From Janibacter terrae NBRC 107853 (GTDB taxonomy: Bacteria > Actinomycetota > Actinomycetes > Actinomycetales > Dermatophilaceae): a stretch of 64,000 bases of DNA. The stretch spans positions 1,302,001-1,366,000 of the forward strand of contig NZ_BCUV01000007.1 of NCBI RefSeq assembly GCF_001591405.1. The letters are read 5' to 3'. This document shows, piece by piece, positions 1 through 64,000 of the stretch. The translations under genes were made by a program, and so were the position numbers. The notes beneath the pieces are model-generated. The model saw nothing but the letters and a program-made list of their open reading frames with translations. It was not told the DNA's origin and did not search any database. The number at the start of each line of letters is the position of its first letter. The stretch's first letter is position 1.

Positions 1-107
1 TCAAGATCCTCTTCCCGCTCCTGCTCTGCATCTTCCCGGCGCTCTTCGTCGTCATCATCGGCCCTGGAGCGATCAGACTGATGGAGAACCTCATGGGTAG
101 TCTCTGA
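1..107 (+). CDS. TadC-like type II secretion F-domain protein, C-terminal fragment
   Basis: Only the last 34 codons lie in the window; the frame begins at base 3 and ends with TGA at 105-107. The peptide starts KILFPLLLCIFPALFVVIIG, a hydrophobic tail very like the end of the complete TadC-type gene at 10512-11393, which has VKVIFPLMLCILPVLFIVLL. Such tails are the last membrane segment of T2SSF/TadC platform proteins of Flp pilus systems. It implies that another tad locus ends here, just upstream of the complete one. The family call rests on this short tail alone. Confidence 0.65.
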   Translation, partial: KILFPLLLCIFPALFVVIIGPGAIRLMENLMGSL

Positions 108-134
108 TCCCCCTTCGTCCACCTGGAGGTACCC

Positions 135-1208
135 ATGCGCCACCGTCGTCGCACCCTCGCCCTGATCACCGCCGTCGCCGCGATGGGAGGTGGTGTGGGG
201 CTGGCCGCTCCCACGGCCGGCGCCGACCCGGCGCTGGAGTACGTGCAGCTCGGTGACTCCTACTCGGCCGGCAACGGCGCGGGCACCTACGACGAGAAGA
301 CGTGCTGGCGCTCGCCGGACAACTACGGCTCGCGGGTGGCTCGGGCCGACGGCGCGAGCTACACCGACGTCGCGTGCAGCGGCGGGGTCGTCGCCGACAT
401 CCTCAACCCGCGCCCGCTCGGCGCGCCGACGACGCGCACCGCGACCTACGAGATCCCCGGCAGGGCGCCCAACGCCGCCCACCACTGGCTGCGCCAGGCC
501 AAGGCCGCCGAGCTCTGCGGGGCGCCGGCCCAGGCCGACTGGTCCTACGAGTACACGGTGACCTCGGCGTCGCAGGTCGGGCGCACGCGGACCGCGACGG
601 TCAGCTGCCAGCTGACCGCGGCCCCGCAGATCGACGCCGTCACCCGGGACACCGACGCCGTCTTCCTCACCATCGGCGGCAACGACATCGGCTTCTCCTC
701 GATCGTGCTCAGCTGCCTCGTGCTGCGCAGCGCGAGCTCCTGCGAGGGCAGCCTCGACACCGCCGATGCCAGGTTGCCGCGGCTGCAGCAGCAGACCAAG
801 CAGGCCCTCGACGCCGTCCACGAGCGCTCCGGCGGCCACGCACAGGTGTACCTGCTCGGCTACCCGCACCTCATCAACACCGACAGCTACTCCATCCCCG
901 AGGCCGCCCCGACCTACGACGCCGGCGCGGCGCTCGACGCGCTCCAGCTCAGGGGCGACCGGGTCCAGCGCGAGGCCGTCGCGGAGCTCGACGACACGGC
1001 CAAGGGCCCGGGCGGGTTCACCTTCGTCGACGTCAAGCCCGCCTGGGACGGTCGGACCCACGGCCTCGACCCGCGCTCGGTGCCGGACAACTCCCGGGCC
1101 TGGCTCGTGCCAGTGCTGGCCCCGGGCCGGGCGGCGCCCGAGTGGGCGCACCCGACCCAGGACGGCTACGCCGCGTCGGCCCGTGCGCTCGCGGCAGCGA
1201 TGGACTGA
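135..1208 (+). CDS. Secreted SGNH/GDSL-family esterase or lipase
   Basis: A 357-residue protein with a basic, hydrophobic N-terminal signal peptide (residues 1-30, cleavage near AGADP). The mature part carries the SGNH blocks: GDSYS at 40-44 with nucleophile Ser42, GGNDIGF at 181-187, and EWAHPTQDGY with His339 near the C-terminus. Several cysteines fit an extracellular fold. The family hydrolyses ester bonds in lipids or acylated sugars; the substrate cannot be read from sequence. A good ribosome site (ggagg at 123-127) precedes the ATG. It starts 27 bp after the TadC-like fragment on the same strand, so it may be co-transcribed with that locus. Confidence 0.88.
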   Translation: MRHRRRTLALITAVAAMGGGVGLAAPTAGADPALEYVQLGDSYSAGNGAGTYDEKTCWRSPDNYGSRVARADGASYTDVACSGGVVADILNPRPLGAPTTRTATYEIPGRAPNAAHHWLRQAKAAELCGAPAQADWSYEYTVTSASQVGRTRTATVSCQLTAAPQIDAVTRDTDAVFLTIGGNDIGFSSIVLSCLVLRSASSCEGSLDTADARLPRLQQQTKQALDAVHERSGGHAQVYLLGYPHLINTDSYSIPEAAPTYDAGAALDALQLRGDRVQREAVAELDDTAKGPGGFTFVDVKPAWDGRTHGLDPRSVPDNSRAWLVPVLAPGRAAPEWAHPTQDGYAASARALAAAMD

Positions 1209-1284
1209 CGGCCGCCAGAGGCCGTTCGCCGATGACCCCGGCCTCGTGGTCCGAGATCGTCCAATGTTCGTCTAAGGTTTGGGC

Positions 1285-3396
1285 ATGGTCTCTCGAGCGC
1301 GCTCAGGTCTCCGTCTGCGGGTCCTCGCCGGCATCGTCGTCGTCCTCTGGTTCGCGCTGGCCGGGATCGGCGGGCCGCTCGTCGGCCAGCTGTCCAGCGT
1401 GCAGGACAACGACCAGGCCTCCTTCCTCCCGCAGTCGGCCGAGTCGACGCGGGTGGCCGAGCAGCTCGCGGACTTCGACGCGGACGCGACCCTGCCCCTG
1501 ATCCTCGCCGTCGAGGACGAAGGGGGGCTGGGCCGGGCCGCCCTCGGCGAGCTCAACGCCTGGGCCAAGCAACTGCCCGCCCAGCGCGTGGCCGACGTCC
1601 CCGGCACGTTCGGGGACTACCTGGCGCAGGAACGCATCCCGGTCATCCCGTCCGAGGACGGTCAGGCGGCGCTCGTCGTCCTCAGCCTCGACGCCGACGC
1701 GGTGCAGGAGACAGTCGAGGAGACCGCGATCTCCAACCTGCTCGTCGAGGACCTGCGGGGCGACCTCGCCCCCCAGGTCGACGGGGCGAGCGTCGCGGTG
1801 ACCGGTCCGGCGGGCTTCGCCGCAGACCTGGGTGAGGCCTTCGCCGGCATCGACGGGCTGCTCCTGCTCGTCACGCTCGCCGTCGTCCTCGTCATCCTGC
1901 TCGTCGTCTACCGCAGCCCGGTCCTCCCCTTCGTCGTGCTGCTGACGAGCATCTTCGGCCTGGCGCTCGCCGCACTCGTCATCTACCCGATGGCCGACGC
2001 GGACTGGATCCAGCTGTCCGGGCAGAGCCAGGGGATCCTCTTCATCCTCGTCGTGGGTGCCGCGACGGACTACTCGCTGCTGCTCGTCGCCCGCTACCGC
2101 GAGGAGCTGCACTCCGCCGACCCGCTCCCTGCGCTCAAGGTGGCCTGGCGGCAGACGCTCGGACCCGTCGCTGCCAGCGGCGGCACGGTCATCGCCGGTC
2201 TGCTCTGCCTGCTGCTGTCCGACCTCGGCAACATCTCCGGCCTCGGGCCGGTGGGCGCCCTCGGCATCGCTGGCGCGATGATCGCCGCGCTCACGCTGCT
2301 GCCGGCGGCCCTGGCCCTCCTCGGTCGCGCGGCCTTCTGGCCCTCCGTCCCCCGGAGGGGGACCCAGCCCCGGCACCGTTTCTGGTCCGGCGTCGCCCGA
2401 CGCGTCACGGTGCGACCGCGGATCACGTGGGTGGTGACCACCGCCCTGCTGCTCGTCGCGGCCGTGGCGGCCCTGACCTTCCCGACCTCGGGGATCACGC
2501 AGGCGCAGTTCTTCACCACCGACGTCGAGTCCGTCGAGGGCCAGGGTGTGCTCGACCGGCACTTCGACGGCGGTGACCAGCAGCCGGTCCAGGTCGTCGC
2601 GCCCGACGCGGCGGTCGAGGAGGCGAAGGGGGTCCTCACCGGCCACGAGGACGTCGCCGAGCGGGTGCAGGCGCAGGGGTCGACGAGCGGGGCCGGGACG
2701 ACGCTGCTCTCGGCGACCCTCACGGTCGGCTCGGAGTCGGAGGAGGCGCGGCAGGTCGTGCGAGACCTGCGCGAGGAGCTGCACGCGGTCGACGGGGAGA
2801 TCCTCGTCGGCGGCACGACCGCCACGGCGGTCGACACCGACGACGCGAGCACCCGCGACTACCGCGTCGTCGTGCCCGCCATCCTGCTCGTCGTGACGCT
2901 GATCCTCATCGCGCTGCTGCGGTCGGTGGCCGCCGCCGTGCTGCTCGTCGTGGTCAACGTCCTGACCTTCGCGGCGACGCTCGGGGTCTCCGCGGTCCTG
3001 TTCACCCAGGTCCTCGACCAGCCGGGCGCCGACCCGTCGACCCCCGTGCTCGGCTTCGTCTTCCTCGTCGCGCTCGCCGTCGACTACTCGATCTTCCTCA
3101 TGACGAGGGCACGTGAGGAGTCACTGCAGGTCGGCACGTGGCGCGGCATCCGGCGCGCTGTCGCCGTCACCGGAGGGGTCATCACCAGCGCTGGTGTCGT
3201 GCTCGCCGCGACCTTCTCCGCGCTGGCGATCATCCCGCTGCTCTTCCTCGCGCAGATCGCCTTCATCGTCGCCTTCGGCGTGCTGCTCGACACGATCGTC
3301 ACACGGTCGATCCTCGTACCGGCCCTCGCCTCGGACCTCGGCAACCGGATCTGGTGGCCGTGGGCCGGCCGGATGGCCCCGGACGACGAGGTGTGA
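1285..3396 (+). CDS. MMPL/RND-family membrane transporter
   Basis: A protein of about 703 residues with the duplicated RND/MMPL plan: one N-terminal membrane segment, an extracellular loop (about 45-180), five membrane helices, a second single helix and loop (about 380-530), and a final bundle of helices. The motifs GAATDYSLLLVARYREE and ALAVDYSIFLMTRAREE are the paired MMPL signature in helix 4 of each half. These proteins export lipids, glycolipids or drugs using the proton gradient. A TAAGGT box six bases before ATG 1285 suggests a leaderless transcript; an in-frame TTG at 1279 is less likely. The next gene is a convergent TetR regulator that could control it. Confidence 0.87.
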   Translation: MVSRARSGLRLRVLAGIVVVLWFALAGIGGPLVGQLSSVQDNDQASFLPQSAESTRVAEQLADFDADATLPLILAVEDEGGLGRAALGELNAWAKQLPAQRVADVPGTFGDYLAQERIPVIPSEDGQAALVVLSLDADAVQETVEETAISNLLVEDLRGDLAPQVDGASVAVTGPAGFAADLGEAFAGIDGLLLLVTLAVVLVILLVVYRSPVLPFVVLLTSIFGLALAALVIYPMADADWIQLSGQSQGILFILVVGAATDYSLLLVARYREELHSADPLPALKVAWRQTLGPVAASGGTVIAGLLCLLLSDLGNISGLGPVGALGIAGAMIAALTLLPAALALLGRAAFWPSVPRRGTQPRHRFWSGVARRVTVRPRITWVVTTALLLVAAVAALTFPTSGITQAQFFTTDVESVEGQGVLDRHFDGGDQQPVQVVAPDAAVEEAKGVLTGHEDVAERVQAQGSTSGAGTTLLSATLTVGSESEEARQVVRDLREELHAVDGEILVGGTTATAVDTDDASTRDYRVVVPAILLVVTLILIALLRSVAAAVLLVVVNVLTFAATLGVSAVLFTQVLDQPGADPSTPVLGFVFLVALAVDYSIFLMTRAREESLQVGTWRGIRRAVAVTGGVITSAGVVLAATFSALAIIPLLFLAQIAFIVAFGVLLDTIVTRSILVPALASDLGNRIWWPWAGRMAPDDEV

Positions 3397-3432
3397 GCCG
3401 GAGCAGAGGCGCTGTGCCCGTCGGCTCGGGGG

Positions 3433-4119
3433 TCAGCCCGCGCGCGCCGCGGAGTCGCCCACCGACTCTGCTGCGGGGGCGTCGTCGAGGCGTGCGCTCG
3501 TGTGCTCGTGCGACGGCAGGCGCAGTCCCCGGGAGGTCAGCGTGAAGGCGTCCTCCACGAGGGAGACGAGCCGCTCCGGCGGCGCATCCTGGTGGGCCCA
3601 GAGCCGCATGGCTGCGGTCACCGCGGTCACCGCAGCACCTGCGACCAGCCACGGGTAGAGATCCTTCTCGACGTCGCACCCGTTGCGCTCGGCGATCTGC
3701 GTGCGGAGGACCTCTTCGAGGTGGGCGTGCTGGGCCACCTGGTACGGGCGCAGGGACGGGTTCTCGTCGACGAGCCGCATCTTCTGCACGCTGAGCCGCA
3801 GCTGCTCCGGGGTGCTCGAGGAGACGGAGGCGACGATGACCTCGCGCAGGGAGTCGAGCGGGGCCTCCTCTGCCGGTCGGAGGGCGAACTCGTCGAGGAG
3901 GGCCGCTGACGCGCTGCCCCCGGCAGTCACGATCGCCTCCTCCTTGCACGAGAAGTAGTTCGAGACGGTTCGCGGCGACACGAAGGCCACCTGGGCGATC
4001 TCCTCGATCGTGACGTCGCTCAGACCCTTCTCCAGGGTGAGCTGCAACGCCGCGTCGGCGATCGACTCACGCGTCAGCTGCTTCTTGAGCTCCCGGAGAC
4101 CTAACTCTTCCTTGACCAT
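3433..4119 (-). CDS. TetR-family transcriptional regulator
   Basis: A 228-residue protein from ATG 4119, with an N-terminal TetR helix-turn-helix: TRESIADAALQLTLEKG, then VTIEEIAQVAFVSPRTVSNYF and CKEEAI. The C-terminal ligand domain is not assignable to a subfamily. I prefer 4119 over an in-frame upstream ATG at 4164 because the homologous region begins there and a TATGGT box lies six bases upstream, as in a leaderless gene. It converges on the MMPL gene with a 36-bp gap. A perfect inverted repeat at 4157-4171, just upstream, is a candidate site for autoregulation. Confidence 0.85.
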   Translation of the reverse strand: MVKEELGLRELKKQLTRESIADAALQLTLEKGLSDVTIEEIAQVAFVSPRTVSNYFSCKEEAIVTAGGSASAALLDEFALRPAEEAPLDSLREVIVASVSSSTPEQLRLSVQKMRLVDENPSLRPYQVAQHAHLEEVLRTQIAERNGCDVEKDLYPWLVAGAAVTAVTAAMRLWAHQDAPPERLVSLVEDAFTLTSRGLRLPSHEHTSARLDDAPAAESVGDSAARAG

Positions 4120-4428
4120 TTGCTTACCATACCCCGCAATTGCCTGATGTGTGAGGTTGCGCAACGCGCAAAATCTCGACCATGCCGCCCGACCCTAACG
4201 CACGAACGAGTCGCCGGGCGCCAAGGCTCTGAACCGTCGCCCCGGCAGCAGGCGGTAGGGGCAGTTTTCGGCCAAGATCCGGACATCTGCACAGTCCGAA
4301 TAGTCGCACGACGCGCGATCTTGCAGATACAGCAATGATCTGCCACCATGGTTCTGGCACTGGTTCACGAGGACCTGAGCCCCCCTGACCGGGCCAAACG
4401 GTCCGAAAATCCAGTGAAGGAAGATTTC
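4120..4428. other. 309-bp intergenic control region between tetR and flp
   Basis: No credible gene lies here. The stretch is less GC-rich than its surroundings and serves divergent genes (tetR leftward, flp rightward). It contains the TTGCGC/GCGCAA palindrome near the tetR side. It also has ATCTGCA near 4290 with its inverse TGCAGAT near 4322, and a GACCG/CGGTC pair near 4387-4402 shortly before the flp start. I could not pick a convincing sigma-70 promoter for flp. It probably holds the main promoter and operators of the pilus locus. Confidence 0.5.
4157..4171. promoter_or_regulatory. Candidate TetR operator (inverted repeat)
   Basis: TTGCGC-AAC-GCGCAA is a perfect 6-bp inverted repeat with a 3-bp spacer, 38 bp upstream of the tetR start and inside the tetR/flp divergent region. 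TetR regulators often bind such palindromes next to their own gene. Binding is inferred, not shown. Confidence 0.35.
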
Positions 4429-4662
4429 ATGAACCACGCAGCTGCTTACCTGGTCACCATGTACACGCTCATCGGCGAGCGCATCGAGGGTCGCAAGGAC
4501 CGCGGCGCCACCGCCGTCGAGTACGGCCTGCTGGTCGGCCTCATCGCCGTGGCCATCATCGCCACCCTCGTGGTCCTCGGCCCCAAGCTGAACGGCATGT
4601 TCGAGACGGTCTCGAACAAGATGCCCGCGTCCACGTCCACGAGCGCGCCCGTCACCCCCTGA
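4429..4662 (+). CDS. flp: Flp-family type IVb pilin
   Basis: A 77-residue pilin precursor with the Flp signature GATAVEYGLLVGLIAVAII. Prepilin peptidase would cut after the Gly of RGATAVEY, leaving Glu at position 5 of the mature pilin, followed by one hydrophobic helix. The rather long leader (about 27 residues) and Ser/Thr-rich C-terminus are seen in actinobacterial Flp proteins. The ATG at 4429 is chosen because AAGGAAG sits at a proper distance; an upstream in-frame ATG at 4348 has no ribosome site. It heads the tad locus and should encode the major fibre subunit. No prepilin peptidase gene is present in the window. Confidence 0.88.
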   Translation: MNHAAAYLVTMYTLIGERIEGRKDRGATAVEYGLLVGLIAVAIIATLVVLGPKLNGMFETVSNKMPASTSTSAPVTP

Positions 4663-4679
4663 TCCCCGCGTGACCAGCC

Positions 4680-4712
4680 ACCGGCGCAGCAGCCAGCGGC
4701 TGCTGCGCCGGT
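4680..4712 (+). terminator. Strong stem-loop between flp and tadE (attenuator or mRNA stabiliser)
   Basis: A perfect 15-bp stem (4680-4694 with 4698-4712) and AGC loop lie between the flp stop and the tadE ribosome site. No T-run follows, so it need not be a full terminator. In pilus operons such a hairpin can protect or terminate most transcripts after the major pilin, giving far more Flp than assembly proteins. Confidence 0.55.
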
Positions 4713-4731
4713 CGTCCTCTCGGAGGTGTGT

Positions 4732-5118
4732 GTGAGGCCCATGGGAAACGACCGTGGAGCAGCGGCGGTGGAGTTCGCCTTCGTGCTCCCTCTGCTGCTG
4801 GCCCTGGTGCTCGGCGTGGCGGAGTTCGGACGCGCCTACCACGCCCAGACGGTGCTGTCCGCGGCTGCTCGTGATGGTGTCCGGGTGATGGCCCTGCAGA
4901 ACAAGCCCGCCGCCGCCCGGGCCGTGGCCAAGTCCTCGGCGTCGCCGACCGTGGAGCTCACCGACGCGGACATCGCGGTCAGCCCGACGAGCTGCACCAC
5001 CACCACGGCCGTGCCGGCGACGGCCACCGTCACGATCACCCGGGAGCTGGACCTGTTGCTCCCGACGAAGTTCACCGTCAAGCTCACCGGCAAGGGGACC
5101 ATGCGATGCAACGGATGA
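4732..5118 (+). CDS. tadE: TadE-like minor pilin (pseudopilin)
   Basis: About 128 residues with the TadE motif near the N-terminus, GNDRGAAAVEFAFVLPLLL, followed by one hydrophobic helix and ERGRAYH-like sequence (EFGRAYHAQTVLSAAARDGVR). The GAAAVEF segment resembles a prepilin processing site. GTG 4732 is preferred because GGAGG at 4722-4726 is five bases upstream; ATG 4741 is an alternative. TadE pseudopilins are membrane-anchored minor components needed for Flp pilus assembly. The gene overlaps the next one by 13 bp. Confidence 0.8.
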   Translation: MRPMGNDRGAAAVEFAFVLPLLLALVLGVAEFGRAYHAQTVLSAAARDGVRVMALQNKPAAARAVAKSSASPTVELTDADIAVSPTSCTTTTAVPATATVTITRELDLLLPTKFTVKLTGKGTMRCNG

Positions 5119-6065
5119 CGCGCCGTGCTGAGGACGACCGCGGTGCCGTCGCCGTCGTCGTGGCCCTGCTCATGGTCCCGCTGATCGCCTTCGCGGCCAT
5201 CTCCATCGACGTGGCCGCCATGTACGCCGAGCGGCAGCAGCTGCAGACCGGGGCCGACGCCGCCGCCCTGGCGATCGCCCAGGACTGCGCCCGCGTGTCC
5301 ACGGCCTGCGACAAGCGCAACCAGACCGCGCAGGCGCTCGCCGTCCCCAACAGCAACGACGCCGACCCCACGGCCACGATCGCCGCCTTCGACCCCGTCG
5401 TCGGTCGTGTCACGGTGGACAACCGCGGGACGAGCGAGCACGTGTTCGCCCCCGTCATCGGGCAGGGGGACAGCGCCGTCGTCTCGGCACGGAGCTCGGC
5501 CGCCTGGGGCTACCCGAGCGGTGGTACCGCGATGCTGCCGCTGGCCCTGTCCTACTGCGAGTGGTGGAACCAGACCGGTGGCGGGACCCCGTCCGGGACG
5601 ACGGCGCGCACCATCTACCTCTCGGGCACCAGTGGTGCGGTGACGCCGTGCCCGGGGCCCTCGGGCAATGTGCCGGGCGGTTTCGGCTGGCTCAAGACGG
5701 ACGGCGCGACCTGCAAGGCCACCTCGATCATCCTCCAGACCCTCCTGACGGACACCGGGGTGTCCGTCTCGAGCGGGTGCACGCCGGCGGACTTCGTCGC
5801 CCTGCAGAACGCCACGGTGCTCCTGCCGATCTTCGACAGGACGACGGGCACCGGCTCTTCGGCCACCTACCGGGTGTACGGGTACGCCGCCTTCACGCTC
5901 ACCGGGTACAGCTTCAACGGTGAGTACAAGTGGAATGCCCCGTGCAGCGGTGATGCCCGATGCATCCGGGGCTACTTCACCCAGTTCGTGGACCAGTCCA
6001 GCGCCTTCACCTACAGCCCGACCGCGCCGAAGCTCGGCGCCGCCGTCGTCTCCCTGACCGAGTAA
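5106..6065 (+). CDS. TadG-like pilus assembly protein
   Basis: A 319-residue protein beginning with a cytoplasmic DDRGAVAVVVALLM segment, a single membrane helix, and IDVAAMYAERQQLQTGADAAALA, the hallmark of Tad/TadG-like N-termini (helical pseudopilin-like domain). The long C-terminal part is Gly/Ser/Thr-rich with several cysteines (SYCEWW, TPCPG, SGCTP, APCSGDARC), suggesting an extracytoplasmic disulfide-bonded domain. It lacks the VWA domain of full-length TadG proteins. It overlaps tadE by 13 bp, indicating translational coupling. Confidence 0.75.
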   Translation: MQRMTRRAEDDRGAVAVVVALLMVPLIAFAAISIDVAAMYAERQQLQTGADAAALAIAQDCARVSTACDKRNQTAQALAVPNSNDADPTATIAAFDPVVGRVTVDNRGTSEHVFAPVIGQGDSAVVSARSSAAWGYPSGGTAMLPLALSYCEWWNQTGGGTPSGTTARTIYLSGTSGAVTPCPGPSGNVPGGFGWLKTDGATCKATSIILQTLLTDTGVSVSSGCTPADFVALQNATVLLPIFDRTTGTGSSATYRVYGYAAFTLTGYSFNGEYKWNAPCSGDARCIRGYFTQFVDQSSAFTYSPTAPKLGAAVVSLTE

Positions 6066-6079
6066 GAGGAAGCACCCAC

Positions 6080-6835
6080 GTGTCCCGTCGCCTTGTCGCC
6101 GCAGTCGCTGCCCTCGTCCTGGCCCTCGTCGGTACCTTCGTCATCGTGGCCTACGTGTCCGGTGCGGACGAGCGCGCCATGTCCGACATGGCCCCGGTCG
6201 AGGTCCTCGTCGTCACCACGCCGGTCCCCGAGGGCACGCCCGTCGACCAGCTGACGGACCTCGTCGCCCCCAAGGAGGTGCCGGCGTCGGCGGTGAGCCC
6301 CGGTGCGCTGACCTCCCTGGACGAGGTCTCTGGGCGGGTGGTGCAGACGGGCCTGCAGCCCGGCGAGCAGCTGCTGGCCCACAGATTCGTCGAGCCCGAG
6401 GTCCTGGCGGTCGCGAGCGACGTCAAGGTGCCGGCAGGCAAGCACCAGGTGACTGTCCAGCTGGAGCGCACCCGCGTGCTCGGTGGCCAGCTGCTCGCCG
6501 GGCAGGAGGTGGGCGTCTTCGTCTCCACCAACGGCGCGGTCAAGGAGAAGAACACGACCCACCTGACCGTCGACGGCGTCCTGGTCACGAGGGTCGAGGG
6601 AGGGGTCGGCGCGCCGGCCGAGGGAGCAGCCGAGCCGAGCACCCCGCCGGCGGACCAACCAGCAGACCAGGCGCCGCCGGCCGAGAGTGTCACGGTCACG
6701 CTGGCCCTGGATGCCGCCGACGCCGAGAAGGTCGTCTTCGCGGCGGAGTACGAGCAGATCTGGTTGTCGCTGCAGGGCGCCAAGGCGGGCTCGAAGGGAA
6801 CCAGCGTCGTGACCCGGGAGAACCTGTACAAATGA
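6080..6835 (+). CDS. cpaB: Flp pilus assembly protein CpaB (RcpC)
   Basis: A 251-residue protein with one N-terminal membrane helix (LVAAVAALVLALVGTFVIV) and a SAF-type domain: VVTTPVPEGTPVDQL followed by VVQTGLQPGEQLLAHRF. It then has a CpaB-specific C-terminal region ending VVTRENLYK. CpaB/RcpC is a periplasmic-side component that links the pilus machinery to the cell wall or secretin. GTG 6080 is the start, with AGAGGAAG nine bases upstream. The stop overlaps the next start (ATGA, 6832-6835). Confidence 0.83.
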   Translation: MSRRLVAAVAALVLALVGTFVIVAYVSGADERAMSDMAPVEVLVVTTPVPEGTPVDQLTDLVAPKEVPASAVSPGALTSLDEVSGRVVQTGLQPGEQLLAHRFVEPEVLAVASDVKVPAGKHQVTVQLERTRVLGGQLLAGQEVGVFVSTNGAVKEKNTTHLTVDGVLVTRVEGGVGAPAEGAAEPSTPPADQPADQAPPAESVTVTLALDAADAEKVVFAAEYEQIWLSLQGAKAGSKGTSVVTRENLYK

Positions 6836-8040
6836 CCCGCATCCTCGTGACGTCCCCGTCGCCGGACCTGCAGGCCCGATTCGGGGCCGCGACCGGAGGT
6901 GCCTTCCTCTCGCTGACCCCGCCGTCGTTGCCGAGCGATCCCGCGCAGCTCTTCGCGCTCCTCGATGGTGCTCCCGCACCGGAGGTGGTGGTTCTGGACG
7001 CAGCGTCGGACCTGCAGCGCGCCCTCGACCTGGCGACGCAGCTGGACGAGCAGTGCCCGCAGGTGGCCGTGATCCTGGTGGCCGAGAACGGCACCGACCT
7101 CGGTCTGGCGGCCATGCGCTCCGGAGTCCGCGACATCGTGCACCCGCAGGCCGAGATCGCCGAGATCCAGTCGGTCCTCGACCGGGCGGCCCTCGCCGCG
7201 CAGGCGCTCGCGCACAACGTGCCCGCCGTGCCGGACACCGCGCCGGCGACGGGACGGGTGATCAGCGTCCTCTCTCCCAAGGGAGGCGTGGGCAAGACCA
7301 CCGTGGCCACGAACCTGGCGGTGGGTCTCGCTCGCAGCGCCCCCGGCAGCACTGTCCTCGTCGACCTCGATGTGCAGTTCGGCGATGTCGCGAGCGCGCT
7401 GGACCTGGCCCCGGAGTTCACCCTCGCTGACGTCGTCCGTGGCCCGGCGACGCGGGACTCGATGGTCCTCAAGACCTTCCTGACCCTGCACGAGACCGGC
7501 CTGTACGCGATCTGCGCTCCCGCCTCGCCCGCGGTGGCCGACACCATCTCGAGCGAGGACGTCTCGCACCTGCTGGCGATGCTGGCCCTTGAGTTCCGCT
7601 ACGTCGTCGTCGACACCGCGCCCGGCCTGTCCGAGCACACCCTCGCCGCGCTCGACCGCACCACCGACCACGTCCTCCTGACCAGCATGGACGTGCCGGG
7701 CGTGCGGGGCCTGCGCAAGGAGCTGGACACGCTGGGGCAGCTCGGGATGCTCCCCCCTTCCAAGCACGTGGTCGTCAACTTCGCCGACAAGCGAGGCGGT
7801 CTCTCGATCGCGGACGTGGAGGCCACCATCGGGACGAAGGTCGACGTCAGGCTGCCGGTCTCGCCCGCGACCCGGGTCGCCACGAACAAGGGCGTCCCAC
7901 TGCTGCAGTCCGGTGGGCGCGACCCGGTGACGAAGCAGCTGCGACGACTCGTCGAACGACTCGTGGTCGACCAGGTCGCGGTCGCACCGCCGGGCCCGCA
8001 GGACCGTCCAGCCCGCCACGGACGAAGGAGAGGACGATGA
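6832..8040 (+). CDS. cpaE: CpaE/TadZ-type pilus localisation ATPase
   Basis: A 402-residue protein with a degenerate receiver-like domain (about 1-130) and a MinD/ParA-type ATPase domain. The deviant Walker A motif PKGGVGKTT is at 149-157, followed by VLVDLDVQFGDVASAL and VVVDTAPGLSEHTLAAL. TadZ/CpaE proteins bind ATP at the pole and recruit the Tad machinery. It is translationally coupled to cpaB upstream and to cpaF downstream by ATGA overlaps. Confidence 0.86.
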   Translation: MTRILVTSPSPDLQARFGAATGGAFLSLTPPSLPSDPAQLFALLDGAPAPEVVVLDAASDLQRALDLATQLDEQCPQVAVILVAENGTDLGLAAMRSGVRDIVHPQAEIAEIQSVLDRAALAAQALAHNVPAVPDTAPATGRVISVLSPKGGVGKTTVATNLAVGLARSAPGSTVLVDLDVQFGDVASALDLAPEFTLADVVRGPATRDSMVLKTFLTLHETGLYAICAPASPAVADTISSEDVSHLLAMLALEFRYVVVDTAPGLSEHTLAALDRTTDHVLLTSMDVPGVRGLRKELDTLGQLGMLPPSKHVVVNFADKRGGLSIADVEATIGTKVDVRLPVSPATRVATNKGVPLLQSGGRDPVTKQLRRLVERLVVDQVAVAPPGPQDRPARHGRRRGR

Positions 8041-9539
8041 ACCTGTCAGAACGACTGCAGGCGGTGCGTGGTGAGCAGGGCGCACACCGGGCCGCGCCGG
8101 CGGCCGAGGCAGCGCCGCCGACCACGCGTCCCTCGACCGCCTCGTCCGTACCCCCGTCCAGCGGCGTTGTCACGCCACCGGCCGCCCGCCCGCCGCAGCC
8201 GCCGGTGCCCTCCCCCCGTGAGCCCGTGGCCACCGTGGGGACGGAAGGCAACGACGCCCTGACGAAGCTGAAGGACCGGGCCACCGCGGCGTTGTTCGAA
8301 CGGATCGGTTCCCGACTCAACGACCCCTCGCTCGACGAGGACCAGCTCCACAAGATCGTGCGCAACGAGCTCAACCACGTCGTCGAGGAGGAGAAGGTGC
8401 CCCTCTCGGGGGACGAGCGCCGCAGACTCATCCGCGACGTCCAGGACGACGTCCTCGGTCACGGTCCGCTGCAGCGACTGCTGGACGACCCGGACGTCAC
8501 GGAGATCATGGTGAACGGACCGGACATGGTCTACGTGGAGCACCAGGGCAAGCTCACCCGCAGCGACGCGCGCTTCACCTCCGAGGAGCAGCTGCGTCGC
8601 GTGATCGAACGCATCGTCTCCAGGGTCGGGCGTCGGATCGATGAGTCCTCGCCCCTGGTCGACGCGCGGCTGGCGGACGGCTCCCGCGTCAACGCCGTCA
8701 TCCCGCCCCTGGCCTTCAGCGGGTCGACGCTGACGATCCGCAAGTTCGCCAAGGACCCCTTCAAGGTGAACGACCTCATCGGCTTCGGCACCCTCAGCCA
8801 CGAGATGGCCGAGCTGCTCCAGGCCTGTGTCGAGGCACGACTGAACATCATCGTCTCCGGCGGGACCGGCACGGGGAAGACGACCCTGCTCAACGTGCTC
8901 TCGTCCTTCATCCCCGAGGGCGAACGGATCGTCACCATCGAGGACGCGGTCGAGCTGCAGCTGCAGCAGGAGCACGTCGTACGTCTGGAGAGCCGCCCGC
9001 CCAACATCGAGGGCAAGGGCGAGGTCAGCATCCGGGAGCTCGTGCGCAACTCGCTGCGCATGCGCCCCGACCGCATCGTCGTCGGCGAGGTCCGGGGCGG
9101 GGAGACCCTGGACATGCTGCAGGCGATGAACACGGGCCACGACGGCTCGCTCTCGACCGTGCACGCCAACTCCCCGCGCGACGCCGTGGCCCGGTTGGAG
9201 ACGCTCGTGCTGATGGCCGGCATGGATCTGCCGCTGCGCGCGATCCGTGAGCAGATCGCCTCCGCGGTCGACGTCATCGTCCAGCTCACCCGGCTGCGTG
9301 ACGGCACCCGGCGGGTGACGGCGGTCACCGAGCTGCAAGGCATGGAGGGGCAGACCGTCACCCTGCAGGACGCCTTCCTCTTCGACTACTCGGCGGGCGT
9401 GGACCCCTCAGGGAGGTTCCTCGGCAAGCCCATGCCGACGGGCATCCGGCCCACCTTCACCGATCGCTTCGCCGACCTGGGCATCACCTTGTCCCCGGGC
9501 GTCTTCGGCCTCCCGGCAGGCGGAGGTGACCTCCGGTGA
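8037..9539 (+). CDS. cpaF: CpaF/TadA secretion ATPase
   Basis: A 500-residue VirB11/PulE-family ATPase. The N-terminal 70 residues are Pro/Ala-rich and likely disordered. The core has Walker A GGTGTGKTT at 275-283, the acidic segment VTIEDAVELQL, the Walker B region RIVVGEVRGGE, and the His-box TGHDGSLSTVHAN. This hexameric enzyme powers Flp pilus extension and perhaps retraction. Stop and start codons overlap those of its neighbours, fixing the operon order. Confidence 0.92.
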   Translation: MNLSERLQAVRGEQGAHRAAPAAEAAPPTTRPSTASSVPPSSGVVTPPAARPPQPPVPSPREPVATVGTEGNDALTKLKDRATAALFERIGSRLNDPSLDEDQLHKIVRNELNHVVEEEKVPLSGDERRRLIRDVQDDVLGHGPLQRLLDDPDVTEIMVNGPDMVYVEHQGKLTRSDARFTSEEQLRRVIERIVSRVGRRIDESSPLVDARLADGSRVNAVIPPLAFSGSTLTIRKFAKDPFKVNDLIGFGTLSHEMAELLQACVEARLNIIVSGGTGTGKTTLLNVLSSFIPEGERIVTIEDAVELQLQQEHVVRLESRPPNIEGKGEVSIRELVRNSLRMRPDRIVVGEVRGGETLDMLQAMNTGHDGSLSTVHANSPRDAVARLETLVLMAGMDLPLRAIREQIASAVDVIVQLTRLRDGTRRVTAVTELQGMEGQTVTLQDAFLFDYSAGVDPSGRFLGKPMPTGIRPTFTDRFADLGITLSPGVFGLPAGGGDLR

Positions 9540-10483
9540 GCGGCGTCCTGGCCTCTCCGGTCGCTCCGGGGGTCATCGCCGTGGGCCTCGGCGTGCTCGT
9601 CCTCGCCTACCTGCTGCTCAGCCCGGGCCCACCCCGGCTGAGCAAGGACCGGCGTCGTCCCCAGACCGCCCACGCCAGCGCACTCACCGGGGCCACCGAC
9701 ACGATGACGGGCCTGGTCGACCGGGTCCTTCGTCGTCGTGGCGCCACCGAAGGGATCGCCGCTGCCCTGGAGAACGCCGGGCTGACCACGCGGGTCCAGG
9801 ACTTCGCCTTCCTCGTGGGCATCGGTGCTCTCGTCGCCGCCACGATCGGTCTGCTGCTGGCCGGCCCGCTGCTCGCCCTCCCGCTCGCCGCCTCGGCCCC
9901 CTTCGTCGCCAAGATCGGTCTGCGTGTCCTCGCCAGCCGGCGCAGGGTCGCCTTCGCCGACCAGCTGGATGACTCCCTCCAGCTCATGGCCTCCAGCCTG
10001 CGGGCGGGCCACAGCCTGCTGCAGGCGCTGGCGTCCGTGGCCACGGAGGCCGAGGAGCCGACCTCGACCGAGTTCGTCCGCATCATCAACGAGACGAGGG
10101 TCGGTCGTCCGCTCAACGAGGCGCTCGAGGAGACGGCTGACCGCATGGGCAGCGAGGACTTCAACTGGGTCACGCAGGCGATCAGCATCAACCGCGAGGT
10201 GGGCGGCAACCTCGCCGACGTGCTCGACGGCGTGGGCGACACCATCCGCGAGCGCAACCAGATCCGCCGTCAGGTCAAGGTGCTGGCCGCGGAGGGCAAG
10301 ATCTCCGTCTACGTCCTCATGGCCCTGCCGGTCGGCATCGCCGGGTTCCTCTGGATCACCAACCCGGCCTACCTGGCGCCCTTCACCGAGAGCCTGCTCG
10401 GCTACGGCATGCTCGCGATGTCCGTCGTCATGTTCATCGTCGGCGGCCTCTGGCTCCGCAAGACCGCCCGCATCAAGTTCTGA
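9536..10483 (+). CDS. tadB: TadB inner-membrane platform protein
   Basis: A 315-residue T2SSF-family membrane protein starting at GTG 9536, overlapping the ATPase stop. It has an N-terminal membrane segment (GVIAVGLGVLVLAYLLL), a second hydrophobic region around 95-125, a cytoplasmic T2SSF domain (DQLDDSLQLMASSLRAGHSL to RQVKVLAAEGKIS) and two C-terminal helices. TadB and TadC form the membrane platform that transmits ATPase motion to pilin assembly. Confidence 0.86.
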   Translation: MSGVLASPVAPGVIAVGLGVLVLAYLLLSPGPPRLSKDRRRPQTAHASALTGATDTMTGLVDRVLRRRGATEGIAAALENAGLTTRVQDFAFLVGIGALVAATIGLLLAGPLLALPLAASAPFVAKIGLRVLASRRRVAFADQLDDSLQLMASSLRAGHSLLQALASVATEAEEPTSTEFVRIINETRVGRPLNEALEETADRMGSEDFNWVTQAISINREVGGNLADVLDGVGDTIRERNQIRRQVKVLAAEGKISVYVLMALPVGIAGFLWITNPAYLAPFTESLLGYGMLAMSVVMFIVGGLWLRKTARIKF

Positions 10484-10511
10484 GCGTCTCGGACATGGAA
10501 GGAGACCGATC

Positions 10512-11393
10512 GTGCCAGCGATGATCGCGCTGACCACCCTCGTCACGGCGCTGTGCTGGGGCGTGCTCGTCTGGGCGGCTCTCGCTGGCCCGGACATGAC
10601 GCGCCGGCGCGCCCTGGCCAATCTCCGCCGGGGCCTCACTCCCCACGGCACGTCCGACGACGAGTCGCACGAGCGGGTCGCTGCCGGCTTGCCCGTCCTG
10701 GCGCGCCGCCTCACGCCGCCCGGGGTCCTGCGACGACTGGACCACCTCCACGGGCGGGCGGGACGTCCGGCGGCGTGGCCCATCGAGCGGCTGCTCGTGG
10801 TCAAGACCCTGCTGCCGTTGTTCGGGGCGGTCCTGACCCTTGTCCTGGCGAGCGAGCCGGTGCTGATCCTGCTGGGGCTCCTGGTGACGCTCGTGTGCTA
10901 CTTCGTGCCGGAGCTGCTGCTCTACAGTCGCGGGATGGAACGGCGTGCGGAGATCACCGTCAAGCTGGCCGACACCTTGGACCAGATGATGATCGCCGTC
11001 GAGGCCGGTCTCGGCTTCGACTCCGCCATGGCGCGGGCGGGGAAGAACGGGAAGGGGCCGCTCGCCGAAGAGCTGGTGCGCACCCTCCAGGACATCCAGC
11101 TGGGGCAGTCCCGACGGGAGGCCTACGAGGCGCTCGCGGAGCGGACCGACGTCCCCGACCTGCGACGGTTCGTCCGGGCCATCATCCAGGCCGACGCCTA
11201 TGGCGTCGCCATCGTCGACGTGCTGCGCACACAGGCAGCGGAGATGCGGACCAAGCGGCGCCAGCGGGCCGAGGAGAAGGCCATGCAGATCCCCGTCAAG
11301 GTGATCTTCCCGCTGATGCTGTGCATCCTGCCGGTGCTCTTCATCGTGCTGCTCGGTCCGGTCGTGCTGCGGATGGGCGCGGCCTTCGGCTGA
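10512..11393 (+). CDS. tadC: TadC inner-membrane platform protein
   Basis: A 293-residue T2SSF-family protein. GTG 10512 is the start, with GGAAGGAGA just upstream. There is an N-terminal helix, paired helices near 95-135, the T2SSF domain (LADTLDQMMIAVEAGLGFDS to RTKRRQRAEEKAMQIPVK) and a C-terminal hydrophobic tail. That tail matches the fragment at the window's left edge, pointing to a second paralogous platform gene. It ends the locus; the gene beyond, purB, converges with a 15-bp gap. Confidence 0.86.
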   Translation: MPAMIALTTLVTALCWGVLVWAALAGPDMTRRRALANLRRGLTPHGTSDDESHERVAAGLPVLARRLTPPGVLRRLDHLHGRAGRPAAWPIERLLVVKTLLPLFGAVLTLVLASEPVLILLGLLVTLVCYFVPELLLYSRGMERRAEITVKLADTLDQMMIAVEAGLGFDSAMARAGKNGKGPLAEELVRTLQDIQLGQSRREAYEALAERTDVPDLRRFVRAIIQADAYGVAIVDVLRTQAAEMRTKRRQRAEEKAMQIPVKVIFPLMLCILPVLFIVLLGPVVLRMGAAFG

Positions 11394-11408
11394 GGCCGCG
11401 CCCCCGCC

Positions 11409-12818
11409 TCAGTCGAGCAGGTCGACGAGCATCGGCGCGACGCCGACGTAGGTCGCGGGCGTCATCGCGGCGACGCGCTCCTCGACGTCGGCCGGCAGGC
11501 CGAGGCCGCGGACGAACTCCACGAGCTCCGGCTGGCCGATGCGGCGCCCGCGGGTGAGCTCCTTGAGCCGCTCGTAGGGCTCGTCCATGCCCTCGACGCC
11601 CTGGGCGCCCAGGGCCCGCATGACCGACTGGATCGGCTCGCCGAGCACCTCCCAGTTGGCGTCGAGGTCGGCGAGCATGGCCTCCGGCACGGCGTCGAGG
11701 CCGGCGAGGCCGCGGCCTGCGTTGTCGATCGCGAGCAGCGAGTGGCCGAGGGCCGTGCCGATGTTGCGCTGCATCGAGGAGTCGGTGAGGTCGCGCTGCA
11801 GGCGCGAGGTGACGAGCGTCGAGGCGAGCACGTCGAGGAGCGCGTTGCTCACCTCGAGGTTGGCCTCGGCGTTCTCGAAGCGGATCGGGTTGACCTTGTG
11901 CGGCATCGTGCTCGACCCGACGGTGCCCTGGCCGCGGACCTGCGCGAAGTAGCCCATCGAGATGTACGACCACAGGTCGGTGCAGAGGTTGTGCAGCACC
12001 CGGTTGTACCGCGCGATGTCGGCGTAGATCTCCGCCTGCCAGTCGTGCGACTCGATCTGCGTGGTGAGGGGGTTCCACGTCAGGCCGAGGCCCTCGACGA
12101 AGGTGCGCGAGACCTCGACCCAGTCGGCCCCGGGGACGGCCGCCAGGTGGGCCCCGAAGGTGCCCGTCGCGCCGTTGATCTTGCCGAGGTACTCGTCGGC
12201 CTGGATGCGGCGCAGCTGGCGCATCAGGCGGTGGGCGAGCACCGCGAGCTCCTTGCCCATCGTCGTCGGGGTGGCCGGCTGCCCGTGGGTGTGGGCGAGC
12301 AGCGGCATGTCGCGCAGCTCGTCGGCCATCGTGCCCACGGCCTCGGCCAGCGCGTCGGCGCGGGGGAGCCAGACCTGCTCGACGGCCCCTTGGACCATGA
12401 GTGCGTAGGCGAGGTTGTTGATGTCCTCGCTCGTGCAGCAGAAGTGGATGAGCTCGCTCAGCCCCGCGTCCTCGGGCGCCGGCGCGATCCTGCGCAGCCG
12501 CTCCTTGAGGTAGTACTCGACGGCCTTGACGTCGTGCTGGGTGACCTTCTCGGTCGCGGCGAGCTCGGCGATCGCCTCCGGCCCGAAGTCCTCGACGACC
12601 TGACGCAGCGCGGCCTGCTCGTCCTCGGTCAGCTGCCGCACGCCCGGCACGACCTGCTGGGTGGTCAGGTGGATCAGCCACTCGACCTCCACGTGCACGC
12701 GCATCCGGTTGAGCGCGGGCTCGCTCAGGTGGTCGACGAGCGGCGAGACGGCAGGACGGTAGCGACCGTCGAGCGCGCCGAGAGCGATCTGGGGCGTGGC
12801 GTCAGCGAGGCTCTGCAT
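11409..12818 (-). CDS. purB: Adenylosuccinate lyase
   Basis: A 469-residue member of the fumarase/aspartase superfamily. It carries the signature GSSTMPHKVNPIRFENAE with the mobile-loop catalytic Ser. It also has THGQPATPTTMGKELAV with the catalytic His and TSEDINNLAYALM, typical of the PurB group that resembles the E. coli enzyme. It acts twice in purine synthesis, cleaving SAICAR to AICAR and adenylosuccinate to AMP, releasing fumarate. It is a stand-alone cytoplasmic housekeeping gene here, convergent with tadC. Confidence 0.95.
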   Translation of the reverse strand: MQSLADATPQIALGALDGRYRPAVSPLVDHLSEPALNRMRVHVEVEWLIHLTTQQVVPGVRQLTEDEQAALRQVVEDFGPEAIAELAATEKVTQHDVKAVEYYLKERLRRIAPAPEDAGLSELIHFCCTSEDINNLAYALMVQGAVEQVWLPRADALAEAVGTMADELRDMPLLAHTHGQPATPTTMGKELAVLAHRLMRQLRRIQADEYLGKINGATGTFGAHLAAVPGADWVEVSRTFVEGLGLTWNPLTTQIESHDWQAEIYADIARYNRVLHNLCTDLWSYISMGYFAQVRGQGTVGSSTMPHKVNPIRFENAEANLEVSNALLDVLASTLVTSRLQRDLTDSSMQRNIGTALGHSLLAIDNAGRGLAGLDAVPEAMLADLDANWEVLGEPIQSVMRALGAQGVEGMDEPYERLKELTRGRRIGQPELVEFVRGLGLPADVEERVAAMTPATYVGVAPMLVDLLD

Positions 12819-13028
12819 GCGCCCATCCTCCCAGAGGCGAAGGGGGACCCCGTCCCGTCCTCCCTCAGGCCACGATCCGCCGCGCGCCGTGATCGATTTG
12901 AGATCCGCCCCCCGGGCGTGCTTACCGTGGGTGACGCCCCGGTGGGTCGCCCGCCGGGGTGACCGACGCGGTCGATGACCGCTCGTGGCCCACCGGGCCG
13001 CGCCCCCACAGACGAGGAGGAGTCACCC

Positions 13029-13616
13029 ATGACGTCCACCACCCGTCACAGCACCACCCGCCGCGCCGCGCAGGCGCTCGCCGTCGCCGGTTTCCTCACC
13101 ATGGCCGGGACCGGCACCGCCATGGCCGCTGGGCCGGGCGACCTGCCCGGAGACCGCGGTCAGGCCTCCGAGCACGCCGCGGACCAGGCCTTCGAGCGGG
13201 CCTCGGACAACGCATCCTTCACGCGCGACGCGGCCGCCGAGACCTCCGACGCGCAGGCCGAGACCGACACCGCGACGTCGACGAGCGAGACCAGCACCGA
13301 GACGGTCTCCACCACGTCGGAGACCAGCGAGTCCACGACGACCGAGGGGAGCTACCCGTCCGTCTGGGATGCGGTCGCCGAGTGCGAGTCCGGCGGTGAC
13401 TGGGACATCGACACCGGCAACGGCTTCTACGGCGGTCTGCAGTTCAGCCCCGACACGTGGCTCGCCTACGGCGGCGACCGGTACGCCCCGACCGCCGACC
13501 AGGCGACGACCGCCCAGCAGGTCGAGATCGCGCAGGAGGTCCTCGAGGGTCAGGGCCCGGGCGCGTGGCCGGTCTGCTCGCAGGAGGCTGGTCTGACCAC
13601 CACGAACGGTGCCTGA
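13029..13616 (+). CDS. Secreted Rpf-domain transglycosylase-like protein
   Basis: A 195-residue protein with an N-terminal signal peptide (TTRRAAQALAVAGFLTMAG, cleavage after AMA). A Thr/Ser/Glu-rich, low-complexity linker follows (about 75-105), then a C-terminal resuscitation-promoting-factor domain: SVWDAVAECESGGDW with the catalytic Glu, GFYGGLQFSPDTWLAYGG, and QVEIAQEVLEGQGPGAWPVC. Rpf domains cleave peptidoglycan glycan strands and promote regrowth. The ATG follows an excellent ribosome site (GAGGAGGAG). A TTGAGA box near 12898 with TACCGT 19 bp on is a weak promoter candidate. I see no c-di-AMP riboswitch in the leader. Confidence 0.88.
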   Translation: MTSTTRHSTTRRAAQALAVAGFLTMAGTGTAMAAGPGDLPGDRGQASEHAADQAFERASDNASFTRDAAAETSDAQAETDTATSTSETSTETVSTTSETSESTTTEGSYPSVWDAVAECESGGDWDIDTGNGFYGGLQFSPDTWLAYGGDRYAPTADQATTAQQVEIAQEVLEGQGPGAWPVCSQEAGLTTTNGA

Positions 13617-13672
13617 TCAGGCATGATGCGCTCGGCGGGCGGTCGACTCTCAGGGGAGTGGGCCGCTCGTCG

Positions 13673-14185
13673 TCATGCGTCCGGAGGGCCCTCGAGCCGG
13701 CTGCGCACGTGCTCGACGATGCCGTCCGCAGCGGCCTCGACCGCCGCGTAGGTCGCGTCGAAGTCGCTGTCGTCGCCGTACCAGGGGTCGGGGATCGCGA
13801 GGTCGTCCCCCTTCGGCCCGCTGGGGTCGAAGCTGCGGATCATCCGGATGCGGTCCTTGGCGTCGGGCACGCCGGCGAGGCGCCGCAGCACGGTGTAGTG
13901 ACCGTGGTCGGCGGCGAGGACGAGGTCGCGGTCGGCGAACCACCGCTTGTCGAAGACCCGCGCCCGGTGCGTCGTGTAGTCGCCCGTGTGACCGTGGCGC
14001 TGCATCGCCGCGAGGCTCCGCGGGTCGGCGGGGTTGCCCTCCTCCCACGCGGTCGTCCCGGCGGAGTCGATGGCGACGCGGTCGCCCAGACCGGCCGCCT
14101 CGAAGCGCTCGCGCAGCACCCACTCGGCGATCGGCGAGCGGCAGATGTTGCCGGTGCAGACCACGGTGATCCGGTAGTCGCTCAT
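13673..14185 (-). CDS. Low-molecular-weight protein-tyrosine phosphatase
   Basis: A 170-residue enzyme with the P-loop CTGNICRS at residues 10-17 (nucleophile Cys10, Arg16 of the CX5R motif) and the C-terminal acid loop IPDPWYGDDSDF, whose DPWYG carries the general-acid Asp. The family dephosphorylates tyrosine in proteins, or in some bacteria sugars and arginine. It is the last of three overlapping leftward genes (panE, BioD-like, phosphatase), its ATG overlapping the preceding stop. A longer upstream extension of the frame is spurious because it would run antiparallel through two genes. Confidence 0.9.
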   Translation of the reverse strand: MSDYRITVVCTGNICRSPIAEWVLRERFEAAGLGDRVAIDSAGTTAWEEGNPADPRSLAAMQRHGHTGDYTTHRARVFDKRWFADRDLVLAADHGHYTVLRRLAGVPDAKDRIRMIRSFDPSGPKGDDLAIPDPWYGDDSDFDATYAAVEAAADGIVEHVRSRLEGPPDA

Positions 14186-14652
14186 GGCGCCATCGTCCCC
14201 CACTGGTCCGGGACGGACCAGGAGAGGTCCTGTGGACCCCCTGACAGTGCCCCGAGCAGCGGCAGCTCTCGGGCGCGCAGCACCTCGGCGTGCAGGGCCA
14301 GGGCGTGGCCGAGCCCGGGGGAGCCGGCCACGGTCCCGAGGACGATGCCGGTGGAGACCCCCTTGTAGCGAAGGGCGGTCCCCGCGTCCGCGAGCGTCCC
14401 ACCCCGGGCGTCGAGCCGGCTGAGCAGCCCGGGGGCGGTGAGCACGAGCAGGTCCGGGGCGGTCTCGAGGGCGGCCAGCGCCCGCCGGGCGACGGGCGTG
14501 CCGGGGTCGCCGGCGAGGGAGACCGCCACGACCGGGCGGGCCAGGTCGCGCAGGGCGCCGACGAAGGCCGTGGCGGCCTCCGTCTCGTCCACGCCCAGGG
14601 CGTCGGCGAGGAGCACGACGCGGGGGAGCGAGAGCTCGGCGAGCGCGCTCAC
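14182..14652 (-). CDS. BioD-like protein lacking the P-loop
   Basis: A 156-residue protein from GTG 14652. The middle and C-terminal parts resemble dethiobiotin synthetase (BioD) patterns: LLVLTAPGLLSRLDARGGTL matches the family's ExAGGL...TLADL stretch. GLGHALALHAEVLRARELPLLG matches its LGxxNHALLTxEALRxRGL region. The N-terminal nucleotide-binding Gly-rich loop of true BioD is absent, replaced by LSPRVVLLADALGVDETEA-like sequence, so catalysis as BioD is doubtful. It overlaps panE and the phosphatase gene by 4 bp each. A regulatory or structural derivative is possible; confidence in the family link is moderate. Confidence 0.5.
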   Translation of the reverse strand: MSALAELSLPRVVLLADALGVDETEAATAFVGALRDLARPVVAVSLAGDPGTPVARRALAALETAPDLLVLTAPGLLSRLDARGGTLADAGTALRYKGVSTGIVLGTVAGSPGLGHALALHAEVLRARELPLLGALSGGPQDLSWSVPDQWGTMAP

Positions 14653-15686
14653 AGGCCCACCGCCCGGCGCAGCTGTGCACCCGTCCAGCGTCGACGGTCG
14701 GGGCCGCCGGCCTCCGCCTCCCGGACGAGCTCGACGATGCGCGCGCACACCGGCGCCGCGGACCCGTGGTCGGTGCCGAGCTGGACGACGGCGCCCTGGA
14801 GCTCGGAGATCTCGGTGGGTCGGCCGGCGTCGAGGTCGTCGGCCATCGAGGAGCGGGCTGTCGGTGCGACCTTGAGCGTGGCACGGGCGAGGTTCGCGTA
14901 GAGCGGTGTCGGCGCGCGGAGCAGCGCGGGGAGGGCCGAGGGCGGCAGCGGGGTCATGCGGGCCGGCGCGACGCCGACGCGGCGCGCCAGCGCGAGCGCC
15001 TCGTCCTGGCAGGCGGCGAGCACGACGCGGCAGTCACGGTCGCGCAGCTCCACGGTGAGGGGCAGGCCGGTGAGCGCGTTGATCGCGTTGTTGAGGTTGA
15101 GCAGGAGCTTGCCGAAGAGCACCGCCCGCATGTCCGGCTCGACGTCGATGCGCAACCCCCCGCCGCACGCCGCCCGGACGAAGGGGTCGACCCGCGGGTG
15201 GTCCTTGACCTTGAGCCGACCGTTCGTCGTCTGGGTCCAGCTCGCCTCGCCGTCGCGCACGATGTTGTAGGGGACCATCCCCGACAGCACGAGCGGGCGG
15301 GAGGCGCGGCTCGGGAAGGCCGCGGCGAGTGCCTCGTCGATCAGCGACGCGTTGCGCATGCCGTTCTGGAAGGAGATGACGACGCTGTCGTGCTGCAGGT
15401 AGGGCGCGATCTGCCGGACCGCGGTCTCCGTGCCGAGCGTCTTGGTCGTGATCAGCACATAGCGTGCACCGACGACCGCGCTCGCGTCGGTCGCCGTCGC
15501 CAGCCCGTCCGGGCGCACGGTGCGCGTCCGCCCGGACAGGTCGGTGACGGTCAGGCCCTCGCGGTCGATCGCGGCCATGGTGGCCTGCCGGCCGACGAGC
15601 GTCACGTCGGCGGCTGCGGCCAGCCACCCGCCGAGGTAGCAGCCGATGCTGCCGGCTCCCATGACGGCCACGCGCGTGCGGTCCAT
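14649..15686 (-). CDS. panE: Ketopantoate reductase family (2-dehydropantoate 2-reductase)
   Basis: A 345-residue NADPH-binding protein. The Rossmann motif GAGSIGCYLGGWL is at about 11-23; the conserved SFQNGM segment and the catalytic Lys region (FGKLLLNLNNAINALTG) follow. PanE reduces ketopantoate to pantoate in coenzyme A synthesis, but many ApbA/PanE paralogues use other 2-oxoacids, so the exact substrate is open. It is the first gene of the three-gene leftward operon. A ribosome site (GGGGGAAG) precedes the ATG. Confidence 0.85.
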   Translation of the reverse strand: MDRTRVAVMGAGSIGCYLGGWLAAAADVTLVGRQATMAAIDREGLTVTDLSGRTRTVRPDGLATATDASAVVGARYVLITTKTLGTETAVRQIAPYLQHDSVVISFQNGMRNASLIDEALAAAFPSRASRPLVLSGMVPYNIVRDGEASWTQTTNGRLKVKDHPRVDPFVRAACGGGLRIDVEPDMRAVLFGKLLLNLNNAINALTGLPLTVELRDRDCRVVLAACQDEALALARRVGVAPARMTPLPPSALPALLRAPTPLYANLARATLKVAPTARSSMADDLDAGRPTEISELQGAVVQLGTDHGSAAPVCARIVELVREAEAGGPDRRRWTGAQLRRAVGL

Positions 15687-15756
15687 GGCTTCCCCCTGAC
15701 GACTCGTGCGGTGCGTCCGGCGATCCTACGTCGTCGTGGACGAAGGGGACGCTGGC

Positions 15757-18060
15757 TCAGCCCGTCGTGACGAGGTCTTCGTCCGCGTCCCGGGCGGAGG
15801 TGCGCTCGGTGAGGGCCTCCCCTTCGACGTCGACGTTCGGCAGCACCTTGTCGAGCCAGCCGGGCATCGCCCAGGCCCGGTCCCCGAGCAGGTACATGAG
15901 CGCCGGGATGAGGACCATCCGCACGACGAAGGCGTCCAGCAGGACGGCCGTCGCGAGCGCGAAGCCCATGGACTTGATGAGGTTGTCGGGCTGCAGCATG
16001 AAGGCGGCGAAGACCGAGATCATGATGAGCGCGGCCGCGGTGACGACGCGGGCGCCGTGGCGGAACCCGTCGACGACGGCCTCGCGCGCGGTGTCGCCGT
16101 GGACGTAGGCCTCACGCATCCGGGTGACGAGGAAGACCTGGTAGTCCATCGCCAGCCCGAAGACGATGCCGATCATGAGGATCGGCAGGAAGCTCACGAG
16201 CGGTGCGCCGTCGACGAGGCCGAAGGCGCCCTCCTGGAAGACCGCCACCGTCGCGCCGATCGTCGCGAGGGTCGAGAGCACGAAGCCCAGCGTCGCGGTG
16301 AGGGGCACGAGGACGGAGCGGAAGACGAGCATCAGCAGGATGAAGGCGAGCCCGACGACGACCGCGAGGTAGGGGACGAGGGCACCCTGCAGCTTCTCCG
16401 AGACATCGGTCTGGATCGCGGTGAGTCCGGTGACCCCGATCGTCGTGCCGGTCGCCTCCTCCTGGGCGGCGATGCCGTCGCGGATCGTGTGGAGCAGCTC
16501 CTCGGTCGCCTCGTCGCTCGCCCCGGTGGCGGGGGTGACCATCACCTGGGCGCCGGTGCCCTCCTCGTTCATCGCGACGACCTGCGCGTTGGTGACGCCG
16601 TCGAGGTCGCCGAGCCACTGCGCGACCTCGCCGTAGGCCCTGGGCGCCCGGCGCGGGTCCTCGAGGTCGCGACCGTCGACGACGACGACCATGCGGGCCT
16701 CCTGGCCGGGACCGAAGCCGGCCGTGAGCAGGTCGGCGGCCCGGCGCTGCGGGGTGTCGGCCGCCGCCGTCGAGTCGCTCGGCAGGGCGAGGTGCAGGTC
16801 CTTGGCCGGGACCGCCAGGGCGCCGAGGGCGAGGACCGCGACGAGGGCGGCGGCGACCGGGTGCCTGCCGATGGCGCCGGCCCAGCGGGTGCCGCCATTG
16901 TCGACGTGCTGGCCCTCGTCGACGGCCCGGTCCTTGCGCAGCTGGCCGGCGAAGGCGCGTCGGCCGAGGGCGCCGAGCACGGCGGGCAGCAGGGTGAGCG
17001 CGACGAGCACGGCGGCGAGGACGGTGCCGGCCGCGGCCAGGCCCATGGCGGTGAGGAAGGGGATGTTGACGACGGCGAGGGCGACGAGCGCGATGATCAC
17101 GGTCAGCCCGGCGAAGACCACGGCCGAGCCGGCGCGGCCGACGGCCAGGCCGATCGCGTGCTCACGGTCGCTCGTGTGCCGCAGCTCCGTGCGGTAGCGG
17201 GAGAGGATGAAGAGCGCGTAGTCGATGCCGACGGCCAGGCCGAGCATCGACGCGAGGATCGGGGTCGTCGTGCCGAGGTCGAACACGGCGGTGGACGCGG
17301 TGATGCCGGTGATGCCGATGCCGACGCCGACGAGCGCGGTGAGGATCGGCAGGCCGGCGGCCACGAGCGAGCCGAAGGTCAGCACGAGGACGACGAGCGC
17401 GACGGCGACGCCGATGAGCTCGCTCGTCATGCCCATCTCGGGCATGCCCTGCATGCCGGTGCCGGTCGCCTCGACGGTCAGGCCGGAGTCGCGGGCGTCG
17501 TCGACGGCCGTGTGGACCGCGTCCCGGCTCTCCTGCTCGACGTCCGTGACGGTCTCGACGTCGAAGGTCCACTGCACGAGGCCGGTGCGGCCGTCCTCGG
17601 TGAGCGGTGAGACCGCCTGGGCGTCGGCCCGGGCCACGGCCTCCGGCTGCCCGTTCTTCGCGGCGTTGTCGAGGTAGGTCTTCTCGACCCCCTTCGCCGC
17701 CGTGACGGGGTTGACCAGCTGCGCCGGGTCGCCCACCTGGGGGACCCTGCGCAGGTCCGCGAGCAGCGCCTCGACGGCGCGGGTGTTGGCCGGGTCGGAC
17801 AGCTGCTCACCGGCGGGTGCCTGGACGACGACCGTGCCGGTGGCCCGGTCGAAGGCGTCCTGGGTGCCGGGGAAGAGCTCCTGCTGCAGCTCCTGGGTCT
17901 GCTCGGACTCGATGCCGGGGATCGTGAACTTGTCGCTCAGCGGCTTCGACAGCGTGCCGGCGGCGACGCCGATCCCGATGAGGACGACGAGCCAGCCGAT
18001 GAGGACGGCCGGCCAGCGCCGGTACGCAGTCCGGCCGAGCCGGTAGAGGGCGTGCGCCAT
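15757..18060 (-). CDS. MMPL-family exporter, second copy
   Basis: A 767-residue RND/MMPL transporter with the standard two-fold plan: a single N-terminal helix, a large external loop, five helices containing VGIDYALFILSRYRTE, then the repeat with FGLAMDYQVFLVTRMREAY. It probably exports a lipophilic compound. It follows a TetR gene in the same direction with a 77-bp gap, so regulator and pump likely form one autoregulated unit. It is only distantly similar to the MMPL protein at 1285-3396. Confidence 0.9.
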   Translation of the reverse strand: MAHALYRLGRTAYRRWPAVLIGWLVVLIGIGVAAGTLSKPLSDKFTIPGIESEQTQELQQELFPGTQDAFDRATGTVVVQAPAGEQLSDPANTRAVEALLADLRRVPQVGDPAQLVNPVTAAKGVEKTYLDNAAKNGQPEAVARADAQAVSPLTEDGRTGLVQWTFDVETVTDVEQESRDAVHTAVDDARDSGLTVEATGTGMQGMPEMGMTSELIGVAVALVVLVLTFGSLVAAGLPILTALVGVGIGITGITASTAVFDLGTTTPILASMLGLAVGIDYALFILSRYRTELRHTSDREHAIGLAVGRAGSAVVFAGLTVIIALVALAVVNIPFLTAMGLAAAGTVLAAVLVALTLLPAVLGALGRRAFAGQLRKDRAVDEGQHVDNGGTRWAGAIGRHPVAAALVAVLALGALAVPAKDLHLALPSDSTAAADTPQRRAADLLTAGFGPGQEARMVVVVDGRDLEDPRRAPRAYGEVAQWLGDLDGVTNAQVVAMNEEGTGAQVMVTPATGASDEATEELLHTIRDGIAAQEEATGTTIGVTGLTAIQTDVSEKLQGALVPYLAVVVGLAFILLMLVFRSVLVPLTATLGFVLSTLATIGATVAVFQEGAFGLVDGAPLVSFLPILMIGIVFGLAMDYQVFLVTRMREAYVHGDTAREAVVDGFRHGARVVTAAALIMISVFAAFMLQPDNLIKSMGFALATAVLLDAFVVRMVLIPALMYLLGDRAWAMPGWLDKVLPNVDVEGEALTERTSARDADEDLVTTG

Positions 18061-18137
18061 GGGGGTGCCTTTCGAGGCGTCGGTGGTGAGGGCGGGTGGC
18101 CTCGTCGTCGGGGCCGGCGGTGCAGGGGCGAAGGGGG

Positions 18138-18722
18138 TCACCCCCGGGCGGCGAAGATCTCCCGGGCGGTGGCGAGGTTGGCGTGGACGCCGGTCGACAG
18201 GTCGACGTCGCTCGGGCGGGCGATGAGGTCCTGGATCGTCCGGCCGACGATGCCGCCGACGATCGCGAGGGCGACGCGCGCGCGGTCGGGGGTGACGCCC
18301 TCGCGGGTGGTGAGGTGGCCGACGAGCTCGTCGGCGAGCCCCTCGACGTGGGCCTGGACCCGCTCGTGGAGCTGGGGGTTGCGCTGGACGATGTCGTGGA
18401 GGCGCTGCCAGTCGCCGGCGGTCGCCTGGTCGCCACCGAGGGCCTCGACGACGACGAGGGTCAGGTCCTCGAGCAGGTCGCCGGTCGGCCCGCCGGAGCG
18501 CAGCAGCTCGACCTGCTCGTCGGTGACGTGGGGCAGGGCGCCGAGGACCGCCTCCTCCTTGGAGGAGACGTGGTTGAAGAGCGTGCGTCGCGAGCACCCG
18601 ACCGCGCGGGCGAGGTCGTCGAAGGTGAACCCCGAGTACCCGCAGTCGACGGCCAGCCTCTGGGCGGCCGCGATGATCGCGCTGCGGCTGTCCCCCTTCG
18701 CCGTCTTTGCACTGATGCTCAT
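18138..18722 (-). CDS. TetR-family regulator of the adjacent MMPL exporter
   Basis: A 194-residue protein with the TetR DNA-binding domain at the N-terminus: SRSAIIAAAQRLAVDCGYSG, then FTFDDLARAVGCSRRTLFNH and VSSKEEAVLG. It lies directly upstream of the MMPL gene in the same direction. A perfect inverted repeat (GAGTGCA/TGCACTC) starts two bases before its ATG, with further TTTGCACTGA/TCAGTGCAAA half-sites on each side. This is a strong arrangement for autorepression; the inducer is unknown. Confidence 0.88.
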   Translation of the reverse strand: MSISAKTAKGDSRSAIIAAAQRLAVDCGYSGFTFDDLARAVGCSRRTLFNHVSSKEEAVLGALPHVTDEQVELLRSGGPTGDLLEDLTLVVVEALGGDQATAGDWQRLHDIVQRNPQLHERVQAHVEGLADELVGHLTTREGVTPDRARVALAIVGGIVGRTIQDLIARPSDVDLSTGVHANLATAREIFAARG

Positions 18723-18759
18723 GGAGTGCAGTCTTGCACTCTGGCTCCCTCAGTGCAAA
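18706..18759. promoter_or_regulatory. Nested TetR operator array over the tetR-MMPL start
   Basis: The core is GAGTGCA-gtct-TGCACTC at 18724-18741. It is bracketed by TTTGCACTGA at 18706-18715 and its exact inverse TCAGTGCAAA at 18750-18759, all sharing TGCA(C)T. The array covers the tetR start codon and the upstream promoter region, as expected for an autorepressor. Assignment to this TetR is inference from position. Confidence 0.6.
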
Positions 18760-18761
18760 AC

Positions 18762-18791
18762 CGTCTGCATTGCCCTAGGGCAATGCAGACG
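18762..18791. repeat. Palindromic repeat, CCCTAGGG core, copy 1
   Basis: A perfect 30-bp palindrome with core GCATTGCCCTAGGGCAATGC. It is one of six copies of a family in this window (also near 36.93, 36.97, 38.03, 42.97 and 43.00 kb), all intergenic. This copy sits between the 3' end of the FMN-reductase gene and the TetR operators. Confidence 0.8.
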
Positions 18792-18831
18792 CCCGGAGCC
18801 CGCCCCCCGGGTGGGGGAGCGGGCTCCGGGC
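18791..18831 (-). terminator. GC-rich hairpin after the FMN-reductase gene
   Basis: GCCCGGAGCCCGC (18791-18803) pairs with GCGGGCTCCGGGC (18819-18831), a 13-bp stem, 14 bp beyond the stop of the leftward FMN-reductase gene. No T-run follows, which is common for actinobacterial terminators. Confidence 0.6.
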
Positions 18832-18844
18832 GGTGCGGTGCGGG

Positions 18845-19381
18845 TCAGGCGTTGACCGGCGCGAGGCGGCCGACGAGGCCGCGCAGCTCGGTGTCGAGGT
18901 CGGTGTCGACGAGCTTGCCCTCGGCGAAGGCCTCGTACGAGGCGCCCAGGCCGAAGGTGTCCTCGACGACGGCCGCGCCGGCGACCTGGAGGCAGCGGAC
19001 GGCGTCCTGGCGCGCCCACTTGGCGGCGTAGGGGGAGCCCGAGGCGGCCATGACGATGGCCGGCTTGTCCTGGATCGCCGCCTCGCCGCGGGGGCGGGAG
19101 AGCCAGTCGATCTGGTTCTTGACGACGCTGCTCAGCGTGCCGTTGTACTCAGGGGTGACGACGATGACCGCGTCGGCGGCCGCGGTGGCCTCGCGCAGGT
19201 CGGCGGCGACGGCGGGGACGGAGCCTTCGACGTCGAGGTCCTCGGAGTAGTGGGGCAGCTCGGCGCCGCGGTCGAAGACGGTCGCGGTCGACCCCTCGGG
19301 CAGGTGGGCGAGGGCCGCCTCGGCGAGGGTGCGGTTGGTGGAGCCGGCGCGCAGGCTGCCGACGAGGACGAGGACGTTCAT
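18845..19381 (-). CDS. NAD(P)H-dependent FMN reductase
   Basis: A 178-residue flavodoxin-like protein. The N-terminal phosphate-binding segment LVGSLRAGSTNRTLAEA, the flavin loop VVTPEYNGTLSSVVKNQIDW and ASGSPYAAKWARQDAV are typical of the NADPH-dependent FMN/quinone/azo reductase family. These cytosolic enzymes reduce flavins, quinones or chromate and are often induced by electrophiles. It is divergent from a MarR gene, with two MarR-type palindromes in the shared promoter region, so it is probably the MarR target. Confidence 0.88.
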   Translation of the reverse strand: MNVLVLVGSLRAGSTNRTLAEAALAHLPEGSTATVFDRGAELPHYSEDLDVEGSVPAVAADLREATAAADAVIVVTPEYNGTLSSVVKNQIDWLSRPRGEAAIQDKPAIVMAASGSPYAAKWARQDAVRCLQVAGAAVVEDTFGLGASYEAFAEGKLVDTDLDTELRGLVGRLAPVNA

Positions 19382-19411
19382 GGGGACTCCCGCAGGTGGT
19401 GGAAAGTTTGA

Positions 19412-19475
19412 TGGTCAAGCACTTGACCAGAGAAAGGGTGCGCGCTCGTCCTCGATAATGTCAAGTCCTTGACCA
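19412..19475. promoter_or_regulatory. Two MarR-type operators in the divergent promoter
   Basis: Site 1 (19412-19429) is TGGTCAAG-CA-CTTGACCA, a perfect 8-bp inverted repeat. Site 2 (19458-19475) is ATGTCAAG-TC-CTTGACCA, matching six of eight positions per arm. Site 2 ends just before the TACTCT box of the marR gene. The pair would let one MarR dimer at each site repress both divergent genes. Confidence 0.7.
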
Positions 19476-19493
19476 ATGCCCTACTCTTGGCCC

Positions 19494-19964
19494 ATGACCC
19501 CCGACGAGCTCGCCCCCGCAGCCTGCGCCGGCGCGGACGGCGCACCCCCGCTCGTCAACCTCCTCGCCAGGGCGCAGGCGGCCTTCGTCGCCGACTTCGA
19601 CGACCGGCTACGCGCCTCCGAGATCGAGCACCTCTCGCTCGCGCACTCCAGCAACGTCCTGCGTCACCTCTCCGACGGACCGCGCCGCGCGCGCGAGATC
19701 GTCGACCGCTGCGGCGTGACCAAGCAGGCGGTGAGCCAGCAGATCGCCCACCTCGAGCGCAACGGCTTCGTCGCCGTCGGGCGCGATGACGAGGACCAGC
19801 GCGCCCGGGTCGTGAGCCTCACGCCGAAGGGGGAGTGCGCCCAGGTCGTCGTCCGCCGCCTCTTCGTCGAGGTCGAGGAGGATTGGGCCGCCCGCATCGG
19901 GGGCGACGAGGTCGCCGCGATGCGGGCGGCCCTCACCGAGCTCCTCGGTGACGGCTCCTGCTGA
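19494..19964 (+). CDS. MarR-family transcriptional regulator
   Basis: A 156-residue winged-helix protein: LSLAHSSNVLRHLSDGPRRA, recognition region CGVTKQAVSQQIAHLERNGF, and wing VGRDDEDQRARVVSLTPKG. ATG 19494 is preferred over 19476 because a TACTCT -10 box at 19482-19487 lies six bases before it, implying a leaderless transcript, and the upstream ATG would be outside that transcript. It likely represses itself and the divergent FMN reductase through the paired TCAAG/CTTGA operators. Confidence 0.87.
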   Translation: MTPDELAPAACAGADGAPPLVNLLARAQAAFVADFDDRLRASEIEHLSLAHSSNVLRHLSDGPRRAREIVDRCGVTKQAVSQQIAHLERNGFVAVGRDDEDQRARVVSLTPKGECAQVVVRRLFVEVEEDWAARIGGDEVAAMRAALTELLGDGSC

Positions 19965-20237
19965 TCAGGCGGTCTCGAGCGTCCCGCTCGTCTCGCCGTG
20001 CTTCTTGCACGTCCCCGTCCAGCCGGACCGGTCGCGCTCCACGGCGAGCTCGCGTCGGCACGTCGTGCAGTGCACGGGAGGCTCGACGGCCAACCGCTGG
20101 CGGCACAGGACGTGGTTGCCGCGGTTGGCGGAGTCGCCGCAGTGTCCGCAGTAGGTGACGGCGATGACGGGCGGGATCGCCCCGAGGGTGTCGGGGTCGC
20201 TCCAGCCGGAGTCCCCGGCGGTGGGCAGGTCAGTCAT
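19965..20237 (-). CDS. BsaP-like small cysteine protein (biotin synthase auxiliary protein family)
   Basis: A 90-residue protein with TYCGHCGDSANRGNHVLC, VEPPVHCTTCRREL and SGWTGTCKKHGE: Cys30, 33, 45, 57, 60, 77 and His80. This matches the pattern I know for BsaP, the small actinobacterial protein that supports biotin synthase BioB, probably through its iron-sulfur cluster. No bioB gene is in this window. The residues could instead bind zinc. Its stop abuts the stop of the convergent marR gene. Confidence 0.62.
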   Translation of the reverse strand: MTDLPTAGDSGWSDPDTLGAIPPVIAVTYCGHCGDSANRGNHVLCRQRLAVEPPVHCTTCRRELAVERDRSGWTGTCKKHGETSGTLETA

Positions 20238-20288
20238 GCCGCCGATTCTCTCCCATCGACCCCGGGTGGTGCGCGGCGGTGCCGCCGA

Positions 20289-21017
20289 TCAGCCCCCGAG
20301 CAGGTCGGACAGGCTGCTGCCACCCCCGCCGCCGGAGCTCTGGTGGCCACCGTCGGTGACCGACTCGGCCGGCTGGACGAGCACGTAGCCCTGCCCGCCG
20401 AAGGCCATCTGGAAGGTCTCGCCCGTGCCGCCGCGGATCATCGACTTCAGGCCGCCGGTGTCGACCCTGATGTCCATCCGGACGCCACCGGTCCACATGA
20501 CGACCGCCTGGGCGTCACCGAAGGTGGGCGCGCTGCCCACGTCGAGGGCGACGGGCTCTCCCTTCGTCGTGATCGCGACGTAGCCGCTGCCGCGCAGGGT
20601 GACGTTGTACAGGCCGCCCGTCATCGCCGCGCCGCGGGCCTGGATGCGGTGGATGTCCCAGTCGATGGAGGAGGAGAACGCGAGGATGCTGTTGCCGTTG
20701 ACCGAGATCATGTCGTTCTCCAGGTACATCACCTGGATCTCCTGCGCCTCGTTGGCGACGAAGAGCTCGCCCTGGCCGGAGCAGGTCATCATGTTGACGC
20801 CCTCGCCGGTGGTGGCCTTCTTGAGCATCTTGCCCAGGCCGCCGGAGCCCTGGTTCTCGAAACGGATGTCGCCCTGGTAGGCGACCATCGAGCCCGTGCG
20901 GGCCATGACCGGGCCGTGGCCCATCTGGATCTTGAGCAGCTTCTTGTTCTGGAGGGAGAACTGGTCGGTGCTCTGCTCCTCCTTGAACTCCTGGAAGAGC
21001 GAACCGTGGATCGGCAT
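20289..21017 (-). CDS. AIM24 (DUF124) family protein
   Basis: A 242-residue beta-rich protein with the AIM24 pattern: GHGPVMARTGSMVAYQGDIRF, NMMTCSGQGELFVANEAQEI, NGNSILAFSSSIDWD, and GGLYNVTLRGSGYVAITTKG. The C-terminus is a Gly/Ser-rich tail. Bacterial members have no firmly known function; a TRAF-like beta-fold is expected. ATG 21017 begins the homologous region; an upstream extension has no support. It runs toward the BsaP-like gene with a 51-bp gap and is divergent from a small hypothetical gene. Confidence 0.82.
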   Translation of the reverse strand: MPIHGSLFQEFKEEQSTDQFSLQNKKLLKIQMGHGPVMARTGSMVAYQGDIRFENQGSGGLGKMLKKATTGEGVNMMTCSGQGELFVANEAQEIQVMYLENDMISVNGNSILAFSSSIDWDIHRIQARGAAMTGGLYNVTLRGSGYVAITTKGEPVALDVGSAPTFGDAQAVVMWTGGVRMDIRVDTGGLKSMIRGGTGETFQMAFGGQGYVLVQPAESVTDGGHQSSGGGGGSSLSDLLGG

Positions 21018-21156
21018 GTCTGTGGGCCCCTTCGGCAGTCGCGGCGTCCCCCTGTGGGCGCCGACCCTGCAAACTGTAGAGGGCGCGCCCGGCGGCATCT
21101 AGGGTGAGAGCTCCCCATGACGCAGGGGGGACAGCCACCGCAGCGAAGGGACGCGC

Positions 21157-21630
21157 ATGAGCTTCTTCGACAAGGCCCGCGCAGGGGCTGAGCTCGGCGA
21201 GATCGACCGGCACTACCGCGACCTCGGCCTGCTCGCGTACCTCGCCGCGACCGGCCGGGCGGTCGACCCGGCGGCGCAGCGGCAGCTGCTCGCGGTGCTG
21301 CGCGGGCACGAGGAGCGCGGGGCGATCCGCGACTTCGTCCTCGGCACGACCGGGCAGCCGGCGGTGGGTGCGCCGCCCGTCCCGCAGCGACCCGGCGGCT
21401 CCGACGGGATCCCGCAGCCGCCGCCGGAGCGCGCCGGCCGGCACGGGGACTTCCTCGGCCAGCCGCGCGCGTCGGAGAGCACGTGGGCGCCGAGCGACCC
21501 CGACGGGACCACCGGTCCGCGCCCGACCCCTCCGCCGCCCCCGAGCATCGGTGGCACGTGGGGCCCACCGCAGCAGGGGAGCGCCGGTCCTGTGCGCTGG
21601 CAGCCCGTCCGCGCCCGCGACGACGAGTAG
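21157..21630 (+). CDS. Hypothetical protein with Pro/Gly-rich C-terminus
   Basis: A 157-residue protein I do not recognise. The first 70 residues look folded and helical (FDKARAGAELGEIDRHYRDL, then LAVLRGHEERGAIRDFVLG). The remainder is Pro/Gly-rich and probably disordered (TGPRPTPPPPPSIGG). There is no signal peptide or membrane helix. CGAAGGGA provides a ribosome site before the ATG, and a TAGGGT box about 55 bp upstream could be its -10. It is divergent from the AIM24 gene. Confidence 0.6.
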   Translation: MSFFDKARAGAELGEIDRHYRDLGLLAYLAATGRAVDPAAQRQLLAVLRGHEERGAIRDFVLGTTGQPAVGAPPVPQRPGGSDGIPQPPPERAGRHGDFLGQPRASESTWAPSDPDGTTGPRPTPPPPPSIGGTWGPPQQGSAGPVRWQPVRARDDE

Positions 21631-21656
21631 GACCGGGCCGAAGGGGGGAGCCTCGG

Positions 21657-22514
21657 TCAGCTGACCGCGACGGTTGTCGCGAGCCCGGCCGGCAGGACGA
21701 AGGCCGCGACGCAGATGCCGTAGAGCACGAACGTCTGCCACGGGGCCGGGTCGTCGGCGACGAGCAGCCGGATCCGGGTGGCGGCGGCGCCTGCGCCCGC
21801 GCTGACCCCGAGGACCCCCGGCTCGCTCGCGCCGGCGGCCTCGGCGAGGGAGAGGATCGCGCGACCCAGCGCGACCTCACCGGCCTCCTCGCGGGCCGCG
21901 CGGTCGGCGAGGACCTCCACGAGCAGGGCCACCTCGCGCAGCGCCGCGTCGGTGCGCAACCACGCGGGGGTCGCCGTGTGCAGCACGGTGAAGAACTCCA
22001 GCACCAGGTCGTGCCGCTCGCGCAGGTGGGCCTCCTCGTGGGAGACGACGGCAGTGAGCTGGTCGTCGGGCAGCGCGGCGAGCGCGGCCTCGGTGATGAC
22101 GAGCCGGGAGCCGGCGCCGGGGACGCAGTAGGCCGACAGCCGGTGGGAGGGCAGGACCCGCGTGTGGTCGCCCTCGTGCCGGCCGACGATGTCGACGAGC
22201 TGGCGGTGCGCGGCGCGGGCGGCCCGGATCCGCGTGCCGACGCTGTGGCCGTTGCCGAGCAGCCGCACGAGCACGCCGGTCGAGGCGATCGTCGCGACGA
22301 CGAGCACGACGACCCCGGGGACGGTCGGCAGGGGGTGGGGCCGCAGCCACGCGACGGGGGCGGCGGTGAGCAGGCACAGCACCGCGGAGAGGGAGAGCGA
22401 CTGCCACACGAGCAGGGCTGCGCGCGGGCTGCGGCGCAGGCGCTCGATGCGCACGAGCAGGCGAGGTGCGGTGAGGAGTGCCGCTGCGCACAGCAGCAGC
22501 AGGGCGGCGATCAC
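21657..22514 (-). CDS. M56-family (BlaR1/MecR1-type) membrane metalloprotease
   Basis: A 285-residue protein with helices at about 3-20, 33-55 and 65-85, then a protease domain with the zinc motif HEEAH (His159, Glu160, His163) in VVSHEEAHLRERHD, and a last helix at about 262-282. It corresponds to the membrane-protease half of BlaR1-like sensors without an extracytoplasmic penicillin-binding domain. Its start overlaps the stop of the BlaI-like gene by 4 bp. The pair follows cydC, so it is probably expressed with the cytochrome bd genes. It may inactivate the adjacent BlaI repressor. Confidence 0.82.
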   Translation of the reverse strand: MIAALLLLCAAALLTAPRLLVRIERLRRSPRAALLVWQSLSLSAVLCLLTAAPVAWLRPHPLPTVPGVVVLVVATIASTGVLVRLLGNGHSVGTRIRAARAAHRQLVDIVGRHEGDHTRVLPSHRLSAYCVPGAGSRLVITEAALAALPDDQLTAVVSHEEAHLRERHDLVLEFFTVLHTATPAWLRTDAALREVALLVEVLADRAAREEAGEVALGRAILSLAEAAGASEPGVLGVSAGAGAAATRIRLLVADDPAPWQTFVLYGICVAAFVLPAGLATTVAVS

Positions 22515-22930
22515 CCGTGCGAGTCTGCCGCACCCCTGCCGCGGCGTCGGGGGCGATCCCCCTTCGCCTCGACCTCGGCCATGGCCTCGCGGACGGCAGC
22601 GAGGTCGTCAGGGCTCGCCTCGTTGAGGAAGTGCAGGATCGCCGCCTGCCGGTCCGCGCTGCTCAGGTCGTGCAACGGGCTGCGCATGGCCTCGGCGGTG
22701 AGCGACTCGCGGCTCGAGGCCGGGCGGTAGCGCCAAGCACGGCCGTCGCGCTCGCGGGTGGTGACCCCCTTCGCCTCGAGGCGGGAGAGGACGGTCATCA
22801 CGGTCGTGTACGCGGGGTCGCGGCCGGCGAGCCGGTCGAGCACCTCGCGGACGGTGAGCGCGGCGTCCTCGGCCCAGAGCACGTCCATGATCGCCTGCTC
22901 GAGGTCACCCAGGGATGCGTTCTTGGGCAC
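22511..22930 (-). CDS. BlaI/MecI/CopY-family winged-helix repressor
   Basis: A 139-residue repressor: LGDLEQAIMDVLWAEDAALT, VREVLDRLAGRDPAYTTVMT and VLSRLEAKGVTTRERDGRAW form the BlaI winged helix. The C-terminal half (SLTAEAMRSPLHDLSSADRQ) is the dimer and cleavage region. GTG 22930 follows an AGGAGGGG ribosome site, and the first 26 bp overlap the end of cydC. BlaI-type proteins repress target promoters until cleaved by a partner M56 protease, here encoded immediately downstream. Targets are unknown. Confidence 0.86.
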   Translation of the reverse strand: MPKNASLGDLEQAIMDVLWAEDAALTVREVLDRLAGRDPAYTTVMTVLSRLEAKGVTTRERDGRAWRYRPASSRESLTAEAMRSPLHDLSSADRQAAILHFLNEASPDDLAAVREAMAEVEAKGDRPRRRGRGAADSHG

Positions 22931-24575
22931 GGGACGCCCCCTCCTGCTCGATGGTGACGACCCGGTCCATGCGGTCCAGGCCGACGTCGTGGTGGGTCAC
23001 CATGATCACCGATCGACCGCGCGCGTGACGCATCAGGTCCGCGAGGACCGCGTCGGCGGTCGGGTGGTCGAGGTGCGCGACGGGCTCGTCCAGGAGGATC
23101 ACGGGACGGCCGCTCGCGATGGCGCGGGCGATCGACAGCCGGGTGCGCTCGCCGCCGGAGACGCCGAGCCCGTGGGTGCCGAGCCGCGTGTCGAGGCCGT
23201 CCTCGAGCGCGTCGAGCCAGGCGCCGAGACCGGCCTGGCGAAGGGCGTCGACGAGCACCTCGTCGTCCGCCTCCGGCGCCGCGAGCGCGAGGTTGTTGCG
23301 CAGGGTCGCCGCGAGCACGTGCGGCTCGTCGTCGACGATCGCGAAGAGCCCGCGCACGTCCTGCAGCGCCAGCCCCCCGACGTCGGCGCCGTCGACGGTG
23401 TACGTGCCGCCGGTCGGGTCGAGGTGGCGGGCGAGCACGGCGAGCACGGTGGACTTGCCGGCGCCGTTGGCCCCGGTGAGCGCGACGTGCTCGCCGGGCT
23501 CGACCAGGAGGTCGACCGGACCGAGGTCGGTCCGGGCCCCGGTCCAGCCCGCGGTGACGCCCCGCAGCTCGAGGCGCGGTGCGCGGGTCCGGGTCGCCTC
23601 GGGGGAGTGCAGGTGCACGGGCCGGCGCCCGTCTCCTGCCACCGCCGGTTCCTGGTCGAGCAGCGCGTCCAGGCGCTGCTGGCAGGCCCGGGCCCGGGCG
23701 AGGGCGCGGGTGGCGTCGGTGAGGACGCCGAGGGCCTCGCCGGTCGCGACGGGCGCGAGGACGAGCAGCGCCATGACCGGGGTGTCGGCACCCGAGGTCG
23801 TGGCGAGGGCCGCCGCGGCGAGGGTGGCCACGCCGGTGATGACGAGGACCAGCGCGGCGGTGAGAGAGCGGCCACGCGACTGGCGGGCGATGCTCGAGCG
23901 CAGCCGCTCGTGCGCCTGCGCCAGCCAGCGGTCGGCGGTCGCGCCACCCCCGATCGAGCGCAGCTCGTCGGCGTGCTCGGCGGTGAGGTGGGCGACGCGG
24001 GCGGCCTCGGCCCGCGCCGCGAGCACGGAGGTCTGCGCCCGCGACTCGAGCCGGTCGGCGACGAGCGCGGTCGCGCCGGCGGCGAGCAGCATGCCAGCGA
24101 GGACGAGCCCGACACGCGGGTCGACGAGCGCGGTGAGCGCCGCGGCGAGGACCCCGGCGAGCAGGGCCGAGAGCGCGGGGACGGTGACGCGCACCGAGGC
24201 CTCGACGACCTCGGTGAGGTCGTCGACGACGCCGGTGAGCACGTCGGCGCGACCCCGCGAGCCGAGGCGGGCGGGGGTGAGCGGGACGAGCGCGGCGTAC
24301 GTGGCCGTCCGCCGCTCGGCGAGGTCGGCCAGCGCGGCGTCGTGGCTGCGCAGGCGCTCCCAGTAGCGGAAGACCGGGCGCGCCAGGCCGAAGGTGCGCA
24401 CCGCGACGATCGCGGTGAGCAGCAGCATGATCTGGGGTCGCTGGTCGGCCCGGACGATGAGCCACCCCGAGGTCGTCGTCAGGGCGATCCCGGAGGCGGT
24501 GGCGACACCGCCGAGGAGGCCGGCGACGACCAGTCCGCGGTCGAGGCGAAGGGGGCGGGGCAGACGCGGGCTCAT
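22905..24575 (-). CDS. cydC: CydC subunit of the cysteine/glutathione ABC exporter
   Basis: A 556-residue ABC half-transporter: six membrane helices in residues 1-310, then a nucleotide-binding domain with Walker A GANGAGKST, signature VSGGERTRLS and Walker B VILLDEP. CydDC exports cysteine and glutathione (and modulates haem), which is required to assemble cytochrome bd. ATG 24575 overlaps the cydD stop by 4 bp. The C-terminus overlaps the BlaI start by 26 bp, tying the regulator to this operon. Confidence 0.88.
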   Translation of the reverse strand: MSPRLPRPLRLDRGLVVAGLLGGVATASGIALTTTSGWLIVRADQRPQIMLLLTAIVAVRTFGLARPVFRYWERLRSHDAALADLAERRTATYAALVPLTPARLGSRGRADVLTGVVDDLTEVVEASVRVTVPALSALLAGVLAAALTALVDPRVGLVLAGMLLAAGATALVADRLESRAQTSVLAARAEAARVAHLTAEHADELRSIGGGATADRWLAQAHERLRSSIARQSRGRSLTAALVLVITGVATLAAAALATTSGADTPVMALLVLAPVATGEALGVLTDATRALARARACQQRLDALLDQEPAVAGDGRRPVHLHSPEATRTRAPRLELRGVTAGWTGARTDLGPVDLLVEPGEHVALTGANGAGKSTVLAVLARHLDPTGGTYTVDGADVGGLALQDVRGLFAIVDDEPHVLAATLRNNLALAAPEADDEVLVDALRQAGLGAWLDALEDGLDTRLGTHGLGVSGGERTRLSIARAIASGRPVILLDEPVAHLDHPTADAVLADLMRHARGRSVIMVTHHDVGLDRMDRVVTIEQEGASRAQERIPG

Positions 24576-26149
24576 CGGGCCACCAGCTCCCCGAGGCGGA
24601 CGTGCGCGGCTGCGCGGCCGACGAGGTCGGGCTGGTGCGTCACGGTCAGGACCGTGCGTCGACGGGCGAGACCGGCGATGACCTCGCCGATGGCAGCGGC
24701 GGAGGCGGGGTCGACGTGCGCGGTCGGCTCGTCGAGGAGCACGACGGGCGCGGGGGAGAGGAGCGCGCGGGCGAGCACGAGCCGGGCGCGCTGACCCGCG
24801 GAGAGCCCGAAGCCGTCGTCGCCGATGGGGCTGTCGAGCCCGTCGGGCAGGGCCGCGACGGCGCCGTCGAGCCCGACCTCGCGCAGCACGCGCCAGATCT
24901 CGTGGTCGTCGACCGGCCCGGCGATCGTCAGGTTGGCCCGCAGGCTCCCGGCCCCGAGGAAGGGCCGCTGCGTCACGAGGTGCACCTCGCCCGTGCGGAC
25001 CTCGCCGGCATCGGGTCGGCGGATCCCCGCGATGACCTCGAGCAGCGTCGTCTTGCCGCACCCGGAGGGGCCCGTGACGACCGTCAGACCCGGACCGGCG
25101 GTGAGGTCGACGCCTTGGAGGACGCGGTGCCTCGTGCCCGGGTAGGTGTAGTCGACGCCGGTGACCTCGACCCCGCCCGTCGCGCCCCCCTTCGCCCGCA
25201 CCGTCCCGGACGAGCGCGGCTCGAGCTCGGCGAGGACCTCCTCGAGGGCGGCGGCGCCGTCGGCGGCGGAGTGGAACTCCGTCCCCACGCGCCGGATCGG
25301 CCAGTAGGCCTCGGGCGCGAGGAGGATCGCGGTGAGCCCGACCGAGAGCGCGATCGAGCCGTGGGTGAGGCGCAGGCCGACGGCGACCGCGACGATCGCG
25401 ACCGAGATCGTCGCGAGCAGCTCCAGCGCCGCGGCCGACATGAAGGCCAGGCGGAGCGTGCGCATCGTCGCCCGGCGGTGGCGCTGGCTCACCGTGCCGA
25501 TGGTCTCCACCTGTCGGTCCGCGCGCCCGTACGCGACGAGCGTCGGCAACCCGCGCATGACGTCGAGGAAGTGCCCGGCCAGGTCCGTCAGCGCACCCCA
25601 GCGGCGGTCGGTGTCCTCCTGCGTCGTCGCGCCGATGAGTGCCGCGAAGAGCGGCAGCAGCCACACCGTGAGGACGACGACGAGCGCGCTCGGCCAGTCC
25701 ACGACGACGAGGCAGATGATCGCGAGCGGCGGCACCACGACGGCCGAGACGAGGGCGGGCAGGTACTTCGCGATGTACGGCTCGACGGTGCTCGTGCCCT
25801 GGGTCGCGAGCGTGAGCGCCACGTCCCGGGAGGGCCGCTCGTCGATCGTCCGCTCGCGCCAGACGGCGAGCAGCTGCTCCCGCAGCCGGGTCGCGACGAG
25901 CGCACCCGAGCGGGCGGCGATCGTCTCCGAGGCCGCACCGAGCAGGGCACGAAGGGCGAACAGCCCGCCGGTCCACAGGGCCGGCTCGAGCAGTGCCTCC
26001 CCCCGCACGACGGCGACGACGAGTGCGGCCAGCGCGAAGGCGGTCGCGATGGTCGAGATGCCTTGTGCCACACCGATGCCCGCGAGGGCAGCGACGGGCC
26101 CCCGGGTGGCCGGGACCACCCGGAGGATGCGCGGGTCGAAGGGACGCAT
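24572..26149 (-). CDS. cydD: CydD subunit of the cysteine/glutathione ABC exporter
   Basis: A 525-residue ABC half-transporter with N-terminal membrane domain (helices from about residue 20) and ATPase domain: Walker A GPSGCGKTT, signature LSAGQRARLV, Walker B VVLLDEPTAHVD. The membrane part contains the CydD-type stretch TSTVEPYIAKYLPAL. It forms a heterodimer with CydC. The gene lies two bases after cydB and overlaps cydC by 4 bp, giving the conserved actinobacterial order cydA-B-D-C. Confidence 0.89.
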   Translation of the reverse strand: MRPFDPRILRVVPATRGPVAALAGIGVAQGISTIATAFALAALVVAVVRGEALLEPALWTGGLFALRALLGAASETIAARSGALVATRLREQLLAVWRERTIDERPSRDVALTLATQGTSTVEPYIAKYLPALVSAVVVPPLAIICLVVVDWPSALVVVLTVWLLPLFAALIGATTQEDTDRRWGALTDLAGHFLDVMRGLPTLVAYGRADRQVETIGTVSQRHRRATMRTLRLAFMSAAALELLATISVAIVAVAVGLRLTHGSIALSVGLTAILLAPEAYWPIRRVGTEFHSAADGAAALEEVLAELEPRSSGTVRAKGGATGGVEVTGVDYTYPGTRHRVLQGVDLTAGPGLTVVTGPSGCGKTTLLEVIAGIRRPDAGEVRTGEVHLVTQRPFLGAGSLRANLTIAGPVDDHEIWRVLREVGLDGAVAALPDGLDSPIGDDGFGLSAGQRARLVLARALLSPAPVVLLDEPTAHVDPASAAAIGEVIAGLARRRTVLTVTHQPDLVGRAAAHVRLGELVAR

Positions 26150-26151
26150 CG

Positions 26152-27189
26152 TCAGTGCACCTCGACGCGCTGCGGCAGGTGCTCGACGGTCAGGCGGCGG
26201 CGGAAGACCCAGTAGGTCCACGCCGTGTACGCGAGCATGATCGGCGTGAAGACGACCGCGGCCCAGGTCATGATCTCGAGGGTCAGCGGCGAGCTCGCGG
26301 CGGCGTCGAGGGTGAGGTCGGCGCTGTCCCCGCGACCGTTGATCGCGTTGGGGAAGAGCATGAGGAAGTAGCTCACGACGGTCAGGCCGATCGTCACGGA
26401 GGTGCCGGTGAAGGCCAGGCCCTCCGCCCCCTTCGCGTTGGCGGCGATGGCGGCGAGGAGCGCGACGGCGGCGAGGCCCGCGACCACCCACGAGCCGGCG
26501 GTCCCGCGCTGCAGGCCGAGGGTGGCGAAGAGGGCGACGGCGAGGACGGCGGAGACGAGGCCGGCCCTGGTCGCGACCGCGCGCGCCTCGGCCCGGATCG
26601 GCCCGTCGGTCTTCAGCGCGAGGAAGTGCGCGCCGTGCGCCATGCACAGGACGGTGAGGGTGAGGCCACCGAGCAGCGCGGTCGGCGTGAGCAGGCTGAG
26701 GAGCGACCCGTCGAACTCCGTGTACCGCGTGCTGCCCATCGTGTGCTCGGTCATCGGCAGGCCGGCGACGAGGTTGGTGAGCGCCACCCCGACGAGGAAG
26801 GGGGCGATGTACGAGCCCGCGACGATCGCCAGGTCCCAGCGGCGCACCCACTCCGCGTCGTGACGCTTGTGCCGGTACTCCAGGCCCATGTTGCGCAGGA
26901 TGAGCGTGACGAGCAGGAGCAGCAGCGCGAGGTACATGCCGGAGAACATCGTGGCGTACCAGTGGGGGAAGGCCGCGAAGGTCGCGCCGCCCGCGGTGAG
27001 CAGCCACACCTCGTTGCCGTCCCAGTGGGGGCCGATGGTCGTGAGCATCGTGCGGCGGCGGTCCTCCTCGTCGTGCTCTCCCTCGAGCACCGGCAGCAGC
27101 ATGCCGACCCCGAAGTCGAAGCCCTCGGTCACGAGGTAGCCGGTCCACAGGACGGCCAGCAGGACGAACCAGATGGTGATGAGATCCAT
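26152..27189 (-). CDS. cydB: Cytochrome bd ubiquinol/menaquinol oxidase subunit II
   Basis: A 345-residue polytopic membrane protein typical of CydB. It opens MDLITIWFVLLAVLWTGYLV and has the family's EGFDFGVGMLLP and WDGNEVWLL motifs. CydB pairs with CydA in the high-affinity quinol oxidase that reduces oxygen to water without proton pumping, useful at low oxygen or under nitrosative stress. The gap to cydA is 15 bp. Confidence 0.94.
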   Translation of the reverse strand: MDLITIWFVLLAVLWTGYLVTEGFDFGVGMLLPVLEGEHDEEDRRRTMLTTIGPHWDGNEVWLLTAGGATFAAFPHWYATMFSGMYLALLLLLVTLILRNMGLEYRHKRHDAEWVRRWDLAIVAGSYIAPFLVGVALTNLVAGLPMTEHTMGSTRYTEFDGSLLSLLTPTALLGGLTLTVLCMAHGAHFLALKTDGPIRAEARAVATRAGLVSAVLAVALFATLGLQRGTAGSWVVAGLAAVALLAAIAANAKGAEGLAFTGTSVTIGLTVVSYFLMLFPNAINGRGDSADLTLDAAASSPLTLEIMTWAAVVFTPIMLAYTAWTYWVFRRRLTVEHLPQRVEVH

Positions 27190-27204
27190 GTCGGTGCTCC
27201 CGGG

Positions 27205-28644
27205 TCAGTAGGCGAACTCGAGCGGCTCGTCGTCCTCGACGAGGCGGGGTTCCTCGAAGGGGTCGGCGCCGCGGCGGATGTAGGACAGGAGGAGCTTGAC
27301 CTCGACGACCGCGAGCCCGCCGTACAGCAGGGTGAAGACGATCATCGAGGTCCACACGTCGGCGCTGCCCACGCTCGGGGAGACGGCGGTGTGCGTGGCC
27401 ATCTCGCCGAAGACGACCCACGGCTGGCGACCGACCTCGGTGAAGATCCAGCCGAAGCTGTGGCCGAGCACGGTCGCGATCGGGGTGAGCACGATGAGGG
27501 CCTGGACCCAGCGCTGCATCGGGACACGGTCCTTGCGGGTGGCCCACAGGACCCACGCGCCGACGGCCATGGCGAAGAAGCCGGTGGCCATCATCAGCCG
27601 GAAGTTCCAGTAGGTCATGGCGATCGGCGGGATGTAGGTGCCGGCCTGCGTCAGCTCGCCGTCGGAGAAGGTCGCTCGGTACTCGTTCTCGAGGTCGACC
27701 ATGCCGCGGACCTGCCCGTCGAAGCTGCCGGTGCCGAGGAAGGAGAGCAGGCAGGGGATCTCGATGACGTGCGTGGGGTCCTCGCCGCCGAGACCGGCGA
27801 CGGTCAGGACGGAGAAGGGGGCGCACTCGCCCGCGGGCGGGGTGTCGTACAGGGCCTCGGCCGCCGCCATCTTCATCGGCTGGACCTCGGTCATCACCTT
27901 GCCCTGGAGGTCACCGCTGATCGCGACGCCCATCCCGGAGACGAGGACGACGACGGCGCCGAGGCGGGCCGCGTGGCGGTACATCCTGCGGTCGGCGTCG
28001 GGTCCCCCCTTCGCCTGGTGGAGGCGCAGCTTGTGCAGCGCGACGGCCATGACGAGCGCGCCACCGACGAGGTAGCAGGCGGTGATGACGTGGGGGAAGG
28101 CGACGAGCTGGACCTTGTTGGTGAGGATCGCGAGGAAGTCGGCCATCTCGGCGCGGCCGGTCTCCGGGTTGATCCGGTAGCCGACGGGGTGCTGCATGAA
28201 GGAGTTGGCGGCGAGGATGAAGTACGCCGACAGCAGGGTGCCGATGTGCACGATCCACATCGTCGCGGCGTGCAACCGCTCGGGGATGCGTCCCCAGCCG
28301 AAGATCCACAGGCCGAGGAAGGTCGACTCGAGGAAGAACGCGAGCAGCGCCTCGAGCGCGAGCGGCGCACCGAAGATGTCCCCGACGAAGCGGCTGTAGG
28401 AGGACCAGTTCATCCCGAACTGGAACTCCTGGACGATGCCCGTGACGAGCCCGAGCGCGAAGTTGATCGTGAAGAGCTTGCCGAGGAACTTCGCCATCCG
28501 CAGGTGGCCCTCGTCGCGCGTGCGGATCCACCGCGAGTGGTACCAGGCCACGATCGCCGACAGCCCGATCGTGACCGGCACGAAGAAGAAGTGGTACACG
28601 GTGGTGATCGCGAACTGCCACCGCGCGAGGTCGAGCACGTCCAT
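27205..28644 (-). CDS. cydA: Cytochrome bd oxidase subunit I
   Basis: A 479-residue protein. The N-terminus DVLDLARWQFAITTVYHFFF holds His18, the expected haem b595 ligand (His19 in E. coli numbering). The conserved quinol-site segment TEVGRQPWVVFGEM is present, and the short Q-loop is that of the actinobacterial class. It carries three haems and oxidises quinol. ATG 28644 follows AGGAG at a normal distance. It leads the operon cydA-cydB-cydD-cydC-blaI-M56. A TAGTACTA palindrome and a CTACGACG/CGTCGTAG inverted repeat lie just upstream. Confidence 0.94.
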   Translation of the reverse strand: MDVLDLARWQFAITTVYHFFFVPVTIGLSAIVAWYHSRWIRTRDEGHLRMAKFLGKLFTINFALGLVTGIVQEFQFGMNWSSYSRFVGDIFGAPLALEALLAFFLESTFLGLWIFGWGRIPERLHAATMWIVHIGTLLSAYFILAANSFMQHPVGYRINPETGRAEMADFLAILTNKVQLVAFPHVITACYLVGGALVMAVALHKLRLHQAKGGPDADRRMYRHAARLGAVVVLVSGMGVAISGDLQGKVMTEVQPMKMAAAEALYDTPPAGECAPFSVLTVAGLGGEDPTHVIEIPCLLSFLGTGSFDGQVRGMVDLENEYRATFSDGELTQAGTYIPPIAMTYWNFRLMMATGFFAMAVGAWVLWATRKDRVPMQRWVQALIVLTPIATVLGHSFGWIFTEVGRQPWVVFGEMATHTAVSPSVGSADVWTSMIVFTLLYGGLAVVEVKLLLSYIRRGADPFEEPRLVEDDEPLEFAY

Positions 28645-28652
28645 CGCATCTC

Positions 28653-28683
28653 CTACGACGTCTAGTACTACAGATCGTCGTAG
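28653..28683 (-). promoter_or_regulatory. Inverted repeats in the cydA promoter region
   Basis: CTACGACG (28653-28660) and CGTCGTAG (28676-28683) form an 8-bp inverted repeat around a central TAGTACTA palindrome at 28663-28670, only 9-39 bp before the cydA start. This could be a repressor site overlapping the transcription start. It does not match the usual Rex box TTGTGAAnnnnTTCACAA. Confidence 0.5.
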
Positions 28684-28726
28684 ACGGTACGCCTGTTGCG
28701 GGGCGGGTCCAAACCTCGTCCGTCCC

Positions 28727-28801
28727 AGGTTTCTCGGGTGACCCGAGAAACCTCGCCTTCGCAAGAGTTTGAAACTCTTGCGAAGGCGAGGTTTGTCGGG
28801 T
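28727..28801 (-). promoter_or_regulatory. Overlapping mutually exclusive hairpins between phoD and cydA
   Basis: On either strand, 28741-28770 pairs with 28772-28801 (30 bp, one mismatch, with a perfect inner 20-bp stem around CAAGAGTTT). The segment 28741-28753 can instead pair with 28727-28739, a perfect 13-bp stem around TTTCTCGGGT/ACCCGAGAAA. The two structures share one strand and cannot form together. The element starts 15 bp after the phoD stop, so it may be its terminator, and it lies 83 bp before the cydA start, so it could also act in the cyd leader. Confidence 0.7.
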
Positions 28802-28815
28802 CGAGCGAAGGGGGG

Positions 28816-30399
28816 TCACCCCACCCGCTGCAGCCCCCGCTGGCCGTCCGCGAGCTCGAAGCTCGCCTGGGTCCGCACCGCGGAGCCGCGGGTCGTCACC
28901 CTGTCGAGCGAGCGGAAGTCGGCGCGCATCGAGGTGGGGGTGATGCTCGTGCGCACGTACCCGCGCTGGTTGCCGGAGAACTTCAGGTGCGGGTTCCACG
29001 CGATGATCGGGTCCGACCACGCCCCGTTGCCGTCGCCGCCCGAGGTGATGGACGTCGTGACGAGCTCGGTCCCGACGACGGCGCTGTCGGGGTCGGCGTC
29101 GTCGGCCTTGAGGTCCGCGGCCCAGTGCTTGTGAACGTCGCCGGTGAGCACGACGGGGTTGCGCACGCCTGCGTCGACCCAGGCCTGGGTCACCCGGTCG
29201 CGCGAGCCGGTGTACCCGTCCCAGCTGTCGTTGCTCGCGTGGAGCAGCTCCGGCTCGACCTTGCCGTCGCGCTGCGCGAAGAAGACCTGCTGACCGAGGA
29301 AGTCCCAGCGGGCGCGGCTGCGGGAGAAGCCGTCGCGCAGCCAGGATTCCTGGGCGTCGCCGGTGAGCGTGCGGCTCGGGTCGCTCGCCTCCGCGCAGTT
29401 GGTGTCCCACCCGTCCCCGCAGGCCTGGTCGTCGCGGTACTGGCGGGTGTCGAGCATGTGGAAGTTGGCCAGCTGACCCCACTGCATCCGCCGGTAGATC
29501 CGCATGTCCGGGCCGTTCGGGAGGGAGGAGCGGCGCAGCGGCATGTTCTCGTAGTAGGCCCTGAAGGCGTTGGCCCGGCGGGCGAGGAAGCGCTCGGGGG
29601 TGTCGTTCCACTGGTCGGCGCGCTCGTTCTCCGGGATGCCGGCCGCCCAGTTGTTGTCGACCTCGTGGTCGTCCCAGACGACGAGCCAGGGGGCGACGGC
29701 GTGGGCGGTCTGCAGGTCGGGGTCGGTCTTGTACTGCGCGTGCCGCAGCCGGTACCCGCCGAGGGTCACGGTCTCGGTGCCCGCGTGGGTGCGGACCGCG
29801 GTCGGGTTGCCCTTGCCCTCGTACTGGTAGTCGCCGAGGTGCAGGACGAGGTCCGGCTGGTCGTCGGCGAGGTGGCGGTAGGCAGTGAAGTACCCCGCCT
29901 CGAAGTGCGCGCAGCTCGCGAAGGACATCGCCAGGGACGAGGGCAGCTCGTGCCGCGCCGGGGCGGTCCGCGTGCGTCCGACGGGACTCAGGTGGCCGTC
30001 GACGCGGAACCGGTACCAGTACTCGCGGCCGGGACGCAGGCCCTCGACCTCGACGTGCACGGCGTGTGCGTCCTCGGGGCGGGCGACGGCGGTGCCGCGC
30101 GCGACCGGGCGGCCCATCCCCTCGTCGGTCGCGACCTCCCACTGGACGGCGACTGCACGGCTGGGCATGCCTCCCTTCCCGTCCTCGGCGAGCGGCTCGA
30201 GCGCCAGGCGGGTCCACAGGACGACGCCCGAGGGGGTCGGGTCGCCGGACGCGATCCCGAGGGCGAAGGGGGAGACCCGGATCGGTCCGGTGGCGACGAG
30301 GAGGGAGGTGGCGGGGGCGGCGGACGCAACCGCGGTGGTCGTGGCGATGGTGCCGGCGGCGAGACCGCCGGCGAGGACGTGGCGACGGGAGAGGGTCAT
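28816..30399 (-). CDS. phoD: PhoD-family alkaline phosphatase, Tat-exported
   Basis: A 527-residue secreted phosphatase. The N-terminus LSRRHVLAGGLAAGTI is a twin-arginine signal. An N-terminal PhoD domain precedes the metallophosphatase core with FASCAHFEAGYFTAYRHLA, HLGDYQYEG, VWDDHEVDNNWA and VLTGDVHKHWA, which supply calcium/iron ligands. PhoD enzymes release phosphate from mono- and diesters outside the cell and are usually induced by phosphate starvation; I could not identify a pho box. It is transcribed away from the MFS gene's 3' end in the same direction. Confidence 0.9.
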   Translation of the reverse strand: MTLSRRHVLAGGLAAGTIATTTAVASAAPATSLLVATGPIRVSPFALGIASGDPTPSGVVLWTRLALEPLAEDGKGGMPSRAVAVQWEVATDEGMGRPVARGTAVARPEDAHAVHVEVEGLRPGREYWYRFRVDGHLSPVGRTRTAPARHELPSSLAMSFASCAHFEAGYFTAYRHLADDQPDLVLHLGDYQYEGKGNPTAVRTHAGTETVTLGGYRLRHAQYKTDPDLQTAHAVAPWLVVWDDHEVDNNWAAGIPENERADQWNDTPERFLARRANAFRAYYENMPLRRSSLPNGPDMRIYRRMQWGQLANFHMLDTRQYRDDQACGDGWDTNCAEASDPSRTLTGDAQESWLRDGFSRSRARWDFLGQQVFFAQRDGKVEPELLHASNDSWDGYTGSRDRVTQAWVDAGVRNPVVLTGDVHKHWAADLKADDADPDSAVVGTELVTTSITSGGDGNGAWSDPIIAWNPHLKFSGNQRGYVRTSITPTSMRADFRSLDRVTTRGSAVRTQASFELADGQRGLQRVG

Positions 30400-30499
30400 G
30401 GCGGCACGTTCCCGCAGCGACGTGAACCCACCGGGCAGGCCGCGTGAACCAGACGCTCCCCCTTCGTGGTCCGGGCATGAAGACCCGGTCAGCGAACAG

Positions 30500-31771
30500 T
30501 CAGGCCCGCGGCACCCGGTACCGCACGAAGGCCGGGCTGACGGCGGTCGCGACGAGCGTCAGCACGATGACGAGCACGCCGCCACCGATGGTCGTCGCCG
30601 CGGTGCCGATCTCCCCGGCGACGAGACCGTGCAGCACGTCGGCCACGCGTGGCCCGCCGGCGACGACGACGACGAAGACGCCCTGCAGGCGTCCGCGCAT
30701 CGCGTCCGTCGCGGAGGTCTGCAGCATCGTCGAGCGGAAGGCCGCGGATGCCGTGTCCGCCGCGCCGCCGACGGCGAAGGACACGCACGCGATCGCCAGC
30801 CACGGCACGACGAGGCCGTCGGCCAGCGCGACGGCGACACCGAAGCCGATGATCGCGCCGCCCCACACGAGGATCGCGGCGGTGACCGCCAGCCCCTGCC
30901 GCTCCACCCGGGAGACCCAGCCCGACATCACACCGCCGAGGAAGGCACCGATCGGCATGGCCGCGAAGAGGAGGGCGAAGGCCAGACCGCCTTCTGCGGG
31001 GCCGCCGAAGTCGACGTCGGCCATCTCCGGGATGAGGGCGCGGGGCATGCCGAAGACCATCGCGATGAGGTCGACGACGAAGGACATGAGCAGCACCGGC
31101 TGCGTCGCGAGGTAGGCGAACCCGTCGACGACCGAGCGGACGCCGGGGGAGGAGCCGGCGACGACCTCGACCGGCAGGGGCGGAAGGGAGATCACCGCGC
31201 GGAGCGTGGCGAAAAGGAAGAGTGTGTCGACGAGGTAGAGCCACGAGAACCCCAGGACGGGGATGAGCGCGCCGCCGACGAGCGGCCCGGCGATCGCGCC
31301 GCCGGTGAAGACCGTCATGTTGAGGGTGTTGGCCGACGGCAGCAGCTCGACCGGCAGGATCCGCGGCAGCACCGCCGAGCGGGTCGGCTGGTTGACGCCG
31401 AAGAAGGCCTGCTGCACGGAGAAGATCGACAGCAGCAGCCAGACATTGGTGTTGCCGAGGGCCGCCTGGACCCAGAACGCCGCGGAGGTGAGGATCAGCC
31501 CCCACGTCGTCACCGTGAGCAGCCGCCGTCGGTCGAAGTGGTCGGCCAGCGAGCCGCCGTAGAGCCCGAAGACCACCAGGGGCACGAGCCCGAAGAGCCC
31601 GGTCAGCCCGACGTAGGCGCTCGACCCGGTCATCGAGTAGATCTGCGCCGGGACGGTGACGACCGTCAGCTGCGCCCCGATGACCGTGACGATCTGGGCG
31701 GTGAAGAGACGACGGTACGCCGGGACCTGGAGGGGGCGGGTGTCGGCCAGCAGGCCCCGGAGGCGACGCAC
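30500..31771 (-). CDS. MFS exporter, EntS-like
   Basis: A 423-residue protein with about 12 membrane helices. Typical MFS sequence includes LYGGSLADHFDRRRLL between helices 2 and 3, and PLVGGALIPVLGFSWLYLVD; the overall pattern resembles the enterobactin-exporter/DHA3 branch. The substrate is unknown. A GTG at 31771 is preceded six bases upstream by TAGGGT, suggesting a leaderless mRNA. It sits between phoD and an amino-acid ABC operon on the same strand, with no tight coupling to either. Confidence 0.82.
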   Translation of the reverse strand: MRRLRGLLADTRPLQVPAYRRLFTAQIVTVIGAQLTVVTVPAQIYSMTGSSAYVGLTGLFGLVPLVVFGLYGGSLADHFDRRRLLTVTTWGLILTSAAFWVQAALGNTNVWLLLSIFSVQQAFFGVNQPTRSAVLPRILPVELLPSANTLNMTVFTGGAIAGPLVGGALIPVLGFSWLYLVDTLFLFATLRAVISLPPLPVEVVAGSSPGVRSVVDGFAYLATQPVLLMSFVVDLIAMVFGMPRALIPEMADVDFGGPAEGGLAFALLFAAMPIGAFLGGVMSGWVSRVERQGLAVTAAILVWGGAIIGFGVAVALADGLVVPWLAIACVSFAVGGAADTASAAFRSTMLQTSATDAMRGRLQGVFVVVVAGGPRVADVLHGLVAGEIGTAATTIGGGVLVIVLTLVATAVSPAFVRYRVPRA

Positions 31772-31793
31772 CGCGTCACCCTACGCTCCGCCG

Positions 31794-32612
31794 TCAGATG
31801 AGCTCCGCGGCCGCCTCGGCGACCTTTTCGTGCTCCGAGCGCAGGCGCTTGAGGAAGTCCTTGGTCCGGGCGTGCTGCGGGTTGTTGATGACGTCCTTGG
31901 GCACGCCCTGCTCGACGACGACGCCGTCGTCCATGAAGACGACCCGGTCGGCGACGTCGCGGGCGAAGGCCATCTCGTGGGTGACGACGATCATCGTCAT
32001 GCCCAGCCCGGCGAGGTCTCGCATGACCTCGAGGACCTCACCGACGAGCTCGGGGTCGAGGGCGGAGGTCGGCTCGTCGAAGAGCATGAGCTTGGGCTTC
32101 ATGGCCAGCGCCCGCGCGATCGCGACGCGCTGCTGCTGCCCGCCCGAGAGCTGGTTGGGGTAGGCGTGCGCCTTGTCGGCGAGACCCACCTTGTCGAGCA
32201 GCTCCTGCGCCTCGGCGCGCACCTCGGCCCGCGGTCGCCTCTGCACCTTGACCGGGGCCTCCATGACGTTGTCGATCGCCGTCATGTGGGGGAAGAGGTT
32301 GAACCGCTGGAAGACCATGCCGATCTCCCGGCGCTGGGCGGCGATCTCCTTGTCCTTGAGCCGGTGCAGCTTGGAGGCGTCCGGCGTCCCGGTGTCGCGG
32401 TAGCCCATGAGGTCGCCGTCGACCCAGATCCGGCCGGCCTGGATGTCCTCGAGCTGGTTGATGCACCGCAGGAAGGTCGTCTTGCCCGAGCCCGACGGCC
32501 CGAGCAGGCAGACGACCTCACCGGCCGCGACGTCCATGTCGATGCCCTTGAGCACCTCGTTGCTGCCGTAGGACTTGCGGACCTGCGCCGCGCGCACGAG
32601 TGGCTGGCTCAC
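31794..32612 (-). CDS. Polar amino-acid ABC transporter, ATP-binding subunit
   Basis: A 272-residue ATPase from GTG 32612. Walker [12 protein letters not shown]-loop [19 protein letters not shown], signature [16 protein letters not shown] and Walker [13 protein letters not shown] match the GlnQ/HisP group. It energises import together with the permease and binding protein encoded just upstream. The start overlaps the permease stop by 4 bp. A longer upstream frame is only readthrough of the opposite reading of the permease gene. Confidence 0.93.
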
Positions 32613-33622
32613 TTGCCGCCTCCGATCGTCAGACCCATGAGGCGGGTCCTCGTCGTGTCCGTCGAGGTCTGCGTGGCGGTGTTGCCGTAGCCGCGTCCGA
32701 AGCGACGCTCGAGGAAGTACTGACCGACCATGAGGACCGAGGTGATGACCAGGTACCACATGCAGGCCGCCATGAGCGTGGGCATGATCTTCAGGGTCCG
32801 GTTGCCGATGGCCTGCGCCTGGAAGAACAGCTCGGTGCTCAGGGGCAGAGCCATGAGCAGCGAGGTGTCCTTGAGCATCGCGATCGTCTCGTTGCCGGTG
32901 GGCGGGATGATGACCCGCATCGCCTGCGGCAGGATGACCCGGCGCATCGACAGGCTCGGCTTCATGCCGAGCGCGGCGGCGGCCTCGCGCTGCCCCTCGT
33001 CGACCGACATGATCCCGGCGCGGGCGATCTCGGCCATGTAGGCCGCCTCGGACAGGCCCATCGCGATGATGCCCCAGATGAGCGTGTTGCTGATGTCGTT
33101 GACGTTGAGCGTGAGGATCGTGAGGTCGCTGCTCAGCCCGAGCGCCCCGGCCAGCTGCTGGCTGAAGGGGAAGGGGCCGATGTCGAAGCGCGGGTACAGG
33201 TAGCCGATGCCGGTACCGAAGAGCACGACGAGCACCAGGCGCGGGATCCCGCGGAAGAACCACGTGTACGCGAACCCGACGAGCTTCAGCACCGGGTTGT
33301 CCGACAGCCGCATGACACCGATGACGATGCCCAGGCTCACCCCGATGATCATCGAGCCGATCGTCGCGAGGATCGTGCCCTTGAGCAGCCCCTCGAGGAC
33401 GGGGCTGTAGTTCATCACCTGGAAGGCGAAGGGCCAGTCCCAGCGCTCGTTGGTCACGAAGCTGCTGATGATCATCGCGAAGACGATGCCGATGACCACG
33501 AGGGCGACCCACCGCCCGGGATGGCGCACGGGGACGGCCTTGATCGGGCCCGTGTCGAGAGCGGCGGAGGTCCCCCCTTCGCCGGGCGTCGGGGGGACTC
33601 TCACGCTGTGGTCCGCGGTCAT
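32609..33622 (-). CDS. Polar amino-acid ABC transporter, permease subunit
   Basis: A 337-residue HisMQ-type permease. After a 35-residue cytoplasmic lead and one extra helix, the core has [36 protein letters not shown], and the ATPase-contact EAA loop [20 protein letters not shown] with EAAAALG. One permease gene implies a homodimer. Its ATG overlaps the binding-protein stop by one base (TGATG), a classic coupled junction. Confidence 0.92.
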
Positions 33623-34512
33623 CAGGGGTTGACGGCGAACTCGTCGATGCCGCCGGACTCGTTGCCCCAGTTCTTGAGGATCTCCTCGTACGAACCGTCC
33701 TCCTTCATGCTCTCGAAGGCGGCGGCGATGGCCTCGCCGAACTTCTCCTGGCCCTTGGGGACGACGATGCCGTAGGGGGCGGAGTCGTAGGTCTCGCCGA
33801 GCGCCTCGAGCTTGTCACCCTGCTGCTTGACGGCGTAGAGGCTGATCGGGGAGTCGGCCGCCATCGCCTCGGTCTTGCCGGAGACGAGGCTCGCGGTGAC
33901 CTTCGACTGCTCCTGCTCGATGACGAGCTTGATCTTGTCGTCGCACTTCTTGTTGAGCGCCTCGAGCTCGTCGAGCTGGACGGTGCCCTTCTGCACGCCG
34001 ACGGTCTTGCCGCACGGGTCCTTGGGGTCGACCTCGGCCGGGTTGCCCTTCGTCGTGACCCACTGCGTGCCGGCGTCGAAGTAGCTGATCATGTTGACCG
34101 ACTTCTTCCGCTCGTCGTTGATCGTGAAGGAGCTGACCGCGACGTCGTACTTCTCGGAGGTGACGCCCAGGATCAGCGAGTCGAAGGGGGCATTGCTCCA
34201 CTCGGTCTTCAGGCCCATCTTCGCCGCGGCGGCGTCGAAGAGGTCGACGTCCATGCCCTCGACGGTCTTGCCGTCGTCACCCAGGAACTCGTTGGGCGCG
34301 TACGAGGCGTCGGACCCGACCTTGAGCGTGCCCTTGCTCTTGACGTCCTCCGGCACCAGCGACGCGACGTCCTCGTCCACCGAGACCTCGGCGGCCGACG
34401 TGGGGGAGTCGGACCCGCCCCCGCTGCCCTCGAGCGTGTCGGAACCGCACGCGGACAGGGCAGCCGTCCCGAGGGCGAGGGTGGTGAAGAGAGCGACGTG
34501 GGCACGGCGCAT
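33622..34512 (-). CDS. Polar amino-acid ABC transporter, substrate-binding lipoprotein
   Basis: A 296-residue SBP_bac_3 protein with a lipoprotein signal peptide and lipobox LSAC (Cys22). The mature part opens with a disordered Gly/Ser stretch, then [37 protein letters not shown], and [20 protein letters not shown], the standard fold of amino-acid receptors. The ligand cannot be named. ATG 34512 has a ribosome site (GGAGGACC). It is the first gene of the three-gene importer operon. Confidence 0.92.
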
Positions 34513-34630
34513 GGTGGTCCTCCAGATGCACGAGGGGCACTGGGTACGTGCCCGGTGCGGGACATCGTGCCATCGTGCCGGTCCCAACGGGGAGCACCCC
34601 GCCGCGACCGTCACTCAGCCGTGACTCCGG

Positions 34631-36376
34631 TCAGCTGCGGCCACGCGCCAGGAGCGCCTGGACGAAGACCCTCTCGATGTCCCCCGGCGTCTCGGCGATG
34701 TAGCTCGTGCCGCCGGTCTCGTCGGCGATCCTCTGCAGGGCCGTGGGGTTCGCCTCGCCCATCCCGATGGTGATGACGCGGACGGGGCGCTCGGCGTCGT
34801 AGGAGTCGTCGAGCTTCCTCAGCAGCTGTTTCAGGCTCAGGCCACCGTTGGGGTCGTCGTTCTCCCCGTCGGTGAAGACGACGATCGAGTTGACGTAGTC
34901 CGGGTCGTACTCCTTGACCATCTTCTGGTGGGCCGCCCAGATCGTGTCGTACAGCGCGGTGTCCCCGCCGATGTACTCGTCACCGTCGCCGACGAGCCGT
35001 CGCAGGGTGTCGCGCTGGGTGCCCCTGCCGACCGTGGCGTCGAGCCGACGGATGGGCGCGAGCTCGCGGTGGTCGGCGGTCCTGGTCAGGTCGCTGCTGA
35101 ACATCCAGCCGCCGACCTGGCTGCCCGCAGGCAGGATGTCGACCCCCTTCTGCAGCGAACCCTGGGTGACGTCCCAGCGGGTCAGGCCGGGGGTGGGGCT
35201 GTCCCACTCCATCGAGCCGGAGACGTCGATGACCGCGAGCATGCGCATGTCGGTGCGCATGAGGTCCCACTGCTCGACGGCGGCCAGGCGTTCGTCGCGG
35301 TCGAGCGGCTCGAGCTCGGTGAGCTCGGCCGCGGGGCGGCCGTCGACCCGGGGGCCGCCCCGACCGCTGGAGTCGCGGAAGCCCGCCTCGGTGAGCGCCT
35401 CCCGCACCTCGAGCGTGCCGAGCCGGGTCCGCGCACTGTCGGCGGTCCTGAGGGCCTCGCCCGAGAGCGCCGGGTTGATGATCCACGGGTAGTCGAGCGT
35501 CAGCGTCCCCTTCTTCGGCATCACGGCGCGAAGGGGGGCGACCTTCGGGTTCTCGTCGTTGAACGCGGCGATCTGCTGCTCGGACGCGGGGAAGGGTTCG
35601 GACGTCCTGGTGTCCGCCCGGTAGTCGGCGAAGAGCTTGTCGAGCGAGGGCGCGGCGAAGCGCGACATGAAGATCAGGCGCTTGCCGGTGTCCAGGCCGA
35701 TGCGGCCGGGCTGACCGATCCGGCTGGCGTGGAAGGCCAGTCGGCTCGCGGTGTCGACATCGGGGTTGGCCATGCGCACGCTGCCCTCCGTGTTGAGCAG
35801 GGTGCCCCACGACGAGACCGGGCCGACCTCGTCGTCGAGCTCGGTGCCCGCGGCGAGCACGACGGGGGAGGAGGCGATCGACTGGCCCTCGAGCCACTGG
35901 CCGCGCGACCGGCTGGAGTCGACGGCGTCGATCCAGGTCGAGCTGTCCGGGATCCACACGTCGGGGGCGTTGCCCTCGCTGATGTCCTTGGCGGCCTGTG
36001 CCGCGGAGGTGGAGCTCACCTCGAACTCCGCGCACTCGTCCCGGGCGCTCACCGTGGCCAGGGCCTCCTCGAGGGGGCCGGCGATCTCGGGGGTCGCGGC
36101 GACCGTGATCGTCGTGCCGCCGCAGCCGGCGACGTCGTCTCCGCCGCGCAGGGCGGCGAAGGCGCCGCCACCGCAGAGGGCGAGCACGAGGACGACGGCG
36201 AGGGGGACGAGCCAGCCGCGGCGGGAGCGCTTCGTCCTCGCGCGGTGCTCCCGGCGGGAGCGGGGCGGCTCCGCGGTCCGGGCGGTCTGCGAGGTCTGGG
36301 AGGTCTCGGAGGACTCTGCCTCGTCCCACAGGTCGTGTCGCCGCGTGGGGCGGTCGGGGCGGCCGTCGCCACTCAT
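34631..36376 (-). CDS. Membrane-anchored VWA protein fused to a periplasmic-binding-like domain
   Basis: A 581-residue protein: a basic, Ser/Arg-rich cytoplasmic head, one membrane helix (WLVPLAVVLVLALCGGGAFA, about 54-73), an extracytoplasmic binding-protein-like domain (about 85-350; TITVAATPEIAGPLEEALAT, DVWIPDSSTWIDAVD), and a C-terminal VWA domain. The VWA MIDAS motif DVSGSMEWD is intact, as is FTDGENDD. Proteins of this plan are common in Actinobacteria, but their ligand and role are not established. It follows the importer operon's promoter region on the same strand and looks transcriptionally separate. Confidence 0.8.
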   Translation of the reverse strand: MSGDGRPDRPTRRHDLWDEAESSETSQTSQTARTAEPPRSRREHRARTKRSRRGWLVPLAVVLVLALCGGGAFAALRGGDDVAGCGGTTITVAATPEIAGPLEEALATVSARDECAEFEVSSTSAAQAAKDISEGNAPDVWIPDSSTWIDAVDSSRSRGQWLEGQSIASSPVVLAAGTELDDEVGPVSSWGTLLNTEGSVRMANPDVDTASRLAFHASRIGQPGRIGLDTGKRLIFMSRFAAPSLDKLFADYRADTRTSEPFPASEQQIAAFNDENPKVAPLRAVMPKKGTLTLDYPWIINPALSGEALRTADSARTRLGTLEVREALTEAGFRDSSGRGGPRVDGRPAAELTELEPLDRDERLAAVEQWDLMRTDMRMLAVIDVSGSMEWDSPTPGLTRWDVTQGSLQKGVDILPAGSQVGGWMFSSDLTRTADHRELAPIRRLDATVGRGTQRDTLRRLVGDGDEYIGGDTALYDTIWAAHQKMVKEYDPDYVNSIVVFTDGENDDPNGGLSLKQLLRKLDDSYDAERPVRVITIGMGEANPTALQRIADETGGTSYIAETPGDIERVFVQALLARGRS

Positions 36377-36509
36377 CTCTTCTCCTCCGTGCAGTGCCGT
36401 GCCTGCCGGACGCTTGGTTACCGGCCGGTCAAGTATGGCCCACGGAACGCGCCGGACGGCCTCGTCGGCGCCGTGTGCGGATCGTCACCCACCTGCCATG
36501 CTGGTGTGC

Positions 36510-36908
36510 ATGACCAACTTCCTCATCCGCACGGGTGTCAATGCGGTCGCGCTGTGGGTCGCCGCCTGGCTCATCGACGGCATCGTCCTCGCCGAGGACG
36601 AGGCGACCTTCGCCTCGACGTTCGCCACGGTCGTCCTCGTGGCGCTGCTCTTCGGCCTGGTCAACGCGGTCGTCAAGCCCATCGCCAAGGTCATCGCCTT
36701 CCCCGCCATCGTCCTCACGCTCGGGCTGTTCACGTTCGTCGTCAACGCCTTCCTGCTGCAGCTGACGGAGTGGATCGCCTCGCCGCTCGGGCTGAGCTTC
36801 GAGATCACCGACTTCTGGTGGGACGCCGTGATCGGCGCGCTCGTCATCACGATCGTCTCGATGGTCCTCAACTGGGTCCTCCCCGACAAGGAGGACCTCG
36901 ACCGCTGA
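36510..36908 (+). CDS. Phage-holin-family (PF04020, YvlD-like) membrane protein
   Basis: A 132-residue protein with four predicted helices: FLIRTGVNAVALWVAAWLI, TFATVVLVALLFGLVNAVVK, AFPAIVLTLGLFTFVVNAFL, and a last near 105-125. This is the pattern of the superfamily IV mycobacteriophage-holin/YvlD family, which is widespread in bacterial chromosomes and not evidence of a prophage. ATG 36498 is in frame and four codons upstream; I prefer 36510, with a CATGCT box seven bases before it. Function unknown. Confidence 0.78.
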   Translation: MTNFLIRTGVNAVALWVAAWLIDGIVLAEDEATFASTFATVVLVALLFGLVNAVVKPIAKVIAFPAIVLTLGLFTFVVNAFLLQLTEWIASPLGLSFEITDFWWDAVIGALVITIVSMVLNWVLPDKEDLDR

Positions 36909-36920
36909 GGCCCCGCACCC

Positions 36921-36985
36921 CTGCATTCCCCTAGGGCAATGCAGACGAGCGGTCGGCCAGAGGCCGCATTCCCCTAGGGCAATGC
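36921..36985. repeat. Palindromic repeat, CCCTAGGG core, copies 2 and 3
   Basis: Two copies in direct succession: 36921-36944 (CTGCATTCCCCTAGGGCAAT and on) and 36966-36985. Both share the same single C:C mismatch next to the CCCTAGGG core. They occupy the gap between the holin-like gene and the AbiEi/DUF559-like gene. Confidence 0.8.
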
Positions 36986-37050
36986 ACCCCTCTGGGGCTG
37001 CCTGTGGACAAGTCGCCGCGCGTGACTCGGGATTCGGCCACGGTGGGTCC

Positions 37051-37989
37051 ATGGCCCCCACCAGACCGCGGCACGTCGACATCTCCGCCTTCCAGGACTT
37101 GGCGCTCTTCTCGACCGCGCAGGCCCATGACGCAGCGATCTCCGGCCACGACCTGGCCGCCCTGGTCCGCCGCGAGCTGATCTGGCGGCCGGCGCCGGGG
37201 TGGTACTCGTGCCGCCCGGACGCGACGGACGAGGAGCGCCACGTCCTGCGCGTGGCCGCCAACCTGCGACTCCTCGGGGACGGCGCCGCGGCCTGCCGCG
37301 TCTCCGCGGTGCTCCTCCACGGGATGCCGATCGCCCGGTGCGACCTCGCGACCGTCGAGATCGCGGTCCTGGGTGCTGGTCACGGCCGGACCCGCCGCAG
37401 CGTGCGCGTCAGCGAGTTCGCGGCGAAGGGGGCGGACTGCCGACTCATCGACGTGCCCCTGGTGGGCGGCCGGGTGCGGGTCGTCGATCCGGCGACGGCG
37501 ATCGTGGGCATGGCCGCCGCCAACAGCCCGTCGGGGGCGCTCGTGGCGGCGGACCATGCAGTCCGCCACGGGCTGTGCACGGTAGCCGACCTCGAGGAGG
37601 GCCTCCGGGTGCGGTCCGGGACGCGAGGTGTCGCGGCGGCGCGTCGTGCCCTGGCCCACGTCGACCCCCGGCACGAGTCGCCGGGGGAGACGCTGACCGC
37701 CGCCGTCCTGCGCCTGGGCGCATGGGAGTACGACCCGCAGGTCTGGGTGCGGGCCGGGGGTCGCTGGTACCGGCTCGACTTCGCGCTGCGGGGTCGCAAG
37801 GTCGCCATCGAGTTCGACGGCGAGGTCAAGTACACCGGCCCCGAGGTGATGCAGGCGCAGCTGGCGCGGCAGACCGCGCTCGAGGCGGAGGGGTGGGTCT
37901 TCGTGCGGATCGGCTGGGGCGATCTCGACAATCCCTCGATCCTGCTCGGACGCGTCCGCGACGCCGTCGCGGTGGCCGGGCCGGCGTGA
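37051..37989 (+). CDS. AbiEi/DUF559-like orphan protein
   Basis: A 312-residue protein with an N-terminal AbiEi-antitoxin-like winged-helix region and a middle linker domain. The C-terminal part resembles DUF559/restriction-endonuclease-like folds: ESPGETLTAAVL, YRLDFALRGRKVAIEFDGEV (acidic D...E-x-D pattern), and a Trp-rich end EGWVFVRIGWGDL. Such orphans are frequent in Micrococcales and have no established role. No AbiEii toxin gene is adjacent. ATG 37051 is chosen as the start of the conserved region. The gene is bracketed by palindromic repeats on both sides (36921-36985 and 38028-38051). Confidence 0.6.
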   Translation: MAPTRPRHVDISAFQDLALFSTAQAHDAAISGHDLAALVRRELIWRPAPGWYSCRPDATDEERHVLRVAANLRLLGDGAAACRVSAVLLHGMPIARCDLATVEIAVLGAGHGRTRRSVRVSEFAAKGADCRLIDVPLVGGRVRVVDPATAIVGMAAANSPSGALVAADHAVRHGLCTVADLEEGLRVRSGTRGVAAARRALAHVDPRHESPGETLTAAVLRLGAWEYDPQVWVRAGGRWYRLDFALRGRKVAIEFDGEVKYTGPEVMQAQLARQTALEAEGWVFVRIGWGDLDNPSILLGRVRDAVAVAGPA

Positions 37990-38027
37990 GCCCCCCTTCG
38001 TGCCCGGACCCCACGCCGACCGTTCGT

Positions 38028-38051
38028 CTGCATTCCCCTAGGGCAATGCAG
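38028..38051. repeat. Palindromic repeat, CCCTAGGG core, copy 4
   Basis: Same 24-bp sequence as copy 2, between the converging stops of the AbiEi/DUF559-like gene and the aminotransferase gene. Its position suits a bidirectional transcription stop, though no T-run is present. Confidence 0.8.
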
Positions 38052-38064
38052 CCTCCCGGCCGGA

Positions 38065-39138
38065 TCAGGCGGGGCCGAAGGCCCGAGCCACCTCGATGAG
38101 CCGGTCGTTGGCCTCGGGCTCGCCGATCGTCACCCGTACGCCGTCGGTGCCGTACGGGCGCACCGACAGCCCGGCCTCGCCGCAGGCCGCGACGAAGTCG
38201 GGCGTCCGCGCGCCGAGCGGGAACCACACGAAGTTCGCCTGGCTCTCGCTCATCTCCCAGCCCGCCTCGCGCAGGGCGTCCAGGACCCGACCGCGCTCGG
38301 CGACGATCTCCTTGACCCGCACGTCGAGCTCGTGCTGGGCCTCGAGCGAGGCGATGGCCGCGGCCTGCGCGATGAGGTTGACGCCGAAGGGGGTCGCGGT
38401 CTTGCGCAGTGCCTCGGCCACCGGCTCCGGCGCGACCGCGTACCCGACGCGCAGGCCCGCCAGGCCGTAGGCCTTCGAGAAGGTGCGCAGGAGCATGACG
38501 TTGTCGTGCCGCCGGCGCAGGTCGAGGCCGTCGACCTCCCCTTCGCCCTCGACGAACTCGAGGTAGGCCTCGTCGACGACGACGAGGACGTCCTTCGGGA
38601 CCTTGGCGATGAAATCCTCGAGCTCGGCGTGCTGCACCGACGGGCCCGTGGGGTTGTTGGGGGTGCAGACGAGCACGACCCGTGTGCGGTCCGTGATCGC
38701 GGCGGCCATGGCGTCGAGGTCGTGGCGGTGGTCAGCGGTCAGCGGGACCTGGACGGACGTCGCACCGGCGATCGCGACGACGATCGGGTACGCCTCGAAG
38801 GAGCGCCACGCGTACACGACCTCGTCACCCGGGTCGCACGTCGACTGGATGATCTGGGCGAGCACGCCGACGGAGCCGGTGCCGGTCGCGATCTGCTCGC
38901 GGGGCACGGCGAGGTGGGCGGCGAGCGCGTCGGTGAGGGCCGTGACGCCCATGTCCGGGTAGCGGTTGACCTGCGTCGCCGCCTCCTCGATGACCTTGAC
39001 GACCGAGGGGAGCGGCGGGTTGGGGTTCTCGTTGGACGACACCTTGTAGACCGTGAGGCCCTCGCGGGGGACGGGCGGCTTCCCGGCCACGTACGCAGGG
39101 ACCTGGTCGAGGGCGGGGCGCAGCCGCGGGGTGTCCAT
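38065..39138 (-). CDS. HisC2/Pat-type aminotransferase
   Basis: A 357-residue fold-type I PLP enzyme. Core motifs are [31 protein letters not shown], and the PLP lysine in [17 protein letters not shown]. It resembles actinobacterial HisC2/Pat proteins, which act on phenylpyruvate or histidinol phosphate; the context next to a 2-oxoacid dehydrogenase favours an aromatic or branched-chain substrate but does not prove it. ATG 39138 has TAGGGT seven bases upstream, suggesting a leaderless mRNA. It is divergent from the E1alpha gene. Confidence 0.85.
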
Positions 39139-39183
39139 GCGCGGCACCCTAACGCCCTCCCCGGTGAGCCCGCGCGAGCGCTT

Positions 39184-39212
39184 TTGGTGTCCAGTGGGTG
39201 AGACGCTAGGTT
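39184..39212 (+). promoter_or_regulatory. Candidate promoter of the 2-oxoacid dehydrogenase operon
   Basis: TTGGTG (39184-39189) and TAGGTT (39207-39212) are separated by exactly 17 bp, 100 bp before the E1alpha GTG. This is the best sigma-70-type match in the divergent region shared with the aminotransferase gene. Confidence 0.5.
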
Positions 39213-39311
39213 GGCCCCCACCAGAGATCTGTGGCTCGGGTCACAACCCGCCGCACGCAGCACAGCCGCGGTGCGGGCGACCCCCGTGCCGGGCCGAAGG
39301 GAGCACCAACC

Positions 39312-40547
39312 GTGAGTGACAACGAGGTCACCGGCCGCGCCGGTACCCAGATGGCCGGGGCCTTCGAGCCCTCGCCGGAGAGCGGCCCGAAGCCCCCGTC
39401 GGCGATCACCGGCCACTTCTCCGACGACAACCCGGAGATGGTCCAGTTCGTCGACGCCGACGGCAACCGGCTCGCGACCAACGCGACCAACGAGCCGTAC
39501 GCGCAGATCGTCGAGGACATGACGAGCGAGGACGCGCGCACGATCTACCGTGACCTCGTCCTCGTGCGGCGCATCGACGCCGAGGGCTTCGCGCTGCAGC
39601 GCCAGGGCGAGCTCGGTCTGTGGCCGAGCCTCTTCGGCCAGGAGGCCGCCCAGGTCGGTGCCGGCCGCGCCCTGCGCCCCCACGACTACGCCTTCCCGGG
39701 GTACCGGGAGCACGGCGTCGCCTGGTGCCGCGGCGTCGACCCGGTGAGCCTCTTCGGCATGTTCCGCGGGGTCAACCACGGCGGGTGGGACTCCAACGCG
39801 AACAACTTCCACCTGTACACGATCGTCATCGGCAACCAGATGCTCCACGCGGTCGGCTACGCGATGGGCATCACGGCCGACGGCGCGGTGGGCACCGGCG
39901 ACCCCGAGCGCGACTGCGCGGTCATGGCCTTCACCGGCGACGGCGGCACGAGCCAGGGCGACTTCAACGAGGCCCTCGTCTTCGCGGCCGTGAGCAACGC
40001 CCCCGTCGTCTTCTTCGTCCAGAACAACCAGTGGGCGATCTCCGAGCCCAACGACAAGCAGTTCATCATCCCGCCCTACCAGCGCGCCCGCGGCTTCGGC
40101 TTCCCCGGCGTCCTCGTCGACGGCAACGACCCGCTCGCCAGCTACGCGGTCGCCAAGCACGCGCTCGACAAGGCCCGCAGCGGCCAGGGCCCGACCCTGA
40201 TCGAGGCGTACACGTACCGCATGGGTGCGCACACGACCTCCGACGACCCGACGAAGTACCGCAGCGACGCCGAGGTCGAGATCTGGAAGCACAAGGACCC
40301 GATCAAGCGGATGCGCGGCTTCATGGCCGAGCGCGGCCACGCCGACCCGGACTTCTTCGCCGCCGTCGACGCGGAGGCCGACGAGGTCGCCGCCCGGATC
40401 CGCACGGCCTGCCAGGAGATGCCGGACCCGGAGCTGTCGACGATGTTCGACCACCAGTACACCGAGCCGCACCCGCTCGTCGACGCGGAGCGCGAGGAGT
40501 TCATCGCCTACCACGCCGGCTTCGCCGAGGAAGGAGGCCGGGCATGA
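39312..40547 (+). CDS. 2-oxoacid dehydrogenase E1 component, alpha subunit
   Basis: A 411-residue thiamine-diphosphate enzyme subunit. The ThDP/Mg motif is MAFTGDGGTSQGDFNEALVF with NNQWAISEP; the phosphorylation-loop-like region is YRMGAHTTSDDPTKYR. Together with E1beta and E2 downstream it decarboxylates pyruvate or branched-chain 2-oxoacids and loads the acyl group onto lipoate. The length and motifs suit either PdhA or BkdA; the context does not decide. GTG 39312 follows AAGGGAG. Its stop overlaps the next start (ATGA). Confidence 0.9.
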   Translation: MSDNEVTGRAGTQMAGAFEPSPESGPKPPSAITGHFSDDNPEMVQFVDADGNRLATNATNEPYAQIVEDMTSEDARTIYRDLVLVRRIDAEGFALQRQGELGLWPSLFGQEAAQVGAGRALRPHDYAFPGYREHGVAWCRGVDPVSLFGMFRGVNHGGWDSNANNFHLYTIVIGNQMLHAVGYAMGITADGAVGTGDPERDCAVMAFTGDGGTSQGDFNEALVFAAVSNAPVVFFVQNNQWAISEPNDKQFIIPPYQRARGFGFPGVLVDGNDPLASYAVAKHALDKARSGQGPTLIEAYTYRMGAHTTSDDPTKYRSDAEVEIWKHKDPIKRMRGFMAERGHADPDFFAAVDAEADEVAARIRTACQEMPDPELSTMFDHQYTEPHPLVDAEREEFIAYHAGFAEEGGRA

Positions 40548-41533
40548 CCGGCACCCGCCTGTCCCTGGCCAAGGGCCTCAACGCCGGGCTGCGCCGCGCC
40601 ATGGAGGAGGACCCCAAGGTCGTCCTCCTCGGTGAGGACGTCGGCAAGCTCGGCGGCGTCTTCCGCATCACCGAGGGCCTGCAGAAGGACTTCGGCGAGC
40701 ACCGTGTCCTCGACACCCCGCTCGCCGAGTCCGGCATCGTCGGCACCGCGATCGGTCTGGCCCTGCGCGGGTATCGCCCGGTCGTCGAGATCCAGTTCGA
40801 CGGCTTCGTCTACCCGGCCTTCGACCAGATCGTCAGCCAGGTCGCCAAGATGCACGCCCGCTCCCTCGGCCACCTCCGGGTGCCGATGGTCATCCGCATC
40901 CCCTGCGGCGGCGGCATCGGCGCGGTCGAGCACCACAGTGAGTCCAACGAGGCCTACTTCGCGCACACCGCAGGCCTGCGCGTCGTCTCCTGCAGCAACG
41001 CGGCGGACGCGTACTGGATGATCCAGCAGGCGATCCGCACCGACGACCCGGTGATCTTCTTCGAGCCCAAGCGTCGCTACCACGAGCGTGGCGAGACCGA
41101 GATCGACGAAGGGGGGTCCCCGGACCTCGGTCTGTACGACGCCCGAGTGGTCCGGGAGGGCAGCGACGCGACACTGCTCTGCTACGGCCCCATGGTGAAG
41201 ACCTGTCTCCAGGCGGCTGCGGCCGCGCAAGAGGAGGGCCGCGACCTCGAGGTCGTCGACCTGCGCAGCCTCAGCCCGCTCGACCTGCCGACGATCATCG
41301 AGTCGGTCAAGAAGACGCGCCGGGCGGTCGTCGTCCACGAGGCGTCCACCTTCGTCGGCCTGGGCGCGGAGATCGTCGCGCGCATCCAGGAGGAGTGCTT
41401 CTACCACCTCGAGGCGCCCGTCCTCCGGGTCGGTGGGTACAACATCCCGTACCCGCCCAGCCGCTTCGAGGATGAGTTCCTCCCGACCCTCGACAGGGTC
41501 CTCGACGCCGTCGACCGCTCGCTCGCCCACTGA
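40544..41533 (+). CDS. 2-oxoacid dehydrogenase E1 component, beta subunit
   Basis: A 329-residue transketolase-like subunit: VVLLGEDVGKLGGVFRITEG, LDTPLAESGIVGTAIGLALR, VEIQFDGFVYPAFDQIVSQ and the C-terminal DLRSLSPLDLPTIIESVKKT. It pairs with E1alpha to form the ThDP active site. The ribosome site AAGGAGG lies within the end of E1alpha. Confidence 0.92.
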   Translation: MTGTRLSLAKGLNAGLRRAMEEDPKVVLLGEDVGKLGGVFRITEGLQKDFGEHRVLDTPLAESGIVGTAIGLALRGYRPVVEIQFDGFVYPAFDQIVSQVAKMHARSLGHLRVPMVIRIPCGGGIGAVEHHSESNEAYFAHTAGLRVVSCSNAADAYWMIQQAIRTDDPVIFFEPKRRYHERGETEIDEGGSPDLGLYDARVVREGSDATLLCYGPMVKTCLQAAAAAQEEGRDLEVVDLRSLSPLDLPTIIESVKKTRRAVVVHEASTFVGLGAEIVARIQEECFYHLEAPVLRVGGYNIPYPPSRFEDEFLPTLDRVLDAVDRSLAH

Positions 41534-41547
41534 CCAGGAGGACCCCC

Positions 41548-42924
41548 GTGGCCGTCCAGCTCTTCAACCTGCCCGACCCCGGCGAGGGCCTCACCGAGGC
41601 CGAGGTCACCACCTGGAAGGTCCAGGTCGGTGACGAGGTCGCCGTCAACGACATCGTCATCGAGGTCGAGACCGCCAAGTCGCTCGTCGAGCTCCCGATC
41701 CCCTTCGCGGGCACCGTCGTCGAGCTCCTCGTCGCCGAGGGCGACACCGTCGACGTCGGTGCCCCGATCATCTCGGTCGAGGTCGCCGGCGCGGCCCCGG
41801 CCAGTGCCCCGGCCGCGCCGGGCGAGACCGAGGAGGCCTCCGGGCCGAACCTCGTCGGCTACGGCGCCAAGGCGGGCAGCACCCGTCGGCGTGCCCGCCG
41901 GGGAGGCGTCGCCCCTGCCGCGGAGGCGGCTCCTTCGCCGGCTCCCGAGCCACCGGCGGCGCCCGTGGCTGCGGCCCCGGCGCCGCTCACCGGGGCGCAG
42001 ACCCGCGCCCTGGCCAAGCCACCGGTGCGCAAGCTCGCCAAGGACCTCGGCGTCGACCTGCAGTCGGTGACCCCCACCGGCGAAGGGGGCATCGTCACCC
42101 GTTCCGACGTCGAGTCGGCGGCGTCGGGTGCGTCGGCCGCCCCCGTCGAGACGGCTGCTGCGCAAGCTCCTCAGGGAGCGGTGGGCCAGGTGGGCCGCGG
42201 AGCGCCGGGTCAGGACGTCCGGGTCCCGATCAAGGGTGTGCGCAAGGCGACCGCCGAGGCGATGGTGGCCTCGGCCTTCACCGCGCCGCACGTGACGGAG
42301 TTCGTCACCGTCGACGTCACGGCGATGATGGACATGGTCGAGCGGCTGAAGCGGGACAAGGCCTTCAAGGACGTCAAGGTCACGCCCCTGCTGCTCGTCG
42401 CCAAGGCGTTCTGCCTGGCGCTGCGCCGCAACCACGAGGCCAACGCGAGCTGGGACGAGGCGGCGCAGGAGATCGTGCTGCACGCCGACGTGAACCTGGG
42501 CATCGCCGCGGCGACGCCGCGCGGGCTGCTCGTGCCCAACATCAAGGCTGCCGACTCGCTCTCGCTGCACGACCTCGCCGCCGCGCTCGGCGGGCTCGTC
42601 GCGACGGCGCGCGAGGGTCGCACCCAGCCGGCGGACCTCGGCGGCGGCACGGCGACCATCACCAACGTCGGCGTCTTCGGCGTCGACACGGGCACGCCGA
42701 TCCTCAACCCTGGCGAGGCGACGATCCTCGCCTTCGGCGCGGTCCGCCGCATGCCGTGGGTCGTCACGGCTGCGGACGGCAGCGAGTCGATCGAGCCGCG
42801 CTGGGTGACCCAGCTGGCGCTCTCCTTCGACCACCGGTTCGTCGACGGTGAGCTCGGCTCCAAGCTCCTCGCCGATGTCGGGGCCCTCCTGCACGACCCC
42901 GGCACCGCCTTCCTCTGGGCCTGA
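41548..42924 (+). CDS. Dihydrolipoamide acyltransferase (E2)
   Basis: A 458-residue E2. One lipoyl domain (about 1-78) carries the lipoylated Lys44 in VETAKSLVELP. A Pro/Ala-rich linker follows, then a peripheral-subunit-binding domain (about 155-190; VRKLAKDLGVDLQSVTPTGE). A second linker (about 190-230) precedes the acyltransferase domain ending SFDHRFVDG with the catalytic His. The second linker contains a copy of a dispersed DNA repeat translated as ETAAAQAPQGAVGQ. E3 must come from elsewhere. The GTG start follows CAGGAGG. Confidence 0.92.
   Translation: MAVQLFNLPDPGEGLTEAEVTTWKVQVGDEVAVNDIVIEVETAKSLVELPIPFAGTVVELLVAEGDTVDVGAPIISVEVAGAAPASAPAAPGETEEASGPNLVGYGAKAGSTRRRARRGGVAPAAEAAPSPAPEPPAAPVAAAPAPLTGAQTRALAKPPVRKLAKDLGVDLQSVTPTGEGGIVTRSDVESAASGASAAPVETAAAQAPQGAVGQVGRGAPGQDVRVPIKGVRKATAEAMVASAFTAPHVTEFVTVDVTAMMDMVERLKRDKAFKDVKVTPLLLVAKAFCLALRRNHEANASWDEAAQEIVLHADVNLGIAAATPRGLLVPNIKAADSLSLHDLAAALGGLVATAREGRTQPADLGGGTATITNVGVFGVDTGTPILNPGEATILAFGAVRRMPWVVTAADGSESIEPRWVTQLALSFDHRFVDGELGSKLLADVGALLHDPGTAFLWA
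42147..42184 (+). repeat. GAGACG-family dispersed repeat inside the E2 gene
   Basis: CGAGACGGCTGCTGCGCAAG followed by CTCCTCAGGGAGCGGTGGG. The same sequence occurs, with a few changes, at 54946-54989 (reverse) and 61341-61383. Here it is read in frame within an Ala/Pro-type flexible linker, so it appears to be a tolerated insertion. Confidence 0.75.
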
Positions 42925-42951
42925 CCCCCCGCAGGGCCCGGGTCCGAGCCC

Positions 42952-43019
42952 GCAGACCTGAACCCGCATTCCCCTAGGGCAATGCGGGTTCAGGTCTGCA
43001 TTGCCCTAGGGGAATGCAG
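42952..43019. repeat. Palindromic repeat, CCCTAGGG core, copies 5 and 6
   Basis: Copy 5 is the centre of a 48-bp near-perfect palindrome (42952-42999; one C:C mismatch). Copy 6 (42996-43019) overlaps its right edge in the opposite orientation. They fill the space between the converging stops of E2 and the serine-hydrolase gene. Confidence 0.82.
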
Positions 43020-43046
43020 CATCGGGAGGGAAGGGAGGGGGCCGGG

Positions 43047-45017
43047 TCAGAAGAGGAAGGGCAGGTTGCCCAGGCCCTCCGAGAGGACGTGGTAGCTGCT
43101 CGTGTGGCCGCCGCCCGTCGCGCCGTACCAGACCCGTCCACGACCGGAGGGCAGGACGGCGACGATGTCGTCCTGGTGGGTCGAGGAGCCGTTGACGTCA
43201 CCGGGGACGAGCACGGTGCGGTACGTGTCCCAGCCGGTGCTCGTCGCGGCCGTCTGGCTCCACGAGGTGCCCTGCGAGGTCCAGGTGCGCATCCGGCCGC
43301 CGGAGGCGATGCCGCGCAGGTCGTCCCGGCCGTCGCCGTCGACGTCCTGGACGAGCTCGACGTTGGGGTAGTAGCGCGCCGGCCGACCCATCGAGCGAAC
43401 CCGCTTGAGGGTGCCGGAGTCGCTCAGCTCGTAGTGGTCGACGTACCCGCCGACCTTGCGGTTGACGACGTCGAGGCGGCCATTGCCGTCGACGTCGAGA
43501 CCGGAGGCGATGTCGGTGTACGAGCCCCAGCCCGTGGCGATCGTCTTCAGCACGCCGAGCTGACCGGTGCTCGTCGCGTACATGAGCTGCAGCCGGCCGT
43601 CGCCACGGCGCACGAGCACGTCGGAGCGACCGTCCCTGTTGACGTCGCCGGCGTGGCCGAACCAGGTGGCGTCGGAGAGCGCGGACTTCACGAGGGTCTT
43701 GCCGCCGAAGTCGTCGCTGCCGTTGCCCTTCATGACGTAGACCCGTCCGGTGCCGGAGGTGCCCATGAGGTCGACCCTGCCGTCGCCGTCCAGGTCACCG
43801 CGTGCGCCGCGCTGCGCGGGCGGGGTGCTCGGCAGCAGCGAGAGCCGGTTCTTGTAGACGATGCGCGAGACGCCCTCGATCGTCGAGATCTGCGTGCCCA
43901 TCGATCCCGGGTCGTCGTGCGTCAGGACGCCGATCGTGTAGTCGGCGGAGCCGTAGTTCGACCAGCCGATGCTGTTGACGTGCCAGCCGTCGGTGCGCGG
44001 CAGCCAGCCGTTCTTCAGGGCGACGGTCCCGGCGGGCGGGCCGGCGCTCACGCCCCAGTCCTGGCTCGCGGTGACCTGGCGCATCTGGCTCAGGCCGTAG
44101 ACCCGGTTGCTGTAGCTCAGGACCGACGACGGGCGGGCGTAGTGCTCCATGAGCCGGGCCTGGTCGAAGGCGGTCGTGCTCGTCAGCCCCCAGTGGTTGT
44201 ACGGGTCGGCGTAGGTCTGGGTCATGCCGAGCCGCGAGCCCGCGCGGTCGAGGCCGGCTCGGCCACCGATGTGGTCGAAGAGGGCCGTCGTCGCGTTGTT
44301 GTCGCTGTAGCGGATCATCGGGACGATCTTCGACTTCTCCCAGGAGGTGAGCCCGCGGCCGGCCTCCTGCGCCTTGATCATCACGGCGGACATGATCTGC
44401 ACCTTGACGATGCTGGCAGTCACATTGCGCGACGAGGTCTTGGTGTAGGTCCACGAGCGGCCGGTGCCGGGCAGGCGGACGGCGACGCCGACGGCGCCCG
44501 GGCGGGAACCGAGGTAGCGACGCAGCTCGGACTCGAAGGGGAGCGCGGCCTGCGCGGCGGTCGTCGAGTCGACGCCCCGCGTGGCCTTGGCGACGGAGTC
44601 GTCGACGGTCACGGTGAAGGTCAGCGCGCCGGTCACGTCGCCCGTGGGCGCAGCCTTGGCGGCCTGGGCTCGGGGGAGGACCTCGTCGAGCGCCTCGTCG
44701 CGCGTGGGCTCCTGCACGGTGCAGGTGGTGCCCGTGCCGCTCGGCGCGACCGCGACCCGGTCGCCGTCGGCATCGGTGCCGGTGAAGCCCGGGCGGCCGA
44801 CGACCCGGAGCGGTCCGCGCTCGATCTTCGCGGTGCCGCCGTCGGCGAGGTCACCGGTGACGGTCACCGTGTCGGCGCCGATGCCGTCGCAGATGACGTC
44901 GAGCTCGACCGGCTGGGGAGCGGTGACGTCCCCCGGCACGGCGGTCGCCGGGGCGGCGGCGAGCGCCACGGAGGTGCTGAGTGCGAGGGCCGTGAGGACG
45001 GCGCGGCGGTGCGACAT
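43047..45017 (-). CDS. Secreted serine hydrolase (beta-lactamase-like) with FG-GAP/VCBS repeats
   Basis: A 656-residue protein with signal peptide (cleavage near ATAVPGD). Residues about 155-395 form a class A beta-lactamase-like domain: SIVK (Ser202, Lys205), SDN (238-240) and KNG (335-337). The deacylating Glu of true class A enzymes is not seen, so it is probably a peptidase-like or PBP-like hydrolase. From about 405 there are several FG-GAP/VCBS repeats (DLDGDGRVDLMG, DVNRDGRSDVLV, DVDGNGRLDVVN, DVDGDGRDDLRG), predicted calcium-binding beta-propeller blades. ATG 45017 begins the signal peptide. Confidence 0.82.
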   Translation of the reverse strand: MSHRRAVLTALALSTSVALAAAPATAVPGDVTAPQPVELDVICDGIGADTVTVTGDLADGGTAKIERGPLRVVGRPGFTGTDADGDRVAVAPSGTGTTCTVQEPTRDEALDEVLPRAQAAKAAPTGDVTGALTFTVTVDDSVAKATRGVDSTTAAQAALPFESELRRYLGSRPGAVGVAVRLPGTGRSWTYTKTSSRNVTASIVKVQIMSAVMIKAQEAGRGLTSWEKSKIVPMIRYSDNNATTALFDHIGGRAGLDRAGSRLGMTQTYADPYNHWGLTSTTAFDQARLMEHYARPSSVLSYSNRVYGLSQMRQVTASQDWGVSAGPPAGTVALKNGWLPRTDGWHVNSIGWSNYGSADYTIGVLTHDDPGSMGTQISTIEGVSRIVYKNRLSLLPSTPPAQRGARGDLDGDGRVDLMGTSGTGRVYVMKGNGSDDFGGKTLVKSALSDATWFGHAGDVNRDGRSDVLVRRGDGRLQLMYATSTGQLGVLKTIATGWGSYTDIASGLDVDGNGRLDVVNRKVGGYVDHYELSDSGTLKRVRSMGRPARYYPNVELVQDVDGDGRDDLRGIASGGRMRTWTSQGTSWSQTAATSTGWDTYRTVLVPGDVNGSSTHQDDIVAVLPSGRGRVWYGATGGGHTSSYHVLSEGLGNLPFLF

Positions 45018-45097
45018 GGTGGATCCCCCTGGGTGGCGGTGCGACGCGGACATCATCCCAGACGCAGGGGGGGACGGGCCCGGTTGCGCCGCGCGGT

Positions 45098-45541
45098 TCA
45101 GGGACGGTGTCGCTGGTCCGCGGCGACCGCGTCGCAGAACCGGTCGACGTACCCGATGAAGGCGTCGAGGTCCTCGTCGCTCCAGTCGGCGAGCAGCTCG
45201 CCGAACCAGGCCTCGCGGCGGGCGACGAGGTCGTCGAGCAGGGCCGTGCCCTCCTGCGTGAGGGCCACGAGCTGGGCGCGGCCGTCGTCGGGGTCCGGGA
45301 CCTTCTCCAGCAGCCCGAGGCCGACGAGGTGGCTCACCTGCCGGCTCACGGTCGAGGCGTCGGAGAGGTTGCGCTCGGCGATGTCGCCCACGCGGCTCGG
45401 GGCGTCGCGCACCGCGACGAGCACGGAGTGGTGGCTCGGCTCGACCGAGGGGTGCACGCGTGGAGCGCGGGCACGCGTCGCGTGCAGCATCCGCAGCATC
45501 CGGATGACGCTCAGGCTCAGCTGGCGTGGGGTGGTGGGCAC
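45098..45541 (-). CDS. MarR-family transcriptional regulator
   Basis: A 147-residue winged-helix regulator: VEPSHHSVLVAVRDAPSRV, IAERNLSDASTVSRQVSHLV, and wing EKVPDPDDGRAQLVALTQEG. It is divergent from the CopD/CtaG gene, with a 78-bp gap, and may regulate it. I see no clear palindrome in the gap. Confidence 0.86.
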   Translation of the reverse strand: MPTTPRQLSLSVIRMLRMLHATRARAPRVHPSVEPSHHSVLVAVRDAPSRVGDIAERNLSDASTVSRQVSHLVGLGLLEKVPDPDDGRAQLVALTQEGTALLDDLVARREAWFGELLADWSDEDLDAFIGYVDRFCDAVAADQRHRP

Positions 45542-45619
45542 CGGTCCTCCTCAGGTCGACGAAGGGGGCCCCGCGCACCGATGCGGGCGCCGGCCCCCTC
45601 GTTGCCTAGATTAGAGGGC

Positions 45620-47596
45620 ATGTCGAGCACGTCGAGCACCCCCCGCAGCACCCCCGTCCCCCTGGTGGTCCTGGGGGTCGTGGCGGTCGCGGTGGTCCTC
45701 GCCGCGACGGTTTTCGGTGGCGGCGCGGCACCGCTCGAGCTCGGCGACCCCGGTCCCTTCGTGCGCTGGTCGCTGCCGGTGCTGCGGGTCGTCCACGACG
45801 TGGCCGCCGCGGTCACCGTCGGTGCCCTCGTGGTCGGTGCCTTCCTCGTGCCGGAGACGACGAGGACGGCTCGGCGCGAGACGCTCGCCCAGCTCGCGGG
45901 CGTGGCGGCGATCGTCTGGTTCCTCGCGGGCGTCGGGCGCCTGCTCACCGACTTCGCCTCGCTGGCCGGCATCCCCCTCACCGACCCGGCCTACGTCTCG
46001 CAGCTCACCGCCTTCGTCTGGGACCTCGACAGCACCCGCACGGCGGTCATCTCCTCGCTCGTCGTGGCCGTCGTGGCCCTCGCCGCCCCGCTGGCGAGGA
46101 CGAAGGGGGCCCTGGCCTGGTGCGCCGGCGGCTCGGTCCTGGCGCTGCTGCCCCTCGCCCTGTCCGGGCACTCGTCGGCGAGCCTGGACCACATGAGCGG
46201 GGTCAACGCCCTCGCCTTCCACCTCGTCTCGGCGACCGTGTGGGTCGGCGGGCTCGTCGCGCTCCTCGTGGTCCGCCCTTCGCTCGGCTCGCACGTCGCG
46301 GTGACGGTCCGTCGGTACTCGAGCATCGCGGCGTGGTGCTTCGTCCTGCTCGTCGGCTCGGGCCTGCTCGCCGCGTGGATCAACATCGGTGACCTCAGCG
46401 GGCTCGCGTCGCGCTACGGGGTCCTCCTCGTCGCCAAGACCGTCGCGGCCGTCGTGCTCGGCGCCCTGGGCTGGTGGCACCGCAGCCGGACCATCGCCGT
46501 CCTGGAGGCGGGCGCGGAGGGGGTCGCCCCCTTCGTCCGGCTGGCCGTCGGCGAGGTCGCCGTCATGGCCGCCGCCATGGGTCTGGGCGTTGCGGTGGGC
46601 CGCACGCCGACTCCCGGCAGCGCGCCCACCGCTCCGGAGAACGCGATCGTCTACGACCTCAGCGGCTACCCGGACCCGGGGGCGCCGACCGGCTCGAGCT
46701 GGCTCACCGCCTGGCAGGTGGACTGGCTGTGGCTGGCCGTCGCGGCCATCGCGATCTTCGTCTACGTGCGCTGGGTCCTGCGGCTGCGCGCCCGCGGTGA
46801 CCACTGGTCGACGCTGCGCACGCTCAGCTGGGTGGCCGGCTGGCTCGTCTTCGTCTACTTCACCTCGGGGGGGCCGGCCGTCTACGGCAAGCTCCTCTTC
46901 TCCTGGCACATGGTCGAGCACATGGGCGTGGCGATGATCGCCCCGCTGCTCATGGTGCCGGGGGCGCCGATCACCTTGGCGCTGCGCGCGCTGCCGGCTC
47001 GCAGGGACAAGACCCTCGGTCCCCGGGAGCTCGTCCTCGCGACCGTCCACTCGACCTACCTGCGGGTGCTCGCCAACCCGGCCGTCGCGGCCGCGCTCTT
47101 CTTCTTCAGCCTGGCGATCTTCTACTACAGCCCGCTCTTCGAGCTGGCGATGAGCACCCACACGGGCCACGTGCTGATGATGGTGCACTTCCTCGCGACC
47201 GGGTACATGTTCACCTGGGTGCTCATCGGCATCGACCCGGGGCCCAGGCGCTGGTCGCCCCTGGCGCTGCTCGTCGTCCTCTTCACGACGATCAGCTTCC
47301 ACGCCTTCTTCGGCGTGATCCTCACGCAGTCCACGGAGCTGCTCGCGCCGGACTTCTTCGGCCGGCTCAACCTGCCGTGGATGGACGACCCGCTCGGCGA
47401 CCAGCGCACCGGTGGGGCCATCGCGTGGGGCGTCGGCGAGGCGCCCACGCTCGTGCTCGCCGTCGCGGTCGCCTGGCAGTGGATGCGCAACGACGACAAG
47501 GAGACCCGTCGCCGGGACCGCACGGCAGACCGTGACGGCGACGCCGAGCTCGAGGCCTACAACGCGCGACTGGCCGAGCTCGGTCGTCAGGACTGA
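45620..47596 (+). CDS. CopD-CtaG fusion: copper transport and cytochrome oxidase assembly membrane protein
   Basis: A 658-residue membrane protein. The N-terminal half has the CopD copper-resistance domain (YSSIAAWCFVLLVGSGLLAA and surrounding helices). The C-terminal half is a Caa3_CtaG domain with HMVEHMGVAMIAPLLMVPGA and HVLMMVHFLATGYMFTW, histidine/methionine-rich motifs likely to handle copper. It probably delivers copper to the CuA or CuB site of the aa3 oxidase. A TAGATT box seven bases before ATG 45620 suggests leaderless transcription. The C-terminus is a charged cytoplasmic tail. Confidence 0.9.
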   Translation: MSSTSSTPRSTPVPLVVLGVVAVAVVLAATVFGGGAAPLELGDPGPFVRWSLPVLRVVHDVAAAVTVGALVVGAFLVPETTRTARRETLAQLAGVAAIVWFLAGVGRLLTDFASLAGIPLTDPAYVSQLTAFVWDLDSTRTAVISSLVVAVVALAAPLARTKGALAWCAGGSVLALLPLALSGHSSASLDHMSGVNALAFHLVSATVWVGGLVALLVVRPSLGSHVAVTVRRYSSIAAWCFVLLVGSGLLAAWINIGDLSGLASRYGVLLVAKTVAAVVLGALGWWHRSRTIAVLEAGAEGVAPFVRLAVGEVAVMAAAMGLGVAVGRTPTPGSAPTAPENAIVYDLSGYPDPGAPTGSSWLTAWQVDWLWLAVAAIAIFVYVRWVLRLRARGDHWSTLRTLSWVAGWLVFVYFTSGGPAVYGKLLFSWHMVEHMGVAMIAPLLMVPGAPITLALRALPARRDKTLGPRELVLATVHSTYLRVLANPAVAAALFFFSLAIFYYSPLFELAMSTHTGHVLMMVHFLATGYMFTWVLIGIDPGPRRWSPLALLVVLFTTISFHAFFGVILTQSTELLAPDFFGRLNLPWMDDPLGDQRTGGAIAWGVGEAPTLVLAVAVAWQWMRNDDKETRRRDRTADRDGDAELEAYNARLAELGRQD

Positions 47597-47627
47597 GCTC
47601 GGCCGGTCGGCGCCGTGGGGTGTGGGG

Positions 47628-48365
47628 TCAGCTGCAGCTGGTCCACTCGGTCTCGTTGCTCTTGGCCGCCCACGTGCTGTTGCCCTTGTAGATGGCGCGG
47701 TAGCGGTAGCAGGCGTTGGGCTTCACCGACGTGCTCCACGCGTAGTAGCCGTGGCCGTTGGTCTTGGTGTGACCGGCGTCGAACCAGTAGGTCCCGTAGG
47801 CCTGGCGGGCCTGGATGTAGACGTTGGCCGAGCGCAGCGGCCGGATCGAGCTCGACCACAGCTTGGTGAGACGCCCCCTGACCTGGGTGCCTCCGGTGGA
47901 GGTCTGGTAGAGCCGCACGCTCGTGCGCACCTTGGTGCCCGGCGTCGCGGTCTGGCGCTCCCAGTTGCTGTGGTCGCCGTCGTACCACGCGTTGCCCTTG
48001 TAGACGGCGCGGTAGGTCTTGGAGCGGTCGGGCTTGAGGTCCACGCGGAAGGCGCCGTCCGAGCTGGTCTCGGGACGGGCGATGGTCGTCCACGTGGAGG
48101 AGCCGACGTTGCGCGCCTGGAAGACGATGGAGCGGTTGGCGAGCGGTCGGTAGGTGTCGGTCTCGTAGACCTCGCCGCGGGCGACGAGCTTCTCGCCGAT
48201 GCCGCTCCACAGCGGCTCGACGGTGATCGTCACCGTCGACGAACGCTTGGCGGAGGCCGCGGTCGTGGCCGCCGAGGCCTCGGTCCCGGCGTTCGCGGCG
48301 GTGGGGGCGAGCGAGAGGGCGAGGGCGGCCGTGGCGGTCAGGGACATCGCGCGGGTCGGGTGCAT
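47628..48365 (-). CDS. Secreted protein with two Ig-like repeats
   Basis: A 245-residue protein with signal peptide (MSLTATAALALSLAPTAANA) and two related beta-domains of about 85-90 residues. The first ends YRAVYKGNAWYDGDHSNWE and the second YRAIYKGNSTWAAKSNETEW, showing an internal duplication. No catalytic residues are evident; it may bind cell-wall or sugar polymers. A ribosome site (TTGGAGC) precedes ATG 48365. It converges on the CopD/CtaG gene. Confidence 0.72.
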   Translation of the reverse strand: MHPTRAMSLTATAALALSLAPTAANAGTEASAATTAASAKRSSTVTITVEPLWSGIGEKLVARGEVYETDTYRPLANRSIVFQARNVGSSTWTTIARPETSSDGAFRVDLKPDRSKTYRAVYKGNAWYDGDHSNWERQTATPGTKVRTSVRLYQTSTGGTQVRGRLTKLWSSSIRPLRSANVYIQARQAYGTYWFDAGHTKTNGHGYYAWSTSVKPNACYRYRAIYKGNSTWAAKSNETEWTSCS

Positions 48366-48480
48366 GAGGAGCTCCAAGGGTGTGGCGAGTGTGGCTGCTG
48401 TGACTCGCGGGGTCACAACCCCGAGTGTGCCCCCTTCCCCGCGTTACGCTGGACCGAAACGCCGAGGAGGGAGGTGCGAG

Positions 48481-48681
48481 ATGGGTGGTGAGGCCGTGTT
48501 CTGGATCTTCGTCGTCGTGTTCAGCCTCGTCATGCTGGTCGCCTTCTTCCTCCTCGACCGTCCGCCCCGCAAGCGCAGCATCCCCACCAAGCTCTCGGTC
48601 CACACCGATCCTCGTGAGCCGCGTGGCCGTCATGACCCCGCCCCGCGGGTCGACGTCAGAGAGACCGACAGCCGGCTCTGA
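48481..48681 (+). CDS. Small single-pass membrane protein
   Basis: A 66-residue protein: an N-terminal helix (AVFWIFVVVFSLVMLVAFFLL) then a basic, polar tail rich in Arg, Pro and Asp. It is not a family I can name. A strong ribosome site (GAGGGAGGTG) precedes the ATG and TACGCT near 48445 may be the -10. It is followed 24 bp later by a DUF6458-like gene, so the two probably form one small membrane-protein operon. Confidence 0.65.
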   Translation: MGGEAVFWIFVVVFSLVMLVAFFLLDRPPRKRSIPTKLSVHTDPREPRGRHDPAPRVDVRETDSRL

Positions 48682-48705
48682 GCCGGAGACAAGAAGGAGC
48701 GCCAC

Positions 48706-48909
48706 ATGTACATCGGAGCCGGGATCTTCCTCCTGCTCGTCGGCCTGGTCATCGTCTTCGCCTACAACGGCGACATGACGGTCGTCGGCCTCGACCTCGG
48801 GGTCATCGGCTGGATCGCCATCGGTCTGGGCGTCCTCGCCATCATCCTCAGCCTCGTGCTCAACCGCAGTCGTCGCGAGACGGTCGTGCACGACGACCGT
48901 CGCTTCTGA
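48706..48909 (+). CDS. DUF6458-like small membrane protein
   Basis: A 67-residue protein with two helices (GAGIFLLLVGLVIVFAYNGD and VIGWIAIGLGVLAIILSLVL) and a short basic tail. It matches the small actinobacterial DUF6458 pattern. Its role is unknown. AGAAGGAG precedes the ATG, and a strong terminator follows at 48926-48965. Confidence 0.72.
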   Translation: MYIGAGIFLLLVGLVIVFAYNGDMTVVGLDLGVIGWIAIGLGVLAIILSLVLNRSRRETVVHDDRRF

Positions 48910-48925
48910 CGCACCGGGCACAGCC

Positions 48926-48965
48926 CGAAGGGGGCGCCCCGCCAGCTGGCGGGGCGCCCCCTTCG
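48926..48965. terminator. Bidirectional 40-bp palindromic terminator
   Basis: A perfect 40-bp palindrome centred on GCCAG/CTGGC. It lies between the stop of the DUF6458-like gene and the stop of the converging acyl-CoA dehydrogenase gene. Each end begins with the frequent local word CGAAGGGGG. A 20-bp GC stem with a minimal loop fits a bidirectional terminator. Confidence 0.75.
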
Positions 48966-48981
48966 TCATGTGCCCATCCGG

Positions 48982-50853
48982 TCAGAAGGCCGACTCCGGC
49001 ACGTCCATGAGGCTGTTGTCCGTCGCCTCGGCGATGGCCCTCTCGGAGGCCAGGCGCGGCAGGACGTTCTTGGCGAAGAAGCTCGCCGCGGCGATCTTGC
49101 CCGTGTAGAAGTCCTTGTCCTTGCCCTCCGCGCCGGCCTCGAGGGCCTCGGTGGCAACGGCGGCCTGACGCAGCAGCAGCCAGCCGACGACCAGGTCGCC
49201 CGCGCCGAGGAGCAGGCGGGAGGTGTTCTGGCCGACCTTGTAGATGTTGGTGATGTCCGAGCCCTCCTGCTTGGGGTCGGAGGCCATGAGCGCCTGGAAC
49301 ATCGCGCCGAGGATGCCCTGGACGTTTTCCAGGCCCTGGCCGAGCAGCTCGCGCTCGTGCTTGAGCGCACCGCCCTGCGCGTCGACGTCCTGGGCGAACT
49401 CCTGGATCTGCATCGCGAGGTGACCCAGCGCCTGGCCGTTGTCACGCACGATCTTGCGGAAGAAGAAGTCCTGACCCTGGATGGCCGTGGTGCCCTCGTA
49501 GAGGGTGTCGATCTTCGCGTCGCGGACGTACTGCTCGATCGGGTACTCCTGCAGGAAGCCGGAGCCACCGAAGGTCTGCAGCGACTCGGTGCCGAGGAGG
49601 GTCCAGGCCCGCTCGGAGCCCAGGCCCTTGACGATCGGCAGCAGCAGGTCGTTGACCCGGTTGGCCATCGCGGCGGGGGAGTCGTCGGCGATCTCCTCGA
49701 CGCCCGTCGCGAGCTGCTCGACGTCGACGGTGTCCTGCTGGCTCGACGTGAGCGTGACGAGCGCCCGCAGGCCCTCGGCGTAGGCCTTCTGCAGCATGAG
49801 GCTGCGGCGCACGTCCGGGTGGTGGGTGATCGTCACACGCGGCGCGTCCTTGGCGGGCGTCGTCAGGTCGGCGCCCTGGACGCGCTCCTTGGCGTACTCG
49901 AGCGCGTTGAGGTAGCCGGTGGAGAGGGTGGCGATGGCCTTGGTGCCGACCATCATCCGGGCGTTCTCGATGACGCGGAACATCTGGGCGATGCCGTCGT
50001 GGACGTCGCCGAAGAGGGTGCCGACGGCGGCGTGCTTCTCGCCGAAGGTCACCTCGCAGGTCGTCGAGACCTTCAGGCCCATCTTCTTCTCGACGTTGGT
50101 GACGTAGACGCCGTTGCGCTCGCCCAACTCGCCGGTCTCGAGGTCGACGGCGTACTTGGTGAGGATGAAGAGGCTCAGGCCCTTGGTGCCCGGGCCGGCG
50201 CCCTCGGGGCGGGCGAGGACGAAGTGGACGACGTTGTCGGTCATGTCCGACTCGGCCGAGGTGATGAAGCGCTTGACGCCCTCGATGTTCCACGTGCCGT
50301 CGCCGTTGTCGGTGGCCTTGGTCCGCCCGGCGCCGACGTCCGAGCCGGCGTCGGGCTCGGTGAGCACCATGGTGCAGTGCCAGCCCTTCTCGGCAATCCA
50401 CTTCGCGAGCTTCTTCTGCTCGTCGGTGCCGAGCAGGTAGAGCAGCTTGGCGAAGGAGTAGCTCGCGCCGAACATGCCGATGGCCGGGTTGGCGCCGAGG
50501 ACGAGCTCGTTCATCGCCCAGCGCAGCGACGGGGGAGCGACGGTGCCGTCGAGCTCCTCGGGCAGGTCGAGCGACCAGAAGCCAGCGTCCTGGAAGGCCT
50601 TGTACGACTTCTTGAAGGACTCGGGCATCGCCACGGACGAGGTCTCGGGGTCGAAGACCGGGGGGTTGCGGTCGGCGTCGGCGAAGGACTCGGCGAGCTC
50701 GTTCTCGGCCAGACGCGCGTACTCCTTGAGCATCTCGCGCGCGGTGTCGGCGTCGACCGCCTCGTAGGGGCCCTGGCCCAGGACCTCGTCGCGACCGAAG
50801 ACCTCGAAGAGGTTGAACTCGATGTCGCGCAGGTTGCTCTTGTAGTGACCCAT
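48982..50853 (-). CDS. FadE5-type acyl-CoA dehydrogenase
   Basis: A 623-residue flavoprotein, longer than ordinary acyl-CoA dehydrogenases and of the FadE5/ACAD10-like C-terminal-extended class. Motifs are [29 protein letters not shown], and the active-site region [16 protein letters not shown]. It oxidises acyl-CoAs of broad chain length in beta-oxidation. ATG 50853 follows AGGAG. A GTAAGC/GCTTAC palindrome 31-46 bp upstream is a candidate operator for a TetR-type fatty-acid regulator. Confidence 0.9.
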
Positions 50854-50883
50854 CGGGGGTGACTCCTGGTCTGCTCGGGTGGG

Positions 50884-50899
50884 GTAAGCAAGCGCTTAC
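50884..50899 (-). promoter_or_regulatory. Candidate operator upstream of the acyl-CoA dehydrogenase
   Basis: GTAAGC-AAGC-GCTTAC is a perfect 6-bp inverted repeat. Similar TAAGC/GCTTA palindromes are bound by TetR-family lipid-metabolism repressors in Actinobacteria. The cognate regulator is not identifiable in this window. Confidence 0.5.
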
Positions 50900-50955
50900 C
50901 TCGGCTTTTCATCCATCTTCACCCGAGGTGCGAGCTGTGGCAAGCGGCGGTCGCG

Positions 50956-50984
50956 GTGACCTGACGCACACGAACGGGTAGCGT
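50956..50984 (+). promoter_or_regulatory. Candidate promoter of the mauE-like operon
   Basis: GTGACC at 50956-50961 and TAGCGT at 50979-50984 are separated by 17 bp, giving a start about 30 bp before the MauE-like ATG. Confidence 0.4.
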
Positions 50985-51018
50985 GCCGCGGGAACCGAGA
51001 CCCGTGAGGGGGATCCGC

Positions 51019-51555
51019 ATGTTCGTCTGGGCGTGGGCCGGTCCGACCTTCCTGGCCGCGGGGGCCCTGCTCGTCCTCGCCGGCCTGCCCAAGGTCCTCG
51101 ACCCGGGTGACCTCGTGCGCGCGCTGCGCTCCGTCGGGGCGCGGGTGCCCCCCTTCGTCGTCCGTGGGTTCGCCGCGGCCGAGGTGGTCGCCGGCGCGGC
51201 CGCCCTCGTCCTGCCCGGACGGTGGAGCGCGCTCGCCGTGGCCCTCCTGCACGCCGGCTTCACCGGGTTCGTCCTCCTCGCCCTGGCGAAGGGGGGAGTG
51301 CTCGCCTCGTGCGGGTGCTTCGGTCGGGCGGACACGCCCCCGACCCGCAGCCACGCCCTCGTCACCGGGCTGCTCGCGCTCGCCGCGCTCGCGGTCGCGG
51401 TGGCCCCGCCCGCCGCCCCGTGGTGGGGTGCGGACATCGGCGGGCTCGCCGTGACTGTGGTGCTCGCCGGGCTCGTCGGCTTCCTCGCCTGGCAGGTCAT
51501 CGCCGTCCTGCCCACCACGACCGCTGCCGCGATCCGCTCGACCCGGAAGGCCTGA
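51019..51555 (+). CDS. MauE/DoxX-family redox-associated membrane protein
   Basis: A 178-residue protein with four or five membrane helices. A conserved Cys pair sits in the loop ASCGCFGR (Cys98, Cys100), the motif seen in MauE-type proteins, which help form disulfides in exported cysteine-rich proteins. It begins a six-gene operon. GAGGGGG at a good distance supports ATG 51019; an upstream in-frame ATG at 50983 lacks a ribosome site. Confidence 0.75.
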   Translation: MFVWAWAGPTFLAAGALLVLAGLPKVLDPGDLVRALRSVGARVPPFVVRGFAAAEVVAGAAALVLPGRWSALAVALLHAGFTGFVLLALAKGGVLASCGCFGRADTPPTRSHALVTGLLALAALAVAVAPPAAPWWGADIGGLAVTVVLAGLVGFLAWQVIAVLPTTTAAAIRSTRKA

Positions 51556-51559
51556 CCCC

Positions 51560-52351
51560 GTGAACCCGCTCCTGCTCACCCTCGTCATCGGCGAGCTCGT
51601 CGTCCTCGTGCTCCTGTCGGTGCTCGTCCTCGGGCTCCTGCGCAGCCACGCGCTCATCCTCAAGTCGCTCCACGACCTCGGCGCCGGCCTCGAGCTGGAC
51701 CGCGCCGCGGAGGCGGCCACCGGCTCGCCCGGGCCCGTCCCCGTCGAGCTCGAGACGGGGGTCGTCGCGCGGGGCCGCGCCGACGGTGCCGGGGTGCCCG
51801 AGCTCGTCGGGACGCGGCTGGGTGGCGGCGACGAGCGTCGCGAGGACCTCTCCGGGCGCACCCTGCTCGCCTTCCTCACGACCGGGTGCAGCGTGTGCGC
51901 GAGCTTCTGGACCGAGTTCCGGCAGCCGGTCGACGTCCCGGGCGGCGGCCGCTTGCTCGTCGTGACGAAGGGGGACGACGAGGAGTCCCCGTCCGCCCTC
52001 GCCAAGGTCGCCCCGCCCCACCTCGACCTCGTGCGCTCCAGCACCGCGTGGGGCGACTTCGAGATCCCGGGCAGCCCGTACTTCGTCTACGTCGAGGGTG
52101 GACGCGTGCTCGGGGAGGGCTCCGCGACGACGTGGGCCCAGGTGAGCGACCTCATGGCCCAGGCCGTGGCGGACGACGAGCAGCGGGCGGGTGCGAACGA
52201 GGATTTCGTCGACCGGGGCGACCGGGACCACCCGGCGTCGGTCGACGCCGAGCTGCTGGCGGCCGGGATCGGCCCGGACCACCCGAGCCTGCGGCCGGAG
52301 CCGCTGCCGGGGCGCGGGGGCGAGCCGGGGCGGGGCGCCGACCCCAGATGA
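51560..52351 (+). CDS. MauD-like membrane-anchored thioredoxin-fold protein
   Basis: A 263-residue protein. One N-terminal helix (VIGELVVLVLLSVLVLGLL) anchors an extracytoplasmic thioredoxin-like domain with the redox pair Cys110-x-x-Cys113 in TTGCSVCASFW, and the cis-Pro-type loop GSPYFVYV. MauD serves disulfide formation in the methylamine dehydrogenase light chain. The C-terminal ~45 residues are charged and disordered. GTG 51560 lies four bases after the mauE stop. Confidence 0.72.
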   Translation: MNPLLLTLVIGELVVLVLLSVLVLGLLRSHALILKSLHDLGAGLELDRAAEAATGSPGPVPVELETGVVARGRADGAGVPELVGTRLGGGDERREDLSGRTLLAFLTTGCSVCASFWTEFRQPVDVPGGGRLLVVTKGDDEESPSALAKVAPPHLDLVRSSTAWGDFEIPGSPYFVYVEGGRVLGEGSATTWAQVSDLMAQAVADDEQRAGANEDFVDRGDRDHPASVDAELLAAGIGPDHPSLRPEPLPGRGGEPGRGADPR

Positions 52352-52428
52352 CGCCCGTCCTCCTCGGGCTGGTGCTCGGCGTGCCGGTGGCGGTCGTCGC
52401 CGCCATCCGCGCCACGTGGTCGCCTTGA
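52348..52428 (+). CDS. 26-residue single-helix peptide
   Basis: ATG 52348 overlaps the MauD-like stop (ATGA). The peptide MTPVLLGLVLGVPVAVVAAI and six more residues is one hydrophobic helix with a basic/aromatic end (RATWSP). It is too short to assign but sits in register in a tightly packed operon, so it may be a real membrane microprotein. It could be chance. Confidence 0.35.
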   Translation: MTPVLLGLVLGVPVAVVAAIRATWSP

Positions 52429-52437
52429 GGCGAGTCG

Positions 52438-53037
52438 ATGCTCTCGAGCATCACCCCGCTCGGTGAGCGGGGACGTGGAGCGAGCTGGACGCGCACGGCC
52501 GCGGCGTACCTCGTGGGCTCGGTGCTCGCGGCCGGCCTCGTGGGAGCGCTGCTGGGCCTCGTGGGCTCCCTCGTGCCCGACGGCGTGCGGGGGTCGGCGC
52601 CGGTGCTCGGCGGGTTCGCGCTGCTGCTGGTCGTGGGGCTCGTGCTCGACGTGCGCTCGGGTGGGCACGGCGTGCCCTCGTGGCGGCGGCAGGTCGAGCG
52701 CGAGTGGATCGGGCGCTACCGCGGCTGGGTGACCGGGCTGGGATTCGGCGTGCAGCTCGGGCTGGGCTTCGTCACGATCATCACGAGCACGACGACCTAC
52801 GCCGTCTTCCTCGCCGAGCTCCTCGCCGGGCGGTGGTGGGCCGGCGCGCTCATCGGGCTCGTCTTCGGGCTCGTGCGCTCGCTCCCGCTCGCGCTGGTGC
52901 GCCGCGTGGACTCGCCGCAGGACCTGCACGACGTCTTCGGCGTACTCGGCCGCTGGGAGGCCCCGGCCGCTAGGGTGGCGTGGACCACACTGACCCTGGC
53001 CGCGCTGCTGTGCGCCGGCACGGCGGTCGGAGTCTGA
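52438..53037 (+). CDS. Cysteine-free polytopic membrane protein, CcdA/DsbD-like in outline
   Basis: A 199-residue protein with about six helices. The order (SSITPLGERGRG, then helices, GLGFGVQLGLGFVTIITSTT, GALIGLVFGLVRSLPLAL) resembles the CcdA/DsbD transmembrane fold, but the catalytic cysteines are absent. In mau operons a membrane protein (MauF) is required beside MauE and MauD, and this may be its functional counterpart; that is inference. A GATGCTC/GAGCATC inverted repeat spans its start codon and could affect translation. Confidence 0.55.
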   Translation: MLSSITPLGERGRGASWTRTAAAYLVGSVLAAGLVGALLGLVGSLVPDGVRGSAPVLGGFALLLVVGLVLDVRSGGHGVPSWRRQVEREWIGRYRGWVTGLGFGVQLGLGFVTIITSTTTYAVFLAELLAGRWWAGALIGLVFGLVRSLPLALVRRVDSPQDLHDVFGVLGRWEAPAARVAWTTLTLAALLCAGTAVGV

Positions 53038-53052
53038 AGGGGAGCGCATCAC

Positions 53053-53538
53053 ATGGCAGTGACGATCTCGGCGCAGGTGCCCACGGGGTGGCACGTGCGG
53101 GTGCGACGGCGGCCGCAGGTGCCCCTGCGCTCAGCGACATCGGGGGCCGGTGACCACACCCGCCCGATCCTCCACGCGGCCTCGCGGCCGCTCCCGACCG
53201 ATCTCGGGGACTTCGGGGGCGAGCTCATCGACGTCCTCGGCCCGGACGACGGCTTCGTCGCGCTCATCGACCACGGTCCGGAGGTCGCGGGGACGGGGCT
53301 CTTCGCCCGGCAGGGTCGCCCGGTCGTCTCGCCCTCGCAGTTCGCCGCCAACCGGCTGGCCAGGTACGTGCCCGGCCGCAGCGCCGGCCAGTGGTTCTTC
53401 AGCGAAGGGGGTCACGGCTTCTGCCTCTACGCCGTCACCGGGGCGCACTCGCGCCGGATGGCGGTCGTGCCGCGCATCGCGCGGGTCGTCGCCGGCATCA
53501 GGGTCTCCGGGGCCGGGGCCGTGGAAGGGGTCCGATGA
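53053..53538 (+). CDS. Unknown 161-residue protein of the mauE-like operon
   Basis: I do not recognise this protein. It has no signal peptide or membrane helix, only one cysteine, and a mixed alpha/beta appearance (LIDVLGPDDGFVALIDHGPE, FAANRLARYVPGRSAGQWFF). AAGGGGAG precedes ATG 53053. Its stop overlaps the start of the cysteine-rich gene by 4 bp, so the two are translated together. It may act in the cytoplasm as a chaperone or export aid for that protein. Confidence 0.5.
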   Translation: MAVTISAQVPTGWHVRVRRRPQVPLRSATSGAGDHTRPILHAASRPLPTDLGDFGGELIDVLGPDDGFVALIDHGPEVAGTGLFARQGRPVVSPSQFAANRLARYVPGRSAGQWFFSEGGHGFCLYAVTGAHSRRMAVVPRIARVVAGIRVSGAGAVEGVR

Positions 53539-54911
53539 GCAGGGGGTCGTGGACCGCGCGCCTCGTCGACTCGATCGCCGGACGCCTGCCGGAGGTGTCC
53601 CGGCGCGACGTCCTCGTCGGCTCCGCGGTCGCCGGGTCGGCCCTCGTCGTCGACCCCAAGGCCTACGCCCTTCGCCCCGTCTCGGCCTACGCGACCGTCT
53701 GCGGCCCCGGCAGCACGGCCTCCTCCGGCTGGACGGTCTTCTGCGCGACGATCAACAAGGGGGCGAACGCCTGCCCGCCCGGCAGCTTCGCGGCCGGCTG
53801 GTGGAAGGCCGCCGGCTCCTCGTGGTGCGGCGGCAGGTACCGGTACATCGTCGACTGCAACGCGACCTGCTCGCGGTGCACCACCGGCTGCCGGGACCAC
53901 ATCTGTGACTCCCGCTGCTGGTCCTGCAGCTGCGGCACCGGCTCGAGCGCGACGTGCGACCAGCGCCGGATCTGCTGCAACGCCTTCCGCTACGGGCAGT
54001 GCAACACGCACGTCTCGTGCAGCGGCGGCGTCCACTGCCGCGTCGTCAGCTGCACGCCGCCCTATCAGTGGGAGAACTGCACGACGACCTCCCTCGTCGA
54101 CAACCGCACCTCCGAGCACTCGACCTCGCTCCTGCCCAAGTGGGGTGCGATCTCCTCGCGGTACTACGCCATGGGGGAGCAGCGCTCCCACCTCGGCCAC
54201 TCCATGGGTCCCGTGCGCTCCGTCGGGGACGGTGTCGGCACCTACGTGCGGTACTCGAACGGTCGCATCTACCACTCGACCCGGGTCAAGCGGGCGATTC
54301 CGATCCGCAAGGGCGTCGTGGACGTGCTCGTCTCCCAGGGCTCGGTCAAGGGGCGCCTCGGCTACCCGTCGGGCCTGGAGTACCTCTCGAAGTCCGGGGG
54401 ACTGACCCAGCGGTTCGAGAAGGGCGCGGTCGCCGGACCCTCGCTCGGCACGCTCTACGCGGTGTACGCCGGGGCCTGGACGATCTGGGAGGACACCGGC
54501 CGCACCTCGGGCGAGCTGGGCTACCCGACGTCCAACCGCAGGACGGTCTCGTCCGGGTGGGTGCAGCACTTCCAGCGCGGCGCGATCAGCCAGCGTGGCA
54601 GCGCCCGGGGGGTGCACGTCTCCGGCGAGTTCGCCAGGGCCTGGCGCCGGCACGGCGCGGAGAGCGGCGTGCTCGTGCTGCCCGTGGCCGTCGCGGCCAA
54701 GACCCTGCGCGGCAGCCGCCAACGTTTCGCCGGCGGCCAGCTCTGGCGCCTGGGATCGGGCACGCCTCGCCTCGTCACCACCGCGATGCTCGACGCGTGG
54801 GTGGCGAAGGGGGGACACTCCGGCCCCTACGGCTACCCGACCTCCGACACGACCCGCCGCTCCGATGGTCGGTGGTCGTGCACCTTCGAGGGCGGGACGA
54901 TCGTCATCTGA
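53535..54911 (+). CDS. Tat-exported cysteine-rich MauA-like protein with LGFP repeats
   Basis: A 458-residue protein. A twin-arginine signal (VSRRDVLVGSAVAGSALVV, residues 21-39) is followed by a domain with 20 cysteines between 56 and 182. CPPGSFAAGWW (80-90) and YRYIVDC (102-108) resemble the methylamine dehydrogenase light chain (MauA) around its first cofactor tryptophan. Other Trps lie at 66, 97, 129 and 179. From about 230 there are LGFP-type repeats (GRLGYPSG, GELGYPTS, GPYGYPTS), which associate with the envelope in Actinobacteria. No amine dehydrogenase heavy chain or MauG is nearby. Function unknown. Confidence 0.65.
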   Translation: MSRGSWTARLVDSIAGRLPEVSRRDVLVGSAVAGSALVVDPKAYALRPVSAYATVCGPGSTASSGWTVFCATINKGANACPPGSFAAGWWKAAGSSWCGGRYRYIVDCNATCSRCTTGCRDHICDSRCWSCSCGTGSSATCDQRRICCNAFRYGQCNTHVSCSGGVHCRVVSCTPPYQWENCTTTSLVDNRTSEHSTSLLPKWGAISSRYYAMGEQRSHLGHSMGPVRSVGDGVGTYVRYSNGRIYHSTRVKRAIPIRKGVVDVLVSQGSVKGRLGYPSGLEYLSKSGGLTQRFEKGAVAGPSLGTLYAVYAGAWTIWEDTGRTSGELGYPTSNRRTVSSGWVQHFQRGAISQRGSARGVHVSGEFARAWRRHGAESGVLVLPVAVAAKTLRGSRQRFAGGQLWRLGSGTPRLVTTAMLDAWVAKGGHSGPYGYPTSDTTRRSDGRWSCTFEGGTIVI

Positions 54912-54945
54912 GGTCTGGTCCGCGCGGACCCGACCGCCGCTCCGG

Positions 54946-54989
54946 CCACCGCTCCCGGAGGAGCTTGCGCAGCAAACGTCTCGAAGGGG
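54946..54989 (-). repeat. GAGACG-family dispersed repeat, intergenic copy
   Basis: Read on the minus strand it is CCCCTTCGAGACGTTTGCTG followed by CGCAAGCTCCTCCGGGAGCG and GTGG. It lies just after the MauA-like gene and before the tRNA, where its CTCC/GGGAG part could act as a terminator hairpin. Confidence 0.72.
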
Positions 54990-55045
54990 CGACTGGTGTC
55001 CGTAACCCTGCATCGGTGGGTTAGCATGGCCGCTGCGCCTCGCGC

Positions 55046-55116
55046 GCCGGTGTAGCTCAATGGTAGAGCGCCAGCTTCCCAAGCTGGACACGCGGGTTCG
55101 ATTCCCGTCACCGGCT
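55046..55116 (+). tRNA. tRNA-Gly (anticodon CCC)
   Basis: A 71-nt cloverleaf. The acceptor arm GCCGGTG pairs with CACCGGC, the D-arm is GCTC...GAGC, the anticodon stem CCAGC/GCTGG encloses TTCCCAA (anticodon CCC), and the T-arm is CGGGTTCGATTCCCG. The discriminator base is T, as usual for glycine. CCA is not encoded. A pyrimidine-rich tract follows, compatible with termination. Confidence 0.95.
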
Positions 55117-55163
55117 CTCTTCTCTCTCTTTTCTCCTGTCCTGCGACGGCTAACCTGACCCCC

Positions 55164-56282
55164 GTGACTGAGGCGGCCCCGGGCGACGACGGCGAGCCCG
55201 TCGGCGACTACGCAGCGCCCCGCGGGCTCGACGCCCTGGCGGCGGACCTGCGCGAGCTGCGCCATCACGCCGGGAACCCCTCCTACGCAGAGATCGCCCT
55301 GCGCATCGACCGCGTACGAGGCGAGCGCGGGATACCTGCTGGCAGCGCGCGACCCGGACGGACGACCGTGTACGACGCCTTCCGGTCCGGTCGGCGCCGC
55401 CTCGACGTGAACCTCCTGCGCGACATCGTCCGGGCACTGGGCGGCACGGAGGACGACGTCGAGGCGTGGACGCAGCGCCACCACGACCTGAGCGTGGAGC
55501 CGGCGCCGGTGCGCGAGCCCGCCCCGGAGGAGCCGGAGCCGGGGGAGGGCGTGCCGGAGCCCGCGCCGGAGGCGGAGGCCGCGCCCGCGGCTGCGAAGAA
55601 CGATGAGCCGCCGGCCCCTCGACCGCGGCTGCCCCTGCCGGTGCGCCGGCTGGTCGCGGTCCTCGTGGGGTGCGTCGTGCTCAACCTGCTGGGTCGGCTC
55701 CTCGTCGACACCCTGCACCTGCCGCTCTACCTCGACATGATGGGCACGGCCGTCTCCGCGCTCGCTCTCGGGCCGTGGTGGGGCGCGCTCGTGGGGGTGA
55801 GCACCAATGTCCTCGGCGAGGCCGGCTCCCCACCGGGGGTCTCGTCCGCCTTCACGCTGGTCAACGTCGCGGGCGCCTTGGTGTGGGGGTACGGCGCGCG
55901 CCGGTTCGGCATGGCGCGGACCATGCCGCGGTTCTTCGTGCTCAACCTCGTCGCGGCGCTCGTCTGCACGCTCGTCGCGACCCCGACCCTGCTGGTGGTC
56001 TACGGCGGGTCGGTCGGCCACTCCGGCGACGAGCTCACCGAGCGCGTCCGGCTGGGCCTGCACAGCCTGCCGGCGGCCGTGCTCGTGATGAACCTGCTGA
56101 CCTCGGTCCTCGACAAGCTGGTCTCGGGATTCATCGGGCTGACGACGGCCGACGCGATCGCGGGCCCCGAGTGGCGCGGTGATGACCCGTCCCGTCCCCC
56201 GGACGGGTCATCACCGGACGTCGTCCGTTCGCCGCGCGTCGGCGAACGGATCCTCCCCCCGGAGGTCACTGGCAGTGCCTGA
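55164..56282 (+). CDS. HTH plus ECF-S-component-like membrane protein
   Basis: A 372-residue protein. The N-terminal ~110 residues look like a helix-turn-helix of the XRE/transposase-regulator kind (SYAEIALRIDRVRGERG, TTVYDAFRSGRRRLDVNLLR). An acidic Pro/Glu linker follows (about 112-155). The C-terminal membrane part (about 165-325) has five or six helices with YLDMMGTAVSALALGPWWGA, as in ECF-transporter S components. It might be a membrane-bound regulator sensing a vitamin-like ligand. GTG 55164 has TAACCT seven bases upstream (leaderless). The C-terminal tail is encoded across two hairpins. Confidence 0.58.
   Translation: MTEAAPGDDGEPVGDYAAPRGLDALAADLRELRHHAGNPSYAEIALRIDRVRGERGIPAGSARPGRTTVYDAFRSGRRRLDVNLLRDIVRALGGTEDDVEAWTQRHHDLSVEPAPVREPAPEEPEPGEGVPEPAPEAEAAPAAAKNDEPPAPRPRLPLPVRRLVAVLVGCVVLNLLGRLLVDTLHLPLYLDMMGTAVSALALGPWWGALVGVSTNVLGEAGSPPGVSSAFTLVNVAGALVWGYGARRFGMARTMPRFFVLNLVAALVCTLVATPTLLVVYGGSVGHSGDELTERVRLGLHSLPAAVLVMNLLTSVLDKLVSGFIGLTTADAIAGPEWRGDDPSRPPDGSSPDVVRSPRVGERILPPEVTGSA
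56178..56249 (+). repeat. Paired hairpins inside the 3' end of the ECF-S-like gene
   Basis: GGTGATGACCCGTCC (56178-56192) pairs perfectly with 56201-56215, and CCGTTCGCC (56225-56233) pairs with GGCGAACGG (56241-56249). Both lie inside the coding region, 33-105 bp before the stop, and encode the polar C-terminal tail. They may be an inserted palindromic element or an early termination structure. Confidence 0.6.
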
Positions 56283-56429
56283 TCGGCGTCCCTCACCGTC
56301 CGTGATCGAGGATGCGGCACACGCGGCGCCCGGAGCGACCACTCCGAACAATCCCGAACACCGCCGACCGCAGTTTCCGTCCGAGGAACACCGAGCCCGT
56401 GGACGTCGGGGGCGACCTACCTTCGCCCC

Positions 56430-57554
56430 ATGCCAGCAGCCGAACCCGTGACCGGTACCGCCCGCACGAACGGAGGGCCGGGACCCGCGCTGCGGCAGCC
56501 TTTCCTCGGTCTCCTCGTCCTGGTGGGCGTCGTCATCGTCTCCCTCGGCCTCATCGCGACGCTCGAATGGCCGACCTTCCGTGACTCGGTCTCCTACTAC
56601 CTCGTCTGCGCGGTGCCGACGCTCTTCGTCGTCGGGCCCTTCTGGCGGGGAGAGCACCCGCGGGCGCTCACCCGCCTGGCGCAGCCCTGGCGTGGCCTCG
56701 CACTGACCGGACTCGCCCTCGTGGTCGCGGCCATCGTGGCCGTCGTGGTCAACGTCGTGCTCGGGGAGGGGCGGACACCCCCTTCGCCCAACGTCGCCCA
56801 CATCGTCATCATGGCGGTGCCGTTCACCTTCCTCTTCGCGGTGGTGTGGGACGGGTGGCCCTTCCGGCGGATGGGCCACCAGGTCCTGGCGGGCCTCGCG
56901 CTCCAGCTGGCCGCCTACCTCGTCGCCGTCGCCGCCTACCTGGCCCTGGCCAGCTACGACTCCTTCAAGGCCGGGCCCGCCTACGTCGCGGCCATCGACC
57001 CCGGTGGGCCCTTCGACGCCTGGGCGCTGATGACCTTCGTCGTCACGACCATGGCCGTGGCGCTGCTCCTGCTGCACCTGGACCTCTGGCCGCTCGCCGG
57101 CACCCCGGCGCTCGCGGGTGGGGCGCGACGCGCGGGAGCGCTGACGGCGGTCATCCTGGTGGTCAGTGCCCTCGCGATGTGGCTGGGGACCGGTGTCGGG
57201 GGCCTGGACCCGCCGACCTTCCTCGTCGGGGTCGCCATCCCCTTCATCTTCGGCTCGATCGTCGTGCTCAACGTCTTCGAGGGGGCTCTGCCTCTGCCCG
57301 CTGCCCAGCCCGTGCGAGGCCTCGCCTCCGCCGTCCTTGCGGCCGTGATCGGACTGGTGCTGGCCGGACTGTACGCCGTCCTCGCCACGCGGGTGTCAGG
57401 AGATGTGCCCTTCGGTGGCCCCGGGTACCAGGGCGAGGTCTGGCTCGCCTCGGCGCTGCTCGCGGTGACCTTCCCCCTGCTGTCGGTGGTCATCGACTGC
57501 TTCGGGTTCTGGCCCGCGCGACGCGCGGTCGCCGACGCAGGCCGAGACGGCTGA
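56430..57554 (+). CDS. Polytopic membrane protein of unknown function
   Basis: A 374-residue protein with about nine or ten helices (FLGLLVLVGVVIVSLGLIAT, LTGLALVVAAIVAVVVNVVL, VLAGLALQLAAYLVAVAAYL and others). I cannot assign it to a family. TACCTT six bases before ATG 56430 suggests a leaderless mRNA. It is followed by a TetR gene in the same direction. Confidence 0.6.
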   Translation: MPAAEPVTGTARTNGGPGPALRQPFLGLLVLVGVVIVSLGLIATLEWPTFRDSVSYYLVCAVPTLFVVGPFWRGEHPRALTRLAQPWRGLALTGLALVVAAIVAVVVNVVLGEGRTPPSPNVAHIVIMAVPFTFLFAVVWDGWPFRRMGHQVLAGLALQLAAYLVAVAAYLALASYDSFKAGPAYVAAIDPGGPFDAWALMTFVVTTMAVALLLLHLDLWPLAGTPALAGGARRAGALTAVILVVSALAMWLGTGVGGLDPPTFLVGVAIPFIFGSIVVLNVFEGALPLPAAQPVRGLASAVLAAVIGLVLAGLYAVLATRVSGDVPFGGPGYQGEVWLASALLAVTFPLLSVVIDCFGFWPARRAVADAGRDG

Positions 57555-57633
57555 CGGCGCCGAGGTTAGGCTGGTCAAGACTCAGCTCGACGGGGAGCAG
57601 CCCGGCCGAGACGGATGTGGGGGGTTGATCGGG

Positions 57634-58329
57634 ATGAGCGGGACGCTGACCCGGGGGCGCCTGAGCCGCGACCTGATCGTGCGTGCGGCCCTGGCATACA
57701 TCGACGCCCAGGGACCCCAGAAGCTGACGATGCGGTCGTTGGGGAAGGCGCTGGGCGTGGAAGCCATGTCCTTGTACCGGCACGTCTCCGGTCGCGAGGA
57801 CCTGCTCGAGGCGGTGGTCGCTCACCTGTTGCGCGGCCTCGAGGATGATCTCGACGTCGAGCTTGTCGACACGTGGCAGGGCTACCTGCAGACGTTCGCG
57901 CACGAGGTCCGGCGGGTGGCGACCGAACATCCATCGGCCTTTCCCCTGATCGCGACCCGACACCCGGCCGCTCCCTGGTTGCGTCCTCCGCTGCGGAGCC
58001 TGTCGTTGGTGGAGGACTTCCTCCACACGATGATCGGCCACGGGTTCGGCGAGAAGGAGGCAGTGCGCGTGTACCGGGCCTTCAGCAGCTTCCTCCTGGG
58101 GCATCTGCTGCTGGAGTCGGTGGTGCGCGGGGCCGAGACCGCTCCGGTGGAGGTGGCGCTCGACGAGGGGCAGGCGTCGATCCCCGAGGGCGACGCCGAC
58201 ATGGACCTGAGCGGCTTCCCGACGGTGGAGCGATTGCGGCGAGAGCTGAGCGAGGACCACTCGAAGGCAGAGTTCGAGATCGGACTGGAGACTCTCATCG
58301 AGCGGATCGAGCTGCACATGTCGCAGTGA
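57634..58329 (+). CDS. TetR-family regulator (TetR_C type)
   Basis: A 231-residue regulator with the DNA-binding domain SRDLIVRAALAYIDAQGPQK, LTMRSLGKALGVEAMSLYRH and VSGREDLLEAVV. Its C-terminal part resembles the TetR tetracycline-repressor class ligand domain (MIGHGFGEKEAVRVYRAFSS). ATG 57634 is preferred to a TTG three codons upstream. It may control the preceding membrane gene or the leftward cassette beyond. Confidence 0.85.
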   Translation: MSGTLTRGRLSRDLIVRAALAYIDAQGPQKLTMRSLGKALGVEAMSLYRHVSGREDLLEAVVAHLLRGLEDDLDVELVDTWQGYLQTFAHEVRRVATEHPSAFPLIATRHPAAPWLRPPLRSLSLVEDFLHTMIGHGFGEKEAVRVYRAFSSFLLGHLLLESVVRGAETAPVEVALDEGQASIPEGDADMDLSGFPTVERLRRELSEDHSKAEFEIGLETLIERIELHMSQ

Positions 58330-58353
58330 GGGCGGCCACCGTCGGACTGCTGC

Positions 58354-58881
58354 CTACATCGGCAAGTCGGCGGCATGGATCATGCGTCGGTGCCGCTCCC
58401 CGGCGAAGCCTCCGAGGACTGCTCCGAGGAGCGTGACTGGCGCGGTGGTGACGAGGGGCAGGGGCCTCCCGGTCGCTGCCTGCTGGGGGCGGACGGGGAT
58501 GCTGGCGAGGACGTCGATCTGGGTCAGCACGTCGAGGCTGTCACCCGCGACGAGACCGAGGGCCGCGAGGACGATTGAGACCAGTGCGGCCCCCAGCCAG
58601 ACGGCGACGCCCTGCCGGCCACCGCCCGACGAGGCGAGCCGGGCGGCGACATAGCCTCCGACGAGGAAGGCGATGAACAGGATGACGAGCAGCGTCACCA
58701 TCCGGGCCGGGCCGATGCCCCTGCCGCTGTCGGGGGCGTAGGTCGCTGAGTCGTGCGCTCCGGTCCCGATGGTCACGCCGACGCCGGCCGCGAGGGCGGT
58801 CAGGAGGAGGGCCAGGACGACTGCTGTGAGCCATCCGACGAAGACCACGCCGACCTGTGTACCGCCGGGGCTCGTGCACAT
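58354..58881 (-). CDS. Small polytopic membrane protein
   Basis: A 175-residue protein with four helices (FVGWLTAVVLALLLTALAAG, MVTLLVILFIAFLVGGYVAA, GVAVWLGAALVSIVLAALGL, LVTTAPVTLLGAVLGGFAGE). No family name can be given with confidence. It is the last of three leftward genes with the PRC-barrel/DUF2382 and channel-like proteins, a grouping often seen in stress cassettes. Confidence 0.6.
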   Translation of the reverse strand: MCTSPGGTQVGVVFVGWLTAVVLALLLTALAAGVGVTIGTGAHDSATYAPDSGRGIGPARMVTLLVILFIAFLVGGYVAARLASSGGGRQGVAVWLGAALVSIVLAALGLVAGDSLDVLTQIDVLASIPVRPQQAATGRPLPLVTTAPVTLLGAVLGGFAGERHRRMIHAADLPM

Positions 58882-58968
58882 GATGCTCCTGTGGGCTGCG
58901 GTTGCGAGGGGTGACGCGGGCAGTCCCCCACGGCCCGCGTCGGGCCATGGGGGACTGCTGCTCGAGGC

Positions 58969-59730
58969 TCAGGAGCGGTCGCGCGGGTCGACCCCGTCGG
59001 GCAGGTCCGCCTCGATCTGCTCCTTGCGGACCTGCTCGGTGATCTGCTGCTCCTCGGTGACCGTCTCGGTGCCGAGCCTGACCCGCTCGACGGGGACCGT
59101 CTCCTTGTTCACCACGACGCGCTCCTGCGTGAGGGTGACCTCGTGCTCCTCCTCGGTGAGCTCGCCCCCGGCCAGCGCCTGGTCGCGGTTGGCGTCCGTG
59201 ATCGGCTCGCGCTCGAGGCGGACCTCCTCGCGCTGGACGGGCACGGTGGTCGTGACGTTCTCGGTTACGACGTACTTGCGCAGACGCGCTCGTCCGGTGG
59301 CGACCTTCTCGGTGCCCACGTCGAGACGTTCCTCGGAGCGAGTCATCGCGTCGTCGGTGTTCGGGCCGGAGGTGTCCTGGCCCTCGCCGACACGCTCGTC
59401 GCCGCCACCGGTGTCCTCGATCTCGTAGTACCGGTACAGCCCCGCCTCGTCGTCCGCGTCGAGGTGGCCATCGGCGTCGACCCGCGGTGCGTCCTTGATG
59501 ACGGCCTTGGTGAAGGCGACCTGGATCTCGGAGTCGTCGCGCACCGTTGCTCCACGCAGGGGGACGAAGGACTCGCTGGTGCCGAACAAGCCGGTGGACA
59601 CGGTCACCCACTCGGGCCGACCGTTCGCGTCGTCGAGGTAGATCTGCCCGACCTGCCCGACCTTCTCGCCGGACGTGTCGGTGACGATGCCGCCGGAAAC
59701 CAAGGTGTTGATCTGATCTGTGGAAATCAT
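58969..59730 (-). CDS. PRC-barrel plus DUF2382 stress-type protein
   Basis: A 253-residue protein. The N-terminal PRC-barrel (MISTDQINTLVSGGIVTDTS to EIQVAFTKAVIKDAP) is followed by a DUF2382 domain with SEERLDVGTEKVATGRARLR and TVPVQREEVRLEREPI. This is the YsnF/AvaK-like architecture linked to desiccation, radiation or general stress. It is highly acidic and cytosolic. It runs leftward between the channel-like gene and a small membrane protein. Confidence 0.87.
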   Translation of the reverse strand: MISTDQINTLVSGGIVTDTSGEKVGQVGQIYLDDANGRPEWVTVSTGLFGTSESFVPLRGATVRDDSEIQVAFTKAVIKDAPRVDADGHLDADDEAGLYRYYEIEDTGGGDERVGEGQDTSGPNTDDAMTRSEERLDVGTEKVATGRARLRKYVVTENVTTTVPVQREEVRLEREPITDANRDQALAGGELTEEEHEVTLTQERVVVNKETVPVERVRLGTETVTEEQQITEQVRKEQIEADLPDGVDPRDRS

Positions 59731-59801
59731 GCGATCCTCCGTAGGAATAGGTTTACGCGATAAGTCGTGTTGTTTCTCTGGGTTCGCCGGCGCAGCCCGG
59801 C

Positions 59802-60596
59802 TCAGCCTCGGGTGCCGTCGAAGGGAGCGTCGGTGGAGGTGGCGCCCGCAATGGGGTGAGGGCGTGCCCCGCTGGTCTGCATCTCCTCCTTGGCCTGCTG
59901 GGCCTGGGCCTTGACCGACGGGGCCTTGGCTGCCTCGTCCTTGATGTTCTGGGTCTCGGTCTCCATCGTGCCGAGGTAGCTCTCCCAGCGCGCCTGCATC
60001 GGCTTGATGAGGCCGCCGCCGACGCCGACGACGAGGATGCCGCCGATGGTGGCCAGGACGGTGATCAGGACCGGCAGGGTGACGGTCGTCGCGATGCCGA
60101 CCTGGTTGAGGGCGGCGATGATGCCCAGGCCCAGGATGAAGGCGGCGGCGATGTTGGCCAGGACCTTGCCGTAGGACAGCCCGCCGAGCGTGTTGGCGAT
60201 CAGTTCACGCACCGCAGTGGCGATGGCGGCGGCGATGACCACGATGACGATGGCCACGACGATGCTGGGCAGGAAGGCGATGACCCGGGTGAGCAGGTCG
60301 CTGATCGGGTTGGGCCCGAAGACCCCGAAGGCCAGCTGCAGCACGAACAGGATCAGGGTGTAGTAGACGAGCTTGCCGACGATGGACGAGGCGTCATACC
60401 GGGACGCCGCCAGGGCCCGTTTGATGCCACCGCGCTCGACGGCGCGGTCGAAGCCGACGCGCTCGAGGACCTTGTCGACGGTCTTGCCGATCATCTTGGC
60501 GACGATCCAGCCGATCACGAGGATCAGCAGGAACATGACGATCTTGGGTACGTACAGGGCGACCGCGACCCATAGTTCGTTCAGTGCGTTATCCAT
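59802..60596 (-). CDS. TM-helix (CmpX/MscS-related) membrane protein
   Basis: A 264-residue protein with an N-terminal helix (PKIVMFLLILVIGWIVAKMI) and paired conserved TM_helix modules: VDKVLERVGFDRAVERGGIK, LVYYTLILFVLQLAFGVFG, FLPSIVVAIVIVVIAAAIAT, and LGGLSYGKVLANIAAAFILG. The soluble beta-domain of true MscS is missing. CmpX-like proteins affect membrane stress and envelope signalling. ATG 60596 is chosen as the start of the first helix; ATG 60632 is possible. Confidence 0.75.
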   Translation of the reverse strand: MDNALNELWVAVALYVPKIVMFLLILVIGWIVAKMIGKTVDKVLERVGFDRAVERGGIKRALAASRYDASSIVGKLVYYTLILFVLQLAFGVFGPNPISDLLTRVIAFLPSIVVAIVIVVIAAAIATAVRELIANTLGGLSYGKVLANIAAAFILGLGIIAALNQVGIATTVTLPVLITVLATIGGILVVGVGGGLIKPMQARWESYLGTMETETQNIKDEAAKAPSVKAQAQQAKEEMQTSGARPHPIAGATSTDAPFDGTRG

Positions 60597-60764
60597 TGAA
60601 AGGACTCTCTTCTCGGCGTTGAGGGCTTCCATGCTTACGCAGTAATCTAAGGAATGCAAACGGTGTAAGCCAACTGATGTCGAAGCCTGCAACGCGCTCT
60701 GTGGGTGACCCGGAGCATGGCCGCCCTGGTGCATGTGCCCGGCGTGCTCCCCTAAGGTCGGGCC

Positions 60765-61340
60765 ATGCTGCTATCCGACAGGGACATCCGGGCCGAGATC
60801 GACGGCGGGCGGGTCGTCCTCGACCCCTGGGACCCGACGATGGTCCAGCCCAGCAGCGTCGACGTGCGGCTGGACAAGTACTTCCGTCTCTTCGACAACC
60901 ACAAGTACCCGGTCATCGACCCGGCGGCCGACCAGCCCGACCTCACCCGGCTGATCGAGGTCGAGCCGGACGAGGGCTTCGTGCTGCACCCCGGCGAGTT
61001 CGTGCTCGGCTCGACCTACGAGACCGTGACGCTGCCCGACGACCTCGCCGCCCGCGTCGAGGGCAAGTCCTCGCTCGGGCGCCTCGGCCTCCTGACCCAC
61101 GCGACGGCCGGCTTCGTCGACCCCGGCTTCTCCGGGCACGTGACCCTCGAGCTCAGCAACGTCGCCACCCTGCCCATCCGGCTGTGGCCGGGGATGAAGA
61201 TCGGCCAGCTGTGCTTCTTCCGCCTCTCCTCGCCCGCCGAGCACCCGTACGGCTCGGGCCCGTACGGCTCGCACTACCAGGGGCAGCGGGGGCCGACGGC
61301 GAGCCGGTCCTTCGCGAACTTCCACCGCACGGACATCTGA
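60765..61340 (+). CDS. dcd: dCTP deaminase (likely bifunctional deaminase/dUTPase)
   Basis: A 191-residue enzyme very similar in pattern to the bifunctional Mycobacterium tuberculosis Dcd: [59 protein letters not shown] and [20 protein letters not shown]. The nucleotide-binding segment SSLGR and the trimer-forming TSTYE-like stretch [11 protein letters not shown] are present. It deaminates dCTP and hydrolyses the dUTP so formed, supplying dUMP. A TAAGGT box six bases before ATG 60765 indicates a leaderless mRNA. Confidence 0.94.
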
Positions 61341-61510
61341 CCCTTCGAGACGGTCGCTGCGCGACCTCCTCAGGGAGCGGTGGGGGCCTCGCTGCGCGAC
61401 CTCCTCAGGGAGCGGTGGAACCTCGCTGCACGACCTCCTCAGGGGGCGGTGGGGGCCTCGCTGCGCGACCTCCTCAGGGAGCGGTGGGGGCCTCGCTGCG
61501 CGACCTCCTC
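61341..61510 (+). repeat. Tandem array of ~35-bp units headed by a GAGACG-family repeat
   Basis: A GAGACG-family unit (61341-61383) is followed by repeats of TCGCTGCGCGACCTCCTCAG plus GGAGCGGTGG-type sequence. Units begin near 61354, 61389, 61423, 61458 and 61493: period 34-35 bp, about 4.5 copies, nearly identical except at the third. It fills the gap between dcd and the amidase gene. It is not a CRISPR array because there are no unique spacers. Confidence 0.85.
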
Positions 61511-61536
61511 ACGTGACTCGTGAGTAACCTCGGGGG

Positions 61537-63015
61537 ATGAGCACCCAGAGCCGCGTCCCCGCCCATGACGAGCTCCGTGAGGAGCACGACTCCCGGCGCG
61601 TCAGCGCCTTCGCCGACGACGCGCTCGCGAGCCTGGACGCGACGGGCGTCGCGGAGGCGATCCGCCACGGAGAGATCAGCGCCACCGAGGCCGTCGAGGC
61701 GGCCATCGCGCGCGTGCAGGAGGTCGACCCCGTCCTCGGGGCGACGACGGTGGACGACTTCGAGCGGGCCCGCCGTCGGGCCGGCCACCTGCCGCGGGGG
61801 ACGCGGGCTCCCTTCGCCGGTGTGCCGACGGCCATCAAGGACAACGTCAACGTCGCGGGTCTGCCGATGAGCCAGGGCTCCGACGCGCTGCCGACCGCGC
61901 CGCGGACCGCGGACGGCGCCTTCGTGCGCCAGCTCCTCTCCACCGGCGTCATCCCGGTCGCGACGACGACCTGTCCTCCCTTCGGCTGGACCGCGACGAC
62001 CGAGCGCCCCGGCGGTCGCGTCACCCGCAACCCCTGGGCGACCGGCTACTCCTCGGGTGGGTCCTCCGGTGGCGCGGCCGCGCTCGTCGCCTCGGGCGCG
62101 CTGCCCATCGCCCACGGCAACGACGGTGGCGGCTCGATCCGCATCCCCGCGGCCGTGTGCGGCCTCGTCGGACTCAAGGTCACCCGCGGCCGCCTCCTCG
62201 GCGACCCGACGACCGACCAGCTGCCGGTCGGCATCGTCGTCAACGGCGTGCTCACGCGCACCGTCCGCGACACCGCGACCTTCCTCGCGGCCGCCGAGAG
62301 CCACCAGCCGGCACGCCGGCTCCCCGCCGTCGGTCTCGTCGAGGGGCCGGGCGCGCGCCGCCTGCGCGTCGGGATGATGCTGGACTCCCCGCTCGCCCCG
62401 GCGACCGACCCGCAGACCCGCGATGCCGTCGCAGGCGTCGCCCGCCTGCTCGACGGCCTCGGCCACGACGTCGACCCCGACACCGCGGTGCCGGTGCCGG
62501 AGTTCTTCAGGACCGACTTCCAGGACTACTGGGCGCTGCTCGCCCTCGCCTCGTCCGCGCGGGGCACGAAGCTCTACGGCGAAGGGTTCGACCCCGGGCG
62601 CCTCGACATGTTCACCCGGGGCCTCGCCGCCCGCGCCAAGCGGCGCCTGCACCGCGCGCCGCTCTACCTCGCCCGCCTCGCGCTGACCGGTCCGGCGTCG
62701 GCGCGGCTCTTCCCCGCGGACGCGGACGTCGTCCTCACGCCGACCCTGGTCCACACCACGCCGCGGATCGGGTACCTCTCCGGCGACCTGGACTTCGACA
62801 CGCACATGGGGCGCCTGCTCGAGTACGTCGGGTTCACCCCGATCCACAACGCCAACGGCCAGCCGTCGATCTCGCTGCCGCTCGGCCGGACGGACGACGG
62901 GCGCCCGATCGGCGTCATGTTCTCCGCCCGCGCGGGCCAGGAGCGGCTGCTCCTCGAGCTGGCCTTCGAGCTGGAGGCCGCAGCCCCCTTCGCCCGCATC
63001 GACGGCCAGGTGTAG
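61537..63015 (+). CDS. Amidase-signature family hydrolase
   Basis: A 492-residue amidase with the Ser-Ser-Lys machinery: Lys101 in AIKDNVNV, the cis-Ser region GGSSGG (175-178) and nucleophile Ser200 in HGNDGGGSIRIPA. C-terminal parts match the fold to YLSGDLDFDTHMG. The family cleaves amide bonds in varied small molecules; the substrate is not evident. TAACCT six bases before ATG 61537 indicates a leaderless start. The gene lies next to a tandem repeat array. Confidence 0.88.
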   Translation: MSTQSRVPAHDELREEHDSRRVSAFADDALASLDATGVAEAIRHGEISATEAVEAAIARVQEVDPVLGATTVDDFERARRRAGHLPRGTRAPFAGVPTAIKDNVNVAGLPMSQGSDALPTAPRTADGAFVRQLLSTGVIPVATTTCPPFGWTATTERPGGRVTRNPWATGYSSGGSSGGAAALVASGALPIAHGNDGGGSIRIPAAVCGLVGLKVTRGRLLGDPTTDQLPVGIVVNGVLTRTVRDTATFLAAAESHQPARRLPAVGLVEGPGARRLRVGMMLDSPLAPATDPQTRDAVAGVARLLDGLGHDVDPDTAVPVPEFFRTDFQDYWALLALASSARGTKLYGEGFDPGRLDMFTRGLAARAKRRLHRAPLYLARLALTGPASARLFPADADVVLTPTLVHTTPRIGYLSGDLDFDTHMGRLLEYVGFTPIHNANGQPSISLPLGRTDDGRPIGVMFSARAGQERLLLELAFELEAAAPFARIDGQV

Positions 63016-63062
63016 CTCGGCCCGTGCCTGCCGGCGTGGCCGCGTGTGCTTGGGTGACGACC

Positions 63063-64000
63063 ATGGCTGACTTCACCCCCGGGACCACCGGCACCGACGA
63101 GGTGCTCTTCGCCGTCGACGGATCACTGGGGCGGGTGCTGCTCAACCGCCCCCGGGCGATCAACGCCCTCACCCGCGAGATGGTCGTCGCGATGCAGACG
63201 CGCCTCGCCGCCTGGGCGGACGACGACGCCGTGACGGCCATCAGCCTCGAGGGCGCCGGCGAGCGGGGGTTCTGCGCCGGTGGCGACGTGCGGGCGGTCC
63301 GCGAGGCGCACCTCACGGGCACGTCCGGGGGAGTGGACTTCTGGGCCGACGAGTACGCGCTCGACGCGCAGATCGCCGAGTACCCCAAGCCGGTCGTCGC
63401 CGTCATGGACGGCATCGTCATGGGCGGCGGGCTGGGCCTGTCGATGTTCGCCACCGCCCGCTGGACGACCGAACGCTCGAGGATCGCCATGCCCGAGACG
63501 ATCATCGGCTTCTTCCCCGACGTCGCCGCGACGTACCTGCTCTCCCGCGCGCCGGGTGAGGTCGGGACGCACATGGCGCTCACCGGCGCGACGGTCACCG
63601 GTGCCGACGCCGTGCACGTCGGCCTCGCCGACGCGGTCGTCGACCACACCCGCCTGCCCGAGCTCATCGCCGCCGTCGCCGGGGGAGGGCCGATCGAGCC
63701 GGTCCCCGCTGGTGCCATGACGAAGGGGGGCGACCTCGCCTCCTCGCACGACTGGGTCGACGAGTGCTACGCCGGCGACGACGCCGCGGTGATCCTGGCG
63801 CGCCTGCGCGAGCACGCCGACCCGGCTGCCCGTGCGGCGGCCGAGGAGATCTCCCTTCGCTCACCCCTGTCGGTGGCCGTGACGCTCGCGGCGCTCCGCA
63901 GGGCGGCCACGGCGGGGTCCGTGCGCGAGGTGCTCGAGGCGGACACCCGGATCAGCCGCGGGCTGCTCGCCCGGGCGGACTTCGTCGAAGGGGTCCGGGC
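63063..64000 (+). CDS. 3-hydroxyisobutyryl-CoA hydrolase-like protein (3'-truncated by window)
   Basis: ATG 63063 opens a frame running off the window (312 codons seen). It is a crotonase-superfamily protein: VLLNRPRAINALTREMVVAM, the oxyanion-hole segments RGFCAGGDVRAV and GIVMGGGLGLSMFA, and MPETIIGFFPDVAATYLLSR, which is the HIBCH signature rather than that of enoyl-CoA hydratases. HIBCH frees 3-hydroxyisobutyrate in valine breakdown. The family choice rests on that last motif. The C-terminus is not visible. Confidence 0.82.
   Translation, partial: MADFTPGTTGTDEVLFAVDGSLGRVLLNRPRAINALTREMVVAMQTRLAAWADDDAVTAISLEGAGERGFCAGGDVRAVREAHLTGTSGGVDFWADEYALDAQIAEYPKPVVAVMDGIVMGGGLGLSMFATARWTTERSRIAMPETIIGFFPDVAATYLLSRAPGEVGTHMALTGATVTGADAVHVGLADAVVDHTRLPELIAAVAGGGPIEPVPAGAMTKGGDLASSHDWVDECYAGDDAAVILARLREHADPAARAAAEEISLRSPLSVAVTLAALRRAATAGSVREVLEADTRISRGLLARADFVEGVR

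Follow-up and report, generated by a model that had tools for sequence, protein, structure and literature searches.

Genes of the operon

The window, by which we mean the whole 64,000-nucleotide stretch of Janibacter terrae DNA that was analysed, contains a run of tightly packed + strand genes that fills positions 51019-54911. A sequence-only reading of this DNA had described the packing and the extent as we find them, but it counted six genes; we count five, since its 26-residue peptide and its CcdA/DsbD-like membrane protein are a single frame interrupted by TGA. The five genes encode proteins of the MauE, MauD and MauF types (referred to below as E, D and M), together with U and with A, which is rich in Cys, exported by Tat and fused to wall-binding repeats. 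The features are as follows:

51019..51555, + strand: MauE/DoxX-type membrane protein (E) with a CGCFG motif; GTG at 50983 is an alternative start
51560..52351, + strand: MauD-type thioredoxin-like protein (D) with an N-terminal membrane anchor and CSVC
52348..53037, + strand: Sec-MauF (M), predicted 229-residue MauF-type membrane protein with TGA read through as selenocysteine; one frame on either side of the TGA, MauF homology
52426..52428, + strand: TGA codon at a conserved Cys of MauF; residue 27, predicted to be selenocysteine
52454..52472, + strand: SECIS-like hairpin CCCCGCTC-GGT-GAGCGGGG; loop start 33 nt past the TGA, 8-bp stem, -14.8 kcal/mol
53053..53538, + strand: U, protein of 161 residues conserved across operons; no membrane segment predicted, no known family
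53535..54911, + strand: A, the presumed substrate; rich in Cys, exported by Tat (TIGR01409), with LGFP repeats
53700..54080, + strand: Cys-rich domain of A, residues 56-182, defined by its 20 Cys, with 12 invariant Cys columns in relatives

Two of the gene boundaries are ATGA overlaps, at which the start of Sec-MauF meets the end of the preceding MauD-type gene and the start of A meets the end of U. The MauE-like assignment already made from the CGCFG motif is confirmed by Pfam (PF07291, 55.4 bits, cut-off 27). The MauD-like assignment holds as well, given the membrane anchor, the thioredoxin-like CxxC domain (CSVC) and homology to MauD; the protein on its own has no Pfam thioredoxin match. 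U had been described as an unknown cytosolic protein; its maximum 19-residue hydropathy is 1.18, it has no match at E up to 1 in Pfam or NCBIfam and none to MauJ, and we found no relation for it.

In order to see the operon across genomes, we consider 53 loci (52 and the window), which were picked for having A and include several contig fragments and a few near-duplicates. A, E, D, M and U occur together in 48 of these. The co-occurrence of the five genes exceeds chance, and the operon is real and common throughout Actinomycetota. Clustering of neighbouring genes revealed no conserved partners outside the operon beyond local synteny, sel genes excepted, and a plasmid search with the A domain gave no match.

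The absence of MauB and MauG, also claimed earlier, agrees with our searches. Custom profiles for both had no match in the window at E 0.01, a test that is not very sensitive, because a five-sequence MauE profile missed the MauE-like gene that Pfam detects. CCP_MauG (PF03150) matched nothing genome-wide and had matches in 2 of 14 control genomes. The heavy-chain profile PF06433 found nothing in the genome and nothing in any control, and it therefore says little about the absence of the heavy chain.

The cysteine-rich protein A

A carries a Tat signal (TIGR01409, 18.4 bits, cut-off 16.7) and 21 Cys, 20 of which lie within residues 56-182; in these respects the earlier description of a Tat-exported 20-Cys protein stands. 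Its C-terminal half, which had been overlooked, contains five LGFP stretches (PF08310, 80.3 bits). LGFP repeats bind the cell wall. For residue counts in the Cys-rich domain, 14 of 142 matches, either FRYGNC/FRYGRC variants or cut genes, were left out, and 88 sequences remained once identical domains had been combined; with six distinct variants added, the alignment has 94 relatives and the same 12 invariant Cys columns.

The further claim that A is MauA-like is not adopted here. Among 23 members, none matches PF02975 at E up to 1; in the genome search this profile also had no control matches, and so that search gives no basis for absence. A profile-profile comparison at first placed A with MauA (P=93), but without the Tat signal the value against MauA is P=4.9, against MauA plus Thermomicrobium 21.1, and against Thermomicrobium alone 7.3. 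The score for the joint MauA and Thermomicrobium set, 25.75, tops 100 of 100 column shuffles (maximum 19.8), whereas the score for MauA alone is 20.9 against a shuffle maximum of 23.3, or of 28.1 when the Cys columns are kept. Given the collapse of P without the Tat signal and these shuffle controls, we do not file A as MauA.

The first fold of A, from 24 sequences, was poor (pLDDT 44.1) and had no structural match. A second fold, built for a shorter relative (L034) from 94 sequences, was of good quality; in the window, the domain carries an additional loop, which is poorly modelled. With E up to 10, Foldseek returned 53 matches, none of them at 0.001, and MADH/AADH account for 8 of the 50 matches listed.

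The Cys-rich domain also contains an invariant Trp pair (GWW) and an invariant Asp (DCN). One might suppose that A is a quinone enzyme, in which these residues bear a cofactor made from tryptophan, like that of MADH, and which undergoes selenium-assisted maturation. The GWW pair is a likely counterpart of the first TTQ Trp; the naive second slot holds Trp in 8 of 88 sequences, in a region where the alignment is uncertain. We regard this reading of A as unlikely.

An in-frame TGA in the MauF-type gene

The 26-residue reading frame (52348-52428), previously taken for a separate helix peptide, and the membrane reading frame (52438-53037) form a single frame with one TGA between them; with a codon in its middle that resembles a stop, the gene has been taken for two. 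The junction reads TWSP-[TGA]-GESMLSSI, and its MauF counterpart is TWSPC-GYSSIS. In the alignment the TGA falls on a conserved Cys of MauF, giving a predicted WSP-Sec where MauF has WSPC. Three MauF proteins are matched at E 1.5e-19 to 2.2e-14 over the membrane domain, including the WSPC region, and all three have Cys at this site. CcdA, too, has an SPC motif. The resemblance to CcdA/DsbD that had been noted shows in the part after the TGA (DsbD_2, 25.0 bits, cut-off 24.9); the whole read-through frame scores 24.2, under the cut-off, and the protein is identified as a MauF homologue. Nor is the membrane part cysteine-free, as had been stated: it has one Cys near its end.

Across distinct junctions the codon is TGA in 70 of 70. 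The pattern used to find these junctions looks for WSP or WSA followed by a stop and thereby leaves out Cys forms; TAA or TAG would have shown, and none was seen. Since TGA is a frequent stop in such high-GC genomes, the TGA-only pattern is weak when taken alone. A stop-tolerant search of 396 genomes gave 71 matches, of which 54 hold TGA; neither TAA nor TAG occurs. Among the 17 stop-free matches, eight end short of the site, one is weak (G269), and the eight that could be read all have TGC (Cys). Among distant relatives, TGA was read at the Cys site in only four Actinomycetota loci and in Thermomicrobium.

The hairpin after the TGA can be compared with a published bSECIS model, which, as given in PMC13188914, calls for a loop of 3-9 nt with G at its first two positions, a stem of 4-16 bp, a distance of 16-37 nt from the UGA, and -7.5 kcal/mol or lower. 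The hairpin in the window, with its loop GGT, 8 bp, 33 nt and -14.8 kcal/mol, fits this model. A fitting hairpin follows 64 of the 70 junctions (six do not fit). For comparison, the model is matched after 44 of 229 TGA codons that are ordinary stops, and in 505 of 1400 sequences recoded synonymously. In the larger hairpin class (n=47), the pairing produced by compensatory changes was reached by none of 2000 shuffles; at pair 28-46, for example, 21 of the 47 sequences have C-G and 18 have G-C. In the smaller class (n=22), covariation is no greater than in shuffles. The GG-loop hairpin was not found in the Thermomicrobium gene, and Rfam reported no SECIS or other family above cut-off over the stretch.

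The genome itself has selA (394.7 bits), selD (390.8 bits), selB and selC, the last a tRNA-Sec with anticodon tca; SelB falls slightly below its curated cut-off (235.2 against 242.25 bits). Across genomes, selA is present in 57 of 59 with the TGA form (55 above cut-off; the other two, a fragment and a split gene, score below) and in 0 of 7 with the Cys form only (Fisher p 4.6e-8, kinship ignored). The two TGA-form genomes in which selA was not found are assemblies 68% and 73% complete. Similarly, among operon-bearing genomes, tRNA-Sec at 56 bits or above occurs in all 23 of the TGA form and in none of the 3 of the Cys form. In 9 of 42 loci of at least 12 kb, selA lies inside the fetched locus, and these fall in three separate groups.

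In the MauF gene, then, a single in-frame TGA stands at a conserved Cys site and a SECIS-like hairpin comes after it, and the genome has selenocysteine machinery. From these features we infer that the UGA is probably decoded as selenocysteine. It is important to weigh this against a split MauF, in which translation does end at the TGA, and a helix of 26 residues and a protein of 199, produced separately by coupled translation, then assemble. Each part alone is an open frame, an ATG lies three codons past the TGA in most members, and every one of the five operon genes ends with TGA. But all the junctions read keep the frame, and conservation extends to the three codons ahead of the ATG (GGN in 70, TCG or TCC in 70 of 70); in one member CTG replaces the ATG. 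In addition, the eight Cys relatives are fused, selA follows the TGA form, and the hairpin is conserved beyond the protein's need; we therefore hold a split protein to be quite improbable. Still less credible is a TGA read as Trp or through plain leakage, for all the free use of TGA in high-GC genomes: genes of the same operon stop at TGA, relatives have Cys and not Trp, and the link with selA, tRNA-Sec and the SECIS-like hairpin would be left unexplained.

A proposed maturation route and its relatives

We propose, with a probability of roughly 0.8, that the operon is devoted to disulfide maturation in a single exported protein and that its MauF is a selenoprotein. DsbB and the DsbD/DsbC pair supply the analogy for the disulfide steps. 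Under this proposal, Tat would export A, perhaps with the help of U, and MauE and MauD, by analogy with their Mau roles and with these Dsb proteins, would oxidise its cysteines. MauF may act as a DsbD/CcdA-like carrier in which Sec replaces the reactive Cys, being faster and more oxidation-tolerant; electron exchange between MauF and MauD would then allow wrong bonds among the 9-10 disulfides to be reshuffled. The finished Cys-rich domain would be kept in the wall through LGFP or another binding module. The earlier suggestion that a Mau pathway is reused for a different envelope protein is supported in part.

On balance we also favour a broader reading, in which the MauF-type protein is a new phylum-wide selenoprotein family at the core of an unrecognised selenium-dependent route to cell-surface proteins rich in disulfides, used by aerobic Actinomycetota and by at least one further phylum. 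Such a route would serve several unlike Tat-exported Cys-rich substrates, with methylamine dehydrogenase as one specialised case, and would help to explain why the selenocysteine machinery, operon-linked in some genomes, is retained. If true, this would add a membrane selenoprotein family to the known list and place selenocysteine at the electron-transfer site of a DsbD-like carrier in extracytoplasmic folding. MauE, MauD and MauF would be a general maturation kit reaching beyond methylamine, and genes now annotated in two pieces would gain their proper form. The Cys-rich wall protein is predicted to be selenium-dependent, save in lineages that have reverted to cysteine.

Literature searches for a selenoprotein MauF or for this operon found no prior description. 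NCBIfam has no entry for such a selenoprotein, and MauF, MauE and CcdA are absent from the 119 families and subfamilies of Table 1 in the available text of PMC13188914, from whose listing the families of Haft and Tolstoy 2025 were also taken. Known prokaryotic selenoproteins likewise show an in-frame TGA on a redox Cys, a SECIS-like hairpin and Cys-form relatives; the closest entry, by name alone, is TsoB, which is rhodanese/DsbD-fusion-like with two Sec. The accessible part of the decRiPPter paper (PMC7794033) describes Streptomyces MauE/MauD genes that adjoin Cys-rich precursors, proposed as RiPP clusters. There, too, the idea is that MauE and MauD serve another Cys-rich product, but that part names no MauF, selenium, Tat-exported LGFP protein or the present operon.

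The mau cluster of Paracoccus and Methylobacterium (mauFBEDACJG..., for example NC_008688 and CP029174) shares homologues of MauF, MauE and MauD, as well as a small Tat-signalled Cys-rich protein in the same operon. In contrast to that cluster, mauB, the amicyanin gene, mauJ and mauG are not found here, MauF has TGA in place of the Cys codon, the gene U is extra, and the presumed substrate is joined to wall-binding repeats and lacks a PF02975 match. Aralkylamine (aromatic amine) dehydrogenase clusters (for example LT969519) have the MauE-MauD-light chain order in common, but they include a heavy chain and cytochromes, and MauF is unannotated in the stretches fetched. On a plasmid of Thermomicrobium roseum (NC_011961, L132), MauE, a MauD-like protein and a TGA-holding MauF adjoin five MauA-like reading frames. 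This case differs in belonging to another phylum, in small proteins that match the MauA profile and retain Trp-Cys as in MADH, and in propeller-like partners; its MauF is annotated to start past the TGA.

Gene content and distribution of the operon

The operon at 51019-54911 on the forward strand consists of five genes, one fewer than the sequence-only reading had proposed. The first two stand as that reading described them: a MauE-like membrane protein (PF07291, 55.4 bits), and a thioredoxin-like protein of the MauD type, membrane-anchored and with a CxxC motif. The separate 26-codon peptide (52348-52428) and the 'cysteine-free' protein (52438-53037) must be given up, being one frame, that of a MauF-type gene, with a single TGA between them. 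Next comes U, a protein that falls in no known family and for which no membrane segment is predicted. The last protein, A, had been called Tat-exported and cysteine-rich, and it does bear a Tat signal and a 20-cysteine domain (export itself being a prediction), along with five LGFP stretches. At two gene boundaries, MauD/MauF and U/A, the stop codon of one gene and the start codon of the next share the sequence ATGA. Relatives of A in named Janibacter genomes have 87% and 70% identity over the best segment, so the window probably comes from Janibacter. Two neighbors may be recorded here:

55046-55117, tRNA-Gly (ccc), directly 3' of A
48982-50853, reverse strand, long open frame upstream of the operon and pointing away from it, acyl-CoA dehydrogenase-like by eye

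The operon is a conserved unit. Six query pieces were found jointly in the first 26 loci, and the full set of A, MauE, MauD, MauF and U is complete in 48 of 53. Gene order is variable; for example, one locus (L026) has MauE ahead of A and the remaining genes behind it. In L022, L071 and L073, either MauF is missing beside the operon or the locus is a fragment. A-type genes occur in 7 of 58 near relatives (the genome of the window counted), 18 of 248 genomes of the order, 31 of 396 genomes drawn from the phylum, and 28/66 and 51/247 genomes in two other classes. Members differ in the wall-binding part of A, which is exchangeable: 20 of 23 have LGFP, while other tailed members carry LGFP (9/27), CWB2 (4/27) or, in single cases, a ricin-type lectin and other domains. 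A tail is lacking altogether in 9 of 69 members. In one genome (G803; L152/L153) two matches to A overlap in different frames, likely through a frameshift or assembly error.

The in-frame TGA of MauF

A first count covered 50 loci with MauF, of which two (L069, L082) are fused or masked at the break and one (L081) is cut; the break is TGA in all 47 readable junctions. In a larger count it is TGA in 70 of 70 distinct junctions, preceded by WSP in every one and followed by G..(M/L), with GES in 61. The three codons ahead of the ATG match the remainder in conservation, and in L052 the ATG after the TGA is replaced by CTG. In a profile search the post-TGA part matches MauF of three mau clusters (E 1.5e-19 to 2.2e-14). 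Since those proteins read TWSPC-GYSS here, the TGA (52426-52428 in the window) stands in the place of MauF's conserved cysteine.

Some relatives are free of the stop, and eight of these (L069; L190-L196) have TGC at the site. A read-through profile, with stops counted, gave 71 matches in 69 of 396 genomes searched: 54 with TGA, 17 with no stop, and none with TAA or TAG. The TGA was read at the cysteine site itself in the close family, in four distant loci (L202, L203, L204, L209) and in Thermomicrobium. One match (G212:C247:1916-2575) has two TGA codons rather than one. Another genome (G155), which has selA, holds both a Cys-form and a TGA-form copy (L195 and L206). In two genomes without selA (L190 of G427, L191 of G189) the Cys-form gene lies apart from the operon, with no MauE, MauD or A match inside the 8 kb fetched around it.

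Hairpin and selenocysteine machinery

Downstream of the TGA lies a perfect hairpin whose loop, GGN, starts at 33 nt; a second class has it at 29 nt. The bacterial SECIS model described in PMC13188914 calls for 3-9 nt in the loop, the first two of them G, together with a 4-16 bp stem, 16-37 nt of spacing and -7.5 kcal/mol or lower. Tested in a perfect-stem version, this model is satisfied by 64 of 70 junctions. Of the ordinary TGA stops in these operons, 44 of 229 satisfy it, and when the junction stretches themselves are recoded synonymously, 505 of 1400 versions do. Among the 47 sequences of the first class, 21 have C-G as the outer pair and 18 have G-C; the amino acids at the two sites of this pair co-vary as Ser-Ala or Thr-Gly. 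Pairing there holds in 412 of 517 cells, a value that none of 2000 shuffles reached (maximum 405). The hairpin is kept in the 22 sequences of the second class as well, with covariation not beyond that of shuffles (159/220 cells, reached by 536 of 2000).

Of 59 TGA-form genomes, 57 have selA (55 above the curated cut-off), versus none of seven Cys-only genomes (Fisher p 4.6e-8, not corrected for kinship); the two TGA-form genomes where it was not found have assemblies 68% and 73% complete. The gene is present as well in 33 of 46 genomes without A; a genome can thus have the machinery and not the operon. A tRNA-Sec of at least 56 bits, a line set after the scores were seen because other tRNAs reach about 50, occurs in 23 of 23 TGA-form and none of three Cys-form operon-bearing genomes (26 genomes). 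The genome of the window has, outside the window:

L174:5927-18001, selA, selB (235.2 bits, cut-off 242.25), selD and tRNA-Sec (anticodon tca) beside a formate dehydrogenase operon

Among fetched loci of 12 kb or more, 9 of 42 hold selA together with the operon, seven of them from one Micrococcales family group and two (L068, L070) from other classes; four also hold the tRNA-Sec.

We predict that the TGA-holding MauF, read with selenocysteine (Sec-MauF), is a new selenoprotein family within a variant Mau maturation set. MauF, MauE and CcdA are absent from the 119-family selenoprotein table of PMC13188914, which also lists the families of PMC12013261. NCBIfam gave no match for Sec-MauF, and a literature search, which covered PMC12013261 through its families in that table, found no paper on it.

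Proposed mechanism and possible other substrates

Gene content, conserved order, the SECIS-like hairpin, the machinery and the recoded codon are established by computation, decoding of that codon as selenocysteine being predicted. In the mechanism we propose, A would be exported by Tat and oxidised by MauE and MauD; electrons exchanged via Sec-MauF would allow wrong bonds to be reshuffled, and A would be displayed on the wall. MauE has been speculated to form the disulfides of the dehydrogenase small subunit, and the role of MauD is described as unclear (PMC7794033). The direction of electron flow through MauF is our guess, made because MauF belongs to a DsbD/CcdA-like family; its DsbD_2 match lies just above the cut-off.

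In several genomes without A (L192, L197-L209), Tat-signalled cysteine-rich proteins unlike A adjoin MauE-, MauD- and MauF-type genes. The MauF gene there is of the Cys form (L192) or holds TGA. The protein of L209 has a Trp-Cys end resembling that of methylamine dehydrogenase and matches the profile of the dehydrogenase light chain, MauA (4.5e-15). In another phylum, a TGA-holding MauF accompanies five MauA-like ORFs on plasmid NC_011961 of Thermomicrobium roseum:

L132:13878-27133, five MauA-like ORFs between larger propeller-looking hypothetical proteins, followed by a MauE fusion, a MauD-like gene and a MauF-like gene that holds TGA in frame

Given these neighbors, Sec-MauF looks like a tool common to several substrates. 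Public annotation lists the Thermomicrobium MauF as a hypothetical protein, with its start placed after the TGA.
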